DNA from: Gammaproteobacteria bacterium
GTDB lineage: Bacteria; Pseudomonadota; Gammaproteobacteria; Steroidobacterales; Woeseiaceae
DNA length: 64,000 bases
NCBI GenBank assembly: GCA_029862045.1
Contig: JAOTYE010000008.1
Coordinates: 62,001 to 126,000 of the forward strand
Direction: 5' to 3'
This document shows, piece after piece, positions 1 through 64,000 of this stretch (positions are counted from its first letter, which is position 1; every line of letters starts with the position of its first letter). The translations under genes and the position numbers were made by a program. The notes below the pieces were generated by a model that did no database searches, was not told where the DNA came from, and saw only the letters and a program-made list of their open reading frames with translations.

Positions 1-1304
1 ATGTCCGGCTCCTGCTTGCTGAGATTGTGCTGGTCGGCAAGCTGCTCTCGCACGTGGTGGTAGCCGTCGTCGTCATGGATCGCCGTAACCTGAATCGCGC
101 GATCGGCGTCGTCATCAAGGATGCTGAACAGCTTCAGGTCACGAATCACCTTCGGCGACAGGAACTGCAGGATGAAACTTTCATCCTTGTAGTTGGCCAT
201 CGCGTGATGCGCTGTCTCGAGCCAGTCACTACCCGCGTATTCCGGGGAAAAGCGCCGATCCTCATCGGTCGGGTTCTCGCAAACGCGGCGCATGTCGGAG
301 AACATCGCAAATCCCAGTGTGTAGGGATTAATGCCGGAATAGTACGGTGAATCGAATTCCGGCTGATAGATGACGTTTGTGTGCGACTGCAGGAATTCGA
401 GGACATTGCCTTCGGTAATCAGTCCTTCGTCGTACAGATCATTCATCAGGTTGTAGTGCCAGAACGTCGCCCAGCCCTCGTTCATGACCTTGGTCTGGCG
501 TTGCGGATAGTAGTACACAGCGATCTTGCGCACGATGCGCACGATCTCGCGTTCCCAGGGCTCAAGTAGCGGCGCGTTCTTCTCGATGAAGTACAACAGG
601 TTCTCTTGCGGCTCTGCGGGGAAGCGGGGCCATTTCTCCTTTTTCTTCTTCTTCTTCTTTGGAATCGTGCGCCAGAGATCGTTGACCTGCTTCTGCAGGT
701 AGTCTTCCCGCTCTTTCTGACGCTGCTTTTCCTCCTCCGCCGAAATCGGGCGCGGACGACGGAACCGATCGACCCCGAGGTTCATGAGCGCGTGGCACGA
801 ATCGAGTAGTGATTCCACGGCGTCTACCCCATGACGCTCCTCGCATTCACTGATGTAGTCTCTGGCGAACAAAACGTAATTGACGATTGCACTGGCGTCG
901 GTCCATTCGCGGAAAAGATAATTGCCTTTGAAAAAAGAGTTATGACCAAAGCAGGCATGTGCAATCACGAGCGCCTGCAAGGTCAAATTATTTTCTTCCA
1001 TCAGATAAGCGATACACGGGTTCGAGTTGATCACGAGCTCGTAAGCGAGACCGATATGGCCTTTGCGATAACGTTGCTCAGTACTCAGGAACTGTTTGCC
1101 GAATGACCAGTGATGGTAGCCGACCGGCATGCCGACAGATGAATAGGCATCCATCATTTGATCGGCAGAGATGATCTCGATCTGATTGGGGTAGGTATCG
1201 AGGCGGTACTTCTCGGCTGCGATACGGCCGATTTCCCGTTCGAAGCTGTCCAGCGCCTCGAACGTCCACTCCGAACCTTCCGCGATCGGCTCTCGCTTGC
1301 TCAC
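1..1304 (-). CDS. ycgB: SpoVR/YcgB family protein, 3' end cut by window edge
   Basis: This is the third gene of a prkA-yeaH-spoVR operon. About 434 codons are visible; family members are near 500-510 residues, so roughly the last 70 lie outside the window. I chose the GTG at 1304-1302, which overlaps the yeaH stop in a GTGA arrangement. From it the protein reads V-S-K-R-E-P-I-A. Family hallmarks are visible: [10 protein letters not shown] in the first third, N-E-G-W-A-T-F-W-H in the middle, and [13 protein letters not shown] lysine-rich run encoded around 640-660 lies between the two halves. The family was named after a Bacillus protein needed for spore cortex formation. In Gram-negatives it is a stationary-phase or starvation protein of unknown biochemistry that accompanies YeaG and YeaH. 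Identity is certain at family level; molecular function is unknown. Confidence 0.95.
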
Positions 1305-2563
1305 GTCGACTTCCGTTCGAACAAGTCACGGAACACCGGAAAGATGTCTGCGGGCTCTTTCACGTTGCGCATGGCAAAACGGTCCGGAAACAACTCGGGG
1401 ATTTCACCATAGGCGTGCCACAGCTCCTGTTCCTTGCCTGATGAGATTTCGACGTAGGCGTAATACTGCACCAGCGGCAGCAGGCTTTTGATGAGCAAAT
1501 CGCGACATTTTGGCGAATCGTCCTGCCAATTCTCGCCATCGGATGCCTGCGCGGCATAGACGTTCCAGCTATCTGTCGGATAGCGTTCGCGCACGATCGT
1601 GTTCATGAGTTCAAGTGCGCTCGACACGACGGTGCCGCCAGTCTCCCGCGAATAAAAGAACTCTTCCTCATCGACCTCGTCGGCCTTGGTGTGGTGGCGA
1701 ATAAAGACGACTTCAGTTTTCTCGTAATGCCGCTTGAGGAACAGATGCAGCAGTACGAAGAAGCGCTTGGCGAGATCTTTGATGTCCTGTGTCATGGATC
1801 CTGATACGTCCATCAGGCAAAACATGACCGCACTCGTGGTCGGCGTCGGTTGCTGAATCATGTTGTTGTAGCGCAGATCGAAGTCGTCAAGGAACGGAAT
1901 CTGGTTTAGTCGTCGTCGTGAACGCTCGAGCTTGGCCGCGATTTCCCGGCGCTCCCCAGAGTCCTCATCAGCGCCGAGTTCTTCAAGTGCCTCCTCGAGG
2001 GCTTTGATATCGCGACGGATTGCGCCGCCCAAAGCGATACGCCGTGCTTTGGCGCCTCGAAGCGATTGCACGACGTTTAGTCTGGCCGGAATACCATCGC
2101 GCAGGTAGCCACCTTTGACGAGCTTGTAGGAATCAGAATCTTTGAGTTGCTTGCGGACGAGGTTAGGCAGTTCGAGATCCTCGAACATGAAGTCGAGGAA
2201 CTCCTGCTGGTTGAGTTCGAAAACGAACTCATCCATGCCTTCGCCCTGGTTGCTGGCCTGGCCACCGCCGCCACCACTGCCGCCCTTCGGCCGGTCGATG
2301 CGATCGCCGCGAACAAATTCCTTGTTACCAGGCAGCACGCGATGGTGCTTACCGCCCTTCCCCTGGCGGAATATAGGCTCAGAGATGTCTTTTTTTGGGA
2401 TCGAGATCTCTTCGCCACGCTCCATGTCCGTAATGCTGCGCTTATTGACAGCATCGGTCACCGCTTCCTTGATGTGCTTGCGAAACCGTTTCAGGAATCG
2501 CTGGCGATTAACGGCACTCTTTTGTTTGCCCTGCTGCCGTCGATCGATAATGAGAAACGCCAT
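1301..2563 (-). CDS. yeaH: YeaH/YhbH family (UPF0229, DUF444) VWA-like protein
   Basis: A 420-residue cytoplasmic protein of the UPF0229 family. The N-terminus M-A-F-L-I-I-D-R-R matches the family start. A basic N-terminal third is followed by a Gly-rich linker (about residues 94-103), and then a von Willebrand A-like half with the MIDAS motif D-V-S-G-S at 252-256. The gene starts 6 bases after the prkA stop and its own stop overlaps the GTG of the SpoVR gene, so the three are one transcriptional and translational unit. In enterobacteria YeaH works with the YeaG kinase during starvation and stationary phase; its partner or substrate is not established. Length is normal and nothing appears broken. 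Confidence 0.95.
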
Positions 2564-2569
2564 GACACA

Positions 2570-4492
2570 TCACTGCGATTTACGCACCCTCAAATACCAC
2601 TCCGATAGCAGCCTGACCTGCTTCTTCGTGTAGCCATACTCCGTCAGGCGCTGCACAAAGTCTTCGTGCTTCTGCTGGTCCTCTTCCGAGGCCCGCGGAT
2701 TGAACGAAATGACGGGCAGCAAGTCCTCGGTGCTCGAGAACATCGTCTTTTCGATGACCAGGCGAAGTTTTTCATAGCTCGTCCAGGCCGGATTGTTGCC
2801 CGCGTTTGAAGCTCTCGCACGGAGCACAAAGTTGACAACTTCGTGGCGAAAATCTTTCGGATTGCCAATGCCGGCGGCCTTCTCGATCTTCTCGAGTTCC
2901 TCATTCAGCGCACCGTGGTCGAGAATTTCACCCGTTTCCGGATTGCGGAAGTCCTGATCCTGTATCCAGAGATCCGCATAGGTGATATAGCGATCGAAAA
3001 TATTCTGTCCGTACTGCGAGTACGACTCGAGGTAGGCCGTCTGGATTTCCTTGCCGAGGAAATCGATGTATTTCGGCGTCAGGTACTCTTTGATGAAGTT
3101 GACATAGCGGTCGCGCGTATCCTCGGGAAACTGCTCCTGCTCGATTTGCTTTTCGAGCACGTACAACAGGTGCACGGGGTTTGCGGCCGTCTCCTCGGCG
3201 TCGAAATTGAAAACCTTGGACAAGATCTTGAAGGCGAAACGCGTCGACAATCCGTCCATGCCCTCGTCAACGCCGGCGCTATCACGATATTCCTGTATCG
3301 ACTTCGCCTTCGGATCAATATCCTTGAGATTCTCACCGTCATAAATGCGGAGTTTCGAGTAGACGCTGGAATTTTCGTGCTCTTTGAGCCGTGTCAGAAT
3401 CGAGAATTGCGCCAGCATGCGCAGAGTATCCGGCGCGCAAGGCGCCTCACTGAGCGAGCTGTTGCGTAGTAACTTCTCGTATATTTGTATTTCTTCGGTG
3501 GCCTGTAAGCAATACGGCACCTTGACGATGTAAACACGGTCAATAAACGCCTCGTTATTCTTGTTGTTCTTAAACGTCTGCCATTCGGCCTCATTCGAGT
3601 GCGCAAGGATAACGCCCTCGAACGGAATCGAACCAATGGCCTCGGTTCCGTTGTAGTTCATTTCCTGCGACGCTGTCAGTAGCGGGTGCAATACTTTTAT
3701 CGGCGCCTTGAACATCTCAACGAATTCGAGGATGCCCTGATTGGCATGGCACAGTCCTCCCGAGAAGCTGTAGGCATCGGGATCGTTTTGCCTGAACTCC
3801 TCGAGCTTGCGAATATCCACTTTGCCAACAAGTGCAGAAATGTCCTGGTTGTTCTCGTCTCCGGGCTCGGTCTTGGCAATCGCTAATTGATTGAGTATCG
3901 ACGGAAATAGCTTGACGACACGAAACTGGCGGATGTCGCCGTTATACTCGCGAAGACGCTTGGCCGCCCAGGGCGACATGATGCCCTGTACATAACGTGA
4001 CGGTATGCCGAATTCTTCCTCAAGAATTTTTGCGTCTTCGTTTGGATTAAAAAGGCCGAGTGGTGATTCCTGTATCGGGGACCCTTTGAGGGCGTACAGC
4101 GGCTGTCTTTGCATCAACTCCTTGAGCTTTTCGGCTAACGACGACTTGCCGCCACCGACCGGTCCCAATAGATACAAGATCTGTTTTTTCTCTTCGAGTC
4201 CCTGGGCCGCGTGACGGAAGAACGACACCATTTGCTCGATGCACTCCTCCATCCCGTAGAAGTCGCTGAACTCCGAGTAACATTTGATGACTTTGTTGGA
4301 ATAGATTCGCGACAGGCGTGGATCTTTTGCCGTGTCGACAAGTTCGGGCTCGCCAATAGCCAGCAACAGGCGTTCGGCGGCGGTAGCATAAGCGGACGGA
4401 TCGCTTTTGCAAATCTTGAGGTATTCTTCGAGGCTATATTCTTCTTGTTGTGTATCTTCAAAGCGGGACTGGTAATTACCGAAGATACTCAT
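2570..4492 (-). CDS. yeaG: PrkA/YeaG family serine protein kinase
   Basis: A 640-residue PrkA-family protein, the usual full length. An AAA-type ATPase part carries a Walker A motif G-P-V-G-G-G-K-S at 110-117, and the C-terminal third is the family's kinase-like domain. The ATG at 4492 is preceded by a strong AGGAGG eight bases upstream. This is the first gene of the prkA-yeaH-spoVR operon. In E. coli the homologue is induced by nitrogen starvation and stationary phase and affects sigma-S levels and persistence; in Bacillus PrkA acts in sporulation. The physiological substrates are unsettled, and some work reports AAA+ protease activity. The promoter should lie in the 331-base gap upstream. 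Confidence 0.96.
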   Translation of the reverse strand: MSIFGNYQSRFEDTQQEEYSLEEYLKICKSDPSAYATAAERLLLAIGEPELVDTAKDPRLSRIYSNKVIKCYSEFSDFYGMEECIEQMVSFFRHAAQGLEEKKQILYLLGPVGGGKSSLAEKLKELMQRQPLYALKGSPIQESPLGLFNPNEDAKILEEEFGIPSRYVQGIMSPWAAKRLREYNGDIRQFRVVKLFPSILNQLAIAKTEPGDENNQDISALVGKVDIRKLEEFRQNDPDAYSFSGGLCHANQGILEFVEMFKAPIKVLHPLLTASQEMNYNGTEAIGSIPFEGVILAHSNEAEWQTFKNNKNNEAFIDRVYIVKVPYCLQATEEIQIYEKLLRNSSLSEAPCAPDTLRMLAQFSILTRLKEHENSSVYSKLRIYDGENLKDIDPKAKSIQEYRDSAGVDEGMDGLSTRFAFKILSKVFNFDAEETAANPVHLLYVLEKQIEQEQFPEDTRDRYVNFIKEYLTPKYIDFLGKEIQTAYLESYSQYGQNIFDRYITYADLWIQDQDFRNPETGEILDHGALNEELEKIEKAAGIGNPKDFRHEVVNFVLRARASNAGNNPAWTSYEKLRLVIEKTMFSSTEDLLPVISFNPRASEEDQQKHEDFVQRLTEYGYTKKQVRLLSEWYLRVRKSQ

Positions 4493-4823
4493 GGTGTTCC
4501 TCCTGGGTTAAGAAAGCCGATTCAATGCATCAAATAAAAAAAGTTTCCCTACTAACCGCCGCATGAGTCATTTCATCCTCGGATCAAACTGTGCTTCCAT
4601 TCATTGGCTATTCGCGCTCCATAGAGACTACTAGCGCTAGCCGATCGAGAATGTGACGCAGCTAACATTTGTTAACATAAGTCAAAGCATATTTACGTAA
4701 TAGACCTCCCCAGCACCCGGATAATTCCATTAGTCTGGGACTATCGAGGCATCTCGGGCTATTGAGGCGCGCGGCAGTTGAATCAGCCGTTTGGGCGCAG
4801 GTTCTTGTTTTGTTGCGCTCTGA
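4493..4823. other. 331-base intergenic region upstream of the prkA operon
   Basis: There is no credible gene here. The stretch must contain the prkA promoter (read leftward) and the 3' end region of the gene at 4824. An imperfect CRP-like dyad TGTGA-N6-TAACA lies at 4652-4667, one mismatch from the consensus half-site. It overlaps a small inverted repeat TAACA-TT-TGTTA at 4663-4674. No convincing sigma-54 or sigma-70 element could be assigned by eye. Confidence 0.4.
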
Positions 4824-5636
4824 TCAGGCGGCGCGATCTTGTGTCTGCGTCCGCGCGCCTGCGTGAAGCCGATCCATGAATTTCTCGGCATTGATCATCA
4901 CGTCATCCTGGCCAACCTGGTCGAACGGGTTCTCCAGATGCTCCTGGATCTTATCGAGGCTCACGAGCACGAGCGCAAACAGCACTGGCATCACGTAAGT
5001 AAGGCCGAAGGAGAAATCTTTCGCGACGTACGCAAAATACGGTCCGTACAGGGGCGGCAAGATGGTGATGAAGAAGTCGCTAAACGCTCGCAAAGTGCGT
5101 GGCGTTCGATACTGATATATATGCTTGACCTGCTCGAAGGCGAGCATCATTTTCGAAAGATACTGATTACACCGCGACACTTCTCCCGAGGCGAGACCTG
5201 CCTGACGCAGATCCTCTCGAATGAATCGCGACAAGTTTGAGAAGCAACCATACACCTGCTCTTCGCGATCGAGCATTTCTGCGCGCGGAGCATTGAACAG
5301 TTCCCGACTGGATCGCAGCAAGTCGCCAAGCAGCGAGCGACATTTCCGCTGCTTGTCATCGTCTGTTTTGTCGAGCCAGTCTCGGGTCGCAAAATAGATA
5401 GCTCGGCCGTGCGCCTTCATAGAGGCATAGTCATCCAACACGGCCTCCCTGCGTTTGTAGGCGCTGTTAATGGAAAATACGATGGGAAACACGATCGCAG
5501 TCGCAATTAGCGTCAACGGGTAATTGGCCGTCACGTTCCAGCGTATACAAAGATACGTTGACAAAACGGCCAGTGCAGAGATGACGATCGCCTTGCTATT
5601 GATGATAAAGGCAATGGTTTTGAAGCGACGCATCAT
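4824..5636 (-). CDS. multi-pass membrane protein, bestrophin-like C-terminal motif
   Basis: A 270-residue predicted inner-membrane protein. I chose the ATG at 5636 (M-M-R-R-F-K-T-I-A-F) because CAGGAA lies nine bases upstream and the reading frame beyond it does not look like a conserved protein. Two hydrophobic segments at the N-terminus (about residues 12-50) and two near 190-225 flank a polar helical middle. The last segment runs into D-K-I-Q-E-H-L-E-N-P-F-D-Q. Such an E-N-P-F motif after the final membrane helix is typical of bestrophin-type (UPF0187) anion channels, so an ion-channel role is plausible but not proven. The gene stands alone, divergent from the c-di-GMP protein at 5849. Confidence 0.65.
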   Translation of the reverse strand: MMRRFKTIAFIINSKAIVISALAVLSTYLCIRWNVTANYPLTLIATAIVFPIVFSINSAYKRREAVLDDYASMKAHGRAIYFATRDWLDKTDDDKQRKCRSLLGDLLRSSRELFNAPRAEMLDREEQVYGCFSNLSRFIREDLRQAGLASGEVSRCNQYLSKMMLAFEQVKHIYQYRTPRTLRAFSDFFITILPPLYGPYFAYVAKDFSFGLTYVMPVLFALVLVSLDKIQEHLENPFDQVGQDDVMINAEKFMDRLHAGARTQTQDRAA

Positions 5637-5848
5637 CGTGGTGTTCCTGCTGCCGATAAATTCGGGCAGTAAGTGTCGCGCGCTATCCGGCATCTTGCCC
5701 GGGTACGGTTCACGATTTGAAGAACTGCCATGCGGGCTGTTGAGGTTTGCCAGACGCAGCCGCTCACAAACCCGAAGCCCGCATGACGCCTCAAGTTCTC
5801 GGCGATCTGGCCGATATAATGACATTGTCCGGAATCTCTGGAACCTGA

Positions 5849-8044
5849 ATGGTGCCTACGTCGCAAGACATCCCACGCGGAGAACTGGGTCGGGCACTCG
5901 TGATTTCCAGCGACAGCAAGACCTGTCGGCTAGCCCGAAAGGCAATGGAATCCGAAGGTTATCAGGTCGTCGAGTGCGGTGATTCTGACGCAGCCATCTC
6001 GATTATCTCTGAGATGACCCCTGCCGTTATTTTCGTCGATGCCGAAGTTGGGGGAGAGAATTCGCTCGCGCTGTGCAAGTCGATTCGTCGGTCACCCGCC
6101 TGCGACTTCATTCCGCTGATTCTGCTCTCGGATAACGACAGCCGACCGGCGCTGCGCCGTGCCTATGACGCCGAAATCACCATGGTCTTCACGAAACCGC
6201 TCGACACGAACGCACTCCGCAAGCACGTCCAGTCGCTCGGCGACACAGGGCGCACACTGAGCGGTATCAGAGCATTAAAGACAACTGAATCGGACGTGTT
6301 TCACACTGTTCCCGATGCATTCTTCATCGCCGGTAGAAACGGTTCGTTCCGACGATATCTCGGCGGCGGCAATCAGGATCGGGTGCTTTGCCCCGAGGAT
6401 ATCGAAGGGAAAATGATCAAGGACGTGTGGCCGGCTGACGTAGCAAAGCTGGTCTTGCAGAACATAAAGCGCGCTCTGCGGTCCCGCGATGGGAACAGTT
6501 TCGAATTTGAACTAAGCAAGGGCGCTGCAGCCAGCAACTACGAGATGCGTTTGCTCGTACGGGGGCGCGATCGCGTACTGATGATCATCCGCAATGTCTC
6601 CGACGGCAAGCCTGGTGCGGGCGGCAGGGATCGCAACATGTCGGACACGCTGACGGGTCTCACGACGCGCGACACCTTCATGTCGCATTTCGAAACAGTT
6701 GTCGCTGATGCGAAGCTGCGCGAACGCGGCATTGCCACATTTTGCATCGACATCGATCGATTTACTCGAATCAACGAAACGCTCGGTCGCGCGGTCGGTG
6801 ATGCCGTGTTGCAGGTGACCGCCAGGCGCATCGAACGCTGTCTGCGGAGTTCCGACAAGCTCGCACGCATCGACGATTCGGGCAACAACAGCCTGACCAG
6901 AATCAGCGGTGACGAGTTCGTGCTGGTGCTCGCCGATATCGACTCTCGTGAGGACGTAACTACGGTCGCAAGCCGCGTACAGGACGCGTTCGAGGAGCCC
7001 GTCAGTTTCGAGGGCCATAATCTTCAGATTACGCCGAGCATCGGCATCGCCCTCTATCCGGTCGATGGTGACAATGCACAGGATCTGTTGAAGAACGCGC
7101 GCGTCGCGCTCGATGAGGCGAAGATATTCGGCGTCAATGGCCGCGTATTCTATTCCAATACGATGAAGTTCCGGTCGCTGAAGCGGCTCGACGTCAAGAA
7201 CGAGCTTCGCTGGGCGATCGAGAAAGAGCAACTCGAACTGCGCTACCTGCCACGCATCGATTTGGGCACCGGCCATGTCGCCGGGCTCGAGGCGTTGCTG
7301 CGCTGGATACATCCACTGCGCGGCAGTGTGCCGCTGGACGAGGTGATCCCACTGGCGGAAGCCACGGGCCTGATTTTCGCGATCGGCGAGTGGGTGCTCA
7401 AGACCGCCTGTATTCAGGCCCGGGCGTGGCAGCAGGAAGAGCCCATGCTGCCGCCGGTCTCCGTTAACCTCTCACAGCAGGAATTTACGCGCAGCGATCT
7501 CGCCGAACTTGTGAGTAAAGCACTTGCAGACAGCGGACTGCCCGCGCAGAAGCTCGAGCTCGAACTGACCGAAGGCATGCTTATGCGAAACCGCCAGGCC
7601 GCGGCCGTGCTGCAGGAGCTGAACAATATCGGTGTAGGCCTGGTACTCGATGATTTCGGCCAGGGCCACTCCTCTTTGGCACACCTGATAAGTTTTCCGA
7701 TCAAGGCAATAAAGATCGATCGCGCCTTTGTCGAAGGCATTCGCGAGCCAGGCGAACAGCAGTCGCTGTGTTCAGCCATGATTGCGATGTCACGCGAGCT
7801 CGGCTTGAGTGTTATTGCCGAGGGCGTGGAAAGCGAGTCGCAGGTGGAGTTCCTGCGAGAAAAAGGCTGCGATGCAGTGCAGGGCTTTCTGTATACCGAG
7901 CCACTGCCGGCCGACGAGGTGCCTGCGTTCCTGACCGCCTGCCGCGAAGTCGCCGACGAAAGCGCGATCATCGATCTCGACGCGGTCCGCGAACAAATCG
8001 ACTTAAAACAGCAAGTTAAGAAAAGCAAAAGGGGACATTCCTGA
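5849..8044 (+). CDS. REC-PAS-GGDEF-EAL c-di-GMP signalling protein
   Basis: A 731-residue cytoplasmic protein. An N-terminal receiver-like domain (about 15-130) has an Asp in V-I-F-V-D-A-E and the conserved T-K-P-L lysine. A PAS-like segment follows (about 145-260), then GGDEF (about 265-430) and EAL (about 445-705). The cyclase signature reads S-G-D-E-F rather than G-G-D-E-F. An R-S-S-D I-site-like motif upstream is separated from it by a short insertion. The EAL domain looks complete: E-A-L-L-R-W, N-L-S-Q-Q-E-F, D-D-F-G-Q-G-H and I-A-E-G-V-E. It is therefore likely an active phosphodiesterase with a possibly active cyclase. No strong ribosome-binding site precedes the ATG, so the start is less certain. 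The last codons lie inside the palindrome at 8031-8072. Confidence 0.9.
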   Translation: MVPTSQDIPRGELGRALVISSDSKTCRLARKAMESEGYQVVECGDSDAAISIISEMTPAVIFVDAEVGGENSLALCKSIRRSPACDFIPLILLSDNDSRPALRRAYDAEITMVFTKPLDTNALRKHVQSLGDTGRTLSGIRALKTTESDVFHTVPDAFFIAGRNGSFRRYLGGGNQDRVLCPEDIEGKMIKDVWPADVAKLVLQNIKRALRSRDGNSFEFELSKGAAASNYEMRLLVRGRDRVLMIIRNVSDGKPGAGGRDRNMSDTLTGLTTRDTFMSHFETVVADAKLRERGIATFCIDIDRFTRINETLGRAVGDAVLQVTARRIERCLRSSDKLARIDDSGNNSLTRISGDEFVLVLADIDSREDVTTVASRVQDAFEEPVSFEGHNLQITPSIGIALYPVDGDNAQDLLKNARVALDEAKIFGVNGRVFYSNTMKFRSLKRLDVKNELRWAIEKEQLELRYLPRIDLGTGHVAGLEALLRWIHPLRGSVPLDEVIPLAEATGLIFAIGEWVLKTACIQARAWQQEEPMLPPVSVNLSQQEFTRSDLAELVSKALADSGLPAQKLELELTEGMLMRNRQAAAVLQELNNIGVGLVLDDFGQGHSSLAHLISFPIKAIKIDRAFVEGIREPGEQQSLCSAMIAMSRELGLSVIAEGVESESQVEFLREKGCDAVQGFLYTEPLPADEVPAFLTACREVADESAIIDLDAVREQIDLKQQVKKSKRGHS

Positions 8045-8072
8045 TTTAGCGAGCTAAATCAGGAATGTCCCC
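8031..8072. repeat. perfect 20-bp-arm palindrome (REP-like / terminator-like)
   Basis: The arm GGGGACATTCCTGATTTAGC at 8031-8050 is followed by GA and then by its exact reverse complement at 8053-8072. The left arm supplies the last codons and stop of the GGDEF-EAL gene. GGGGACATTCC-type palindromes of this kind are reminiscent of REP elements scattered in gammaproteobacterial genomes. It could also terminate transcription, although no T-run follows. An incomplete single arm recurs at 10068-10085. Confidence 0.8.
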
Positions 8073-8084
8073 ATTATTCCCGTT

Positions 8085-8257
8085 ATTTAACGCCTGCATT
8101 ATGTGACGCCCGTCACAAAAATGCTCCGGCCGCTCCTCTGACCCACACCTCTCAAACCAGTCTTTCTTTGATGAAATGTACTCACCATTTCAGGCACCTG
8201 CGGACTACACGCACCACGGACAGAAGCCTGAAGTACGCACTCAACAGGAAGACGGTC
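8085..8257 (+). repeat. duplicated leader, copy 1 (upstream of first repeat-tailed protease)
   Basis: This stretch recurs upstream of the second protease with a constant offset of 1996 bases. It is nearly identical from 8085 to about 8200, against 10081 to about 10196. Similarity is weaker but clear down to the shared AGGAAGAC(G/A)GTC-ATG start region. It holds a CRP-type dyad and a C-rich untranslated segment. A short ATG-initiated stretch (M-K-C-T/A-H-H-F-R) is in frame with the protease in copy 1 but out of frame in copy 2. The protease therefore starts downstream, at M-D-R-K. Confidence 0.85.
8102..8117. promoter_or_regulatory. perfect CRP/Vfr-type binding site
   Basis: TGTGA-CGCCCG-TCACA is a perfect TGTGA-N6-TCACA dyad 140 bases before the protease ATG at 8258. 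It is conserved without change in the second leader. Control by a CRP-family regulator is inferred from the consensus match. Confidence 0.7.
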
Positions 8258-9961
8258 ATGGATCGCAAACTAGTTCTTACTTTCATCGCCATACTCAGCA
8301 TTGTCGCCGGTACTGGCTTGATCTTGTCTGCTGATGCGCCGATCGAGAAATCGGCAACGGTTGCAGCGACTACGTCTTATATTGTGCAGGGGCAATCAGT
8401 GGCAACAGTGGCAGATGCCGTGCGCGCCGTCGGCGGTGAAGTCACGCAGGAGTTGACGATCATCAACGCTGTCGGTGCGCAGTTGACGGAAACGCAGCTT
8501 TCCGAGCTGAAGGCCGCGGACCCGTCTATCCGAATCCATCTCGACGGTGTTGTCGAGATAGCTGGTGGCAATGGCCAGGGAATACCCACGGCCGAGCACC
8601 CTAATTTGATCGGGGCCGATCAACTGTGGGATGAAGGCATTACCGGTCTCGGTGTCACGGTCGCCGTTCTCGATACAGGGGCCCATCGTTTCGACGGACT
8701 CAAATACGACACCAACGGTGCGTCTCGAATCCTGGCTACCTATGTGGTCGAGTTTGACACCGAAGACCCATCATCCTATCCCTACTGGCACGACCCGAAC
8801 GGGCACGGTACTCACGTGGCGGGCATCATCGTCAACAGCGAGGGCAGCAAGAAGAGCCGCCGGCCGAATGGCGTTGCGCCAGACGCGAACCTCGTAGTAG
8901 TTGACGCCTTTGATAGTCTTGGCCAAGCCACTTATCTGGACATCATCCAGGGCATCAACTGGGTGGTTATGAATAAGGCCCGTTTCGACATTCGCATCCT
9001 AAACCTATCGCTTAGCGCACCACCGAGGTCCCACTATTGGGATGACCCGATGAACCAGGCAGTCATGGCGGCCTGGCAGGCCGGGATCGTTGTTGTCGCC
9101 TCCGCCGGCAACACGGGGCCTGATGCTATGACCATCGGCGTTCCCGGCAATGTCCCTTACGTAATTACCGTCGGCGCCATGTCGGACAATGAGACCCCGA
9201 AGGACTCAGGCGACGATTTTCTCGCCTCCTTCTCAGCCGCCGGCCCTACGCACGAGGGATTCGTCAAGCCGGAACTCGTTGCTCCCGGCGGTCACGTCGT
9301 GTCCATGATGCAGAAGAACGGCAGAATTGCGACCACACATTCTGAATTTCACGACAAGGGGACCTACTTCACGATGTCGGGAACCTCGCAGGCAGCAGCA
9401 GTTGTGTCTGGCACCGTTGCGCTCATGCTGCAGGCGGATCCGTCTTTGACGCCTGACGATGTCAAGTGTCGTGTCATGAGTTCAGCCCGACCAGCAGTCG
9501 CGGCGGACGGAACGCTCGCCTATTCCGTGTTTCAGCAGGGTGCGGGCATGGTTGATGCCTATGCCGCCGTACACAGCGACGCAGGCGGCTGTGCGAATAA
9601 TGGCATGGATATCAACCTCGATCTGACGAACCAAATGCACTACGGGGGCCGCGCCAATCAGGACGAGAACGGCGATTATTACCTCATGGGCCTCGACGGC
9701 TACATGTGGACCAATGGCTACATGTGGACAAACGGTTACATGTGGACCAATGGTTACATGTGGACCAACGGATACATGTGGACCAACGCTTACATGTGGA
9801 CAGACGGCTCTGTCAATGCCGATGGTTACCTGTGGACCAATGGTTACCTGTGGACTAACGCTTATCTGTGGACAAACGGCTACATGTGGACTAACGGATA
9901 CATGTGGACCAACTCCCTGACTGAATCCGCCGGCATTAACCTCTGGGTCGACCAGGAGTAG
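8258..9961 (+). CDS. exported S8 (subtilisin-like) protease with C-terminal YMWTNG repeats, copy 1
   Basis: A 567-residue secreted serine protease. The start M-D-R-K-L-V-L is preceded by AGGAAG and is shared with the paralogue at 10255. Residues 4-25 form a signal peptide or anchor, and 40-100 a propeptide-like region. The S8 catalytic domain runs about 115-470. Catalytic residues are D139 (A-V-L-D-T-G), H183 (N-G-H-G-T-H) and S377 (S-G-T-S-Q-A-A), with oxyanion N285. The tail holds eleven Y-(M/L)-W-T-(N/D)-x hexapeptides plus one S-V-N-A-D-G spacer. It ends in L-T-E-x4-N-L-W-V-D-Q-E. Substrate is unknown; the tail probably serves surface display, secretion or binding rather than catalysis. 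It is followed by a GC-rich hairpin and the second copy. Confidence 0.93.
   Translation: MDRKLVLTFIAILSIVAGTGLILSADAPIEKSATVAATTSYIVQGQSVATVADAVRAVGGEVTQELTIINAVGAQLTETQLSELKAADPSIRIHLDGVVEIAGGNGQGIPTAEHPNLIGADQLWDEGITGLGVTVAVLDTGAHRFDGLKYDTNGASRILATYVVEFDTEDPSSYPYWHDPNGHGTHVAGIIVNSEGSKKSRRPNGVAPDANLVVVDAFDSLGQATYLDIIQGINWVVMNKARFDIRILNLSLSAPPRSHYWDDPMNQAVMAAWQAGIVVVASAGNTGPDAMTIGVPGNVPYVITVGAMSDNETPKDSGDDFLASFSAAGPTHEGFVKPELVAPGGHVVSMMQKNGRIATTHSEFHDKGTYFTMSGTSQAAAVVSGTVALMLQADPSLTPDDVKCRVMSSARPAVAADGTLAYSVFQQGAGMVDAYAAVHSDAGGCANNGMDINLDLTNQMHYGGRANQDENGDYYLMGLDGYMWTNGYMWTNGYMWTNGYMWTNGYMWTNAYMWTDGSVNADGYLWTNGYLWTNAYLWTNGYMWTNGYMWTNSLTESAGINLWVDQE
9701..9916 (+). repeat. twelve 18-bp tandem repeats encoding YMWTNG hexapeptides
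   Basis: Twelve consecutive 18-base units. Units 1-6 encode Y-M-W-T-N/D-G/A, unit 7 is the divergent spacer S-V-N-A-D-G, and units 8-12 encode Y-L/M-W-T-N-x. Synonymous differences between units (AAT/AAC, GGC/GGT/GGA) show that the peptide, not the DNA, is the conserved entity. Confidence 0.95.
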
Positions 9962-9986
9962 CTCACACCGCATTACGATACCTAAG

Positions 9987-10030
9987 GCCGTGCCGCCGAT
10001 GACCGGCGGTGCGGCTGCTTTCTTGTTTGG
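9987..10030 (+). terminator. probable rho-independent terminator of first protease
   Basis: GCCGTGCCGCCG at 9987-9998 pairs with CGGCGGTGCGGC around 10004-10015, with minor mismatches. A T-rich GCTTTCTTGTTT follows. It begins 25 bases after the protease stop. Confidence 0.65.
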
Positions 10031-10067
10031 TCCGAAAAACACTTATCCAACAACAGCTTATGATAAT

Positions 10068-10085
10068 GGGGACATTCCTGATTTA
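10068..10085. repeat. single arm of the 8031-8072 palindrome
   Basis: GGGGACATTCCTGATTTA repeats the first 18 bases of the palindrome arm. It joins directly to the leader copy 2 at A-T-T-T-A-A. The second arm is absent, so this looks like a remnant left by duplication or partial excision. Confidence 0.75.
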
Positions 10086-10254
10086 ACGCCTGCATTATGT
10101 GACGCCCGTCACAAAAATGCTTCGGCCGCTCCTCTGACCCACACCTCTCAAACCAGTCTTTCTTTGATGAAATGTGCCCATCATTTCAGGTACCTGACTT
10201 TGCCCTTAAGCAACGGACAAAAACCTGATAAATACGCTCTCAAGGAAGACAGTC
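10081..10254 (+). repeat. duplicated leader, copy 2 (upstream of second repeat-tailed protease)
   Basis: Counterpart of 8085-8257. The first 115 bases are almost identical, including the CRP-type dyad; the remainder is similar up to the AGGAAGACAGTC-ATG. Conservation of noncoding sequence that exceeds that of the coding regions suggests selection on regulation or recent conversion. Confidence 0.85.
10098..10113. promoter_or_regulatory. perfect CRP/Vfr-type binding site, second copy
   Basis: Identical TGTGA-CGCCCG-TCACA dyad at the same position of leader copy 2. It lies 141 bases before the ATG at 10255. Confidence 0.7.
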
Positions 10255-12021
10255 ATGGATCGCAAATTAGTTTTTTTCTTCATCGCCATTTACAGCATCG
10301 TTGCAGGTCTTGGTTATTTCCTTTCTGTTGACACGTCGGTCGAAGAATCGGCAGCAGTGGAAATCACCACATCTTACATCGTGCAGGGCGAGTCCCTGGA
10401 ATCGGTAGCGGCGCTGGTTCGCGCAGCGGGCGGCGAGGTAACGCACGAACTTGGTGTCATTCGTGCTGTAGGAGCAACGCTGACCCAAGCGCAGGCAAAT
10501 GTCCTGCGAACGCATTCTGACGTGCAGCGTCTGTACGGCAACGGCTCGATCGAAGTGGCCGCGAAAGGTAGTACAGGCGGCGGTAATGATCCCAATGGTG
10601 ACGGCGGGAACGGCGGGAACGGCATACAGGAGACACATTACCCGACAACGGTGTTGGCCAATAACCTGCATACCTCTGGCATCGACGGCAGCGGTGTGGG
10701 TATCGCGATACTCGATACCGGGCTCTGGAAACACGATGGCATCAAGTACGATTCAGCCGGTAATGCGCGTATGAGAGTTGTCTACAACGCGATAAGCAAC
10801 GAGGTCGCAGTCAATCCCATGAACGGCAACGATCAAGGCGGTCACGGCTCGCACGTCGCCAGTATTGCGGTCTCCAGCCTCGTGACAGAGAACGGTAATT
10901 ACAACGGCATCGCGCCGGGTGCGCACCTCATCTCGGTGCAGGCTTTTGATGAACTGGGTCAGGGCACCTACGCGGATGTGATCCGCGCGATCGACTGGGT
11001 AGTGGCCAACAAGGCCGCCCACAATATCCGGGTGCTCAATCTTTCCTTCAGCGCCGAGCCGCGTTCACATTACTGGGACGACCCCATCAACCAGGCGGTT
11101 ATGGTCGCATGGCAGCAGGATATCGTCGTCGTCGCTGCGGCCGGCAACCGTGGCCCCGCTGCGATGACCATCGGTGTGCCGGGCAACGTGCCCTACGTCA
11201 TTACTGTCGGCGCGATGACCGACAACTACACCGAGGACAACGAGGGCGACGACTTCGTGGCCTCGTTCTCATCCGCCGGACCGACTTACGAAGGCTTCGT
11301 CAAGCCCGAGGTTGTGGTGCCGGGCGGTCACATGCTGGGTTTGATGCCTAGCCAGTCGCATCTGGCGACAACCTATCCCGAGTTCTACGCCGGCGACAAG
11401 TATTTTCAGATGTCCGGTACCTCGCAGGCTGCGGGCGTTGTCAGCGGTGTCGCGGCACTGATCCTGCAAGCAAACCCCGGCCTGAGCGCCGATGACGTCA
11501 AATGCACGATCATGGCCACGGCCAGACCCGCCGTCGAAGGCAAGGGCAAGAATATTTCACTGGCCTACAGTGTCTTCCAGCAGGGCGCCGGGCTTGTAGA
11601 CGCAACGGCTGCGGCGACGATGCCGGTTGCGGATTGCGCCAACCAGGGCCTCGATATTGATGCAGACATCGCCGGTACGCGCCACTTCGGCGGGCGTGCC
11701 AACCAGGACGCCAACGGCAACTTCTACGTGATGGGGTCCGACCTGACAGCATCAGACGGCTACACGTGGGACGAGAGCTACTCGTCGTCGAGCGGTTACA
11801 TGTGGACCAACGGTTACATGTGGACCAATGGATACATGTGGACCAACGGTTACCTCTGGACCAATGGCAGTGTGAATTCCGACGGTTACATGTGGACCAA
11901 CGGTTACATGTGGACCAACGGTTACATGTGGACCAACGGTTACATGTGGACCAACGGATACATGTGGACCAACGCGCTGACCGAGATGGCATCCATGAGT
12001 AGCTGGGTTAACCAGGAGTAG
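10255..12021 (+). CDS. exported S8 (subtilisin-like) protease with C-terminal YMWTNG repeats, copy 2
   Basis: A 588-residue paralogue of the preceding protease, with the same start context (AGGAAG) and N-terminus M-D-R-K-L-V. It has a signal peptide (about 4-25), a propeptide-like segment with the shared T-T-S-Y-I-V-Q-G motif, and a Gly/Asn-rich linker at 105-123 that copy 1 lacks. The S8 domain has D154 (A-I-L-D-T-G), H197 (G-G-H-G-S-H) and S390 (S-G-T-S-Q-A-A). The tail contains nine Y-M/L-W-T-N-G/A units plus an S-V-N-S-D-G spacer, ending L-T-E-x6-W-V-N-Q-E. The pair arose by tandem duplication including the regulatory leader. It is probably expressed in parallel with copy 1, with diverged substrate preference. 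Confidence 0.93.
   Translation: MDRKLVFFFIAIYSIVAGLGYFLSVDTSVEESAAVEITTSYIVQGESLESVAALVRAAGGEVTHELGVIRAVGATLTQAQANVLRTHSDVQRLYGNGSIEVAAKGSTGGGNDPNGDGGNGGNGIQETHYPTTVLANNLHTSGIDGSGVGIAILDTGLWKHDGIKYDSAGNARMRVVYNAISNEVAVNPMNGNDQGGHGSHVASIAVSSLVTENGNYNGIAPGAHLISVQAFDELGQGTYADVIRAIDWVVANKAAHNIRVLNLSFSAEPRSHYWDDPINQAVMVAWQQDIVVVAAAGNRGPAAMTIGVPGNVPYVITVGAMTDNYTEDNEGDDFVASFSSAGPTYEGFVKPEVVVPGGHMLGLMPSQSHLATTYPEFYAGDKYFQMSGTSQAAGVVSGVAALILQANPGLSADDVKCTIMATARPAVEGKGKNISLAYSVFQQGAGLVDATAAATMPVADCANQGLDIDADIAGTRHFGGRANQDANGNFYVMGSDLTASDGYTWDESYSSSSGYMWTNGYMWTNGYMWTNGYLWTNGSVNSDGYMWTNGYMWTNGYMWTNGYMWTNGYMWTNALTEMASMSSWVNQE
11797..11976 (+). repeat. ten 18-bp tandem repeats encoding YMWTNG hexapeptides
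   Basis: Four Y-M/L-W-T-N-G units, one S-V-N-S-D-G spacer, then five Y-M-W-T-N-G/A units. The five units after the spacer match the first protease; the number before it differs (four here, six there). Confidence 0.95.
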
Positions 12022-12046
12022 GTCTCACCGAGTCATGGCACGAATG

Positions 12047-12080
12047 GCCGTACCCCGGCTAACCCCGGGGTACGGCTATT
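12047..12080 (+). terminator. rho-independent terminator of second protease
   Basis: GCCGTACCCCGG (12047-12058), loop CTAACC, then the exact complement CCGGGGTACGGC (12065-12076), followed by TATTCTTTG. It lies 25 bases after the protease stop, the same spacing as for copy 1. Confidence 0.8.
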
Positions 12081-12153
12081 CTTTGAAATTTCATCCGGTG
12101 CCACACAGCTCAACGACGACCGAGCGAGTGGCGACGAGCTACGGCGTAGATTC

Positions 12154-14007
12154 ATGAGAGCTGCTATCAGGAAAGTCATTACGCTCGACTTCGGCAAAAT
12201 GTCTGCCGAGCGGTCTCCGGCCCCGGATATGGGCCCCGATGAGACGATCGAGTTCAAAGGCGTCGCACTCCTGATCACGAACGACAACCTGTCCCGCCAG
12301 TGGGCGCCCCGATGGCTGCAGCATGCAGGCCTCGAGGTGCGGGTCGCCAATACTCCCGAAGAGGCGCTTGGCATCGCTTCGGCGACCCGGCCGAATCTCT
12401 TGGTCGCGGATGCCGCACTGACCGGAGCACACGGCAAATTGTTGCTGGAATCGCTCCGCGAAATTCACGGCAAGGACGTTCCCCTGATTGCGCTATGCAC
12501 CAACAATGCGGAGGTCACGACTGCGATCGATGCGGACGTTACTGATATCGTGCGAAGGCCTTACGACTGGCAGGTCATTACACGACGCGCCGTTCGAGCG
12601 GTTCACGCGCACGAGAATCTCGCCAAACTCAGAGACACTCGCGACAGGCTCGAGAACATGCACACAACTGCCAAGGCCGCATACCGCGACCGGGCTCGGG
12701 CCGCTGGGCTCGACAAGCTGACTCATCTGCCGAACGGCGAGCGTTTTCGCAGCCTATTGCATCGAGCAGTCACGATCCGCGGCAACTCGCAACGCGGCAT
12801 AAGTGTTTTGGTCATCGGACTTGATCGCTATCGGATGGTCAACGACGCCGTTGGACATGAAAACGCGAACCGGCTGATCAAGCAGTTCTCCGATCGACTC
12901 AGAATGTGTCTGCGCGATCGCAAAGTCATCGATAGCGCCGACGGCGGCATGGTCACAGCGGTCGCTGCCCGGCTCGGCGGTGCAAGGTTCGCGCTCTTGA
13001 TCTCCAATGCATGCGTGGATGAGATCATGCATGTCAAACAGGCGATCCTGGCCGAGCTCGAGCAACCCTTCGAAGTTGCCGGGCAAAGCATCTATCTGAC
13101 CACCAGTATCGGCGCGGCCATGTTCCCGCGCGATTGTTCAAGCGCAGATAATCTACTTCACTGTGCTGAGACCGCTATGCTTGATGCTCAGGAATCCGGT
13201 AGCGGTTTTCAGTTCTTTACACAGCCTGAGGATACCGCAAGCTCTCGTCTCCTGAATCTGGACCGAATGCTACGTGAGGCGATCCGCAACGACGATCTGG
13301 AACTCGCCTATCAACCAATCATGGAAGCGGAAAGCGGCCGGGTCGTCGCCGCAGAGGCGCTGCTGCGCTGGCATCACGCCGAAGAAGGGACGATCTCGCC
13401 GGCGGACTTCGTGCCTGTGGCGGAAAAGACCGGTCTCATGAAAGAGATCGGCGACTTTGTAATCGCCTCAGCGTGTGCTCAGCTACGCAGCTGGATTGAT
13501 GCTGGCATGGAACCGATCCGAATTGCCGTAAACCTGTCGCTCTGTCAGCTGCTTCGCGGAGACGTCGCATCGGTTGTCGAAAAAGCGCTGCAAGAAAACA
13601 GTATCGATTCGCGCCTGCTGGAGATCGAACTCAGCGAACGAGGTGTGCTCAATCAGCGCCACGAGGTTATCAGCGAAGTTCACAGGCTAAGGGCAGTCGG
13701 CGTGCGAATTTCTATCGACGATTTTGGCACCGGACATGCCTCGATTGCTTACCTGAAAGATCTGCCGGTCGATGTTATCAAGATAGATCGCTCCTACGTC
13801 AGCGGGGCCGGTCGAAGCGCCCGGGACGAGGCCATCGCTGCGGGCATGGTGGCCCTGGCCCAGCGTCTGCAGGCTACGGTAATCGCAGAAGGCGTGGAAA
13901 CCCGCGAGCAGCTCGAAACGCTGCGCGATTGGGGATCCCAGGAGTGCCAGGGCTTCTACTTCTCTCCGGCGGTGCCCGCCGATGAGTTCATGGAGAAGTT
14001 CGGCTGA
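12154..14007 (+). CDS. receiver-like, degenerate GGDEF, EAL phosphodiesterase-type protein
   Basis: A 617-residue cytoplasmic protein related in layout to the one at 5849. A receiver-like domain (about 30-150) is followed by a short coiled segment (about 155-180). The GGDEF-fold domain (about 185-355) has an active-site motif degenerated to L-G-G-A-R-F, so it is unlikely to make c-di-GMP. The EAL domain (about 370-610) is complete: A-E-A-L-L-R-W, N-L-S-L-C-Q-L, D-D-F-G-T-G-H and I-A-E-G-V-E. The expected activity is c-di-GMP hydrolysis, with the GGDEF fold possibly sensing GTP. The ATG at 12154 lacks a good ribosome-binding site; M at 12199 is an alternative. It lies between the protease pair and a diguanylate cyclase. 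Confidence 0.9.
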   Translation: MRAAIRKVITLDFGKMSAERSPAPDMGPDETIEFKGVALLITNDNLSRQWAPRWLQHAGLEVRVANTPEEALGIASATRPNLLVADAALTGAHGKLLLESLREIHGKDVPLIALCTNNAEVTTAIDADVTDIVRRPYDWQVITRRAVRAVHAHENLAKLRDTRDRLENMHTTAKAAYRDRARAAGLDKLTHLPNGERFRSLLHRAVTIRGNSQRGISVLVIGLDRYRMVNDAVGHENANRLIKQFSDRLRMCLRDRKVIDSADGGMVTAVAARLGGARFALLISNACVDEIMHVKQAILAELEQPFEVAGQSIYLTTSIGAAMFPRDCSSADNLLHCAETAMLDAQESGSGFQFFTQPEDTASSRLLNLDRMLREAIRNDDLELAYQPIMEAESGRVVAAEALLRWHHAEEGTISPADFVPVAEKTGLMKEIGDFVIASACAQLRSWIDAGMEPIRIAVNLSLCQLLRGDVASVVEKALQENSIDSRLLEIELSERGVLNQRHEVISEVHRLRAVGVRISIDDFGTGHASIAYLKDLPVDVIKIDRSYVSGAGRSARDEAIAAGMVALAQRLQATVIAEGVETREQLETLRDWGSQECQGFYFSPAVPADEFMEKFG

Positions 14008-14217
14008 GGCAAAACGGATGCCTGAGGACCCGTTAATACCAGAATGGCGACAATCCCATGGCTTTCGTGGCCCGACGAAATTGAGACGCAGGTCGTTGGA
14101 AAATATCGGGTTTGGGACCACTATTTGGGAGGACCTGAGATCTGCCAGGCCGCGCCCAGCGAGAGCCGCTGCGGCGCTGTACGCCTGACATCTTTGGCCA
14201 TGCACGGAGCATTGGAT

Positions 14218-17200
14218 ATGGGTCGCGCTATGCGAACGGCGAAAGCAACCTGGAATCGGTCACGTACCGCAGGCCTCGTGTTGCTCGTGCTCGTGGCCCA
14301 GCTTTTACCCGCGACCGCCAGCGGTCGCGAGCAAGCGGCGATGCATTTTGACCGGCTCTCGGTGACCGAGGGCCTGTCGCAAAACACCGTGACGGCAATC
14401 GTGCAGGATCAGACCGGCTTCATGTGGTTTGCGACGGAAAGCGGCCTCGACCGGTACGATGGCTTGGCTTTCAAGAACTACCGAACCGAACGCGGCAACC
14501 CGAATTCGCTGTCCAGCGAGTTCATTCGCAACCTGGATCTGGCAGAGGATGGCAGTCTCTGGCTGGCAACCGATGGGGGTGGGATCTCACGTTGGAATCC
14601 CGAAGCGGACAGCTTCACCACGTATCGCCACGATCCGGAGAATGCCGCTTCGCTTTCGACTGATCACATACGCACCGTCCTGGCTGACTCCCGCGGCTTC
14701 GTGTGGGTGGGCACTCGTGACTCAGGACTGGACCGGCTGGATCTTGCTACAGGCGAGTTCACGCATTTCGTGCACCTGGCTGACGATGCGAACACGCTTA
14801 GCAATGACGCGATCTATGCGCTGGCACGTGACAATGACGGCAACCTCTGGATTGGCACCGGAGACGGCTTGAACCGACTCGAGATTGAAACTGATGAGAT
14901 AACCCGATATCGCAATAGTCCCGACGATCCGTCCGGCCTGGGTGACACCCCCGTAAGCAGCCTCCTGATTGACCATGACGGTACGTTGTGGGTAGGCACA
15001 CCCCGCAGCGGTCTGCATAGCTTTAGTACCGAGTCAATGGAATTTAAACACTATGTTCACAGCGACAGCGATCCCCTCAGCCTCAGCAGTAACCGGGTCG
15101 AAGTCATTTTCGAAGACGACAAGCATCATCTCTGGATCGGCACCGACAACGGCCTGAATCTCATGGATGTCGAGCGCGGCACGTTTGCGACGTACAGGAA
15201 CGACCCCACCGATACCGCGAGTCTGAGCAACGACTTTGTCTTTTCGATTTTCCAGGATCGCGGTGGCATGCTTTGGGTTGGTACCAACACCGGCGGCCTT
15301 AACAAATGGAATCCCCGCTCGTGGTCGTTTGGCCATTTCCAACCGTCGGTGGGCGACGATGAAAATAGCTTCAGTAACCGAACAGTCACATCGTTTGCAG
15401 AAGACCCGGACGGAAACGTCTGGGTTGGCACGTTTGGCGGTGGCATCAATATCATGGATCGCTCCGACGGTTCTGTCCGGCAGTTAAGGCACGACCCCGG
15501 CAATCCTGAAGGCCTGAGCGACGATCGGGTCATGGCGCTTCTGGCAGATCGCAGTGGCCAAATCTGGGCCGGAACTATGACGGGCGGCCTGAATCGTATC
15601 GATCCACAAAGTGGCACCGCCCGTGTTTATCAGCATGATCCATCGGAGCCGTCAAGCATTGCAGCAAACGGCGTCATGTCCCTGCTGGAAGACAGCGAAG
15701 GAACAATATGGGTTGGCACCTTCGGTGGTGGCGTCAGTCGTCTGGATAACCTGGCCGGGGTCTTCACGAATTTCGGGCATGATCCTGCGGACGATGCAAC
15801 GCTTTCGAGCCCGCGGGCCACCAGCATCGTGCAGGACACGAACGGTACGATCTGGGTCGGCACCGATGGCGGCGGACTCAACAAACTGGAAAGCGCGAGC
15901 GGCACGTGGCGGCAGCTGCGCCATGATCCCGACGACCCGGCGAGTCTGAGCTCAAACACGGTCTACGCGCTGCATGTGGATAACAGCGGCAATCTCTGGG
16001 TCGGAACTCGTACCGGCCTCGACCGCCTCACTGGTTCGACCGACGCAACCGAAACACCACGTTTCCAGAATATTTCGACGCGCCATGGGCTCGCCGACAA
16101 CGCCGTCTATGGCATCAAGCCGGATTCTGCAGGCAACCTTTGGCTGAGCACGAACCACGGTCTGACAAGTTACAATATCGAGTCCGGCAACGTCAGGAAC
16201 TTTCACGAGAGTCAGGGTTTGCAGGGCGAGGAATTCAACTTCGGCGCCAGTTATGCAAACCGCGACGGCAGATTATTCTTTGGCGGATCGAACGGCTTCA
16301 ACGCATTTGATCCGGCTGAACTTGAATTCAACAAGCGACCGCCGCCCGTCGTGTTTACGTCGCTCTCTATACTCAATCAGCCGGTTTCGACTGATAAGCC
16401 CTACGAACTAATGCGCGACATTGAGCTTGACTACACCGACGACGTGGTCACCTTTGAGATTTCGGCCCTGGACTTCGCTGCGCCGCATGAAAACCGCTAT
16501 GCATACATGCTGGAAGGATTCGACAGCGCCTGGGTTGAAGCCGGTGCTCAGCGGCGCATTACTTACACGAATCTCGACGGCGGTGACTATGTGCTCCGTG
16601 TTAAGGCCGCGAACAGCGACGGCGTGTGGAATGAGGATGGCATCTCGATGTTGCTTTCCAAGGCCTACCCACCCTGGCAAACGTGGTGGGCTTATACGCT
16701 TTATGCTGCAGTCATTGCGTTAGCGGCCTTTAGCGTCTGGAACCGTCAACAGAAGAGATTGTTACGCGAAGCCGAGTACAGCCATCGCCTCGAACAGGAA
16801 GTGCGCGACCGCACCAAAGAGCTAAAAAACAGAAACGCAGATCTTAAGGATGCCAATATCAAACTGGTTGAGGCGAGCACGACGGACCCGCTGACGGGGC
16901 TCCGAAATCGTCGTTACCTGTTTGAGCAGATTGCCAAGGACGTCGATCTTGTGCTGCGACATTACCGGGACGGGACAGAAACCATGAAACCCGGTGGCAA
17001 CAACGATCTGCTGTTTCTCATGGTCGACCTCGATCACTTCAAGCCGGTTAACGACAGTTGTGGCCATGAGGCCGGCGACGAAATGTTGCTGCAGGTTCGC
17101 GACGTGCTCCTCGATGCATGTCGATTGTCCGACGACATCATTCGCTGGGGTGGCGATGAGTTCCTGGTGGTCGCCCGCGAGACCAACAGGAAACATGCCG

Positions 17201-17550
17201 CGACGCTGGCTGAGCGAATCCGGGCGAGCCTGTCTCAGCGGGTTTTCTCGCTGGGTAACGGCCAGGTTGCGCGCACATCGGCATCGATCGGCTTCGCCAG
17301 TTATCCATTCATTAAGGACCAGCCCGACATTCTGACCTGGGAAGAAGTGCTCGGCATTGCCGACGCGGCCATGTACGAAGCCAAGCAGAAGCGAAATGCC
17401 TGGCTCGGTATAGAAGGCATAAGCTGGTCGAATAGCGGCACCGACCTCTACCGCGCGATCAAGGACGATCCGGGGCAACTTGCCGAAGACGGTGTGATAC
17501 GGGCCATCGAATCAATCGAAGAGACTACCGAGAAACTAGTCAACGATTGA
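14218..17550 (+). CDS. two-propeller (14 Reg_prop blades) Y_Y_Y membrane diguanylate cyclase
   Basis: A 1110-residue transmembrane sensor. The ATG at 14218 is chosen because GGAG lies upstream and a signal peptide follows (hydrophobic residues around 17-33, ending A-T-A-S-G). Fourteen blade motifs of the L-W-V-G-T-x-G-G-L type follow, enough for two seven-bladed propellers. A Y_Y_Y beta-sandwich (about 760-830), one membrane helix near 845-865, a coiled coil and a C-terminal GGDEF complete it. The cyclase motif is intact (R-W-G-G-D-E-F) and an R-L-S-D I-site precedes it, so an active, product-inhibited diguanylate cyclase is expected. The periplasmic part resembles carbohydrate-sensing hybrid sensors, but the ligand is unknown. 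Its 3' end overlaps the convergent histidine kinase gene by 15 bases. Confidence 0.93.
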   Translation: MGRAMRTAKATWNRSRTAGLVLLVLVAQLLPATASGREQAAMHFDRLSVTEGLSQNTVTAIVQDQTGFMWFATESGLDRYDGLAFKNYRTERGNPNSLSSEFIRNLDLAEDGSLWLATDGGGISRWNPEADSFTTYRHDPENAASLSTDHIRTVLADSRGFVWVGTRDSGLDRLDLATGEFTHFVHLADDANTLSNDAIYALARDNDGNLWIGTGDGLNRLEIETDEITRYRNSPDDPSGLGDTPVSSLLIDHDGTLWVGTPRSGLHSFSTESMEFKHYVHSDSDPLSLSSNRVEVIFEDDKHHLWIGTDNGLNLMDVERGTFATYRNDPTDTASLSNDFVFSIFQDRGGMLWVGTNTGGLNKWNPRSWSFGHFQPSVGDDENSFSNRTVTSFAEDPDGNVWVGTFGGGINIMDRSDGSVRQLRHDPGNPEGLSDDRVMALLADRSGQIWAGTMTGGLNRIDPQSGTARVYQHDPSEPSSIAANGVMSLLEDSEGTIWVGTFGGGVSRLDNLAGVFTNFGHDPADDATLSSPRATSIVQDTNGTIWVGTDGGGLNKLESASGTWRQLRHDPDDPASLSSNTVYALHVDNSGNLWVGTRTGLDRLTGSTDATETPRFQNISTRHGLADNAVYGIKPDSAGNLWLSTNHGLTSYNIESGNVRNFHESQGLQGEEFNFGASYANRDGRLFFGGSNGFNAFDPAELEFNKRPPPVVFTSLSILNQPVSTDKPYELMRDIELDYTDDVVTFEISALDFAAPHENRYAYMLEGFDSAWVEAGAQRRITYTNLDGGDYVLRVKAANSDGVWNEDGISMLLSKAYPPWQTWWAYTLYAAVIALAAFSVWNRQQKRLLREAEYSHRLEQEVRDRTKELKNRNADLKDANIKLVEASTTDPLTGLRNRRYLFEQIAKDVDLVLRHYRDGTETMKPGGNNDLLFLMVDLDHFKPVNDSCGHEAGDEMLLQVRDVLLDACRLSDDIIRWGGDEFLVVARETNRKHAATLAERIRASLSQRVFSLGNGQVARTSASIGFASYPFIKDQPDILTWEEVLGIADAAMYEAKQKRNAWLGIEGISWSNSGTDLYRAIKDDPGQLAEDGVIRAIESIEETTEKLVND

Positions 17551-19737
17551 GAACCAAATCCTGAATTCCGCTCCCGGCTCGACGTTGGTCATATCCACAC
17601 TACCGTTCATCGCCACTGTCAGCTGGTGCACGATCGCCAGGCCGATACCGGTACCGACGGTTTCTCGCGTCAGTTCGGACTCTGAGCGATAGAAAAGCTG
17701 AAATATCTTTTTCATCTGGTCTTTCGGGATTCCGGGACCATAGTCTCGGACTGAGAACAAAATCCGACTGTCGCCCGAGAGCTTACTGCTTATCTCAATG
17801 GCTTTGTGTTCCGCGTTGCTGGAAAACTTGATGGCATTGTCCACCAGGTTGATGATGATCTGGGCGAAACAATCCTCATCTATATTGATCGTGGCCTGAT
17901 CCGCGTCGGCAGCCGAGTTGAACTTGAGCTCAAAGCCCGCGCGTTCGATCTGGCTCGAAATTTTGGATTCGGTATTGCTCATCAGCTCGGCAACTTTTGT
18001 TGGCTTGAGATCGAACTGCGGTTCGTTTCTCGTGATCCTGGCAAGTTGCAGAACATTGGAAATGAGTCTTGACAGGCGCTCCGACTCATCGTGGATGAAT
18101 TCGTAATAGCTTTGCCGTTTTTCCTCGTCTGCCCAGCCTTCTTTGAGCATTTCGCCGTACATGCGAATGGACGTGAGCGGGGATTTGAGCTCGTGGCTGA
18201 CCGCAGAGACAAAATCCTGCTGTTGCCGTGCCAGGTTGATCTGGCTCAGACCCATCCGGTACAGGGTGACGAAGCCGCCGACAAAAACAATGGCCAGGAC
18301 CAGTGTGACCCAGCCGAGCACGCTGGCGCCGGGGCCCGGCGGCAAGCGTTTGATGCTGAAGATGAACTCCAGACTGCCTAATGGCGCGGTCAGGCGATTG
18401 CGGTACAGCAAAGCACCGTCCAGATCCGCGGCGACGTCGGGATAACCGGAATTGTCACGTCCACCAAATGTGCGAATCACGTCGTCCTGGAACGCGATAA
18501 TCAAATTCGACATATCGGAAAGCGCGGTGTCCATAAATCTAGCGCCAATGATCTCCTGCGTGAAAGTCTCCTGATCTACCAGTAAGCCCTGGATGTATCG
18601 CTGGCCGTCGCGCCACACTTTGCGGAAGAGAACGAAGTGGCCACTGTCGAGGAGGCTGAACTCGAAGGGATCGATTTCGCTTTCAAAGGTGCTGATGCGA
18701 AGGTCCGACGGCCCCGTAACATTCACCATCAGTTCACTGCCGGTGACCGGGGCAGATTCCGGCAGGGCGATTTGTTCCGTACGCTTGCTGCGGCCCGGAG
18801 CGTAGGCAAAACCATCGGCGCTGAGTTGGCTCTGTGCGTCTTCGCGCTCGGCTTCCTCGCTTTTCTTTTGCAGGTCTGCGTCGAGCTTTAAGTCGCTGAC
18901 TTTACCGATGCGATTAAGGCGCTGCTCCGTTTGCGAGGCCTCGCCGGCTGCGTGGTCGGACCTCAGTGGGCCGGCATTATTTGAATAATACCGGGTGTCT
19001 GGCTTGGGCTGATTCAATTGATCGAACACCTGCTGGCTGTAGCCCTCGTTGCTGAGGACGATCGCTTCGGACAACCTGACTCCGGTCCGGGCAACGGCGT
19101 TATCGTCGGTTGCGGTCTCATCCCTGAATCCACCAACGGCCCCCGCTTCGTACTCATCAGCCTCTTTTTCTTCCTCGGGCACGGTCTCGGGCTCCGCGAA
19201 GGACGCCGCAAGGCGGCGGCGCATGCCGGTTTCCTGCCGCAACTGCACCAGGCGGTTATCGGCGAGGACCGTATTGATTTCCTGTGCCAGTTGCAGCCGG
19301 TTGCTGTATTCGTCTGCACTGATCCCGAAACTGACGGCTTCGGACCCTGACGGTGGCAAGAGCGGGGTACTGAACGTGCCGGCAGTATCAACCTGGAAAT
19401 AGCCCAATACGCCGGGTAAGTCTTCTGTCACAGGATAGGCAGAGAGTGGCGAGCGCTGCACGAAATTGGCGCTCGGGTCACCGGACACAACCAGAAAAGT
19501 GTAGTCCGCGAACGAACGTGCGTCCGCGGTCCTGATCATCTCATTGAGTCGAGTATCGATGCGACGCGTCAGCTCCTCAGCATCGCCGCGGTACTGATGA
19601 AAAGCCTCCCATTTGAGCTGGCTGTAGGCCTGCCATATGAGCACCGTAGTCGGCACGGCAAGCGCCAGGAAAAAGAGCACCAGGAGGTTCCGCAGCCGGC
19701 CCTTGTCGAAGCCTTTGATAAGGGTTTTGGGCAACAT
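17536..19737 (-). CDS. membrane sensor histidine kinase with large periplasmic domain
   Basis: A 733-residue kinase. Membrane helices at about 19-38 and 473-494 enclose a periplasmic region of over 400 residues. Its middle (about 181-330) is acidic and low in complexity. After the second helix comes a HisKA domain with phospho-acceptor H515 (S-A-V-S-H-E-L-K-S-P). A HATPase_c domain follows, with N-x-V-D-N-A-I-K-F-S, D-Y-G-P-G-I-P and G-T-G-I-G-L-A-I-V. No clear HAMP domain is seen. The upstream gene, three bases away, encodes its OmpR-type regulator. The pair faces pspA across a 165-base intergenic region, which suggests envelope-stress sensing, an inference from context. Confidence 0.93.
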   Translation of the reverse strand: MLPKTLIKGFDKGRLRNLLVLFFLALAVPTTVLIWQAYSQLKWEAFHQYRGDAEELTRRIDTRLNEMIRTADARSFADYTFLVVSGDPSANFVQRSPLSAYPVTEDLPGVLGYFQVDTAGTFSTPLLPPSGSEAVSFGISADEYSNRLQLAQEINTVLADNRLVQLRQETGMRRRLAASFAEPETVPEEEKEADEYEAGAVGGFRDETATDDNAVARTGVRLSEAIVLSNEGYSQQVFDQLNQPKPDTRYYSNNAGPLRSDHAAGEASQTEQRLNRIGKVSDLKLDADLQKKSEEAEREDAQSQLSADGFAYAPGRSKRTEQIALPESAPVTGSELMVNVTGPSDLRISTFESEIDPFEFSLLDSGHFVLFRKVWRDGQRYIQGLLVDQETFTQEIIGARFMDTALSDMSNLIIAFQDDVIRTFGGRDNSGYPDVAADLDGALLYRNRLTAPLGSLEFIFSIKRLPPGPGASVLGWVTLVLAIVFVGGFVTLYRMGLSQINLARQQQDFVSAVSHELKSPLTSIRMYGEMLKEGWADEEKRQSYYEFIHDESERLSRLISNVLQLARITRNEPQFDLKPTKVAELMSNTESKISSQIERAGFELKFNSAADADQATINIDEDCFAQIIINLVDNAIKFSSNAEHKAIEISSKLSGDSRILFSVRDYGPGIPKDQMKKIFQLFYRSESELTRETVGTGIGLAIVHQLTVAMNGSVDMTNVEPGAEFRIWFSIVD

Positions 19738-19740
19738 TGC

Positions 19741-20442
19741 CTAGCCCTCCAGCACGAGACGGTAGCCGGCGCCGCGGACCGTGATGAGCTTTTCCGGCTG
19801 CTTGGGATCGGCCTCGATCTTGCGCCGTAACTTTGCGATGTGGATATCAACCGTTCTCGTCTCGATGTCGAGGCCTCGCGCATAGCCCCATACTTTTAAC
19901 AGTAATTCCTCTCTGGAGACTGGCCGCAAGGAGTTCCGGGCAAGGTAACTCAGGACCTCGACTTCGCGTTTGGTGAAGGCGATTTCGTCACTGCCTTTCA
20001 GGCCCGAGAGATTTTCAGTGTCGATCTCGACATCGCCGATGCTTAGCGTCCTGGCCTGTTCCAGGCCAACCTGGGAGCGCCGCAGGACGGCCTCGATTCT
20101 GAGGACCAGCTGCTGAATCGAGAACGGCTTCGGCACATAGTCGTCGGCGCCGAGCTTCAGGCCATGGATAATCTCGTCGTCCGAGGTCTTGGCCGTCAGC
20201 ATGATAATAGGCTGGTTGCGGTCCACCGCGCGAATCCGATCGCAGATCTCATAGCCGTCCATGCCGGGCAACATGATGTCGAGCAGAATGAGCTCAAACT
20301 TGCCCGTCAGTGCTTTTTCGAGGCCCTCGGGCCCGGTCGCAGCACTGTCGACTTCGTAGCCGTGAAAAACGAGCACGTCGATGAGGCCCGTGCGGATGGC
20401 CTCTTCGTCTTCCACAACCAGTACGCGTATCTGTCTATTCAT
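19741..20442 (-). CDS. OmpR-family response regulator
   Basis: A 233-residue DNA-binding regulator. The receiver domain (5-120) has acidic residues E11/D12, phospho-acceptor D55 (L-L-D-I-M-L-P-G), T83 and K105 (V-P-K-P-F). A winged-helix Trans_reg_C domain (about 135-230) has the typical F-T-K-R-E-V-E-V-L and R-T-V-D-I-H-I-A-K-L-R-R-K-I. It is the first gene of a two-gene operon with the kinase at 17536. The divergent neighbour is pspA, a plausible target, but no binding site was identified. Confidence 0.96.
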   Translation of the reverse strand: MNRQIRVLVVEDEEAIRTGLIDVLVFHGYEVDSAATGPEGLEKALTGKFELILLDIMLPGMDGYEICDRIRAVDRNQPIIMLTAKTSDDEIIHGLKLGADDYVPKPFSIQQLVLRIEAVLRRSQVGLEQARTLSIGDVEIDTENLSGLKGSDEIAFTKREVEVLSYLARNSLRPVSREELLLKVWGYARGLDIETRTVDIHIAKLRRKIEADPKQPEKLITVRGAGYRLVLEG

Positions 20443-20607
20443 CAGACACTTAGGCTAGCACTCTGGCGCCGTATGAACAGTGATTCCATGTAACGTTTTT
20501 GTAAATTCCGGCCCTCGGATTTTACCAATCCATGTCTTATTAAACGCCCCGCAACTGCCTAGTATTTCTCCATCGAATGTTTCGACCGAATGTGAGGAGG
20601 CAACATC

Positions 20608-21162
20608 ATGGCACTAATCAATCGTATCTCGCGGCTCTTTAAAGCGGACTTCCACGCCGTTCTCGATCAGATCGAGGAGCCCGAAGCTTTACTGAAGCAG
20701 GCCATCCGCGACATGGAAGATGACCTGGCCAACACCGAGCAGCGTTCCGCCCTGTGCGCGCATGACCAGGAGGCTTTATCCGTACGCAAGGGCGAACTGG
20801 AAGGCGCAATTGCTGAGATCGGCGTGCAGCTCGATCTTTGTTTCGAGTCGGGAAAAGACGATCTGGCGAAAACGCAGATCAAGAAAAAGCTCGAGGCAGA
20901 ACGTCTCTTGAAGCGTCTTACCGCGAAACACGCGGCTAACGAGAAATATCTCGATGAGCAACGAACGATGCTCGATGAAAATCAGGCAACGCTCGAGAGT
21001 CTGCGGCAAAAAGCTGAACTGTTCGCACAACGCACGCCCGCGTACACCGGCGGTGAGTCAGAGTTCGATGACATCGCCTGGATGACGAGGGAAATGACGG
21101 TCGGCGACGACGAAGTCGAGATCGCGTATCTGCGCGAGAAAAGCATAAGGAGTTCGTCATGA
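20608..21162 (+). CDS. pspA: PspA/IM30 family membrane-stress protein
   Basis: A 184-residue, almost entirely helical protein of the PspA/IM30 family. The N-terminus (M-A-L-I-N-R-I-S-R-L-F-K) is the amphipathic membrane-binding helix. E-E-P-E-A-L-L-K-Q-A-I-R-D-M matches the family's helix 1-2 region. It is shorter than E. coli PspA (about 220 residues), missing part of the C-terminal helix. Family members assemble into ESCRT-III-like rods that protect the inner membrane. GGAGG precedes the ATG. No sigma-54 element like that of classical psp operons was seen, and pspB/pspC are absent. Control by the divergent two-component system is a reasonable alternative. Confidence 0.88.
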   Translation: MALINRISRLFKADFHAVLDQIEEPEALLKQAIRDMEDDLANTEQRSALCAHDQEALSVRKGELEGAIAEIGVQLDLCFESGKDDLAKTQIKKKLEAERLLKRLTAKHAANEKYLDEQRTMLDENQATLESLRQKAELFAQRTPAYTGGESEFDDIAWMTREMTVGDDEVEIAYLREKSIRSSS

Positions 21163-21725
21163 AACGGCCTTCTTTTTTCCACGGCGTGATCGTTGCCGCG
21201 GTGCTTGGCTTCTTTGCCAGTGCGATCGTTGCGACGCTAACGCCCTTCGTTGGCTTGGGCGCTGTTCTTCGCTTCGTGATTCCCGCGTTGGGCCTCGCTT
21301 ATCTGTTGTATCTGTTCAGCCGCAGCGAAGAACGCGTAGGCCGGGTGACCACACTGTTCCTTTGGAGCGTGCTGGCCGCTATTACCTGGTGGGTCGCGCC
21401 GCCGTTGCCGTTGTATTTGTTGATCCACGTTGCTGCGGTCTGGCTGGTGCGGTCGCTTTACTTTTACTCGGGCGTGTTGCCAGCGCTGCTGGATCTCGGG
21501 CTTAGCACCTTGAGCATCTCCGCCACGGTCTGGGCGATCAGTCGTTCGGGTAGCGTGTTTCTCGCCACCTGGTGTTTCTTCCTTGTGCAGGCACTGTTTG
21601 TCGCAATCCCGTCAACAGTGAATCGCAAACAGAAGCCACAACGCAACACGGCAGCCGATAGCGAGAACTTCGAGCACGCCAGGCGCCAGGCCGATCAGGC
21701 ACTGCGCCAGTTATTTACGCAATAG
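21159..21725 (+). CDS. multi-pass inner-membrane protein in the pspA operon
   Basis: A 188-residue protein overlapping pspA by four bases (ATGA), so probably translated in step with it. About five hydrophobic segments between residues 8 and 145 are followed by a charged tail of about 40 residues containing Q-K-P-Q-R-N and A-R-R-Q-A-D-Q-A-L-R-Q-L. I recognise no named family. From position it may serve as the membrane partner of PspA, replacing PspB/PspC. Confidence 0.8.
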   Translation: MKRPSFFHGVIVAAVLGFFASAIVATLTPFVGLGAVLRFVIPALGLAYLLYLFSRSEERVGRVTTLFLWSVLAAITWWVAPPLPLYLLIHVAAVWLVRSLYFYSGVLPALLDLGLSTLSISATVWAISRSGSVFLATWCFFLVQALFVAIPSTVNRKQKPQRNTAADSENFEHARRQADQALRQLFTQ

Positions 21726-21764
21726 AGAGTTTTTACCCCTGACCATAGAAAGAGGAATTGAATC

Positions 21765-22955
21765 ATGAAAGCCAAACTACTGGGCATTGCCCTTTTCGGA
21801 CTCACTCTGGGCGCGATTGTGTATTACCCGCAACTCTCGGCCAAGAGCATCCAACTTGATCCCCCGATAAAACATCACATTACGGCCAATGACAAACCCA
21901 AGATCGACGTGGTGTTCGTTCTGGACACGACCGGCAGCATGGGCGGCCTCATTCAGACGGCGAAGGAGAAGATCTGGTCGATCGCCACGACCATGGCGTC
22001 GGCGCAGCAAACGCCGGAGATTCGCATCGGACTGGTCGCATACCGTGACCGCGGCGATGCCTACGTGACCAAGGTGGTCGATCTTTCCGACGATCTCGAT
22101 TCCGTCTATGCGACATTGATGGATTTTGCGGCGGACGGTGGTGGTGATACACCTGAGAGCGTGAACAAAGCACTCTACGACGCGGTACACAACATGTCCT
22201 GGAGCCAGGAAGACCAGGCTTACCAGGTGATCTTCCTCGTCGGTGATGCGCCGCCGCACATGAATTATAACGAGGTGCGTTACCCGGAGATCGTCGCATC
22301 CGCATCGGAGAAAGGTATCGTCATTAACACAATCCAGTGCGGCGAGATTCCGTCGGCAGTCGCGCCCTGGACGCAGATCGCGAGTCTGGGCCACGGTAAC
22401 TTCTTCCAGGTTGAGCAGGCCGGCGGCGCTGTCGCATTCACCACGCCTTATGACGAAGAGATCGCCGATTTATCGGCAAAACTCGACGACACACGACTCT
22501 ACTACGGCACCGAGGAAGAAAAGGAAAAGATGGAAGGGAAAGTGGCTGCGACCGACAAGATGCATGCAGGTCTGTCGTTCGCCTCACGAGCACGACGCGG
22601 CATTTTCAACGCATCGGCCGGTGGCCGGACTAACCTGCTTGGCGACAACGAATTGGTCGACGCAGTCGTAAATGGCGCCGTCGATCTCAACGAACTCGAG
22701 GAAGACGCATTACCGGAGGCGCTGAAGCCGATGGCCCCTGCGGAGCAAGAGGTCTTTGTTGCCGAACTCGCCGATAAGCGCGTGGACCTGCAGCGACAGA
22801 TTCGCGAATTGTCGCAGTACCGTGATGGCTATCTTGCCAAGAAAGTCGAAGAAGCCGGCGGCCTGAAGAGCTCGCTGGATCAGAAGCTCTACGACACCGT
22901 CAAGGAACAGGCAGGCGAAGCCGGGCTCGATTACGAAGACGGCCCCAATTATTAA
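21765..22955 (+). CDS. exported von Willebrand factor A domain protein
   Basis: A 396-residue protein with an N-terminal signal peptide or anchor (about 5-25). A VWA domain (about 46-250) has the metal-binding MIDAS D-T-T-G-S at 54-58, plus later T and D residues in G-G-D-T-P-E and V-G-D-A-P-P. The C-terminal 120 residues are charged and probably helical (E-L-E-E-D-A-L-P-E-A-L, Q-R-Q-I-R-E-L-S-Q-Y). AGAGGAA precedes the ATG. It is the last gene of the pspA unit and is followed by a strong terminator. VWA domains bind protein partners; the partner here is unknown. Confidence 0.88.
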   Translation: MKAKLLGIALFGLTLGAIVYYPQLSAKSIQLDPPIKHHITANDKPKIDVVFVLDTTGSMGGLIQTAKEKIWSIATTMASAQQTPEIRIGLVAYRDRGDAYVTKVVDLSDDLDSVYATLMDFAADGGGDTPESVNKALYDAVHNMSWSQEDQAYQVIFLVGDAPPHMNYNEVRYPEIVASASEKGIVINTIQCGEIPSAVAPWTQIASLGHGNFFQVEQAGGAVAFTTPYDEEIADLSAKLDDTRLYYGTEEEKEKMEGKVAATDKMHAGLSFASRARRGIFNASAGGRTNLLGDNELVDAVVNGAVDLNELEEDALPEALKPMAPAEQEVFVAELADKRVDLQRQIRELSQYRDGYLAKKVEEAGGLKSSLDQKLYDTVKEQAGEAGLDYEDGPNY

Positions 22956-22965
22956 TTGCCGGAAA

Positions 22966-22994
22966 GAAAGACCCCGCTTATGGCGGGGTCTTTC
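22966..22994 (+). terminator. strong hairpin terminator after the VWA gene
   Basis: GAAAGACCCCGC (22966-22977), loop TTATG, exact complement GCGGGGTCTTTC (22983-22994). The A-rich and T-rich stem base would let it work in both directions. It sits between the convergent VWA and nuclease genes. Confidence 0.9.
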
Positions 22995-23032
22995 GTCACT
23001 TCACAGCAAAGCCAATCCGGCAGCTTTTTGCC

Positions 23033-26000
23033 CTACGGACTCACGAGCGAAATCCAGTTCTCCATAGCTTCAATGCTGCAGCCAAACTTGGTGTGTCCAT
23101 CGCCGAGCCCCTGCGCCTCGATGATCTGCTCGCATGAACATCCGGCAGTGTCGTGGATATCAAAGGACCTGCGCGGGCCTTTTCCGTTTGGCGGCGTAGT
23201 ATTGAATACGCCATCCCCGTCCGTGTCCGCGAAGCGATTCGTTCCGAGGCGAACGGTGGGGACAGACTCCGGCAATACGGTCGCAGGACAAACATCGAGA
23301 TCATCGTTCACGCCGTCCTTGTCCTCATCTCTGAATAGATACAGAACAAGGCCGTCATGATCCGAGGCGCGCAGCCTGAGGTCATCGAGCGTGCCATCGT
23401 CCTCAACGAGTTCCTCGGCAGCGTCGGCGTTACCTCGTGCAAACTCAAAGCCGGTGATGAGAGCCCCCAGTCCCTGACTGGTCATCGCATGATCGAGAAT
23501 CTGTGCATCGCCCCGCGAGCCGTCGGGATTGAAGGTGTCCCTGAAAATAAACGAGTAGCGCTCGGACGGAGCGATGTTCAGTACCTCGTCCGTCAGATCG
23601 GGCGTCACCACATCAACGCAGCTATTGAACGAGCAAACCAGGCTTTGATCCGGGTCGAAGTCTCCCTTGACGATGCCGGCGAGATCGACGTAGCCGTCAG
23701 TAAACTCGAAGGCGTTGAAATCACCGATAACAACGAGGTTGACGTTCGGGTCTGCCGTCTGAATTGACTGTACCTTCTGCGCCACGGATACAGCCTGCTC
23801 GAAGCGTTTTTGCTGCGTCCTTTCGGTTTCAATGCCACCCAGCGATCGCATGTGGAGCACCATCACTGAAATCGGGAAGGTATCGTTGAGCATTCCTTCC
23901 AGCAACAGCGGCGGCCGATCGTGCAGCAACGAACCGTCGAACGTGAGTAGCTCCGCAGCACCAAGCTGCGTGACCGCATTCACCTGGACGTTGCCACGCA
24001 CCAGGAATCCCACATCGATCGTGCCGATGTCGTTGCCTTCAATCAGGTGCGCTGAATAGCTCACAGTCGCATCGAGCAAACTGATCGTTGCCGCAAGATC
24101 CTGCAGAACCTTCAAGCTCTCGACTTCCTGAATGGCAAGGATGTCAGGCGATCTCAACAGGTCGACGATGTAGGCGGCGATTTTGGCCGAGCGCCGGGAA
24201 TAATCTTCGCTCGACAACACCGCATCATCACGTGGACCGTCGGGTGGGTCATCGATGTCATCGAACAGCCGGAACAGATTGAACGAACCCACGGTGCCTT
24301 CGGCCGATTCTTTGGCCCGCACGGCAACCGGCAACGGCGCATTATTAACGGTCAACTCGGTGGGCCAGAATTCATAATGATTGAACTCGAATCCGAGTAC
24401 GCCAACGGCGCTGAACGTCGAACGAGCCGGAATATTGAGGTTTGGCAGCCCCAGCCTGTCCGGATCGAGCTCAAAGACTTCGGGGTTGCCGTCCCAGACC
24501 GGGATCAGCGGCATTGCCGGTAATCCCGGCGTTTCAATGCCGGGCTCGCGGAACGGCCGCGTCGGACCCGTTGTCACGTGTACCTCGGCGAACGGATCCG
24601 AACCGAATTCCTGATTCGATGCCGCCACGATGCCGGCCGGTATTTCGACCAGCATGCCTTCATAGCATTCGTATTCGATCGAGCAGCTGGGAGCCGACGG
24701 ATCGGGCGAAGGCACGGTGGCATCAAACACGACCGGATCTGGCAGCGTGCCCTGACCTGTAACCGCTACCATTGGTGAACCCGAGATCTCGGTGAAGCCG
24801 AAGAACTCGGTTACCGTGCCGGTCACATCGACCACATCGCCAACGGATACGGCGGGCGCGCCGCCCGTAAAAACGAAAATGCCGTCGGAGGTGTCGGGAT
24901 CACCGTCACTGAGGTTAGCCGGCATTTGCATGAAGAAGCCATCGGGTGCCAGCGCCGTCACAATGCCGCCCTCAATTCCAACGATAAAGCCGGCGAACGG
25001 ACTTGCAGGCCCGGCGCCCTGTATCGAAGCGATCCCGAGCGGCGGACATTTGTTGAGCGCGCCGGCCGTTGGCGTGTCCTGCAAGTAGGCGTCCGTGTTG
25101 CGCTGTCCGCCGAAGCCATTGGGGCAACGCTGATTGGAGTGCAGGTCCTTGTTGCCGGCGCCTCCCTCGTTGGCCTGCGGTTGGGCGGCGTTCAACAGTA
25201 CCAGCAGGCCGGCATCGTCGGAGTCATTGGTGTCGTACACCACTGCGTCGAGCAGCCCGGCTGTCGTGACCGGCGTGTCATTCGGGAAATCGGCTGCATC
25301 GCCGACGTGCAGAGCGACAGCGTCGGCGCCGTTCTGGATCAGGTTGGAATTCGGTGAGACGTCCAGGTCGCAGTTGGGTACGTTGCCGGCGTCGCCGCAG
25401 ATAACGAAGAAGCCGTCGCCGTTGGTGGTGAAGCCGTCGAGGTCGATTGCCGGTGCGTAAGACGCGTCGTCCGAACCATTGTAAAGCACCACGACCAGGC
25501 CGCTGAGGTCGGTCAAACCATCGCCGCCGTCGTAGATCTCTATGAACTCGGCGTCGTCGGTCGAGGTCTGATCGGCATCCACCTCGTTTATCACCAGCCC
25601 GGCCAGACAGTCGTTGGGTGCCCCGGGCGTGCCCAAGTCGCCGTTACCAAACGGGGTCTGCGATTCACACCAGTTGGCGCCGACGTTGTTGTCGAGTGCC
25701 GGGTCTTTGAGCGCCATTGATGTACCCGTCGGATCGGGGAAAGTGGCGCCGTTATCCCACTCGACGCGATCGACTTCCGAGAGGGCGGTGTCAAGCAGTA
25801 TCAGCGCGTCACTGCCGTTGCCGAGAAAGATGTTCGAGTACTGGTAGTCAATCGCGACGCCACCGTTCGCCGCAGCATTGGCGTCTCTGCCGAGAACCAG
25901 AAAGCCTCCGGCAGGTATCACCAGTGGACCACCGTTCGCAATAACGTGAAGGTTGCTGCCGTTATCCTTGACCGTCCAACCGTCGATGTCCACCGGGTCG

Positions 26001-27484
26001 GGTGTGCCGTTGGCCAGCTCGAACCACTCGCCATTGTTGTCCGAGACAGCGGCGGGGTTTTGAATGATCTCGTTAATGACGATCGCCACCACGGGTGGTG
26101 GCGGGGGTGCAGCCCCCGGCGTGGCAGCCGCCAGCTGCCAGGTCACCGAGAGGTCCTCGGAGGTTTCGTCGCTGCCCGTGATGCCGTTACCGCCAACCTG
26201 CGTCTCGGCGCCTTCGGCAAAATCAATGCGCTGGAACGAATCACCGGAACTGTGCGAGCCGGGCGCAACAACGTCCTGGAGTCCGACTGCGGTGTCCGCT
26301 GCATAGAACGACATGGTTCCATCGGCGTCCGGGCCGTCGACGCCAACACCCGTCTTGTCGACAGCCTCCGCGGCATCACCCCAGAGCACATAGTCGATGT
26401 CCTGGACCAGGTCAGAAGCGCCATCCCAGGTGTAGAGGATGACAACCTCGCCGCCATTGGAGAGACCGCCCTGCCCGTTTATCGAACCGGGAAGCGCTTC
26501 GCGCATGTCACCGACCGAATCGGGACCAACACCATCCTCGAAAAGCTCGTAAGTCGGATCAACGCCGTATTCGGCGAAATAATCATCCGAACCCGGCAGC
26601 GACAGCGTCTGAAATTCGCCCGCTGCGATGCTCGCTCCGTCGGGGAAGCGCGCGTGGAAGTCTCCGAAACCGCCGCCACCGGCGTCAGCGCCTGTGACGA
26701 TGTTGTAATAGAAGGTGCCGCCGCCAGCAAAAGTGGCATCGGTCAGGTAGACGTCGGAGAGATCGATCGCGACGCCCGTAGGGTTATGGATCTCGACGAA
26801 CTCGCCCGCGGTCGGGGTGACGACCACCTCTGATAGCAGCAGGTCCGGTGCCGGAACACTCGGCGTGCAGCTCGAGTAAGCGCCAATCGGAAATGGCGTT
26901 ACCGCTGTGTCGTTCGTTGTCTCGCCATCAAGCGCGTTGGGCCCACTAAATGACCAATTGACGAGAACAAACGTGGTGCCGTCAGGACCGGTGCCGTCGC
27001 CCCGGTAGGCCCAACCGTCCAGGTATTCCCATGGCTCTCCGTTGCCATCGACGTTGATATCACCAAAAACGTCGACCACGCTGCCCGACATAAAGAGTTC
27101 TATTGCATCGTCGCCGTTGATCGCGGCGGCGGCGCTCGTGTATTGCGGCGCAAAACCGAAGAAATTGGAAAAGCCGGCCCCTTCAGATGCTACGTATAAA
27201 AACGTGCCGGCGCTGACCGGGCCGGCTGGAAAAGTGAACTCCTCGCCATCGCTCCCACCACCATTGTTGGCCGAACCGATTCCGTAGGCACTCAGATCGG
27301 CAACGTCATTCAAAACGCACAGCTCAATTGCCTTGGGCACGCCGCCTGACAGCGGGCCGTCGACCACCCCGGTGATTACCAGGTCCGACGCTGTAGCCGA
27401 AGGCGATGCCGCCATTAGCAGTAAAGCAAAGATTGGGAGAGTCGTAATTTTGTGTACGTGCGACGAGCGAAGGTGGCGTTTCAT
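23033..27484 (-). CDS. giant secreted nuclease: lamin-tail domains, OB fold, ExeM/NucH-type endonuclease
   Basis: A 1483-residue extracellular protein with a signal peptide (hydrophobic 13-32, ending S-A-T-A-S). At least four lamin-tail-like modules follow. Those at about 215, 470 and 630 are marked by starts such as L-L-L-S-E-V-V, I-V-I-N-E-I-I and L-V-I-N-E-V-D. An OB-fold region (about 850-960) precedes the endonuclease/exonuclease/phosphatase domain (about 1090-1400). That domain has S-F-N-L-F-R-L-F, I-Q-E-V-E-S, V-I-G-D-F-N-A-F-E-F and R-A-S-D-H-D-G-L, the Mg-dependent nuclease set. The C-terminus carries Ca-binding D-x-D-x-D-G motifs (D-E-D-K-D-G-V, D-T-D-G-D-G-V). It probably degrades extracellular DNA for nutrients or biofilm turnover. 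It is transcribed alone and ends near the shared terminator at 22966. Confidence 0.9.
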   Translation of the reverse strand: MKRHLRSSHVHKITTLPIFALLLMAASPSATASDLVITGVVDGPLSGGVPKAIELCVLNDVADLSAYGIGSANNGGGSDGEEFTFPAGPVSAGTFLYVASEGAGFSNFFGFAPQYTSAAAAINGDDAIELFMSGSVVDVFGDINVDGNGEPWEYLDGWAYRGDGTGPDGTTFVLVNWSFSGPNALDGETTNDTAVTPFPIGAYSSCTPSVPAPDLLLSEVVVTPTAGEFVEIHNPTGVAIDLSDVYLTDATFAGGGTFYYNIVTGADAGGGGFGDFHARFPDGASIAAGEFQTLSLPGSDDYFAEYGVDPTYELFEDGVGPDSVGDMREALPGSINGQGGLSNGGEVVILYTWDGASDLVQDIDYVLWGDAAEAVDKTGVGVDGPDADGTMSFYAADTAVGLQDVVAPGSHSSGDSFQRIDFAEGAETQVGGNGITGSDETSEDLSVTWQLAAATPGAAPPPPPVVAIVINEIIQNPAAVSDNNGEWFELANGTPDPVDIDGWTVKDNGSNLHVIANGGPLVIPAGGFLVLGRDANAAANGGVAIDYQYSNIFLGNGSDALILLDTALSEVDRVEWDNGATFPDPTGTSMALKDPALDNNVGANWCESQTPFGNGDLGTPGAPNDCLAGLVINEVDADQTSTDDAEFIEIYDGGDGLTDLSGLVVVLYNGSDDASYAPAIDLDGFTTNGDGFFVICGDAGNVPNCDLDVSPNSNLIQNGADAVALHVGDAADFPNDTPVTTAGLLDAVVYDTNDSDDAGLLVLLNAAQPQANEGGAGNKDLHSNQRCPNGFGGQRNTDAYLQDTPTAGALNKCPPLGIASIQGAGPASPFAGFIVGIEGGIVTALAPDGFFMQMPANLSDGDPDTSDGIFVFTGGAPAVSVGDVVDVTGTVTEFFGFTEISGSPMVAVTGQGTLPDPVVFDATVPSPDPSAPSCSIEYECYEGMLVEIPAGIVAASNQEFGSDPFAEVHVTTGPTRPFREPGIETPGLPAMPLIPVWDGNPEVFELDPDRLGLPNLNIPARSTFSAVGVLGFEFNHYEFWPTELTVNNAPLPVAVRAKESAEGTVGSFNLFRLFDDIDDPPDGPRDDAVLSSEDYSRRSAKIAAYIVDLLRSPDILAIQEVESLKVLQDLAATISLLDATVSYSAHLIEGNDIGTIDVGFLVRGNVQVNAVTQLGAAELLTFDGSLLHDRPPLLLEGMLNDTFPISVMVLHMRSLGGIETERTQQKRFEQAVSVAQKVQSIQTADPNVNLVVIGDFNAFEFTDGYVDLAGIVKGDFDPDQSLVCSFNSCVDVVTPDLTDEVLNIAPSERYSFIFRDTFNPDGSRGDAQILDHAMTSQGLGALITGFEFARGNADAAEELVEDDGTLDDLRLRASDHDGLVLYLFRDEDKDGVNDDLDVCPATVLPESVPTVRLGTNRFADTDGDGVFNTTPPNGKGPRRSFDIHDTAGCSCEQIIEAQGLGDGHTKFGCSIEAMENWISLVSP

Positions 27485-27725
27485 AATGGCGCCTCTCTTA
27501 TTTGTGTGGGTTTTTTTATTCGATATTTTAGAGAGAGTATAGCCAAATTCTCGATAACCTTAGCTAAGTCATGTTTCGCCGAATTATGTAAACTGCTCGG
27601 GAATTCGCAGCTCTATTTCCAGCGGGGACAACGAGAATAACGACATCGAACCGGTAAAAGCTGCCAGCCGCAGGGCCGCTTTTCGCGGCCCCGCGACGTC
27701 GATGCTTGCGAACTAGCGGCCTGTC
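27485..27725. other. intergenic region between nuclease and molybdenum hydroxylase genes
   Basis: There is no gene. An AT-rich stretch at 27500-27590 is the likely promoter region of the leftward nuclease gene. A small hairpin GGGCCGC-TTTTC-GCGGCCC (27673-27691) follows the stop of the molybdenum hydroxylase gene and may terminate it. Confidence 0.4.
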
Positions 27726-29990
27726 TTAGAGCCTTATGGGCAAATCCCGAACGCGAATTCCGCTCGCTGCGAAGACCGCGTTGCCTATCGCGGGTGCGAC
27801 CGGGATTAGCGGCGGCTCACCCAGGCCGGTCGGAAACTCTGTGCGGTCCATGAAGCGAATATCCAGCTCCGGTACATCGGCCATGCGCAACGGCGTATAC
27901 GTGTTCAGATTGTTGTCTTTGACTTGCCCTTGCTCGATCGTCGTCCCCTCGTGCAGCGCGAGGCTAACACCCCAAAGCGTCGCACCTTCGGCCTGGGCCA
28001 TCGCGCCGTCCGGGTGAACGGCCGTCCCGCAATCAATTGACTGCCAGATTTTTTTCACCGTGATCGCTTTTGATTGCGCATCGACTGCCACATGTGCGAT
28101 GCAAGCAACCCAGGTCGGCATGTTGCGCTCCTGCCCGTGAGCAACCGCGACGCCGTAACCCTCACCGTCGGGTAACGATCGTCCCCAGTCGGCTCGCTTG
28201 CGCACGTCTTCGAGTACGGCGGCCAGTCGCGACGCACCGCCAACAGAGTTTGGTTCGCTACCGGCATTCTTGCCTGCCGCATCGAGGCGCGCGAGTCGAA
28301 ACTCGATCGGGTCTTCGCCAGCCTGCGCCGCCACTTCGTCGATGAAACTTTCAACACCCCAGCCAATCCAGCCAGGACCTACTGAACGCAACCACCCGGG
28401 CAAGAAGGTTCGTTGGGCGAGATCGTTGTTAATTGCGCGGACACGATGATTCGGCAACGTGTACCAATGATCCGCGCCGCTGATCGAAAACGTATCGAAC
28501 TTGCCGTTACCATCGACACCGTCCGCGAGAAAACCCGGCGCCATCGATAGCGTTGGCCAACCCGCAGCCGCGGCGTGTTCGATGCCCGTCAGAGAGCCAT
28601 CTGCGTCGAAGGACGCATCAAACTTCGCAACCGACGGTGAACGCACGCAATCGAAGCGACTGTCCTCAGCGCGTTGGAATATGAGTTTGACGGGACGGCC
28701 CAATTCGCGTGCCGCCAGCGCCGCCGGAATCATTTGATCGCCAAACAGACGGCGGCCGAAGCCACCGCCGAGGTAGTACTGGTGAATGACAATGTCGGAC
28801 TCAGGAATCTCCAGAGCATTGGCGAGAAACGGCAATATCAAAGATTGCCACTGGTTGCCCGAATGTATGTGACACACACCATCAGCAAACTCGACCAACG
28901 CGTTCTGCGGCTCGAGCGTGAAATGCAACGCCGTACCGGTTCGATACGTCGCCGTATGCGTGCTCGCCGCGTTTGCCCTGGCGGCCGCGACGTCGCCATC
29001 ATCAACAACCAGGACACCGCTGGCCGAGTCAGCTGCCAGTCTTGCGCCTTCGGCAAAAATTTCGGCTTCACTGACGTCTGCCGTCGGCCCGGCCTCCCAG
29101 TCGACTTTGACCGCGGCGGCTGATTTCATGGCAGCCGGAAAACTCTCTGCAACGACCATCCCCCAGCCCTGAATCACGTTGCTTGGATCTTTGATCGTCA
29201 GCGTTTGCAGGTAACCTGGAATGTCTTTTGCGGCGCTATCGTCGATGGATCGTATCGTGCTGCCGTAGCGTGTCGGCGGAATCAACGGATGTGCATACAC
29301 CATGTCCGGCAACTCGGCGTCGAGACCATAGACGGCCTCGCCTTGTGATTTCTCCGGCACATCAAGCGCGGTAGTGTTCTTGCCTATCAGACGGCGTGCA
29401 GCCGCCGGTTTGATAGGCATCGCTGCCAGCTCTTCATCGCTGAACGATCGACTGATATCGCCCTTTGCAACGATGTCGGCAAAAGACACCGATTGGTCGC
29501 CGGCGACAACTTGCCCCGCTTCGGCGGTGCAATCGGATGCGTCAACGCCAAGCAGTTTCGCGCCGGCATCAAGCAGAACCGTGCGGCCGGCAGCACCGGC
29601 TCGCGACAACATGGCAAAACTCGTGAACACGGACCACGAGCCCCCGGTGACCATGTAGCCCCACTTCGGATCCGAATCGACGTGCTTGATTTTCACGCGG
29701 TCCCAATCGGCGCCGAGTTCATCAGCGACAATGCGTGCCAGCGCGGTACCAACATGTTGGCCCATTTCCGCCTTTGCAATATTGATCAGCACACTGCCGT
29801 TGCCATCGATCTCGAACCAGACGGCTGGCGAGAACACACGGCTCGCACCGCCGGCGGCGATGTCCGTTGCTGCCTGTTCGCGGCTGCACCCCGGCAGCAA
29901 CGTACCAAAACTCATTACAAGACCTGCCGTGACGCTGCTCGCGAGGAACGTGCGTCGGCTGACGGCGATATTTTTCTGCTGCATCCCCAT
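27726..29990 (-). CDS. xanthine dehydrogenase-family molybdopterin subunit (IorB-like)
   Basis: A 754-residue large subunit of a periplasmic molybdenum hydroxylase. The start at 29990 (M-G-M-Q-Q-K-N-I) has a strong AAGGAGG and lies two bases after the small-subunit stop. A Tat signal S-R-R-T-F-L-A-S leads a hydrophobic stretch ending L-L-P-G-C, so export in folded form, possibly as a lipoprotein, is likely. The body has the split aldehyde-oxidase/xanthine-dehydrogenase layout seen in isoquinoline 1-oxidoreductase beta subunits, including G-G-G-F-G-R-R and the C-terminal G-E-P-P-L-I-P-V-A-P-A-I. It hydroxylates N-heterocycles or oxidises aldehydes with water as oxygen donor. The actual substrate cannot be read from the sequence. 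Confidence 0.92.
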   Translation of the reverse strand: MGMQQKNIAVSRRTFLASSVTAGLVMSFGTLLPGCSREQAATDIAAGGASRVFSPAVWFEIDGNGSVLINIAKAEMGQHVGTALARIVADELGADWDRVKIKHVDSDPKWGYMVTGGSWSVFTSFAMLSRAGAAGRTVLLDAGAKLLGVDASDCTAEAGQVVAGDQSVSFADIVAKGDISRSFSDEELAAMPIKPAAARRLIGKNTTALDVPEKSQGEAVYGLDAELPDMVYAHPLIPPTRYGSTIRSIDDSAAKDIPGYLQTLTIKDPSNVIQGWGMVVAESFPAAMKSAAAVKVDWEAGPTADVSEAEIFAEGARLAADSASGVLVVDDGDVAAARANAASTHTATYRTGTALHFTLEPQNALVEFADGVCHIHSGNQWQSLILPFLANALEIPESDIVIHQYYLGGGFGRRLFGDQMIPAALAARELGRPVKLIFQRAEDSRFDCVRSPSVAKFDASFDADGSLTGIEHAAAAGWPTLSMAPGFLADGVDGNGKFDTFSISGADHWYTLPNHRVRAINNDLAQRTFLPGWLRSVGPGWIGWGVESFIDEVAAQAGEDPIEFRLARLDAAGKNAGSEPNSVGGASRLAAVLEDVRKRADWGRSLPDGEGYGVAVAHGQERNMPTWVACIAHVAVDAQSKAITVKKIWQSIDCGTAVHPDGAMAQAEGATLWGVSLALHEGTTIEQGQVKDNNLNTYTPLRMADVPELDIRFMDRTEFPTGLGEPPLIPVAPAIGNAVFAASGIRVRDLPIRL

Positions 29991-29992
29991 GG

Positions 29993-30451
29993 CTACACCT
30001 CCTTCGCGTTCGCGGCGGCCTTGATGGCCTTGCGAATGCGCGTGTACGCCATGCAACGGCAGACGTTGCCGTTCATCGCTTTGTCGATATCATCATCGCT
30101 TGGGTTCGCGTTCGCGGACAGCAGGTATGCGGCCTGCATAATCTGACCAGACTGACAGTAGCCGCACTGCGGTACCTGTTCGGCAACCCAGGCGTTCTGC
30201 AACGCTTGTCCGGCATCCGAATCGAGCCCTTCAATCGTCGTCACCGAGCGGCCTGCTGCAACGCTGACTGGCACAACGCACGAGCGCGTCGCTGTGCCAT
30301 CGAGGTGAACGGTGCAGGCGCCGCACATCGCGATGCCACAGCTGTACTTGGTTCCTTTCAGCTTCAGCTCATCACGAATGACCCACAACAGCGGGGTTTC
30401 CGGGTCACTGTCCGTGGTGACCGATTTACCGTTGATTTCGAACTCGATCAT
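29993..30451 (-). CDS. (2Fe-2S)-binding small subunit (IorA-like)
   Basis: A 152-residue electron-transfer subunit. The N-terminal plant-type ferredoxin motif [12 protein letters not shown] and the C-terminal four-helix motif C-G-Y-C-Q-S-G with C-R-C-M-A-Y identify the two 2Fe-2S clusters of the family. It has no signal peptide and would be co-exported with the Tat-tagged large subunit encoded immediately downstream. Length is normal for isoquinoline oxidoreductase alpha subunits. Confidence 0.95.
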
Positions 30452-30612
30452 GGCTGTCTCCCGTTAGCTGGACGATTAACTTTACACTTTTTCATGTCGC
30501 AGCACCCGCGCCTGTTGTTATGCAAGGCACTCGTCTTGCCGATTACGACAGCGGTTTACGAACTCGGCTACGCCAGGTAAGTCTTTTAGACCGTGCGCAA
30601 GACCCGGAGCGT

Positions 30613-31614
30613 CTAACCAGGATCCGACTCTTTACCCGCCGAGCTCCTCAATAAGCCACGAAACGCTTTTTTCGCATCGCACTTACCATGAACAACGTCA
30701 TACACCTCGGCCGCAATCGGCATCTCCACTCTGTACTTATCTGCGAGCGCCATAACGGTCGGCGCGCTTTTGACCCCTTCGGCGACCATAAACATCCCGT
30801 CGATTATCTCTGTTATTGACTTGCCCCGGCCTAACTCGAAACCAACCGTGCGATTTCGGCTTTGCGCGCTGGTGCAGGTTGCAACCAGGTCGCCCATGCC
30901 TGCCAAGCCCGCGAATGTCTGCGGTTCTCCTCCCATCGCAACCCCCAGCCTGGTGATTTCCGCAAGCCCCCGCGTAATGACAGCCGAGCGTGTGTTCTCG
31001 CCAGCGCCCTGACCGTCCCCCATGCCGGCTGCAATCGCAATGATGTTCTTCAAGACGCCACCCAATTCGCAGCCAATAACGTCATGATTGGTATAGACGC
31101 GAAACAGCCCGCTATGGAATACCCTTTGTAGCTCTTTGACGATCGTCTCGTCCGCCATCGCAATCACGCTTGCTGCCGCGTAGCCGGCCATGATCTCCCG
31201 GGCCAGATTAGGCCCTGTCAGAACGCCGGCAGGATGTCCGGGTAGCACGTCCTCGATTATCTCGGTCATGCGCATTTGCGTGTCGAGTTCCAGCCCCTTG
31301 GAGAGGCTGACCACAGGAACCCAGGGGCGGATGCAGGCTTTGACTTGTTGCAACACATCGCGAAACGCCTGCGACGGAATGCCCATCACGATGACGTCGG
31401 CGCCGGTGACAGCCTGCTCGATGTCGGTTGTTGCAAACAGGCTTTCAGGTAACTTCGCGTCAGGCAGGTATTTGTTGTTCGTGTGCTGGCCGTTGATCTC
31501 CTCGACGGTCGCGGACTCACGCGCCCAAAGCGTAACGGTCGTATTTCGCGTCACCAGGGCACCGACAGTCGTCCCCCAGGAACCGCCTCCCAACAGCCCA
31601 ACCTTAAGATTCAC
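30613..31614 (-). CDS. gpsA: NAD(P)-dependent glycerol-3-phosphate dehydrogenase
   Basis: A 333-residue cytosolic enzyme reducing dihydroxyacetone phosphate to sn-glycerol-3-phosphate for phospholipid synthesis. The Rossmann motif G-L-L-G-G-G-S-W-G-T sits at the N-terminus. L-S-K-G-L-E, G-P-N-L-A-R-E and the catalytic-lysine region L-G-G-V-L-K-N-I-I-A-I-A-A-G are all present, as is G-E-N-T-R-S-A. Length is typical. It starts three bases after the META-domain gene, suggesting one transcript with that gene and perhaps the glutathione transferase further upstream. Confidence 0.97.
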   Translation of the reverse strand: MNLKVGLLGGGSWGTTVGALVTRNTTVTLWARESATVEEINGQHTNNKYLPDAKLPESLFATTDIEQAVTGADVIVMGIPSQAFRDVLQQVKACIRPWVPVVSLSKGLELDTQMRMTEIIEDVLPGHPAGVLTGPNLAREIMAGYAAASVIAMADETIVKELQRVFHSGLFRVYTNHDVIGCELGGVLKNIIAIAAGMGDGQGAGENTRSAVITRGLAEITRLGVAMGGEPQTFAGLAGMGDLVATCTSAQSRNRTVGFELGRGKSITEIIDGMFMVAEGVKSAPTVMALADKYRVEMPIAAEVYDVVHGKCDAKKAFRGLLRSSAGKESDPG

Positions 31615-31617
31615 TGA

Positions 31618-32064
31618 TCAGTCTCCCCTGGACACGAGTTCGGCGAGCAGCGTTTTCTCGTCGTCGAGTAGTTGCAGACGCTTCGCACCCGCCTCGAAAC
31701 TCCTGGTCTTCTGCAGAGCGTCCATAAATGCCGTTTCCCGACTCATGACCCGTTCCTCGCAGGACATCCGGGTCGCACCGAGTGGGCCTACGGCTATCCC
31801 GGAATCGGATTTTTCCAGGGAGCCGAAGAAACTGTTGCAGCCGCCGTGGCCTTTGATGCTGCCATCGACTTCGAACAGCACAAACATACCGCTATCCTCG
31901 GGCACCGGCTCTGCGCCAATGAACGCAGGCCGCCAGCTGATTGCGGTTATTCCGGCACCACCGCCGGCCATGTTCTGCTGCCCCAGCTGCCGCCCCTGCA
32001 ACATGACGAAAGCAAAGCCACCGAGAAACAAAAGAAAGAACCCGAATCCCAGCATCGCTTTCAT
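31618..32064 (-). CDS. META domain (HslJ-like) membrane-anchored protein
   Basis: A 148-residue protein with an N-terminal hydrophobic helix (3-22) and a META/HslJ domain. The signature W-R-P-A-F-I, G-H-G-G-C-N-S-F-F-G-S and G-P-L-G-A-T-R-M-S-C-E is clear. Related proteins are periplasmic or outer-membrane associated and linked to stress or antibiotic tolerance, without a defined activity. It lies just upstream of gpsA and 47 bases downstream of the glutathione transferase gene. Confidence 0.88.
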   Translation of the reverse strand: MKAMLGFGFFLLFLGGFAFVMLQGRQLGQQNMAGGGAGITAISWRPAFIGAEPVPEDSGMFVLFEVDGSIKGHGGCNSFFGSLEKSDSGIAVGPLGATRMSCEERVMSRETAFMDALQKTRSFEAGAKRLQLLDDEKTLLAELVSRGD

Positions 32065-32111
32065 ATGCTCGTACTCCGTGTGCGCCAGGGCAAATGCTGG
32101 CCGCCGGTATG

Positions 32112-32756
32112 CTACGCCGCAGCGTCCTCTTTCATAAACGCTTTGAGGTGCGGCTCGGCTTCGCTCATGACCCGTCGTATGGACGGGCGCGAGGCCAGGC
32201 GATCCCAGTAAGCGCTGATGTTTTCATAACTATTGAATGGCGCAGACCGCTGCGCATAAAACAGGGCGGGCGTCGCGGCGCAGTCGGACATGCTGAACTC
32301 CTCGCCATTCGAGAACGGCTGTTCGCCAAGTTCCTGTTCCATAAAACCGTACATGGTATCGATCCGGAATTTCGAGGTGTCGATACGTTCCTGGTCACGC
32401 TCAGACTCAGGTTTCATCGACTGGAACAGCAACGTGCTCACCGACTCATTCAGGTACAGATCGAACATGCGGTCCTTGAAGCGAATTTTCCGGCGCTGGT
32501 CGGCATCACCGAAGACCAGTTTCGGCTCCGCAATTCCGTCCAGATATTCGATGATGGTGCTCGACTCCGGAATCGGGTGATCATCATCGACGACCAGCAG
32601 CGGTACTTTGCCCATCGGATACAACTCGCGATACTGTGCCCGCGCCTCGGGATCCATGAGCGCGACGATGTGCGGCTCGAATTCGATGCCCTTCTCGTAC
32701 ATCGCGACCAGGACTTTCTGACAATAGCTGGATATTGGGTGGTAATAGAATTTCAT
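32112..32756 (-). CDS. glutathione S-transferase family protein
   Basis: A 214-residue protein; the start M-K-F-Y-Y-H-P is chosen because GGAGGAG precedes it. The thioredoxin-fold domain (1-80) has the catalytic-region S-S-Y-C-Q-K and the glutathione-binding P-E-S-S-T-I-I-E-Y. An all-helical C-terminal domain (about 90-205) contains F-S-M-S-D-C-A-A-T-P. The substrate is unknown; conjugation, isomerisation or peroxide reduction are all possible for the family. Confidence 0.92.
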   Translation of the reverse strand: MKFYYHPISSYCQKVLVAMYEKGIEFEPHIVALMDPEARAQYRELYPMGKVPLLVVDDDHPIPESSTIIEYLDGIAEPKLVFGDADQRRKIRFKDRMFDLYLNESVSTLLFQSMKPESERDQERIDTSKFRIDTMYGFMEQELGEQPFSNGEEFSMSDCAATPALFYAQRSAPFNSYENISAYWDRLASRPSIRRVMSEAEPHLKAFMKEDAAA

Positions 32757-32989
32757 CGTTGCTCTCCTCCGCGAAGGCTTTGCGGCCATAACACAACAAT
32801 AGAAGCAAAATCGCCGGGGTCAAGCGGAAAATACGAATCGGGAGGGCGGGGTCAGGCTGCCTTTAAAGCATCCTCGGCTATACTGACGCTGCGGATCTCG
32901 CGAGACTGAGTGAAACCCTTCGAGTCGCGATGCGCGACAACGGCTAGTCGCCGCTCGATGCAGTTGCTGTTTTTACGGGAGCCCCAGGG

Positions 32990-33781
32990 ATGACCAAATG
33001 CGATGACACCACCGTCGTCTTCGTGACCGGAGGCGCGTCCGGCGTCGGGCGCGCGATCGCCGAATCCTTTATCGCGAACGAGGCAGCCGTTCATGTTTGC
33101 GACGCTTCAGCCGAGCACATTGACGATTTTCTCCGCGACCACCCAAAAGCAAGCGCAACCGTATGCGATGTCGCTGACCCCGGCCAGGTTGAAGTAGCGT
33201 TTGCCGATCTGATGTCCACACACGGCAGGCTGCACGTGTTGATAAACAATGCTGGTATTTCCGGCCCGGCCGCGCCCGTTGAAGACATTTCGCTAGACAG
33301 CTGGAATCGGTGCGTCAAAGTCAACCTCGACGGCGCTTTCTATGTCACACGACAGGCCGTGCCGCTGCTCAAGCAACAGCAAGGCGGTGTAATAGTAAAC
33401 GTGGCCTCGAACGCGGGCCTTTTGGGCTGCCCGAATCGTTCACCCTATGTGGCCTCCAAGTGGGGGATGATCGGACTGACGAAGACGTGGGCGATGGAAC
33501 TCGGACCGTACAACATTCGCGTCAACGCGGTATGTCCCACGAGCGTCGAGGGCGCGCGGATTGAAGGAGTGATCAAGCAAGATGCCGCCAGGCGCGGCCG
33601 GACCGGCGACGAGATTCGTGAGGTCTATCAGCGGCAGAGTTCGATGCGCACTTTCGTTACGGCCGAAGATGTCGCAAACATGGTTACCTTTCTTGCCTCC
33701 GACCAAGCCGCACGAATATCCGGCCAGGCAATTGCGGTCGATGGGCATACCGAGACCTTATCCAACTGGTTGGATCACTAA
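32990..33781 (+). CDS. short-chain dehydrogenase/reductase
   Basis: A 263-residue classical SDR. The cofactor motif T-G-G-A-S-G-V-G is near residue 13, N-N-A-G at 86-89, catalytic S140, Y153 and K157 (Y-V-A-S-K). The family's P-T-S-V-E-G near 180 and a C-terminal substrate loop follow. D39 after the second strand favours NAD(H). The stop overlaps the ATG of the next gene (TAATG), so the two are co-translated. The pair may handle a ketone/alcohol or quinone substrate; nothing in the sequence fixes which. Confidence 0.94.
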   Translation: MTKCDDTTVVFVTGGASGVGRAIAESFIANEAAVHVCDASAEHIDDFLRDHPKASATVCDVADPGQVEVAFADLMSTHGRLHVLINNAGISGPAAPVEDISLDSWNRCVKVNLDGAFYVTRQAVPLLKQQQGGVIVNVASNAGLLGCPNRSPYVASKWGMIGLTKTWAMELGPYNIRVNAVCPTSVEGARIEGVIKQDAARRGRTGDEIREVYQRQSSMRTFVTAEDVANMVTFLASDQAARISGQAIAVDGHTETLSNWLDH

Positions 33782-34785
33782 TGGGCAAAGTCGAGAAAAT
33801 GCGTGCCGCCTGGTTTAACGAATTTGGTCCGGCAGGGAGCGTACTCGAGGTGGGCGAGTTCGACAAACCGTTACCCGGTCCAGGAGAAGTGCTGGTCCGT
33901 CTGCATACGAGCGGCGTCAATCCATCCGACGTCAAGAAACGCGCAGGGTCCTTCCCCGGCTTGCTAGACGAGGGACTCGTGATACCGAACAGTGACGGCG
34001 CAGGTGTTATCGAAGCCATTGGAGAGGGAGTGGCTGATAGAAAGGTGGGCGAGCGGGCATGGATCTACCAGGCCCAGTTTGCCCGGCGCTTTGGAACCGC
34101 CGCCGAATATGTTGCGATCGACAGTTCGAGGGCGCCACGATTATCCGACAACGCCAGTTTCGATGTCGGAGCGTGCCTCGGCATACCGGCCATGACTGCA
34201 CATCGCTGCGTTTTCGCCGACGGCGATGTCGATGGTCAGACAATACTCGTCACCGGCGGCGCGGGTCGTGTCGGGTACTATGCGATTCAATGGGCGAGCC
34301 ACGCAGGTGCGCAGGTCATTGCCACTGCCAGCAATGAGGTCGATGCCGAGTCTTGTACCAGCGCCGGCGCCTCTGCAGTCGTCAATCATCGCGACGAGCG
34401 GTGGTCACAGGCCGTCCTTGACGCTGCGGCCGGACAAGCCGTCGATCGCATTATTGATGTCGAGTTCGGCGTTAACCTGGCAACCAGCATTGAAGTACTA
34501 CGCGTCGGTGGAACAATCGCGACCTATTCGTCGACAGTCGTCCCGCAACCTGAGCTGCCTTTCTTCCAGATGATGTACAAGGATCTGACCGTTCGCTTCG
34601 TCATCGTTTACGCAATGCCGGAATCGGCCAAGCAGCTCGCGATTGCTGACATCGAAAAAGCGCTCGACAACGACCTGCTGCACCATCGAATCGCAGCAAA
34701 GCTCCCTTTGGAAAAGATCGCCGACAGCAATAAGCTCGTTGAGCAAGGCAAGATCAGAGGATCAGTCATTCTGCAGATTGACTGA
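33781..34785 (+). CDS. quinone oxidoreductase-like MDR family enzyme
   Basis: A 334-residue zinc-free medium-chain dehydrogenase. The N-terminal GroES-like domain has G-P-G-E-V-L-V-R and G-V-N-P-S-D-V-K. The nucleotide-binding motif is G-G-A-G-R-V-G-Y near residue 160. No structural or catalytic zinc cysteines are present, as in NADPH:quinone reductases (QorA type). It overlaps the SDR stop by one base; an internal M-R-A-A-W at residue 7 is an alternative start. A hairpin terminator follows. Confidence 0.92.
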   Translation: MGKVEKMRAAWFNEFGPAGSVLEVGEFDKPLPGPGEVLVRLHTSGVNPSDVKKRAGSFPGLLDEGLVIPNSDGAGVIEAIGEGVADRKVGERAWIYQAQFARRFGTAAEYVAIDSSRAPRLSDNASFDVGACLGIPAMTAHRCVFADGDVDGQTILVTGGAGRVGYYAIQWASHAGAQVIATASNEVDAESCTSAGASAVVNHRDERWSQAVLDAAAGQAVDRIIDVEFGVNLATSIEVLRVGGTIATYSSTVVPQPELPFFQMMYKDLTVRFVIVYAMPESAKQLAIADIEKALDNDLLHHRIAAKLPLEKIADSNKLVEQGKIRGSVILQID

Positions 34786-34798
34786 TCCGACAGAGAAT

Positions 34799-34827
34799 TT
34801 CGCCCCCGCAGTGCAGGCAGGGGCGAA
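34799..34827. terminator. hairpin between convergent quinone reductase and TonB receptor genes
   Basis: TTCGCCCC (34799-34806) pairs with GGGGCGAA (34820-34827) around a 13-base loop. It lies 14 bases after one stop and 28 from the other. No long T-run is present, so efficiency is uncertain. Confidence 0.5.
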
Positions 34828-34854
34828 CTTCACCTGAGTTAGCTCCGGCAAGCC

Positions 34855-37194
34855 TCAGAAATCGTATTGTGTTCGAAGGTAAAAATACCTGCCGTTCATG
34901 CCGATCCCTGACAGCACATCATATGGCAGATGACCGAAGTAATTGATGTCATCGCTTGAAAGGTCGGGATACTCATCTGTCAGGTTGTCGGCACCAATCG
35001 CTACCGTCCAGTCGTCGTTAATCTTCGCCGCAAATTCCGCATCGACCGACCAGACCGACCCGTAGGTTTGTTCCGGCTCGAATCCGCCGCCGAAGTCGAA
35101 TATGCGCGTTGTTTCGCCATATTGGGTCAAACGCAACAACGTTGACCAACGATCGACTATCCAACTGCCAGAAGCGATGAATTTGTCCTCCGGTGATTTG
35201 GATTCGACGGTGTTCAAGTCTTCCACGTCAAGCACGCTGGGATTCTTGGCATCGGTCTCAGAATTGTTGTACGAAACGCTCCAGTCAATAGTGCCGGCAC
35301 CCGCTTCAAGCGTACCGGTTGCCACGATATCGAACCCCGTCGTCTCCGTATCGACCAGGTTGGAAAAATATTCAATGTTGTTTGCCGCGTTGATGAGCGT
35401 GACTCGATCATCAACGTCGATCTGAAAATAGTCGACTGTCAGGCTGAATGCGGGGCCCGAATCGAAAACAAAACCTACGCTGAAGTTCGTTGATTCCTCC
35501 TCCTTCAGTGGTACGGCGCCTTCCGCGATGGCATCCGGGTTGGACACCGGCAGAATCCGAAACAGCTCCAGCATGCCGCCGTCGCCGAAATCGGTCTTCG
35601 ACTTTTCAAAGCCGATCTGCGCCAGTGACGGCGCACGGAAGCTCGTTCCCACAGCACCTCGTATCGCAAACGCATCTGTGGCCTGGAACCTTCCCGACAA
35701 TTTGCCGGTTAGCGAATTGCCGAAGTCGTCATAATCTTCGAAACGCGCTGCGCCGCCAATGGTGAATCGATCCGTTAGATCTGCCTCGACATCGATGTAT
35801 GCGGAAATCACCGTTCGATCGACGTTGGCCTCGGTGCCAGCCGCCAGCCCGGGCCCGGCCTGCGCTCCGACAGCGGCGTCGACTGGACCGGTTTCGTATG
35901 ATTCCGGATCGCCGGCGCTTGTTTCATAGTCTTCGAAACGCACCTCCGCACCATAGGCGAATGTCATCGGCGAACTGAGACCACCAAGCTCAAATTCCCT
36001 TACGACATCGGCATTGAGCGTCGTCTGCGTAAACTCGAAACCACCCAGATTAAAAGACGTCGGGCTCGCGGCACCAAGCGATGGATTTGCGGAATCCTTA
36101 ACCCCCGAGTCGAAATCGTTGCTGCCGAGGGTCAGGCTCAGGTCCCAGTCGGATTCAAAATTTGTACCGCGCAAACCCACGGATAATGACGTATCCGTAT
36201 TATCACCAAGGGTTATCGGCCGAAATCCGTCCGGGTGGACGCTCGGCAGACTTGAGAACCCGTCCGGATAACGGAAGAAACCCGTACCCTCGGTCTCACG
36301 ATTGGAATAACGGCCGAACGAATAAAACTCCCTCTCGCCGATCGGAACAGAAGCATTGTAAAAAACATAGATGTCATCAGCCCCACCGTCGCCGGGTGAA
36401 AAAACGCGCGCGGGATTCAGCGCCTGGTTGGCCGGCGTGTCGTCCTCGAAGAATGGCAGCACGCCAATGCCGGCCCGGTTGGTCGCATCGCGAGTGCGGT
36501 ATTCGCCGCCAATTCGCAGGCTGCCACCATCGCCAACCGCGAAGCCATAGTCCGCGGCCACCGAGAATGTATCCCCGTCATCGATATCGTCACCGGTCGG
36601 ATCGAAATCGGTCCGATGCTGTCCATACGAGGCCGTTACCGTACCGCCCTGGGCCGCATCCTTGAGTACAATATTAATAACGCCGGCGATTGCATCCGAT
36701 CCGTACTGCGCCCCGGCGCCATCCCTCAATATCTCGATTCGCTCAATGGCGATCAGGGGGATCGTGTTAAAATCGAACGGGTTCGTACCCAGTCCGATCG
36801 CCGACTCCAGCGCGACGACCGAAGCCGTGTGCTGCCGCTTGCCGTTTACGAGAACCAGTGTGTGATCCGGGCTCATGCCGCGCAGCTGCGCCGCACGCAC
36901 ATGGTCCCCTGCGCCCGAGTTCGACTGACGGGGAAAACTGAATGACGGCGCCAACGCCTGCAGCAGCTCGCCCAGCTCGCCGCCAAATGAGTGCGCTGCA
37001 GCGATTTCATCTGCGCTGATAACGTCGACAGGTACGACGCTCTCCAGCGGATCACGCGCTTCGCCGCGACTACCGACGACGACGATTTCTTCAGTTGCCT
37101 CCTCCTGAGCCTGCGCTAAAGCGTTACCGTTTGTCAGCAACAACATTGCGAATGCGGTGGTTCCCAGAACTGCGACTGTGCTTGATCGGTTCAT
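34855..37194 (-). CDS. TonB-dependent outer-membrane receptor, coupled to exported SAM hydrolase
   Basis: A 779-residue receptor with a signal peptide (to about A-L-A-Q-A). A TonB-box-like E-E-I-V-V-V-G-S-R near residue 35 is followed by a plug domain (about 45-180) with L-V-L-V-N-G-K-R, I-E-R-I-E-I-L-R-D-G-A-G-A-Q-Y-G-S-D-A-I-A-G-V-I-N-I. A 22-strand-type barrel ends in Y-F-Y-L-R-T-Q-Y-D-F, with the C-terminal aromatic required for outer-membrane insertion. Its ATG overlaps the stop of the upstream SAM hydroxide adenosyltransferase gene by four bases (ATGA), so the two are made together. The substrate is unknown; the partner enzyme points to an adenosyl or nucleoside-like compound, an inference. 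Confidence 0.93.
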   Translation of the reverse strand: MNRSSTVAVLGTTAFAMLLLTNGNALAQAQEEATEEIVVVGSRGEARDPLESVVPVDVISADEIAAAHSFGGELGELLQALAPSFSFPRQSNSGAGDHVRAAQLRGMSPDHTLVLVNGKRQHTASVVALESAIGLGTNPFDFNTIPLIAIERIEILRDGAGAQYGSDAIAGVINIVLKDAAQGGTVTASYGQHRTDFDPTGDDIDDGDTFSVAADYGFAVGDGGSLRIGGEYRTRDATNRAGIGVLPFFEDDTPANQALNPARVFSPGDGGADDIYVFYNASVPIGEREFYSFGRYSNRETEGTGFFRYPDGFSSLPSVHPDGFRPITLGDNTDTSLSVGLRGTNFESDWDLSLTLGSNDFDSGVKDSANPSLGAASPTSFNLGGFEFTQTTLNADVVREFELGGLSSPMTFAYGAEVRFEDYETSAGDPESYETGPVDAAVGAQAGPGLAAGTEANVDRTVISAYIDVEADLTDRFTIGGAARFEDYDDFGNSLTGKLSGRFQATDAFAIRGAVGTSFRAPSLAQIGFEKSKTDFGDGGMLELFRILPVSNPDAIAEGAVPLKEEESTNFSVGFVFDSGPAFSLTVDYFQIDVDDRVTLINAANNIEYFSNLVDTETTGFDIVATGTLEAGAGTIDWSVSYNNSETDAKNPSVLDVEDLNTVESKSPEDKFIASGSWIVDRWSTLLRLTQYGETTRIFDFGGGFEPEQTYGSVWSVDAEFAAKINDDWTVAIGADNLTDEYPDLSSDDINYFGHLPYDVLSGIGMNGRYFYLRTQYDF

Positions 37195-38084
37195 TTTTCT
37201 ATCCTTATATTCCAGCTGGCACCGGATTGAATGTGGAATGTTTCAGAGTAGTTGCCCTGGTTTATTGCCAGGGACACATTGTTAAGGCTGTTCAAATAGA
37301 GTAGTGGCTTACCAACCGGAACCCGGCCGAATGTGGGGAAGTAGGGCAAAGTCTGTGTGAATACGAAATCATCGCCATTGGAGATTTGAATGCTGACTAT
37401 GTCGCCCGGATCCAATTCCAGCGCCTTGAACGTCTCCCGATCGATGTTTGTCCAGATATTGCCGAACTGGGGGTCGAGTATCTCGATGTTGCCGTACACC
37501 CGTCCCTGATCGATGCGTGGCTTTTGATAGGGAATCGACAGCACTTCTGCCGGGAGCTCACGTCCGACTTCTGCGAAAGAAATGACATCGGCCGCCAGGC
37601 GCGCGCCCGTGTAGGCGTAGACATCGCGACCATGAAACGTGTAAGACTTTTCCGAATTGGCGAGGCGATTCACTGCTTCATCGATTTCCCGAACAGCCTC
37701 CACGCCGAGCTGCTCCGCTACCGCCGTCAGACTGCCGTTATCCGGCGAAACGAAGTAATGGCCGGATTTCGTTTTCAGCACCACGGACTTACGCTCCGTG
37801 CCAACGCCGGGATCGACAACAGAGACGAAAACCGTGCCTTTCGGCCAGTACTCGGCTGCCTGAGCAAGTCGCAGCGACGCTTCCCAAATATTGTACGTGG
37901 GTACCTCGTGTGTCAGATCGTAAATAACGAGGTCGCGGGAAACGCTGACCGCGACACCCTTCATCGATGCGACCGCTGAATCCTTGACGCCGAAATCCGA
38001 CTGCAGCACCAGCGGACCGGCCGACCACGCAACTACCGCCGGGAAAACCGTGACCACGGCAAGCAATGCCGTCCATTTCTTCAT
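37191..38084 (-). CDS. exported SAM hydroxide adenosyltransferase (DUF62 family), copy 1
   Basis: A 297-residue protein of the S-adenosylmethionine hydroxide adenosyltransferase/fluorinase family, which splits SAM into adenosine and methionine using water. The ATG at 38084 has AGGGGG upstream and is followed by a signal peptide (hydrophobic 5-20, ending A-W-S-A-G). Family motifs are intact: S-D-F-G at 29-32, D91 and R98 in V-V-D-P-G-V-G-T-E-R, H151 in T-F-H-G-R-D, and F-G-N-I-W-T-N-I. These correspond to the Asp-Arg-His water-activating triad known for the family. Most members are cytoplasmic, so an exported one is unusual. It is co-translated with a TonB-dependent receptor. Confidence 0.92.
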   Translation of the reverse strand: MKKWTALLAVVTVFPAVVAWSAGPLVLQSDFGVKDSAVASMKGVAVSVSRDLVIYDLTHEVPTYNIWEASLRLAQAAEYWPKGTVFVSVVDPGVGTERKSVVLKTKSGHYFVSPDNGSLTAVAEQLGVEAVREIDEAVNRLANSEKSYTFHGRDVYAYTGARLAADVISFAEVGRELPAEVLSIPYQKPRIDQGRVYGNIEILDPQFGNIWTNIDRETFKALELDPGDIVSIQISNGDDFVFTQTLPYFPTFGRVPVGKPLLYLNSLNNVSLAINQGNYSETFHIQSGASWNIRIEK

Positions 38085-38187
38085 ACACTGTCCCCCTCGT
38101 GGACCGGATTGTCGCTTGACCACCAGTCTTTGTAGTCAGCGCTCTTCTTGGTCAAGAATATCTTATAAAGACAGAGGCTTATACACA

Positions 38188-39120
38188 ATGTTCCGAGCGC
38201 TCAGCCTGCTGATCACTTATTCATTAATTATAGCGCTTACAACGAGCGCTGCTGCGGGCGAATCGCGGCGAGCGTTGGTGTTGCTATCCGACTTCGGCAC
38301 AACGGAGCGCTTCGTTGCCAGCATGAAAGGCGTAGCGCTAAGCGTCGATCCGGAACTTCAAGTGCACGATTTAACGCATCATATTGAGCCATTCAATATC
38401 TGGCAGGCTTCGTACATGCTGGCTGGCACGATCGACTACTGGCCGAAAGGCACGGTTTTCGTCTCTGTTGTCGATCCCGGCGTCGGCACGGATCGCCACT
38501 CTGTCGTCGTAAAGACAAGTTCCGGACATTATGTGGTAACGCCGGACAACGGCAGTCTGACTCTCACTGCCGACGCACAAGGTATCCTGGAGGTTCGGCA
38601 GATCGACGAAGCGATAAATCGACGGCCCGGCTCTGAGAGTTCACACACGTTTCATGGTCGCGACGTCTATGCGTACACAGGTGCAAGGCTGGCCGCTGCA
38701 GTGATTGAATTTGATGACGTCGGTCCGCTTCTCGAACCGAACGTCGTCAGACTGAACTACCAGCAACCGGAAAAACCAGATAACAACACGATCATCGGAA
38801 ATATTACGCACATTGAAATGCCATTCGGCAACATTGTTACTAACATTCCAAAATCGATGGCCGACGCACTGGATCTTGCGCCTGAAGACAACACAAAAGT
38901 ATTCGTGGAAATTTCCCGGGCCGGCGAATCAGTTTTCCGACAAAGCATTCCATATGTCCGGTCGTTTGCTTATGTTGATGAAGGCCAGCCGTTGCTTTAC
39001 TCAGATTCGTTACAGACGATCGGGCTGGCCGTTAACGGCGGCAACTTCGCACACCAGTTTGACGTAAAGGCAGGCGCCGATTGGACGATACGCCTTGTCA
39101 AGCTGGCGGCACAGGAGTAA
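38188..39120 (+). CDS. exported SAM hydroxide adenosyltransferase (DUF62 family), copy 2
   Basis: A 310-residue paralogue, transcribed divergently from copy 1 across about 100 bases. The ATG at 38188 is chosen because it opens a clear signal peptide (hydrophobic 4-20, cleavage near S-A-A-A-G) and AGAGG lies upstream. S-D-F-G at 34-37, D96 and R103 in V-V-D-P-G-V-G-T-D-R, H156 in T-F-H-G-R-D and F-G-N-I-V-T-N-I are conserved. Long blocks are identical to copy 1 (Y-W-P-K-G-T-V-F-V-S-V-V-D-P-G-V-G-T; H-G-R-D-V-Y-A-Y-T-G-A-R-L-A-A). The S158 typical of fluorinase is not apparent, so hydrolysis rather than halogenation is expected. Confidence 0.92.
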   Translation: MFRALSLLITYSLIIALTTSAAAGESRRALVLLSDFGTTERFVASMKGVALSVDPELQVHDLTHHIEPFNIWQASYMLAGTIDYWPKGTVFVSVVDPGVGTDRHSVVVKTSSGHYVVTPDNGSLTLTADAQGILEVRQIDEAINRRPGSESSHTFHGRDVYAYTGARLAAAVIEFDDVGPLLEPNVVRLNYQQPEKPDNNTIIGNITHIEMPFGNIVTNIPKSMADALDLAPEDNTKVFVEISRAGESVFRQSIPYVRSFAYVDEGQPLLYSDSLQTIGLAVNGGNFAHQFDVKAGADWTIRLVKLAAQE

Positions 39121-39148
39121 TAGTTTTCAAACTCTTGACTGCTTGTGC

Positions 39149-40933
39149 CTAGATTGTGTCCCAGGGATAACCCTGGCCGCTACAAACATAGTCTGCCAGC
39201 GACTTGGTATTCTCGTCTTCATTACGCAGCATCGCCCTGAGACACCGGTTCATGCGCCGCTTCGCCTGCTGGCTAAACAGGTGCGCGGTCGACAGCGCCT
39301 GCTCGTATTGCTCGCTGTTGTCGTCGGTCATCGAACCAACCCGGGCAAGGACACACAGTCCGACGAAAAGGTCGATGGCCACATCGGCAGCGCGTTGTAG
39401 CGCAAACTGTTTGTCAACAATCGACTTGCCATGACGGCGCAGCAGCACATCTGTCATCCGACCGAGCTCCAGAGCATATTTATCGAATATCAAAGCGTCA
39501 TCACGTAGAGCCTCCGGCACTATGCCGGCAAACTTGCTCTGCCCGACGGACGTCACGCTGGTGATACGACGACCGGCATAATCGGTTAACAAACCGAAAC
39601 CCTTAATCGGATTATTGAAAATATCCTCCACAGCTGAGCCGAGTTCCTGCAGCAATCGGCCGGCATCTCTTATCCCGGACATCGCGATGAAGAGACGTAA
39701 AATTTCGCTGGTGCCTTCGAAGATCGTCAAAATACGCGAGTCGCGAAAGATGCGCTCATAAGGAAGTTCTTGCATGTAGCCGCTTCCGGCCGCTATCTGC
39801 AAACTCTCATTTGCCGCGCGAAACATTGCCTCGCTCGCGAATACCTTGCTCATCGCGGCTTCGATCGAATAGTCCGAATAGCCCGAGTCGATATAGTGTC
39901 CGACGATCCAGACCGCACTTTCGGCCGCGAAGCAATCGACAGTCATCTGTGCGATTTTTTTCTTGATCAATCCGAATTCAGCAATGCTCTGGCCAAATTG
40001 TTTTCGTTCGATACTTTGCTGGGCTGCAAGGGCAATGCAGGTCTTCATTCCGCCAACTGCGCCACCGCCCAGTCCGGTGCGACCATTGTTTAAAATGGAC
40101 ATCGCAATCTTGAATCCCTTACCCTCGTCGCCCAGCAGATTTTGCGCCGGGACTTTTACGTCGCTGAAGCTCACCGACGTGGTCGATGAGGCGCGGATAC
40201 CGAGTTTTTCCTCTTTCTGACCTACGCTGACGCCGGGAAAGCTACGTTCCACGATGAAAGCCGAAATCTTTCCACCGTCACCCTCGGTGCGGGCAAACAC
40301 CGTATAAAAATCAGCAATGCCGCCGTTGGTTATCCATGTTTTTTCGCCGTTCAGGGTCCAGTCGCCGTTCGAATCTTTGACGGCCTTTGTCTGAATCGAT
40401 GCCGCATCGGAACCGGCTCCCGGCTCCGTCAGGCAGTAAGCAGCGATAAATTCGCCGCTTGCCAGCCTCGGCAGATATTCTTCTTTCTGCGCGTCGGTGC
40501 CAAACAACAGCAAACCTTTCATACCTATCGAGCTGTGTGCCCCTATGGTTAGCGATGCGGAGCTGTCGTAGCGACTGCTTTGCTGAAGGACGCGCGAATA
40601 GCCGGAGTTGCTGAGGCCGATGCCCCCGTACTCCTCGGGGATGATCAGGCCGAAAAGACCCAGCTCTCGCAGCGCAGCAACAAACTCTGGTGGTTGCTCG
40701 CCGCGGCGGTCCCAGTCACCAAAGTCATCCTGCTGGTCCGCAAGAAAGCGATCGACCGATTCAACGACCATGTCCAGCAGCTCTCGCTGCTGCGCGTCGA
40801 TTTCGGGGAACGGCCAGAACGCCGATTTAAGAATTTCGCCGCGAAACAATGCCTTCGCGGGGCTCAGCTTCTCTTCCTCAACAGTCTCGGGCTGCGAGCC
40901 TGCCTGGCTGCCGTTGTCGGGATTTGCGCTCAT
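39149..40933 (-). CDS. acyl-CoA dehydrogenase (VLCAD/ACAD9-like)
   Basis: A 594-residue FAD enzyme of fatty-acid or branched acyl-CoA beta-oxidation. The start M-S-A-N-P-D-N-G has GGAGGAGG upstream. Signatures are C-L-T-E-P-G-A-G-S-D-A, G-E-K-T-W-I-T-N-G, G-S-G-Y-M-Q-E-L-P-Y-E-R and the catalytic-base region F-E-G-T-S-E-I-L-R. It is about 200 residues longer than short-chain enzymes. The extra C-terminal helical domain (about 430-594) is like that of very-long-chain dehydrogenases. It has no beta-oxidation partner next door and is divergent from the enolase-family gene. Confidence 0.94.
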   Translation of the reverse strand: MSANPDNGSQAGSQPETVEEEKLSPAKALFRGEILKSAFWPFPEIDAQQRELLDMVVESVDRFLADQQDDFGDWDRRGEQPPEFVAALRELGLFGLIIPEEYGGIGLSNSGYSRVLQQSSRYDSSASLTIGAHSSIGMKGLLLFGTDAQKEEYLPRLASGEFIAAYCLTEPGAGSDAASIQTKAVKDSNGDWTLNGEKTWITNGGIADFYTVFARTEGDGGKISAFIVERSFPGVSVGQKEEKLGIRASSTTSVSFSDVKVPAQNLLGDEGKGFKIAMSILNNGRTGLGGGAVGGMKTCIALAAQQSIERKQFGQSIAEFGLIKKKIAQMTVDCFAAESAVWIVGHYIDSGYSDYSIEAAMSKVFASEAMFRAANESLQIAAGSGYMQELPYERIFRDSRILTIFEGTSEILRLFIAMSGIRDAGRLLQELGSAVEDIFNNPIKGFGLLTDYAGRRITSVTSVGQSKFAGIVPEALRDDALIFDKYALELGRMTDVLLRRHGKSIVDKQFALQRAADVAIDLFVGLCVLARVGSMTDDNSEQYEQALSTAHLFSQQAKRRMNRCLRAMLRNEDENTKSLADYVCSGQGYPWDTI

Positions 40934-41139
40934 TTCGACCTCCTCCGGGCTACAGTTTAGTCTGTTTATGGCCAACAAAGGTTCACCGGCGAGCGCCAGT
41001 ATGCGCCAGGTCCGATACTTGCTCGCAATCTTCGAGAAACTTGATTTGCCAGGAGGTGATCGGCCAGTATCGATTCGTACTCAATATAATCAGCACCAGT
41101 CAGGGTGCCGGCAATCGCCCGGACAGAACAGGGGGCAAC

Positions 41140-42246
41140 GTGAAAATTTCCGCAATCCGAGTCTATCAAGTGGACCTGCCACTGGTTGAGGGCCGCTATT
41201 CATGGTCCGAGGGCAAGTTCGTTGAGGTGTTCGACAGCACCGTCGTTGAGTTGCTCACCAACGACGGCCATTCCGGATATGGCGAGGTCTGTCCGTTAGG
41301 GCCATTTTACCTGCCCGCTTTCGGCCCGGGTGCCCGCGCCGGTATCGGCGAACTCTCAGCAACGCTCATGGGGCAGGATCCAACCGCAATCGGGCCGATC
41401 AACCTACTAATGGACAAGGCGTTGTTAGGTCATCCTTACGTCAAGTCCGCCATCGACATGGCGTGCTGGGATCTTCTCGGCAAAGTGACCGGGAAATCGG
41501 TCTGTGACTTGATGGGCGGCAAGTTTGGCGAGAGCGTCGCGCTGTATCGTGCGATCAGTCAACGGCCCGCCGATGAAATGGCGGACAACGTCGCAGCCCA
41601 TCGCGCGGATGGGTATGCCAAGTTTCAGCTCAAGGTTGGCGGTCGTCCGGAGGACGATATCGAACGGATTCATGCAGTCGCCGGGGTATTGACAGAGGGA
41701 GAAGTGCTCGTCGCGGACGCAAATACAGGCTGGCGTGTGGATGATGCAATCAGGGTCGTAAATGCCGTTCGTGATCGGGATGTCTACATCGAACAGCCCT
41801 GTCGTTCCTACGAGCATTGTCTGACGATCAGGCGCCGCACGTCTTTGCCGTTCATCCTGGATGAGAATATTACCGGTATCGATGCGTTACTTCGCGGCCA
41901 CAGCGATGGCGCAATGGATGTCATCAATCTGAAAATATCCAAGGTCGGCGGTCTTACAAGAGCACGCCAGATCCGTGACCTCTGCGTGTCGCTGAACATA
42001 CCCATGACCATTGAGGACAGCTGGGGTGGCGACATTATCACCGCGGCGATCGCACACCTGGCTCACTCGACGCCGGAATCCTTGCGCTTTTCAGCAACCG
42101 ATTTCAACAGCTACGTCACTGTTCGAAACGCGACCGGAGCACCGAAGCGCGTGTCTGGTCATATGGTTGCCTCGGACGATCCGGGACTCGGCATTGCCCC
42201 GGATAGGGATGTGCTGGGCAAGACAGTTGCGGAGTACACGAGTTGA
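41140..42246 (+). CDS. mandelate racemase/muconate lactonizing enzyme family, hydroxyproline-type subgroup
   Basis: A 368-residue enolase-superfamily enzyme. The GTG at 41140 (V-K-I-S-A-I-R-V) has AGGGGG seven bases upstream and fits the family N-terminus. The cap domain shows G-Y-G-E-V-C-P-L-G-P-F-Y. The barrel has F-Q-L-K-V-G-G (catalytic Lys), metal ligands in A-D-A-N, I-E-Q-P-C and L-D-E-N, a second Lys in N-L-K-I-S-K, and E-D-S-W-G-G-D. This set resembles hydroxyproline-betaine 2-epimerase and cis-3-hydroxyproline dehydratase-like proteins. Epimerase and dehydratase activity cannot be told apart by eye. It is translationally coupled to a DHDPS-family gene, as expected for hydroxyproline breakdown. 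Confidence 0.88.
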   Translation: MKISAIRVYQVDLPLVEGRYSWSEGKFVEVFDSTVVELLTNDGHSGYGEVCPLGPFYLPAFGPGARAGIGELSATLMGQDPTAIGPINLLMDKALLGHPYVKSAIDMACWDLLGKVTGKSVCDLMGGKFGESVALYRAISQRPADEMADNVAAHRADGYAKFQLKVGGRPEDDIERIHAVAGVLTEGEVLVADANTGWRVDDAIRVVNAVRDRDVYIEQPCRSYEHCLTIRRRTSLPFILDENITGIDALLRGHSDGAMDVINLKISKVGGLTRARQIRDLCVSLNIPMTIEDSWGGDIITAAIAHLAHSTPESLRFSATDFNSYVTVRNATGAPKRVSGHMVASDDPGLGIAPDRDVLGKTVAEYTS

Positions 42247-43190
42247 CACATGACCAAGCTGTGTTTTCCGGGTGTATTCCGGCGCTCATGACTCCCTGTA
42301 CCGCGGCGGGCGAGCCAAATTTCGACTCTCTTGCTGCGAAAGGAAAAGAGCTGATCGATATCGGCATGCGTGCCGTCGTCTATTGCGGATCGATGGGTGA
42401 CTGGCCCTTGCTCACCGAGAAGCAACGCATGACGGGCGTCGAGGCTCTGATTCACGCAGAGGTACCTGTCATAGTCGGAACCGGTGCGCAGAATACTTCC
42501 CGAGCAATCACGCTCACCCAACATGCGAGGGATAATGGTGCAGCGGGACTGATGATCATACCGCGGGTACTTTCCCGAGGCACATCCAAACCGGCGCAAC
42601 GAGCTCATTTTGCTGCGATTCTCGAAGCGGCGGGCGAACTACCGGCTGTGATCTACAACAGTCCCTACTACGGGTTCGAAACCAAGGCAGACCTGTTCTT
42701 TGAATTGAGAAACAAGCACAAGAACCTGGTCGGGTTTAAAGAGCTCGGTGGCGCTGCGTCGCTCAGTTATGCGGCGGAAAACATAACAGGGGGCGATTCC
42801 GGGTTGATACTCATGATTGGTGTCGATACGCAGGTCGTTCACGGCTACGTTCGTTGTGGCGCCAAAGGTGTCATCACCGGTGTCGGCAATGCCCTACCCA
42901 GAGAAGTTCTGCGCCTTGTGGACTTGAGCCTTCTCGCGGCTGAAGGCGATGCAGCCGCATTGCAACTCGCCAGTGAGCTCGATCAGGCGCTTGCGGAACT
43001 TTCCAAATTCGATGAGGGCCCGGATCTCGTTCTCTACTACAAACACCTGATGGTGCTCGAAGGGAACCCGGAATACGAACATCATTTCAATACCAGTGAT
43101 GCGCTCAGTCGTTCCCAGCGAGCTCACGTTGAAGCTGAGTGGCGACGCTTCCGACGTTGGTGGGACGATTGGCCGGGCGCGCGTTCTTGA
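42243..43190 (+). CDS. dihydrodipicolinate synthase (DapA)-family lyase/deaminase
   Basis: A 315-residue class I aldolase-fold enzyme. It starts at a TTG that overlaps the previous stop (TTGA); the nearest ATG is out of frame. GGAG lies upstream. The Schiff-base lysine is K166 (V-G-F-K-E-L) and the partner tyrosine Y138 (V-I-Y-N-S-P-Y-Y). This is probably a catabolic member rather than true DapA, because it follows a hydroxyproline-type enolase enzyme. 1-Pyrroline-4-hydroxy-2-carboxylate deaminase, which belongs to this family, is the best pathway guess. 2-Keto-3-deoxy-sugar aldolases are alternatives. Confidence 0.88.
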   Translation: MTHDQAVFSGCIPALMTPCTAAGEPNFDSLAAKGKELIDIGMRAVVYCGSMGDWPLLTEKQRMTGVEALIHAEVPVIVGTGAQNTSRAITLTQHARDNGAAGLMIIPRVLSRGTSKPAQRAHFAAILEAAGELPAVIYNSPYYGFETKADLFFELRNKHKNLVGFKELGGAASLSYAAENITGGDSGLILMIGVDTQVVHGYVRCGAKGVITGVGNALPREVLRLVDLSLLAAEGDAAALQLASELDQALAELSKFDEGPDLVLYYKHLMVLEGNPEYEHHFNTSDALSRSQRAHVEAEWRRFRRWWDDWPGARS

Positions 43191-43345
43191 TGGCACGTCG
43201 CGCAGGCTTGTAAGTGATCTGACCGGACTAATAGCCGTGGTTGACCTATAGGTACGTATCGCAATGGTATTGATAGCTTAACTTGTCAATACTCGTTTCC
43301 GGTTCATTAAGTTCATCAAACGACACCTAAACACAGGGAATTCTG

Positions 43346-44353
43346 TTGCATCGACAGTCAATCATCCTGGCGTGGCGAATCGCCATGCCGATCGTGTTGC
43401 TTCATATCGCCTGTGAAACCGTTGCAGACGTTCTTCCCGATCATGACAACGGTGTTCTGACCGGAATTTTCGGCTTTCCGGAGAGTACCGAAGGCAGTGC
43501 GATACTCCTTCGCGGCCAACGCGGTTGGGACACTTCTTTGATCGTCGCGAGCCACAACGTCGACGACACCCGTGGCAGCGAAGACTATCGTCTCGATGGA
43601 GAAACTACGCGGTTCGCATTTACTTATCGACATGGACTCTCCGACAGACTCGATATCGGCGTCGAGTTGCCCTACCTGTGGCACCAATCGGGAAATCTCG
43701 ATTCATTTGTTGACCGTTGGCATGACATTTTCGGATCTTTAGGTGGTGGCGCGCGAGCTAATCGCGAGGACGACCAACTCGAGTTCTTCTATGCGGACTC
43801 GCAGGCAACATTTTTAGACGTGAGCAATGACGCGGATGGCATTAGCGACATCCGCCTGCATGCTGGATGGCGGTTGTCGAAATCGGAGGGTCGCAGTACG
43901 GCATTGCGACTCGGCATCAAGTTACCGACAGGCGACAGCGATGAACTATTGGGTAGTGGCGGCACCGACATCAGCCTCGGGCTTGCAAGTGACGTTATTG
44001 GCTTTTTGGGAAACGCAAAACTGAGCGGCTTTTATCGTGTCAATGTTACCTATTTGGGAGAGCCAGACAGACTGGCAGATCGCTACAACAATCTTGTTGG
44101 TCAGCTCTCATTCGGACTTGGCTATCAAGCGCACCGAAACGTGGATCTCAGACTACAAAGTCGCATACGCACAGCGGTTTATGATTCAGAAGTCGGGAGC
44201 CTGGGAGGAACGTCCGTGTCATTGACATTCGGCGCCGATTTCCGCGTGTCAGATCGCTACCGGCTTGTGTTTTCGGTGGGCGAGGACGTAAAAGTAGAAT
44301 CCGCGCCGGACGTATCTTTTCAGATTGCGCTTCGATACACCGCGCAAGAGTAG
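43346..44353 (+). CDS. outer-membrane beta-barrel protein (DUF3187-like)
   Basis: A 335-residue exported protein. A TTG at 43346 after AGGGAA gives a signal peptide (hydrophobic 5-27); the in-frame ATG at 43385 is an alternative but would shorten it. The body alternates polar and aromatic residues in amphipathic strands (D-I-G-V-E-L-P-Y-L-W, L-R-L-G-I-K-L-P-T-G-D) and ends with A-L-R-Y-T-A-Q-E. I-K-L-P-T-G-D-S-D-E-L-L-G-S-G is the kind of segment seen in DUF3187 and related barrels. Function unknown. It stands alone, converging with the FAD oxidoreductase operon. Confidence 0.75.
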   Translation: MHRQSIILAWRIAMPIVLLHIACETVADVLPDHDNGVLTGIFGFPESTEGSAILLRGQRGWDTSLIVASHNVDDTRGSEDYRLDGETTRFAFTYRHGLSDRLDIGVELPYLWHQSGNLDSFVDRWHDIFGSLGGGARANREDDQLEFFYADSQATFLDVSNDADGISDIRLHAGWRLSKSEGRSTALRLGIKLPTGDSDELLGSGGTDISLGLASDVIGFLGNAKLSGFYRVNVTYLGEPDRLADRYNNLVGQLSFGLGYQAHRNVDLRLQSRIRTAVYDSEVGSLGGTSVSLTFGADFRVSDRYRLVFSVGEDVKVESAPDVSFQIALRYTAQE

Positions 44354-44381
44354 TTATGCCAACTCTGCCTGGGTGCGCGGT

Positions 44382-45944
44382 TTAAGCGACGTCGGCACGA
44401 ATCTTTCTTGGCCGTGTGATCTCACGCGTTGCCAAGGCACCTGCCATACATGACACCGTACCCCCCGGGTGCGTCCCGCTGCCACAAAGCGTCAGTCCCT
44501 CGACTGGCGTTTCGTGATTGAAGCATTCCGGGATCGGGCGAATCACTACCTGATCGAGTCCGGGTTCACCGTGATGCAAGTGTCCACCAGTCAGCCCGTA
44601 GTCGTTTTCAAGATCGGCCGGTGATGAGAGCTTTGCGGCAATGATCTTTTTGTCAAACCCTGGCGCAAATCGCGAAATCGTGTCGATGACTTTCCTGGTC
44701 AGAGCACTTCTCGCATCATCCGTCCAACCGCCATCGAGGTTGTAGGGCGCGTAAGCGACCAAAACACTGACAACGCTCTTGTCAGCCGGCGCGAGGCGCG
44801 GATCGTCGATCGTGGGAATCGCAATATCCAGGACGGGTTCGTCTGAGAATCTATCGTATTTGATAGCATCGAACGCTTTCTCGACATGATCGAGTGTCGG
44901 TGCGATTCGCGCGTGACACACGTTGTCATCTGCGGATGCACCCTGGAACGACACTGGACCATCGATGGCGAGAAGTAAGTGTGCGGCAGTACCGCAGGTT
45001 CTGAAGTTAGAAATACGGTGCTCGGTTGTGTGCGTGAGCGCCTCGACCGGGAGCAAATCGAGCAGCACGGCTTTTGGGTTACAGCTGGCACTTACGGCAG
45101 CTGCTTCGATCATTTCGCCATTTTCGAGTTCGACACCTTTGACCGATTTGTTCTCAATAAGGATCTTCGTGACGGCGTTGCCGCTCTTGACCTGCACACC
45201 AAGCTCGCGCGCGCGGCGAATCAGGGCTTCGGTCAGCGCGATACTGCCGCCCTTGATCGACTGGCCCGCTATCGACTCATGCATCAGCAAGTTCATTGTC
45301 GTGCCGGGTGAGCGTGGTGCGGCGAAGGTGCCTAGAACGGCGTCCATCGACAGGGCACCTTTGATGAAGGCCGATTCAAAATACTCGTTCAGGAAGTCTC
45401 TCACGGGCATGGGTGCGACACGGAGGAGCTCGACCATATCGTGCGAGCCCAGGAATCGAAGTCCAAGCGCGCGTGTCAGGACTTCAACGGGTGCCTCCCG
45501 CTCTACCTCAAGAAAGTTTAAGGGGCGGCGTGTGAGAAAACGCGAAAGAACCGGTCGGATCCGATTCATGAAGGCGCGGTAGCGCGCGTAGTTCCGTCCG
45601 TCGGACGGGGCGTGCTGCGAAATACCGAACGCCGTGCGATTGAAAGGGCCGAAAATGGGGGCGACATGCCCGGATTCGCCGAGCGCGTACACCGTTGGCA
45701 GCTCGTTTTGGATGAGACTCTTCAGGCCCAGCGAGTTCATTACCGATTCTGAGACGTTCCCGGTTCCGTGCCAGACGCCAGCGCTTTTGAATCCAGGCTC
45801 AAACTCGACTGATTCTGCGAGTCCGCCAAGTGCATCGCGTTTTTCAACGAGCGCGACGCGCTCGCCCTGCATCGCCATGAGGCACGCGGTCGTGAGACCG
45901 TTGTGGCCGCCGCCAATAACGATTACGTCAAATCGTTCGCTCAT
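44382..45944 (-). CDS. phytoene desaturase-like FAD/NAD(P) oxidoreductase, second of pair
   Basis: A 520-residue flavoprotein. The dinucleotide-binding motif V-I-G-G-G-H-N-G-L opens the chain, followed by the E-K-R acidic end of strand 2. The C-terminal FAD motif is L-C-G-S-G-T-H-P-G-G-T-V. Overall layout is that of bacterial phytoene desaturase/PYROXD2-like proteins, not of the carotenoid operon enzymes. No crtB or other carotenoid gene is nearby. It overlaps the stop of its paralogue by four bases (ATGA). Substrate unknown; the GcvT-like partner suggests an N-methyl or one-carbon compound. Confidence 0.88.
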   Translation of the reverse strand: MSERFDVIVIGGGHNGLTTACLMAMQGERVALVEKRDALGGLAESVEFEPGFKSAGVWHGTGNVSESVMNSLGLKSLIQNELPTVYALGESGHVAPIFGPFNRTAFGISQHAPSDGRNYARYRAFMNRIRPVLSRFLTRRPLNFLEVEREAPVEVLTRALGLRFLGSHDMVELLRVAPMPVRDFLNEYFESAFIKGALSMDAVLGTFAAPRSPGTTMNLLMHESIAGQSIKGGSIALTEALIRRARELGVQVKSGNAVTKILIENKSVKGVELENGEMIEAAAVSASCNPKAVLLDLLPVEALTHTTEHRISNFRTCGTAAHLLLAIDGPVSFQGASADDNVCHARIAPTLDHVEKAFDAIKYDRFSDEPVLDIAIPTIDDPRLAPADKSVVSVLVAYAPYNLDGGWTDDARSALTRKVIDTISRFAPGFDKKIIAAKLSSPADLENDYGLTGGHLHHGEPGLDQVVIRPIPECFNHETPVEGLTLCGSGTHPGGTVSCMAGALATREITRPRKIRADVA

Positions 45945-47563
45945 GCGGCGCGCTTCCGAAGAATGGCTCTCGCTGCCAACTCACCCGAGGCGCCCATAAT
46001 GCCGCCACCGGGGTGGGTTCCTGATGCGCACATCCAAAGGCTACGCACAGGCGTTTTATATTTTGCCCAGCCTGCGGCCGGCCGCAGATAGAGTAGTTGC
46101 TCGAGTGACAGCTCGCCGTGGAATATATTGCCTTCGGTCAGGCCAAATTCCTGTTCGAGATCCCAGGGTGTTAGCACCTGACGGTGCAGAATCGTCTCTT
46201 TGATGCCCGGGATGTATTCCTCAAGCGTGTCGACTACGGCATCGCCAAACGCTTCGCGTCGTTGCGGCCAGTTCGACGCACCTTCTTTGATGTCGTACGG
46301 CGCGTACTGTACAAAACAACTGATTACGTGCTTTCCCGGAGGGGCCATTGTCGGGTCGACGAGCGTCGGGATGACCATATTGATGTAGGGCCGCTCCGAG
46401 AAGTCTCCGTATTTGGCCTGGTCGTAAGCTTTCTCGAGGTATTGAATACTCGGCGCAATGGCAACATCACCGTAGAGGTGCGGCCCATCACCAGGACGGC
46501 TGGAAAACTCGGGCAGCCTATCGACAGCGAGGTTCACCTTCCCGGAGCTGCCGCGGAATTTGTAGTGGCCCAGTTGCGTGGTGAGTTCGCTATCGAGATG
46601 CTCTTTGCCGACCAGACCCAGGTAGGTTCGACGTGGGTCGAGGCCGGATATGACCGTGTCGGCTCGAATTTCGTCGCCATTTTCGAGTGCGACACCTGTT
46701 GCCTTGCCGCTCTTGATGATGACGTTGCTGACATGAGCCTCGGTGACGATTTCCGCTCCATAGGACTGCGCGGAGCGAGCAATCGCTGTGCTGATGCCGC
46801 CGGTGCCGCCTTTGGCAAAGCCCCACGCGCGCATTGCACCATCAATCTCGCCCATATAATGATGTAGCAAAACATAGGCGGTTCCCGGTGAACGTACGCC
46901 CAGGAAGGTGCCGATGATTCCGCTGACGCTCATGGGCGCCTTGAGCACGTCGCTCTCAAACCACTGGTCGAGGAAGTCTGCGGCACTCATTGTGAGAAGC
47001 TTCATGTAGATGAAGCGCTGGTCCGCGTTTGCCTCTCTGAGGCCCTGACTGCTACGCAGTGCCTGAACAAATTCAGCCGGATTGAGTGACGCCGGGTTCG
47101 GCGCCGGGTTGTCGATAATTGATTTGGTGAACCGCGCGAGCTGCGACATCGCCAGCGAGAATTCCGGGTAGACCTCAGCATCTTTTGCTGAAAAGCGCGC
47201 AATCTCGCGGCGCGTCCTGTGTGCATCCCCCCAACGACAAAGCGAGTCCCCATTGGGAAGTGGCGAAAACGATGCTTCAAGTGGAATGATCTCGAGACCG
47301 TGGCGGACCAGCTCCAGGTCGCGCACGATATGTGGACGGAACAGGCTCACGACGTAGGAGCACACCGTATAGGTGAACCCGGGGAAGACCTCTTCGCTGA
47401 CTGCGGAGCCGCCAACGACTGGTCGCTTTTCAAGCACCAAAACGCTTTTGCCGGCTTTCGCGAGGTAGGCAGCGCACGTCAGTCCATTGTGTCCACCGCC
47501 GACAACAACAGCATCGTAGCGCGGGTGATCTGGTTTGTTACTGAACTTCATCACCGTGCTCAC
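45941..47563 (-). CDS. phytoene desaturase-like FAD/NAD(P) oxidoreductase, first of pair
   Basis: A 540-residue paralogue of the next gene. I placed the start at the GTG at 47563, which overlaps the GcvT-like stop (GTGA) and gives V-S-T-V-M-K-F; the ATG at 47551 is nearly as good. The N-terminal V-V-G-G-G-H-N-G-L and the E-K-R strand end bind FAD. The C-terminal motif is A-S-G-T-H-P-G-G-G-I-M-G-A-S-G. Both copies are full length and have kept their cofactor motifs, so they may form a heterodimer or act on successive intermediates. Confidence 0.88.
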   Translation of the reverse strand: MSTVMKFSNKPDHPRYDAVVVGGGHNGLTCAAYLAKAGKSVLVLEKRPVVGGSAVSEEVFPGFTYTVCSYVVSLFRPHIVRDLELVRHGLEIIPLEASFSPLPNGDSLCRWGDAHRTRREIARFSAKDAEVYPEFSLAMSQLARFTKSIIDNPAPNPASLNPAEFVQALRSSQGLREANADQRFIYMKLLTMSAADFLDQWFESDVLKAPMSVSGIIGTFLGVRSPGTAYVLLHHYMGEIDGAMRAWGFAKGGTGGISTAIARSAQSYGAEIVTEAHVSNVIIKSGKATGVALENGDEIRADTVISGLDPRRTYLGLVGKEHLDSELTTQLGHYKFRGSSGKVNLAVDRLPEFSSRPGDGPHLYGDVAIAPSIQYLEKAYDQAKYGDFSERPYINMVIPTLVDPTMAPPGKHVISCFVQYAPYDIKEGASNWPQRREAFGDAVVDTLEEYIPGIKETILHRQVLTPWDLEQEFGLTEGNIFHGELSLEQLLYLRPAAGWAKYKTPVRSLWMCASGTHPGGGIMGASGELAARAILRKRAA

Positions 47564-48750
47564 GCTTTCTTTCTGGGTGGATCGAAAAATGGAGTCTTCG
47601 TGACAATGGCGGGCACGCGTCGACGTTCGAATTCGACAGTGACCTCGATCTGCAAGATCGTACCCGGCTTTGCATAAGCAGACTTCACGGTCGCCAACGC
47701 CAGGTTGTCTTTCAGGATTGCGGACCACGCCCCGCTCGTCGCCTGGCCGACTTGCAGGCCTTTCTTGTTGTAGACCGGGATCGGCGAGCGCCACGCACCG
47801 CCCGGTAACTGGGGTGGCAATCCAAACTCATCGAACAAACGTTCAAAAGCGGGCCAGTCGTAAACGAGACCGACGGATGCCCACACAGATCCGTTTGCTT
47901 TTTCGGCCTTGAGGGCATCTTGTCCGATGAACGGGTCGCGGTCGAGGTCTACGGTCCAGCCGAGGCCAATCTCATACGGCGTCGACTTGCGGGATTCAAT
48001 GAGACAGGTATTTGAGCTGAAGTAGTCGACACCATTCATGATGTAGCCCGCTTCGATGCGTGTGACGTCCATCGCATCGAGGCCGACAGGCTGAATTCTG
48101 TGGTCGCGACCACCGGCCATGATGGCGTCGTAGACATTGAGGGCCTGTTCGCGCTCGACCCAGACCTCGTATCCAAGATCACCGGTGTAACCTGTTCGCG
48201 AAATGATGACATCGACGCCGTCGAGCTTCGCGTTCGTTAAACCAAAGTAACGAAGGCCGTCCAGGTCCGTGTCGCCGACGTTTTTCAGTATGTCACGAGA
48301 ATTCGGTCCTTGAAGCGAGAGTGTCCCGATCTTGTCGGTGCTGTCTTCAATCGTGACGTCGAAGCGGCGTGATTGACGCATGAGCCATGAAAACGTGGGC
48401 TCGGCCGCCGTGATGCGGAAGTAGGTGTCGTCCAGTCGGGACACAGTTCCGTCGTCAAGAACTTTACCGTGGTCATCACACCAGCACAGGTAAGTGCAGC
48501 GACCGACCTTGAGTTTGTTGATGTCTTTGACCATGACGCGCGAAAGGAACGCGGCTGCGTCTTTACCATAGACCTCGTACTTGAAAAGGGGGCTGACGTC
48601 GATCAGACCGGCAGCATTTCGCAACGCATAGTACTCGCGCTCGTGACACGTGTCGTACGAGCAAACCGTGTAGTAGCCCGCCCAGTCCTTATAGAAAAGG
48701 CTGGTGCAAAGCTCCGAAGTACGCGGATGAAACGGTGTCCCGATGGGCAT
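47560..48750 (-). CDS. aminomethyltransferase (GcvT) family protein, not canonical glycine cleavage
   Basis: A 396-residue tetrahydrofolate-binding protein of the GcvT/DmdA/sarcosine-dehydrogenase-tail fold. Motifs include A-G-L-I-D-V-S-P-L-F, L-Q-G-P-N-S-R-D-I-L, S-R-T-G-Y-T-G-D-L-G-Y-E and R-I-E-A-G-Y-I. The C-terminal barrel domain runs about 300-390. AGGAGC precedes the ATG. No gcvH or gcvP is present; instead two flavin oxidoreductases follow, each overlapping by four bases. A demethylase or methyl-transfer role onto folate, as for DmdA or dimethylglycine enzymes, fits better than glycine cleavage. The substrate is unknown. Confidence 0.85.
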   Translation of the reverse strand: MPIGTPFHPRTSELCTSLFYKDWAGYYTVCSYDTCHEREYYALRNAAGLIDVSPLFKYEVYGKDAAAFLSRVMVKDINKLKVGRCTYLCWCDDHGKVLDDGTVSRLDDTYFRITAAEPTFSWLMRQSRRFDVTIEDSTDKIGTLSLQGPNSRDILKNVGDTDLDGLRYFGLTNAKLDGVDVIISRTGYTGDLGYEVWVEREQALNVYDAIMAGGRDHRIQPVGLDAMDVTRIEAGYIMNGVDYFSSNTCLIESRKSTPYEIGLGWTVDLDRDPFIGQDALKAEKANGSVWASVGLVYDWPAFERLFDEFGLPPQLPGGAWRSPIPVYNKKGLQVGQATSGAWSAILKDNLALATVKSAYAKPGTILQIEVTVEFERRRVPAIVTKTPFFDPPRKKA

Positions 48751-48763
48751 GAATTGCTCCTGA

Positions 48764-49897
<1,134 letters not shown>

Positions 49898-49903
49898 CAG
49901 AGG

Positions 49904-50476
49904 CTATGCAATTCTGAACCGGTACGGTCTCTTCGAGTCCTCCTCCGCATAGTCGATCCCGATCCTGGGCCCGACAGTGATGTCTTGCGGTGCCACTGGT
50001 ATCTGTTGATCTTCGATCCAGATGCGATCTTCAAGCAGGCTGGTGCCAGTTAGCTCCGTCTTGATGCCGAGCGCTTGTGTCAGCGTTCCGGGCCCCGCGA
50101 GACATATTTTGCCGTTGCCTGGTTGCTTGCGTCTCTGCCGCATAACATCGATTCCTTCCACCGGTTCGGCGGCTCTTATCAAAATCGCCAGGGGCACATC
50201 TACATCGCCGACGACGACATTGAAGAGATGATGAATGCCGTAATATAAATAAACATAGGCAGTGCCACCTTGCCCAAACATAGGCTCGGTTCGGCCCGTG
50301 CGACGGCCACCGTAGGCGTGACTGGCTCTATCATCAATGCCGGCATACGCCTCGGTTTCAGTGATGATCGCTTTGGTGATCTGATTATCCTGGTTCGAGC
50401 AGAGAACCTTGCCGAGTAATTCCCGGCTGACCTCGACGACATCGTTTCGCAAATAGAATTCGAGCGGCAATTTCAT
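49904..50476 (-). CDS. DNA-3-methyladenine glycosylase (AAG/Mpg family)
   Basis: A 190-residue base-excision-repair enzyme that removes alkylated and deaminated purines. Family motifs are E-T-E-A-Y-A-G-I-D-D-R-A-S-H-A (catalytic Glu region), R-T-G-R-T-E-P-M-F, Y-V-Y-L-Y-Y-G-I-H-H-L-F-N-V-V and L-A-G-P-G-T-L-T-Q-A-L-G-I. The start at 50476 (M-K-L-P-L-E-F) matches the family; an ATG seven codons upstream is possible. Neither has a clear ribosome-binding site. It converges with the adenine deaminase gene and is divergent from the antiporter gene. Confidence 0.94.
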   Translation of the reverse strand: MKLPLEFYLRNDVVEVSRELLGKVLCSNQDNQITKAIITETEAYAGIDDRASHAYGGRRTGRTEPMFGQGGTAYVYLYYGIHHLFNVVVGDVDVPLAILIRAAEPVEGIDVMRQRRKQPGNGKICLAGPGTLTQALGIKTELTGTSLLEDRIWIEDQQIPVAPQDITVGPRIGIDYAEEDSKRPYRFRIA

Positions 50477-50570
50477 CGCTTGATATATTCGCCTCATACA
50501 GATTTAGCACCGCAGACATGGTAAACAGTACGCAACGCTAACGCGATAGAACGAGTGAACCGGTGAGCCA

Positions 50571-52007
50571 ATGGAACCAACTCTGAAATTTTACGGCGGG
50601 CGACTCGGCGCCGCCGTACCGTTGCTGTTTTTTGTCGTCTGGGCGATCGCGATATCGGTCGCCGGTGTCCCCAGTGAGCACGGTCTGATTCTGGGTATGG
50701 TCATCGGGCTCACGGTCGGCATGCTGTTGTGCCGCAGTCGTTGGGCCGACTACGCGAATGCCATTTTCACAGGTATGGCAAGCCCCGTGGCCACCGTTAC
50801 GATTGTCGCCTGGTTCTGGGCGGGAATGTTCGCACAGGTATTGCGCGTCGGCGGTCTGGTCGACGGACTCGTCTGGCTCGGTGGTCAGTCGAATGCGACA
50901 GGCGGCTTTTTCGTCGGTGCCACGTTCGTGCTCGCAGCGACGTTCGGCACGGCGGTCGGTACCGGCTATGGCACGACAGTGGCCTTTTGTACATTGATGT
51001 TTCCCGCCGGGCTGATCCTCGGCGCCGATCCTGTCTGGCTGTTCGCCGCGATCCTGTCCGGTGCCGCTTTCGGCGATAACCTGGCGCCGGTCTCCGACAC
51101 GACAGTTGTCTCGGCGACCACACAGGAAACCGACATTCCCGGTGTCGTGCGCTCACGCGTCAAATACGCGCTGCTCGCGGCATTGCCGGCACTTGTGCTC
51201 TTCATTCTGCTTGGCGGGGACGGCATGGATCCCGATCGTGCCCAGGCGGCCGAGCTGCTTGCCGATACGGCTTCGCCAAATGGCCTGGCTCTGCTCGCGC
51301 CGTTTGCGCTGGTGATCTTCCTGGCCTTGAGCGGGTATCACATTCTTGTATCGCTGACCTGGGGCATCGTGACTGCCATTGCAGTGGAGCTCTTGCTCGG
51401 TCTCGCACCGCCTGAGGCTATTTTGTTTTTCGACCCGTCTACCGATACGGTCGGTGGTGCCCTGGTCGATGGCATCGCCGGTTATCTCGGACTATCGATT
51501 TTGATCTTGTTGATCGTTGCCGCTGGTCACCTGATGCGGCTCGGCGGTGCACTCGACGCCCTGATTGATGCTCTCAAGCGATTTGCGCGCGCATCGGTAG
51601 CGCGGGCCGAAGCCGCGATGTGGGGCATCGTGTTCTCGCTCAATGCGTTCATCACGATTAATACCGCCGCGGAGATCGCTGCCGCTCCTGTGATTTCGCA
51701 ACTCGGCAAGCGCTTCCGCCTGCACCCGTACCGTCGGGCGAATATGCTCGACGCCGTGACGTCTGCAATCGGCTACATTTTTCCGTGGGGTGGCGGCGTG
51801 TTGATCGGCTATCAGACGATTCGCACCCTCGAATCGCAGTACGACTTTGTACACGCGGTGTCACCGACTGACGTCTGGCCGTTCGTGCTACACGGTTGGT
51901 TCCTCGCCGCCGTCATGTTGCTTGCCGCACTCACTGGATTCGGCCGCAGTTACGAGGCCGCTGACGGATCGGAGACGAAGACGCCGCCGGAAGACTTGTC
52001 AATGTGA
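50571..52007 (+). CDS. NhaC-family Na+/H+ antiporter
   Basis: A 478-residue inner-membrane protein with about eleven to twelve hydrophobic segments. It has the NhaC-type features G-T-A-V-G-T-G-Y-G-T-T-V, F-G-D-N-L-A-P-V-S-D-T-T-V and F-P-W-G-G-G-V. It exchanges Na+ (or another small cation or organic substrate, as in MleN-like members) for protons. It is a single gene with no partner. Confidence 0.9.
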   Translation: MEPTLKFYGGRLGAAVPLLFFVVWAIAISVAGVPSEHGLILGMVIGLTVGMLLCRSRWADYANAIFTGMASPVATVTIVAWFWAGMFAQVLRVGGLVDGLVWLGGQSNATGGFFVGATFVLAATFGTAVGTGYGTTVAFCTLMFPAGLILGADPVWLFAAILSGAAFGDNLAPVSDTTVVSATTQETDIPGVVRSRVKYALLAALPALVLFILLGGDGMDPDRAQAAELLADTASPNGLALLAPFALVIFLALSGYHILVSLTWGIVTAIAVELLLGLAPPEAILFFDPSTDTVGGALVDGIAGYLGLSILILLIVAAGHLMRLGGALDALIDALKRFARASVARAEAAMWGIVFSLNAFITINTAAEIAAAPVISQLGKRFRLHPYRRANMLDAVTSAIGYIFPWGGGVLIGYQTIRTLESQYDFVHAVSPTDVWPFVLHGWFLAAVMLLAALTGFGRSYEAADGSETKTPPEDLSM

Positions 52008-52077
52008 TCGACCAATAGGGAACGATTTTCCCGTTTTTCAGTCAGATCCTGATGCGCTGAATAGTGATGAGATAGTG

Positions 52078-53292
52078 ATGTTTCTTGCAATCTCTGAACA
52101 AAAAAACCGACTAAGCCTGCTCTCCACAAGTTTGCTTCTTATGTTGCTGTCTGCCTGCGGTGGCGGCGGTAGCAGTGGCGGCGGTGAACCTGCCACTGGC
52201 TATACATACCAGCCGCCGGCAAACATGGGCGATGGCTGGACGGTTAGCGATGCCGGCAGTCAGGGCATGTCGGTGCAGCGGCTCGAAGACATGATGGACG
52301 CTATCGGCCGCGGGGAGTTTCCAATCATTGATTCAATTGCCATCGCCAGTCAGGGCGCGCTCGTCTTCGACGAAACAATCAGGACGCACCTGGACGACAA
52401 GGACAGCTGGGTGGACAACGGCGACCTCTCCATGCATGCACAGTTTTCTGCATCGAAGAGCGTCGCCTCCATCCTCGTGGGAATAGCGGTCGATCTGGGT
52501 GATATCGGCGGAGTGGACGTACCGTATTTGAGCCTCTTCGATTATCCGGGCTACGACAACTGGGACGAACGCAAGAATCAAATTACTTTGGAACACGTCC
52601 TGACCATGCGTCTTGGATTGCAGTGGGATGAATGGAATCCCTCATACAGCGATCCGAACAATGCGCTGATCCACTTTTACAACCAAAATCATGATTACAG
52701 CAAGGGTTTGCTGGATCTGCCGATGGATGCGGATCCTGGGTCCAGGTACGCATACAACACTATAGCTACTGTGTCGTTGGGTCAGGCGGTGCAGAACCGA
52801 AGCCCGTTGACCTATGCCGACTTCTTGAATACCTACCTGCTGGACCCGTTGCGTATCACGCGAGTCAATTTTACTGAAACCCCAACCGGCCTGCCGGATC
52901 TTGGTGGCGGACTGTATATGTACTCGAGAGACATGGTGAAGTTTGGCCAGATGTATATGGACGATGGCCGCTGGAACGGACAGCAAATCGTCAGCAGTGA
53001 GTGGGTCGCGGCATCGATTCAGGCGTACACCGATTTGGCGTGGAGCGAGCCGGAAACAAGGGACTGGCAAGTCGATGGATACGGTTATCAATGGTGGACC
53101 GGCTACTTTGAGCATGGTGGTCAAGTGCTCCGTTCCTTTGCCGCACTCGGCTATGGCCAACAGCTTGTAATGGTAATACCGGAACTGGAGCTGGTGATCG
53201 CTGTAAATTCGAGCGGCTACGAAGAGCTGCCCGAACAGGGGAATCAGGTATACGACCTGATCGACCGTTTTCTACTCCCCACGCCTCAGTGA
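52078..53292 (+). CDS. lipoprotein serine hydrolase of the beta-lactamase (class C) family
   Basis: A 404-residue envelope protein. The ATG at 52078 is chosen because it opens a lipoprotein signal: a hydrophobic stretch then L-L-S-A-C, followed by a Gly/Ser linker. The hydrolase domain has S-x-x-K as S-A-S-K (about residue 126), Y-x-N as Y-A-Y-N, and near the end H-G-G-Q and G-Y-G-Q-Q-L. This is the penicillin-binding-protein/esterase group (Pfam Beta-lactamase), so it could be a peptidase, esterase or 6-aminohexanoate-type hydrolase. Resistance function is not implied. Confidence 0.88.
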   Translation: MFLAISEQKNRLSLLSTSLLLMLLSACGGGGSSGGGEPATGYTYQPPANMGDGWTVSDAGSQGMSVQRLEDMMDAIGRGEFPIIDSIAIASQGALVFDETIRTHLDDKDSWVDNGDLSMHAQFSASKSVASILVGIAVDLGDIGGVDVPYLSLFDYPGYDNWDERKNQITLEHVLTMRLGLQWDEWNPSYSDPNNALIHFYNQNHDYSKGLLDLPMDADPGSRYAYNTIATVSLGQAVQNRSPLTYADFLNTYLLDPLRITRVNFTETPTGLPDLGGGLYMYSRDMVKFGQMYMDDGRWNGQQIVSSEWVAASIQAYTDLAWSEPETRDWQVDGYGYQWWTGYFEHGGQVLRSFAALGYGQQLVMVIPELELVIAVNSSGYEELPEQGNQVYDLIDRFLLPTPQ

Positions 53293-53507
53293 CATCGGAG
53301 ACTGCATTAGTCTACGACAGCGTAGCGCTATCTTGCGGAAACGCTTTATTCAAGCGTACGCGTCCGACGTAGGGATTCTGCCAAGGCGAACTCGAAAGTG
53401 ATTATGTTAATTCCGGTCGGGTCTAACTGGTATATAATCACTGCCGCGAGCAGAACAACAAATCAACAACACTAAAACACCAAGAATTCTTCCATGAGGG
53501 GATCGAC
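53293..53507. other. 215-base intergenic region upstream of PA-domain subtilase
   Basis: There is no gene. An AT-rich stretch near 53400-53500 is likely to hold the promoter of the subtilase gene. No assignable operator was seen. Confidence 0.3.
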
Positions 53508-56453
53508 ATGAGTAATAATCCTGTGGCCCGAATCAGCGCCCTGCTGATCGGTATTTTGGCAACTGTTCAAGTTGCTCAAGCAGCAGATGTTTTTCCACGG
53601 TCGGAACGCAATATCCGTCCGTTTTCACTTACGGACCCGGAGGCACGAGTCCGGGCAGTTACCGACGAAGTCGAAGTGTTTGTGCGCTTTGATCTCCCAT
53701 CGGTAGCGGAATACAACGCACGTGCGATACAGGCTGGCGGTAAGATGCCGGCAGGAGCCGCTCAGAGATCTCATGCGGCCAAGGTGTCGGCTCAGCATGG
53801 CAAGATGCGCAATAGTCTGGTGTCGCTTGGCGCCACGGAATTGTCTGCACTGCGTGTTGGGGCCAACGGCATGCGTGTGAAAATCAGCCCGCGGCAGCTT
53901 GCTGATCTCAAACAGATGCCGAATGTCCTGAGTGTTGCGCCTGTAATCCAGCATTATCCCGATAATGCACAGAGCGTGCCCTGGATCGGTACACAAGCAT
54001 TCTGGGATACGGTGGGAACCGGCGAAGGAATAAGCGTTGGTATCATCGACACTGGCATCGATTACACACACGCCAACTTCGGTGGCCCGGGTACGCCGGC
54101 CGACTATGACGCCAACGATCCGGATATTATCGAAGATGGCACGTTCCCGACCGCCAAAGTCGTGGGCGGCTTCGATTTTGCGGGGACGAACTACAATGCC
54201 TCGGATCCGGCCAACGATACCCCCGTGCCCGATGACGATCCGCTGGATGAAAACGGCCATGGCAGTCACGTCAGTGGCAGCGCGGCTGGTCTGGGTGTTC
54301 CAGGTATGATCGGTCCTGGCGTGGCCAAAGGTGCCGATCTCTACGGCCTCAAAGTATTCGGCGCAGATGGCAGCACCAACCTGACCTCGGATGCCATTGA
54401 ATGGGCCCTGGATCCCAACGGCGACGGCGACATGAGCGATCATCTCGACGTCATCAACATGAGCCTGGGCTCGGCGTTTGGTTTTCCAAACGATCCGTCG
54501 GCAGTCGCTGCGGACAATGCGGCGGCTCTTGGAATAATCGTCGTTGCCTCGGCCGGCAACTCTGGAGACGTTCCTTACGTGACCGGTTCGCCGGGCGTCT
54601 CTGCACGCACGATCTCTGTCGCAGCGACTACAAAGGGCGGCGAAGTGCCGGCCATCGAGGTGTCCGGAGACGTGAACGGCTTGATCGAGGCCACCGAAGG
54701 CACCAGCCCGGTCCGAATTGCCGACGGACCTGTTAGTGGGCCGCTGGTACAGCCCGACACGGCGACCAATGTCGAAGGTTGCGGCCCGATTGGCGTTGAC
54801 ATGACCGACGGCATCGCCCTGATATCCCGCGGCACTTGTGCATTCGCGGTCAAATCTGCGAATGCGGAGACTGCGGGCGCCATCGGTATGGTCGTTTATA
54901 ACGACGGTACTTCCGGGGATCGAATTGCACCGATCGTCATGGGCGGTCTTGGTGGTGCGACGATTCCGAGCGTGATGATTTCGTCCGTCGCCGGTCAGGG
55001 TTTATCGGCTGACCTCGACGGGGGTAAATCCGTTGATGCACTGATGCAGGATGGCCTGGTCACCGATACGGCATTTGGCGATTTGATTGCCGGCTTCTCG
55101 TCACGGGGTCCCGGTCATGGCGGATCGACGTTCAAGCCAGACGTATCCGGTCCCGGCGTGAACATCATCTCCACAGCTGTGGCCAGCGGCGATCAGGGCG
55201 TCAGTTTTCAGGGTACGTCCATGGCGGCCCCGCATGTTGCGGGTGTAGGCGCGTTGATGCGTCAACTGCATCCGGATCTGGACACTACCGGGATCAAGGC
55301 ACTTATTCAGAACTCTGCCCATAGTCTGAACGAAACGTTCCCAGCGGGCGGTGCCGATCAGCCATTAGCCCGTCAGGGTGTGGGCCGGGTGGATGTTGCA
55401 GCTGCCATGAATCTTGGCAGTTACGCGTCTCCGGGCGGCGTGAGCTTCGGACGCGTTAACCCGAGCGAGTTCGCGCAGCATACGCGCAAGGTCACCGTGA
55501 CTGACATGTCAGGACAGGCGCGGGACTTCGCAGTCACGCACAAGCCTAATCAAACGCTCCCAGGTGTCGAAGTGACCTGTCCGGGCGGCGTCCATGTGCC
55601 AGGCAATGGAAACAAGCCGTTCCACGTAAAGATTTCCGTGGATCCCAACAGCGCACCGTTTGACTTCTCGAGCTTTTCGCAGACAGAGGTCGATGGTTGG
55701 TGCGTGCTGAATGACGGGCAAGATGAGCTGAAAGTTGGCTACATGGCAACGGTGGATGCAGCCTCACGGATGCAGGCAGTCAAGACCAAGGGCGGTGTCA
55801 ATGTGTCGAATCAGAACGGGACGGCAGCTGGTTTCGCTGAAGGCTTTACGCTCACTGGCGAAAACGGCTTGTTTCTCGATGGTACGAACAACGCCATCGC
55901 GGCGGTAGGCTTTCGAACCGGTGATCCTGCCGCATTCTTCGGGTTCCCTGTCATCGAGATGGCGGTAGCCTCGGAAGCCATCTGGGAGGCTCCTTCCAAC
56001 CTGCAATGGGATTTCTTTATCGATGTCGATAGCGACGGCACTGACGATTTCCTGCTCCAGGGCATTGATTTTTCGGTGTACGGAGGCGACATCGGAACCA
56101 TGATCACGGCGCAGTTCGTCCTTGGCGGCGGCGGTTTCCTCGATTGGTTCATTAACATCATGGACTACAATGATCGCGCCGCGGCCATGCCTTTCACTAC
56201 AATCGGTGGTGGCGGTTTTGTTCCGGACAGCTTCGACTACACGCTGGTCGTAACAGGACGGGACGGCAGCATTGATGTCCAGGTCGGTTCAGTCGACACG
56301 GCTGCGGAGATCGTGCCAGACCTCAACAGCTTTGGCATCTTCGGCGGCACATCCGTTGACATCGCCACCAGCGGTCCGCGTGGAGATATGTTGTGGTTGT
56401 TCCAGAACAACACGGCGCCAAAGCAGGTGGATGTGGTTCGCAATGTCAAGTAA
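53508..56453 (+). CDS. secreted S8 subtilase with PA domain
   Basis: A 981-residue protease with a signal peptide (8-26, ending Q-A-A). An I9-like propeptide (about 45-150) precedes the S8 domain, with D181 (I-I-D-T-G-I-D), H251 (N-G-H-G-S-H), N351 (S-A-G-N) and S571 (F-Q-G-T-S-M-A-A-P-H-V-A-G). A protease-associated (PA) domain is inserted at about 385-515. The C-terminal 380 residues are beta-rich and end without a recognisable sorting signal. It is not closely related to the repeat-tailed proteases at 8-12 kb. It is a single gene with a terminator 90 bases after its stop. Confidence 0.94.
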   Translation: MSNNPVARISALLIGILATVQVAQAADVFPRSERNIRPFSLTDPEARVRAVTDEVEVFVRFDLPSVAEYNARAIQAGGKMPAGAAQRSHAAKVSAQHGKMRNSLVSLGATELSALRVGANGMRVKISPRQLADLKQMPNVLSVAPVIQHYPDNAQSVPWIGTQAFWDTVGTGEGISVGIIDTGIDYTHANFGGPGTPADYDANDPDIIEDGTFPTAKVVGGFDFAGTNYNASDPANDTPVPDDDPLDENGHGSHVSGSAAGLGVPGMIGPGVAKGADLYGLKVFGADGSTNLTSDAIEWALDPNGDGDMSDHLDVINMSLGSAFGFPNDPSAVAADNAAALGIIVVASAGNSGDVPYVTGSPGVSARTISVAATTKGGEVPAIEVSGDVNGLIEATEGTSPVRIADGPVSGPLVQPDTATNVEGCGPIGVDMTDGIALISRGTCAFAVKSANAETAGAIGMVVYNDGTSGDRIAPIVMGGLGGATIPSVMISSVAGQGLSADLDGGKSVDALMQDGLVTDTAFGDLIAGFSSRGPGHGGSTFKPDVSGPGVNIISTAVASGDQGVSFQGTSMAAPHVAGVGALMRQLHPDLDTTGIKALIQNSAHSLNETFPAGGADQPLARQGVGRVDVAAAMNLGSYASPGGVSFGRVNPSEFAQHTRKVTVTDMSGQARDFAVTHKPNQTLPGVEVTCPGGVHVPGNGNKPFHVKISVDPNSAPFDFSSFSQTEVDGWCVLNDGQDELKVGYMATVDAASRMQAVKTKGGVNVSNQNGTAAGFAEGFTLTGENGLFLDGTNNAIAAVGFRTGDPAAFFGFPVIEMAVASEAIWEAPSNLQWDFFIDVDSDGTDDFLLQGIDFSVYGGDIGTMITAQFVLGGGGFLDWFINIMDYNDRAAAMPFTTIGGGGFVPDSFDYTLVVTGRDGSIDVQVGSVDTAAEIVPDLNSFGIFGGTSVDIATSGPRGDMLWLFQNNTAPKQVDVVRNVK

Positions 56454-56544
56454 CGGTGAGCGGGAGATGCTGGCTAGCTTACGTTAGCCGCAATACATCC
56501 CGCATAACGGGATGATTGCTCGCGTAATCATTCCAAAAATAAAG

Positions 56545-56570
56545 AAGGGCCACCTCGGTGGCCCTTTCTT
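56545..56570 (+). terminator. rho-independent terminator after PA-domain subtilase
   Basis: AAGGGCCACC (56545-56554), loop TC, complement GGTGGCCCTT (56557-56566), followed by TCTT. It lies between convergent genes and is preceded by A-rich sequence, so it could serve both. Confidence 0.85.
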
Positions 56571-56593
56571 ATTCGATTCTGCAATTCTGCCGA

Positions 56594-57349
56594 CTATTCC
56601 GTCTCGTGGCAGGACTCCAACTCTTGGCAGGAAACAAACACTTCTCCCTCATTATCCGAGTGATATTCGTACAGCCTACCGCGACACTCCATCCTGATTA
56701 CGAATCCTTCCACTGCTAATTGCTCGTATTCTTTTCCGATCTGTGGGCAACCCAGGCTCGAATTGTCCCAGGTCGTCGGCTCCATTCCGGTAACTGTGAT
56801 CTCGCTCGGATCAATTTTCAGTCTTTCGGCCAGGTCCACCCGTGCAGCGCGGTAGACCTTCACAACGTTCTGACTTCGGGCCCGTCTCGCTTCGAGTCCA
56901 GTCGTCAACCGGTCACAGATTACGGCATTTCCTGCACCGGTGTGGACTGTATAGCTTTCCCCGTTCGCGGAGAAACTCACCAGGTAACCCGGCGTAATGA
57001 CCTGCAGATACGATCTGCCTGGTTCGGGACAACCTAAGCTCGAATCCGGCCAGTTCACCGCCTGCACCCTCTGGTGGGTGATTTGCATCTGAGAAAGGTC
57101 CACTTCCCGGCTCAATGCTGCAAACGCCAATTCCAGTGCTTTCTCTTCATCGGCGTTGAGGCTCTGGGCCGTCAGCTCAGCGCGGGCCTCGGCGATAGCT
57201 TCGGCCTGCTCCTGACTTAAGCCAATAAACGCCTTCTGTTCCTCGCCCACCGCCGTCATTCTCGGCTCCGTCTCGCTAACAGGCCCACAGGCGGCCAATA
57301 GCCACAGCGCTGACCCGAAATACAGACATTTTATATTATTCAGTCTCAC
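56594..57349 (-). CDS. lipoprotein with duplicated W-x-(D/N)-S-S-L-G-C-P domain
   Basis: A 251-residue lipoprotein (lipobox L-L-A-A-C21). A helical segment at about 35-85 is followed by two copies of a domain beginning W-P-D-S-S-L-G-C-P-E-P-G-x-x-Y (W100) and W-D-N-S-S-L-G-C-P-Q-I-G-x-x-Y (W194). Each continues with a G-Y/F-hydrophobic strand pair and a Y-T/E-x-H motif. I know this W-D-S-S-L-G-C-P pattern only as an uncharacterised domain in secreted proteins; no function is assigned. It is a single gene, converging with the PA-domain subtilase. Confidence 0.8.
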   Translation of the reverse strand: MRLNNIKCLYFGSALWLLAACGPVSETEPRMTAVGEEQKAFIGLSQEQAEAIAEARAELTAQSLNADEEKALELAFAALSREVDLSQMQITHQRVQAVNWPDSSLGCPEPGRSYLQVITPGYLVSFSANGESYTVHTGAGNAVICDRLTTGLEARRARSQNVVKVYRAARVDLAERLKIDPSEITVTGMEPTTWDNSSLGCPQIGKEYEQLAVEGFVIRMECRGRLYEYHSDNEGEVFVSCQELESCHETE

Positions 57350-57541
57350 TGGGAATGCCCTCCAAAATTCAAAAACTCAACACGACACCGGTAGCACTCA
57401 TGCCTAGGGTTTGGGATTCAAGTGTCAGAACCGAAGGTGTCCTCGATCCAGGAAGACAGGATATCCGCTTGCAAGCGCCACATATACAATATATCTGCCA
57501 GTGTAGGAGGAGTTCTTTGTACTCGAAGGGGAGTTTGGTAA

Positions 57542-57700
57542 CGAGCACCAGACCCATCCGGCCGACATTCTCGGCGCAAGGCCAACTGGGCACGGCTGAT
57601 TCAGAAAGTTTACGAGGTCGATCCGCTCGAATGCACTCGCTGCGGCGCCACCATGCGCATCACCGCGCTCATCGACGATGCCGGTGTGATCAGCTCGTAA
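57542..57700 (+). pseudogene. C-terminal remnant of an IS91-type transposase
   Basis: The reading frame from 57572 to the stop at 57700 encodes R-R-K-A-N-W-A-R-L-I-Q-K-V-Y-E-V-D-P-L-E-C, then T-R-C-G-A-T-M-R-I-T-A-L-I-D-D. This is the end of IS91-like transposases with a C-x-x-C zinc pair. An in-frame stop at 57539-57541 and the absence of any upstream catalytic part show that it is a fragment. The rest of the 360-base gap (57350-57541) shows no gene and may be further decayed IS sequence. Confidence 0.8.
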
Positions 57701-57709
57701 CCGTATCTT

Positions 57710-58555
57710 CTAGTCGCCCTTTGGACGTAATTCCTGCGACTGACGCCGCTCATACGCGTCGCTGTGACGAATGATGTTCCAGGTGCCAAGGTGGTCACCG
57801 TTCTCGAATTGGGACCCTCTCGCAGTGACTTCAATCATTGCCTGGCCGATTTGCGTCGCCCTTACTGCCGCCCCGATAGGCCTGAAAAACCAGTAGAGAA
57901 AGTCTTGCCCAATGTGTGCTTCTTCTTTCGTTGGTCCGATATAGTCCGGCCGGTAGGCAATCACACGAAGATTCGACCCTTCGGCAAACTCGAATAGCGC
58001 GTTCTCCGCGCGAACCTTCTCGCGTGCCCACATCATGCTCGAGTCCGCCGATATATCGCTGGAACTGATGTAGTGAAATGAGATGTCGGATTTGTCGCTG
58101 ACACTCGTCCAATCCGCAACAAAACGCAGCGGGAAATCAACGTGAATCATGCCGTAGGTTTCTTCATCGACGCCGACTGCACTCGTGCCAATCGCCCAGA
58201 AGACCGCGTCGGCTTCAGCAATCTGCCCGTGCACAGCCGAGTAATCGAGATAGTCCATGTGCAGCGTCATGTGCACTTTGCCCGAGGCCACTCCTTCCTC
58301 AATTCGTGGCGTTGCGCGACGTGTAATGACATGGGTTTTTTTGATATCGGGATTGGCCAGCGCAGCTTTCAGTATGCCGTCGCCAGCCGTTCCGCTTGCT
58401 CCGAAAATGGCAACCGTTGCGTGGTAAGCGGGTGATTCTTCCAGTACCGCGATCGATTCATCATTGAGCGCCAGTGTGATGACCCCGGCGAGGTACACCA
58501 ACGCAAACAGAACAAACGGTGTCAGCAGAATTGTCCGTAAACGGGGTAGCTTCAT
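57710..58555 (-). CDS. membrane-anchored NAD(P)-binding Rossmann-fold protein
   Basis: A 281-residue protein. A hydrophobic helix at 8-30 is followed by a nucleotide-binding motif V-A-I-F-G-A-S-G-T-A-G-D near residue 48. Further strands follow (V-F-W-A-I-G-T-S and F-H-Y-I-S-S-S-D-I-S). W-A-R-E-K-V-R-A-E and I-A-Y-R-P-D-Y-I-G-P correspond to the lysine and loop of atypical SDR/HTATIP2-like proteins. The function is probably reductase or regulatory; the substrate is unknown. It ends 10 bases from the IS91 remnant. Confidence 0.8.
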   Translation of the reverse strand: MKLPRLRTILLTPFVLFALVYLAGVITLALNDESIAVLEESPAYHATVAIFGASGTAGDGILKAALANPDIKKTHVITRRATPRIEEGVASGKVHMTLHMDYLDYSAVHGQIAEADAVFWAIGTSAVGVDEETYGMIHVDFPLRFVADWTSVSDKSDISFHYISSSDISADSSMMWAREKVRAENALFEFAEGSNLRVIAYRPDYIGPTKEEAHIGQDFLYWFFRPIGAAVRATQIGQAMIEVTARGSQFENGDHLGTWNIIRHSDAYERRQSQELRPKGD

Positions 58556-58571
58556 GGCTGATCGATCCTAG

Positions 58572-58727
58572 CACTGCTGCTCTGCCCTGGCACTTCGGGT
58601 GCCCGCGTCTGGCCTGGGCTCCATCGACAACCCGCAGCTGATTGTCTACAAGGCCGTGCCCAACCGGGTGAGCCACATGCAGGAGTGGGCGCTGGAATAC
58701 CACAACGTGCCCCTGGATGAGGCCTGA
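58572..58727 (+). pseudogene. orphan coding fragment, unrecognised
   Basis: A 51-codon stretch open between two stops encodes a protein-like tail: S-G-L-G-S-I-D-N-P-Q-L-I-V-Y-K-A-V-P, then N-R-V-S-H-M-Q-E-W-A-L-E-Y-H-N-V-P-L-D-E-A. It has no start codon with a ribosome-binding site. Composition looks coding, so it may be the end of a deleted gene. I do not recognise the family. Confidence 0.35.
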
Positions 58728-58753
58728 TTCCGAGAGGGTCGGAAGAATAACCG

Positions 58754-60787
58754 TTACCAGACGCGCCGTGCTTGCACAGATACGTTGCGCCCCGGCTGAT
58801 CAATTCCGGAACCGTGACTTCGGTAGCGTCGATCGAGCAGGTTCGAGATGCTGAGCGAAAGCTGCCAGCTATCGTGCAACTCCCAGTCGGCGCGAGCCCC
58901 GAGGCTCGCCCAGCCCGGGCTGCCCGCCGGATTGATGCGCACATCGCGCAAGTCTCTTGCGCTAAGTCGGTCCTGGCGCGCGGCACTTTCGATCCAGCTC
59001 TCGAGCGTCCATGCCTTGCCGCCGTCAAAAATGAGCGCGAGCCGGCCACTCAGCGGTGGAATTCGATCAGCGGGTTCCCGCGCTTCACCGCTTACGCGCT
59101 GTTCGCCCCACGTGTAATTCAGCATCGCTTTTAACCGCAGCACGCCGTTCAGATCGACAACGGCTTCTGCCTCGATGCCGCGGATATGGGATCTGGCGGC
59201 ATTTACACTTTGTACGACATCGCGACCGTCCGCGGTAAGGTCTCCGGTGAGCACCGACGTAATGCGGTCATCATAGCGCAGCGCGTACAACACGAGCGAG
59301 AGCTGCCGCCTCGCGGAGCCGTGGCGGATTCCGATATCGCCATGCAGCACGTGCTCCGAGTCGAGGTCGGTATTGGGAATGTTAAATCGGTTGCCAGGCC
59401 GATTGCCGAGCGTACCGAGATCAAAAACGTTGGGGGCGCGAAAACCGGCGCCCAGATTGGCGACGAACTGCCAGCTATCGCTCACATTGTAGACCCAGCC
59501 AAGATCGCCGCTGAGGTTATTCGCGCTGATGGACTCCGATGCAGTGACATCCGTATCGGGCACGCTGATATCGACATGACTGAATCGCAGTCCGCCGCGC
59601 AACAAATGCCGGCGCGACAGTAACCGATCCATACTGCCGTAAATCGCCAATCGTGTGGCGTTGGCGCCGTCCGGAAATCGGGACGCTACTCGCTGTGACT
59701 GACCGGTCGTCGTGTCTTCTTCGCGCCGCGTGCTGTGTACCTTATCGTGGTAAGCCTCGCCGCCTACGATCCAGGAAACGTTGTCGCGTTCGCCGCTGGC
59801 GCTGACGGTCGCACCGGCCAGGTCGCTGCGGTTCGATTCGCTCACCCTGTCCAACGCCTCGAAGTCACGCGTAATGCGATCATCCACAATGCGCTGCCAG
59901 ACGAGGTCGAACTTCCAGTCGAGACCGAGCGCACCGTTGGCCCTTGTATGACGTGCGTGTGCGAACAGCCTTTGATTCGGCGCAAAGAAAAACTCCGACG
60001 ATGACGGCTGCGTCTGGCCAAATCCAGGCACCAGTTCATCGACACGAGGCGTCTTTGGTTGCTCGAGCAACTGCAGATCGAACAGCCACGACCGTTCATC
60101 GGTCGGCGTTGCCACCAGAACAACCCTCGCCGCCTTCGAGTTGAACCCGCTCGGCGAAACCCTGTCCCCGCCACCTGTGCGGCGGTCGCCAGTGCTCAGA
60201 TATTCGGCACTGAACGACGATGCGAACTTTTTCGTACCGACATCGATACTCGCACCTATCGACTTCTGCAACTCCGCCGTATCGAGCGACGCGTATATCT
60301 CGCGTCGTGTCGAGGTTTCGGTCGAATCGAACGTGGGAACTCGCGATGTGATCTGCACGACGCCGCCGACGGCTTCGCTCCCATATAGCGCCGTGGACGT
60401 TCCGCGAAGGACTTCGATCCGCTCAACGGCGACTGTCGGAACAAGTGCCAGATACTGCGTCGGTGCACTGCGAAATATCGCATTGTTCAGCCGCATGCCA
60501 TCGACGAGATGCAGGATTGCCGATCCCTTCAGGCCCCGGATGATCACGGACCCCTGCCCCGGCGTCGTTTGCTGGACATTCACGCCGGCAAGTGATTTCA
60601 ACGCGTCTGTAGTCAGCTTTCCTTCACGAACGGCCGCGCCCGAAGCGAGACTCAAGGCCGAGGAACTCTCCCCCAGACTCGCCGGGCGTCGTGACGCCGA
60701 AGTGGAAACCTCATCGATCGGACCGGCCTCGGCCGACACTGTGGTATGCGCAATCAGGAGCGCAAAAATCTGTAGCAGTTCTTGCAA
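58754..60787 (-). CDS. TonB-dependent outer-membrane receptor (haem/vitamin-type)
   Basis: A 677-residue receptor. The first usable start is a TTG at 60787 that opens a signal-peptide-like stretch (ending V-S-A-E-A); no good ribosome-binding site is visible. The plug domain has S-V-I-I-R-G-L-K-G-S-A, H-L-V-D-G-M-R-L-N and I-E-V-L-R-G-T-S-T-A-L-Y-G-S-E-A-V-G-G-V. The barrel ends L-L-D-R-R-Y-R-S-H and a terminal W. The pattern resembles haemoglobin/haem or cobalamin receptors; the true substrate is unknown. It is divergent from the TPR protein gene. Confidence 0.9.
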   Translation of the reverse strand: MQELLQIFALLIAHTTVSAEAGPIDEVSTSASRRPASLGESSSALSLASGAAVREGKLTTDALKSLAGVNVQQTTPGQGSVIIRGLKGSAILHLVDGMRLNNAIFRSAPTQYLALVPTVAVERIEVLRGTSTALYGSEAVGGVVQITSRVPTFDSTETSTRREIYASLDTAELQKSIGASIDVGTKKFASSFSAEYLSTGDRRTGGGDRVSPSGFNSKAARVVLVATPTDERSWLFDLQLLEQPKTPRVDELVPGFGQTQPSSSEFFFAPNQRLFAHARHTRANGALGLDWKFDLVWQRIVDDRITRDFEALDRVSESNRSDLAGATVSASGERDNVSWIVGGEAYHDKVHSTRREEDTTTGQSQRVASRFPDGANATRLAIYGSMDRLLSRRHLLRGGLRFSHVDISVPDTDVTASESISANNLSGDLGWVYNVSDSWQFVANLGAGFRAPNVFDLGTLGNRPGNRFNIPNTDLDSEHVLHGDIGIRHGSARRQLSLVLYALRYDDRITSVLTGDLTADGRDVVQSVNAARSHIRGIEAEAVVDLNGVLRLKAMLNYTWGEQRVSGEAREPADRIPPLSGRLALIFDGGKAWTLESWIESAARQDRLSARDLRDVRINPAGSPGWASLGARADWELHDSWQLSLSISNLLDRRYRSHGSGIDQPGRNVSVQARRVW

Positions 60788-60910
60788 GTCAAAAGCCCGG
60801 AAGGCGGACGGGGCGCTAAGAATACCAAACAGGTCTTCAAATTCCTTGTGCCATGCTAGACTTCATGCGGTTTCGTGCTGAGCCTTTCACAACAAGCAAC
60901 AAGTTGAAAA

Positions 60911-63073
60911 ATGCCAAACCTGATAAGAGAACTCCGGCGTCGAGAGGTGTTCCGGGCAACGGGCCTTTATGTCGGCGTTGCCTGGATATTGATCGAAGTC
61001 GCGAGCGTCCTGTTGCCGGCATTCGACGCGCCGGATTGGGTCATGCGGACCCTGATCATTATCGCAATCATCGGTCTTCCGGTCGCTATCGTCCTCGCCT
61101 GGATCTACGACGTAACGGACAAAGGCATCGAGGCACAGGGCGACCCGACCGACACCGTCATCGTACCTTTTGGTGCACGCAAGATGGATTTCGCGGTCAT
61201 CGGTATGCTGTCGGTTGCTCTTATTTTCTCTGTATATCTCAACATCACCGGTATTCGTTCGACAGTCACTGAAGAAATCGAACCTGTATCAGTGCTCATC
61301 GCTGATTTCGAAAACAAGACCGGCGACGAACTATTTGATGGCACGCTCGAGCAAGCGTTGCAAATCGGCATCGAAAGCGCGCCATTTATCACCGGTTATC
61401 GCAGGGATGCTGCGCTTCGAGTGGCATTGTCGATGCAGGAGACGAATAACATCCTGGACGAAGCGACGGCCCGACTCGTTTCCGTCCGTGAGGGCATAAA
61501 GCTCGTCATGGCAGGCGGCATCGAAGAAAAGAACGGTAGCTACACACTGTATGTCAGAGCTGTCGATCCGAAGGGCGGTGAGGTCCTGGCCTCCGTTGAC
61601 GTCGGCGCCAAGAGCAAGCTCGATGTGCTTGCAGCAGTCGGCACGCTGGCAGGAGATCTGCGTGAAGAACTCGGCGACGATTCGCTGGACCGTAAAAAGC
61701 TCGTCACGTCGGAGACTTTCACAGCGAGCAACCTCGAGGCAGCACAGGCCTATGCCAAAGCGCAGTCGCTGCAGTACAACGGCAAATACGAGGAAGCAAT
61801 GTCCTTTTACCAGGGCGCACTCGACCATGACCCGAACTTCGGTCGCGCCTACTCCGGACTCGCATTGAGCGCGTCGAGTCTCGGTCGCATAGACGAGGCC
61901 AATGAACTCTGGGACAAGGCGCTCGAAAATCTCGACACAATGACGGAACGCGAGCGACTCCGGACGCTCGGCTTGTACTACTCGCGCGTAACCCGCAATC
62001 GTCAGAAATCCATCGAAAGTTACCGTGCGCTCGTCGAAAAGTACCCGGCAGACGATGCGGCACACAACGGCCTGGCGATTCAGTATTTCTATTCGCTGGA
62101 TTTCGAGAACGCATTAAAGGCAGGTGGCGCATTGCTCGAAATCTATCCCAGCAGCGTGATGGGCCGATCGAACTATGCGCTGTACGCGATGTATGCGAGT
62201 GACTTCGAAACGGCGGTTACGGAAGCGAAAAAGGTTCGGGACCTGGACCCCACCTACTTCAAAGCCTGGTTACCGGTTGCCGCAAAGGCGTTGGCCGACG
62301 GCGACATCGGCGCGGCGAAACAGGCATATGACAGCATGTCGCAGGCGGGTGGTCGCGGCGAGTTGACGAGCGCTCTCGGTCGTGCCGACGCAGCGCTTTA
62401 CTCCGGCAGTTTCGAGGCGGCCGGAGAAATGCTGCGACAGGGTATCGGGCAGGCCGAAGCTGCCGGCAGCCAGTATTACTTGTCAACAAACTATGTCGCC
62501 CTTGCAGACACCTATGTGCTCGAGGGGGATTCAACCGCAGCGATCAAGGCAGTCGAAGCTGCTCTGGCCATATCCGGGGGGCTGTCACGGCAAGTGCCCG
62601 CTGCATTGATCTACCTGCAGGCCGGCGACCCGGTCACTGCCAAGGCTATCGCCGATGAATTAGCTAATAGCCTGCAACCGCAAAGCCGGGCATACGCACG
62701 CCTGATCGACGGGCTGATTGCGCTTGATACGGGCGAACACGTCGAAGCCATCAACCTGATTTCAGCCGGAGCCCGGGACGCCGATCTTTGGCTGCTGCGC
62801 TATTACCTGGGTAAAGCCTACTTCGAGGCCGGCTACTTCGCCGAAGCACTCGATGAGTTTTTAGCGTGTATCGATCGTCAGGGTGAGGCAATGTCGATCT
62901 TCCTCGACGATCTGCCCACTTACCGGTACATGGCGACCGTGCCTTACTGGCTGGGGCGTGCACAGCAGGAACTGGGCATGCAGGAGGCCGCCACAGAAAA
63001 CTACACGGCGTTTATCAAGCTGCGCCCCGAGGGCGGACCGCTGGCAGACGACGCGCGCCAACGGCTGCCCTGA
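60911..63073 (+). CDS. membrane-anchored TPR protein
   Basis: A 720-residue protein. The N-terminus M-P-N-L-I-R-E-L-R-R-R-E-V-F-R-A-T-G-L-Y-V-G-V-A-W is the start typical of a widespread gammaproteobacterial TPR family. Membrane helices lie at about 18-36, 45-65 and 97-115. A periplasmic beta-rich domain (about 120-255, starting V-S-V-L-I-A-D-F-E-N) is followed by ten or more tetratricopeptide units to the C-terminus. It probably scaffolds protein complexes; partners are not evident. The promoter is shared with the divergent TonB receptor in 60788-60910. Confidence 0.88.
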   Translation: MPNLIRELRRREVFRATGLYVGVAWILIEVASVLLPAFDAPDWVMRTLIIIAIIGLPVAIVLAWIYDVTDKGIEAQGDPTDTVIVPFGARKMDFAVIGMLSVALIFSVYLNITGIRSTVTEEIEPVSVLIADFENKTGDELFDGTLEQALQIGIESAPFITGYRRDAALRVALSMQETNNILDEATARLVSVREGIKLVMAGGIEEKNGSYTLYVRAVDPKGGEVLASVDVGAKSKLDVLAAVGTLAGDLREELGDDSLDRKKLVTSETFTASNLEAAQAYAKAQSLQYNGKYEEAMSFYQGALDHDPNFGRAYSGLALSASSLGRIDEANELWDKALENLDTMTERERLRTLGLYYSRVTRNRQKSIESYRALVEKYPADDAAHNGLAIQYFYSLDFENALKAGGALLEIYPSSVMGRSNYALYAMYASDFETAVTEAKKVRDLDPTYFKAWLPVAAKALADGDIGAAKQAYDSMSQAGGRGELTSALGRADAALYSGSFEAAGEMLRQGIGQAEAAGSQYYLSTNYVALADTYVLEGDSTAAIKAVEAALAISGGLSRQVPAALIYLQAGDPVTAKAIADELANSLQPQSRAYARLIDGLIALDTGEHVEAINLISAGARDADLWLLRYYLGKAYFEAGYFAEALDEFLACIDRQGEAMSIFLDDLPTYRYMATVPYWLGRAQQELGMQEAATENYTAFIKLRPEGGPLADDARQRLP

Positions 63074-63081
63074 CTACTCGT

Positions 63082-64000
63082 CTACTGCACCGTCATGGGC
63101 GGGGAGAACTGTTTCTGACCGGTGCTCAGGGTGCTTTCGACGACGGCACAGTAATCACCCGGATGGGGAACGATCGCCTCCCAGTTGAACTGCCAGTAGT
63201 CATTGGCCTTGTAGCGGAATCCGCTCGTACCGGGATCGCCGGCCATGCTCAGTATGATGTTACCTGACGAGCACTCCAGGATGCTGAGCATTTGAACGTC
63301 ACCGGAACTGTCAACGGGATTCATTTCCTCGTCCAGCCAGGCCCACAACAATGGATTCGAGCTTCCCAAGTTCACACGAGTTTTTCTCGGATCGATACCT
63401 GTGGCTCCGGCATAACGGAACCTTACAATTACTGTACGCGTGAGTTCGGCCGTATTTCCAGAGGTATCCGTCGCTGTAATGAACACCGTGTACGTGCCCG
63501 CTGTCGTGGTATCTACGTCGCTGGTATCAATGTCTATGTCAACGGGTTGGTCGGAGTTATCGTCGGCAGTGGCGCCGGCATCAACATACGGACCCGTACC
63601 CGATTCGATGGAGATCGTCGCAGCACCGATCAGTGTAATCACCGGTGGCGTCTCGTCGAGGATAGTAACTTCGAAGGAACCCATCGCAGAGTTGTTACCG
63701 GAGTCGGTTGCCGCGCATTCAACCAACGTCGTTCCGATAGTGAAGTCATGAACGAACACGTACAGGCCGTTGGCGATGTCGGAGCGTGCGTCGTCCAGCA
63801 TGCCAACGGAGCACGAAACCATTGGCATCGCGTCCGCGTCGGAGACGTTGAACGGGCCCCAGAACAGCATGAATGAACTCTTGTCATCGTCAAGCACGAA
63901 TGGCTCTGTCCGATCGAACAACGGCGGGCTGATATTAGTAATCTCAGGAGGGCTCGTATCCTGAACGGTCACGACAAAGCTGGCCGTAGCCTCGTTCATG
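63082..64000 (-). CDS. HYR/Ig-like repeat surface protein, 5' part beyond window
   Basis: The last 306 or so codons of a leftward gene entering from the right edge. Two HYR/DUF5011-type modules are visible. Each has a start such as D-T-S-P-P-E-I-T-N-I or D-E-T-P-P-V-I-T-L-I-G and an end such as A-T-D-T-S-G-N-T-A-E-L-T-R-T-V-I-V. A separate C-terminal beta domain (about the last 100 residues) follows, ending S-P-P-M-T-V-Q. Such modules form stalks in secreted or cell-surface proteins. An internal ATG at 63999 is not a credible start. Confidence 0.85.
   Translation of the reverse strand, partial: MNEATASFVVTVQDTSPPEITNISPPLFDRTEPFVLDDDKSSFMLFWGPFNVSDADAMPMVSCSVGMLDDARSDIANGLYVFVHDFTIGTTLVECAATDSGNNSAMGSFEVTILDETPPVITLIGAATISIESGTGPYVDAGATADDNSDQPVDIDIDTSDVDTTTAGTYTVFITATDTSGNTAELTRTVIVRFRYAGATGIDPRKTRVNLGSSNPLLWAWLDEEMNPVDSSGDVQMLSILECSSGNIILSMAGDPGTSGFRYKANDYWQFNWEAIVPHPGDYCAVVESTLSTGQKQFSPPMTVQ

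Follow-up and report, generated by a model that had tools for sequence, protein, structure and literature searches.

A recurring TonB-dependent receptor and leader-bearing SAM_HAT pair that may capture and hydrolyse extracellular S-adenosylmethionine

The window analysed here, a 64,000-nucleotide stretch of a gammaproteobacterial (Woeseiaceae) contig, carries two genes for SAM_HAT proteins (SAM hydroxide adenosyltransferases, i.e. DUF62) beside that of a TonB-dependent receptor. The features of this locus are as follows:

34855-37194, minus strand: TonB-dependent receptor (P0003, 779 aa), a predicted outer-membrane importer with Plug and barrel domains and, by eye, an N-terminal leader
37191-38084, minus strand: SAM_HAT 1 (P0001, 297 aa), leader-bearing, running from the ATG at 38084 to the stop at 37191
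37191-37194, minus strand: ATGA, read from the sequence, the four bases shared by the end of SAM_HAT 1 and the beginning of the receptor gene
38019-38084, minus strand: putative SAM_HAT 1 leader, residues 1-22 (sequence; low model confidence over residues 1-20)
37812-37814, 37791-37793 and 37632-37634, minus strand: SAM_HAT 1 triad codons for Asp91, Arg98 and His151, respectively, from alignment
38085-38187, no strand assigned: divergent intergenic stretch of 103 bp with presumed promoters and no Rfam match
38188-39120, plus strand: SAM_HAT 2 (P0002, 310 aa), leader-bearing, ATG at 38188 and stop at 39120, PF01887 and PF20257
38188-38256, plus strand: putative SAM_HAT 2 leader, residues 1-23 (sequence)
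38473-38475, 38494-38496 and 38653-38655, plus strand: SAM_HAT 2 triad codons for Asp96, Arg103 and His156, respectively

Re-checking of the coordinates upheld the arrangement described in the sequence-only reading, i.e. divergent SAM_HAT paralogues, with starts 103 bp apart, of which one overlaps the receptor gene by the four bases ATGA; the ATG starts were taken, the longer starts of the ORF list (GTG 38123 and TTG 37984) being mechanical. Rfam searches around the divergent promoters, at E values up to 1, gave no match, and alignment of the intergenic stretch identified no motif beyond close relatives.

Both enzymes contain the Pfam domains SAM_HAT_N and SAM_HAT_C (PF01887 and PF20257), with scores of 176.5/70.0 bits for SAM_HAT 1 and 176.5/65.3 bits for SAM_HAT 2 against cut-offs of 26.3/25.5 bits. 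The triads previously assigned (D91/R98/H151 and D96/R103/H156) proved correct, aligning with D68/R75/H127 of PH0463; both proteins thus retain intact hydrolase triads, and are putative enzymes for hydrolysis of SAM to methionine and adenosine. SAM_HAT 2 is approximately 52% identical to SAM_HAT 1 and forms its own clade in the tree. The two differ, by alignment only, at pocket positions that we take, from work on the fluorinase, to lie on the methionine side: Asp35/Ala37 in SAM_HAT 1, as in the chlorinase SalL, versus Glu and Phe in SAM_HAT 2. Scores of the pair against the (R)-SAM hydrolase equivalogs NF058624 and NF053629 (117.7-135.4 bits) fall far below the respective cut-offs of 350 and 470, indicating that neither enzyme is of the modelled type. 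Nor is the leader-bearing pair the sole copy in this genome, since a third SAM_HAT, leaderless and absent from the sequence-only reading, is encoded at G000:C12:135227.

The leaders of SAM_HAT 1 (MKKWTALLAVVTVFPAVVAWSA) and SAM_HAT 2 (MFRALSLLITYSLIIALTTSAAAG) look Sec-type by eye, in line with the signal peptides noticed in the sequence-only reading, and most leader-type homologues were positive in a home-made test (57/69, 8/9 and 3/4 in the respective groups; of the 57, which belong to the P0001 group, 5 are lipoprotein-type). No use is made of the Fisher values for these counts, as they take no account of relatedness. Leaders occur across phyla, whereas in the leaderless clade 0/23 were positive, although for 4 of these 23 the lack of an anchor meant that the test did not really apply. 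From their N-termini, both SAM_HATs of the window are predicted to be likely exported.

The receptor matches Pfam Plug (69.4 bits) and TonB_dep_Rec_b-barrel (123.3 bits), both above cut-off, whilst every match among the NCBIfam receptor models listed for it lies below its own cut-off. Most of the relatives with solved structures are B12 or catecholate-siderophore-type receptors, and the match to them covers chiefly the plug. Assignment as a vitamin B12 receptor was considered and rejected (TIGR01779, TonB-B12; 86.1 bits versus an equivalog cut-off of 599.7 bits); at gathering score no Rfam family matched in the window, L111, L112, L114 or L115, so the window has no cobalamin riboswitch.

Were the linkage of receptor and SAM_HAT unique to this genome, the sequence-only reading would have lost its footing, but a neighbourhood survey found that it recurs. 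Across 107 genomes of the family, all 9 of the 9 full-length receptor homologues at a minimum of 51% identity (i.e. at least 51%) directly follow a leader-type SAM_HAT, one of which (G099) has lost its leader, and the divergent second copy is also present at six of these nine linked loci. The ATGA overlap is found at 6/6 loci with a SAM_HAT pair (the window and L111-L115). Three genomes of another family (G516, G556 and G575) have receptor and SAM_HAT in reversed order, and their SAM_HATs form a distant branch of the tree, outside the group of the window. The linkage was seen only within this taxonomic order and on one unplaced gammaproteobacterial contig (L010); 15 of the 26 genomes of the order that have a leader-type SAM_HAT (among which G019 was covered by 1 kb flanks only) lack such a receptor next to it. 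Loci outside Gammaproteobacteria, some of which end at the SAM_HAT (e.g. L006, L011), gave no receptor linkage, and phmmer searches with the receptor against the ORFs of the loci examined matched in linked loci only. Seven large SAM_HAT neighbours picked by hand, from six loci of other lineages and L032, comprised two RND pumps, a PIF1-like helicase, and TPR, MacB/FtsX-like, DUF11 and Por-secretion-tail proteins, with no receptor among them. Leader-bearing SAM_HATs occur, in the loci seen, in many phyla without this receptor.

Relatives of the receptor without a SAM_HAT also bear upon its ligand. G554, G597, G622 and G629 (where the receptor match is in two pieces) combine receptor, APC permease, a methionine-gamma-lyase-like enzyme and an AMP-nucleosidase-type enzyme. 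Clusters of this kind, in which a related receptor has nucleosidase and Met-lyase-like genes for neighbours, argue for an adenosyl-methionine ligand. In G570 permease, nucleosidase and receptor lie behind cysT-cysW (sulfate-transport genes); a permease adjoins the receptor in G577, G493 and G103; in G519 the receptor lies next to an ABC set whose binding protein is of the cystine type (below cut-off); and in G624 a MetA-like gene (336 bits versus a cut-off of 358) is three ORFs away. When 43 receptors were compared, every linked one was among 27 on one side of a fully supported branch (100*), as were those with permease, nucleosidase, ABC-set or MetA-like neighbours; for the remaining 16, the stretches examined contained no match to SAM_HAT, APC or nucleosidase. 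Neighbourhoods were read at 29 of the 43 receptor places, in an order sample of 296 genomes. Exclusivity with respect to this 16-receptor sister group is incomplete: Cys/Met PLP-family genes (34-40% against that of G622) lie approximately 2 kb (G379) and 5 kb (G271) from its receptors. These two SAM_HAT-free receptors, at 48-49%, have unrelated close neighbours (by eye, trehalose genes, OmpA-like, clpB and pyruvate-oxidase-like) that give no hint of a ligand, and a neighbouring permease, read as NCS2-type, had no NCBIfam match at 1e-10.

As a nucleosidase control, 15 of the 24 AMN genomes among the 296 were examined: four had AMN with permease, Met-lyase-like gene and receptor, G570 had AMN with permease and receptor, in eight (of the close type) AMN was the only one of these genes in the stretch retrieved, which in one case was a 4.3 kb contig, and two more distant ones (L267, L268) were without permease and receptor. 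APC permeases also adjoin leader-bearing SAM_HATs in a Caldithrix MAG (L011, both types) and an Ignavibacteriales MAG (L029). A permease beside the receptor is, however, weak evidence, as 60 of the 107 family genomes encode APC_A permeases and just three (G078, G099, G103) have one adjoining the receptor. In the window's own genome, a Cys/Met PLP enzyme gene is immediately followed by one for an APC_A permease, the type to which two sister receptors are linked.

The reading that we favour, with some confidence, is that the receptor and the two leader-bearing SAM_HATs form a recurring set that likely captures extracellular SAM and would hydrolyse it in the periplasm. S-adenosylmethionine would be captured at the outer membrane by the receptor and carried across it by TonB-driven passage; the SAM_HATs, presumably exported by Sec, would then split it into methionine and adenosine by periplasmic hydrolysis; and these products would be imported by inner-membrane carriers encoded elsewhere, for which the APC_A permease of the same genome is one candidate. 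From the differing pocket positions we would guess that the paralogues may divide the work between the two SAM sulfonium epimers, or related compounds. The original notion of a periplasmic SAM-cleaving unit with its own transporter is thus strengthened by the recurrence of the linkage, its two gene orders and the methionine- and adenine-catabolic neighbours of relatives, and limited in that the linkage was found only in this order and L010, with leader-bearing SAM_HATs elsewhere seen without the receptor; amongst the roles then offered, SAM scavenging is favoured. Counting against it, the characterised relative StDUF62 is nearly inactive at 300 mM salt (PMC12120602), which is awkward for a salt-exposed enzyme. 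A wider version, possible but held only tentatively, is that the receptor clade serves SAM (perhaps S-adenosylhomocysteine) with exchangeable modules, the window paralogues covering two epimers, in an outer-membrane SAM-eating route. The modules in this wider version, by lineage, are exported SAM hydrolases, or permease, Met-lyase and adenine-releasing nucleosidase.

It is also conceivable, though we think it unlikely, that the receptor takes another amino-acid-like or peptide ligand and that the SAM_HATs are co-regulated neighbours, only clearing SAM leaked into the periplasm. Six genomes (G048, G049, G051, G011, G554 and G004) have M20 peptidase genes at or close to the receptor, with which a peptide-like ligand would fit too, and the APC permeases, the receptor homologues without SAM_HAT and the receptor-free leader-bearing SAM_HATs of many phyla are likewise consistent with this; set against it are retention of the four-base overlap at every pair locus, the joining of receptor and SAM_HAT in two orders and two SAM_HAT branches, and the nucleosidase and Met-lyase-like clusters by related receptors. 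Action of the exported pair upon another adenosyl-sulfonium compound, or chiefly upon aged (R,S)-SAM outside the cell, appears improbable: whilst the preference of StDUF62 for (R,S)-SAM (PMC12120602), the low (R)-SAM hydrolase equivalog scores and the pocket differences between paralogues would suit it, we know of no candidate compound, and the pocket reading comes from alignment.

We attach very little weight to the proposal that the N-termini fail to direct export, leaving the enzymes as cytoplasmic housekeeping copies, for which the SAM_HAT 1 of G099, leaderless by eye, can be cited, but which is at odds with the contrast between leaders across phyla and the leaderless clade, and with the separate leaderless SAM_HAT in the same genome. 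Least credible of all is chlorinase-like production of 5'-halo-adenosine in a halide-rich periplasm. SAM_HAT 1 has Trp211, as well as Asp35/Ala37, in common with SalL at aligned positions, and its fold is equally close to SalL and to hydrolases; nevertheless, its intact triad makes a halogenase-like reaction unlikely, with D-R-H in the window pair where SalL and 7ccg have Y-T-Y, the fluorinase model TIGR04507 is matched at only 94.3 and 101.1 bits against a cut-off of 400, and StDUF62 gave no chloroadenosine (PMC12120602, data not shown there).

The reason for hydrolysing a compound as costly as SAM is a puzzle: the study in PMC12120602 doubts that clean-up of (R,S)-SAM is what these enzymes do physiologically, and proposes that at least some members of DUF62 serve some other, unknown purpose. 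Among the titles and abstracts listed in searches of an open-access library (subscription papers being outside this scope), none dealt with a SAM receptor or an exported SAM hydrolase. A leader-bearing branch tied to a receptor would provide a concrete role for part of the DUF62 family, in which SAM is food and not waste; the linkage likewise suggests what an uncharacterised clade of TonB receptors may bind, and implies that SAM outside the cell is valuable enough to merit its own transporter.

In comparison with known systems, the window pair shares both Pfam domains, the triad and the whole-length fold with the DUF62 hydrolases PH0463, MJ1651 and StDUF62, to which it adds the leader, paired divergent copies and the operon receptor, and is set apart by its hydrolase triad from the halogenases SalL, ClA1 and FlA. 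The receptor has Plug and barrel domains in common with BtuB, FepA and CirA, but forms its own group by neighbours, with the named models below cut-off. The working principle of the proposed SAM route would resemble UshA-type periplasmic nucleotide scavenging, in which a charged nucleotide-like compound is cleaved outside the inner membrane and its parts imported, but with another enzyme family, a substrate that is a sulfonium and not a phosphate, and a TonB receptor of its own.

The gene set under study comprises two SAM hydroxide adenosyltransferase (SAM_HAT, DUF62) genes and one receptor gene, each assigned by gene reading and Pfam:

34855-37194, minus strand, TonB-dependent receptor (P0003)
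37191-38084, minus strand, SAM_HAT (P0001)
38188-39120, plus strand, SAM_HAT (P0002)

The sequence of the window, which spans G000:C22:62001-126000, bears out the arrangement described in the sequence-only reading, i.e. a four-base overlap with the receptor and a divergent second copy: the P0001 stop overlaps the P0003 start as ATGA, and P0002 starts 103 bp away from P0001 on the opposite strand. In Pfam, both enzymes contain PF01887 and PF20257, and P0003 a plug and a barrel, all well over cut-off. That reading had also held both Asp-Arg-His triads, of a type described in PMC10491745, to be kept; alignment of D91/R98/H151 (P0001) and D96/R103/H156 (P0002) with D68/R75/H127 of PH0463 confirms this. 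Elsewhere in the window, genes for a molybdenum-hydroxylase-like large subunit, whose N-terminus is twin-arginine-like, and for a 2Fe-2S subunit can be recognised by eye (27726-30451), and an enolase-superfamily protein (MR_MLE) followed by a dihydrodipicolinate-synthase-type aldolase, the latter identified by eye (41131-43190), is probably a pair for breaking down sugar acids or amino acids.

Inspected by eye, the N-terminal leaders of P0001 and P0002 look like Sec-type signals; AF2 models P0001 with a mean pLDDT of 90, and with low confidence at approximately residues 1-20. A home-made leader test, run on 105 non-redundant SAM_HAT rows from fetched loci, was positive for 57 of 69 rows nearest P0001 (five positives of this group having a lipoprotein-type leader), 8 of 9 nearest P0002 and 3 of 4 closest to the G516 protein, and for none of the 23 rows of leaderless type, four of which (L003, L071, L119, L121) had no anchor and display no leader by eye. 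Among the 14 leader-type rows that tested negative, two are truncated at contig ends, eight lack an anchor that the script could use, and a hydrophobic leader is visible by eye in the remaining four (L033, L042, L044, L045). The P0001 orthologue of G099 (L005/L113) is leaderless by eye, with MKKR directly ahead of the domain, and in our reading the positive test for L005 is false; this genome keeps the operon and receptor despite the missing leader, which may reflect either an assembly error or secondary loss. Leader-bearing SAM_HATs are present in Pasteurellaceae and Cardiobacteriaceae too (L034, L036, L040), and whether these release adenosine outside the cell is a question worth a look. The third SAM_HAT of the window's genome (G000:C12:135227-135670; L003:1450-2286) is leaderless, and adjoins genes for a queuosine-precursor transporter (TIGR00697) and, by eye, glutaminyl-tRNA synthetase.

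The receptor linkage is not limited to this genome. Among the 107 genomes of the family, 82 carry a SAM_HAT and 14 a receptor homologue with E no higher than 1e-100; all nine full-length receptors of at least 51% identity (G000, G078, G006, G099, G011, G047, G051, G048, G049) are found immediately downstream of a leader-type SAM_HAT. A divergent second copy is present in six of these nine loci, and the ATGA overlap in all six loci with a SAM_HAT pair. In G047 the two SAM_HAT genes are separated by a TetR-type gene (Pfam; L115 6635-7294), which is oriented like the P0002-type gene and is a candidate regulator of the set. At the G004 receptor locus the contig ends ahead of the expected enzyme position, the G103 genome (receptor 50%, matched in pieces) gave no leader-type SAM_HAT match, and the receptor homologues of G034, G059 and G090 (38-42%) are unlinked to SAM_HAT.

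A leader-type SAM_HAT with E no higher than 1e-50 occurs in 26 of 296 order genomes, and the receptor adjoins it in 11, enzyme-first in G000, G099, G047, G051, G078, G011, G006 and G499 (whose receptor gene contains an in-frame TAG) and receptor-first in G516, G556 and G575; no P0003-type receptor lies beside it in the other 15. The linkage case is weakened by G271 and G379, whose receptors (48-49%) belong to the 27-row receptor group discussed below and whose genomes gave no SAM_HAT match at E up to 1e-10. Fifty SAM_HAT loci came from scanning genome contigs, including Bacteroidota, Verrucomicrobiota, Spirochaetota, Fusobacteriota, Calditrichota, Pasteurellaceae and Cardiobacteriaceae, of which four have a P0003-type receptor (L004, L005, L007, L010, all titled Gammaproteobacteria or Woeseiaceae), a count that excludes the downstream side of several loci that stop at or near SAM_HAT (e.g. 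L006, L011). In one of these, a Caldithrix MAG (L011 4252-7950), genes for an amino-acid (APC) permease and P0002-type and P0001-type SAM_HATs run in the same direction to the contig end, and a receptor may lie farther on.

A quick maximum-likelihood tree of 109 SAM_HAT rows (the 105 less the two fragments, L049 and L124, with six solved proteins added) places P0001 and P0002 types in one group (support 99), with the P0002 type, one Caldithrix protein included, and the leaderless rows each forming a single clade (both 100). G516-type rows fall outside the P0001/P0002 group, joined to halogenases with support 90, a join made unsafe by long branches. In two P0002-type enzymes, L109 (G003) and L158 (G002), the triad His is replaced by Asp (TFDGRD), and no P0001-type partner was found within the stretch examined; their activity is possibly changed or lost.

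In a midpoint-rooted tree of 43 receptors, a branch with support 100 sets apart 27 rows, which include all SAM_HAT-, permease- and nucleosidase-linked receptors. No SAM_HAT, APC or AMP-nucleosidase-type (AMN) matches were found near the other 16, as read from approximately 1.5 kb flanks for L128, L207, L208 and L217 and a 3.2 kb contig for L203; neighbour reading and tree leave out 14 of 43 order receptor places, all at 34-38% identity. For the G379 and G271 rows among these 16, a Cys/Met PLP-family gene (34 and 40% identical to that of G622) lies approximately 2 and 5 kb off, and such genes near two sister receptors slightly lower the odds of our main reading, namely uptake and periplasmic cleavage of SAM.

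That reading draws in part on the neighbours of receptor relatives without SAM_HAT in the order. In G554, G597 (genes identified by tblastn only) and G622, the receptor accompanies an APC permease, a Cys/Met PLP enzyme, for which NF005455 is followed by methionine gamma-lyase as second-best model, and a short protein of AMP-nucleosidase type (PRK07115, the G570 copy scoring 412 bits vs a cut-off of 264); G629 has the same four genes, its receptor matched in two pieces, and in G570 cysT, cysW, permease, nucleosidase and receptor all run in one direction. Across 15 AMN loci examined, the nucleosidase is alone in eight close-type loci, and the permease, PLP enzyme and AMN set has the receptor in 4/4. 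In G577 and G493 the receptor adjoins a permease broadly of the G622 type (39 and 49% identity), and the G103 permease is of a different type, 88% identical to that behind the G078 receptor; G078-type permeases are present in 60 of the 107 genomes of the family, with the receptor as neighbour in only three, a commonness that weakens the permease neighbour as evidence. Other receptor neighbours are an amino-acid ABC set in G519 (binding protein nearest a cystine one, under cut-off), a MetA-like gene in G624 (336 bits, cut-off 358) three ORFs off, behind prolyl aminopeptidase, and M20 peptidase genes, adjacent or close by, in G051, G048, G049, G554, G004 and G011. The G078-type permease of the window's genome sits apart from the receptor (G000:C4:257468), immediately downstream of a Cys/Met PLP enzyme gene whose best model is methionine gamma-lyase, under cut-off (377.7 vs 549.7 bits); the two genes (L254, G000:C4:252000-264000, 4240-6794) form a candidate methionine uptake and breakdown unit.

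An adenosylated methionine compound, with SAM as leading candidate, would best account for a receptor accompanied in some lineages by a putatively exported SAM hydrolase and in others by a permease, a Met-lyase-like enzyme and an adenine-releasing nucleosidase. SAM would be taken up across the outer membrane by the TonB-driven receptor and hydrolysed in the periplasm, and methionine and adenosine would enter via carriers encoded elsewhere. An open-access literature search found no paper treating an exported SAM hydrolase or SAM receptor in title or abstract. Both protein families, that of the enzymes and that of the receptor, have been described before; their predicted location, their coupling and the role proposed for them here are new.
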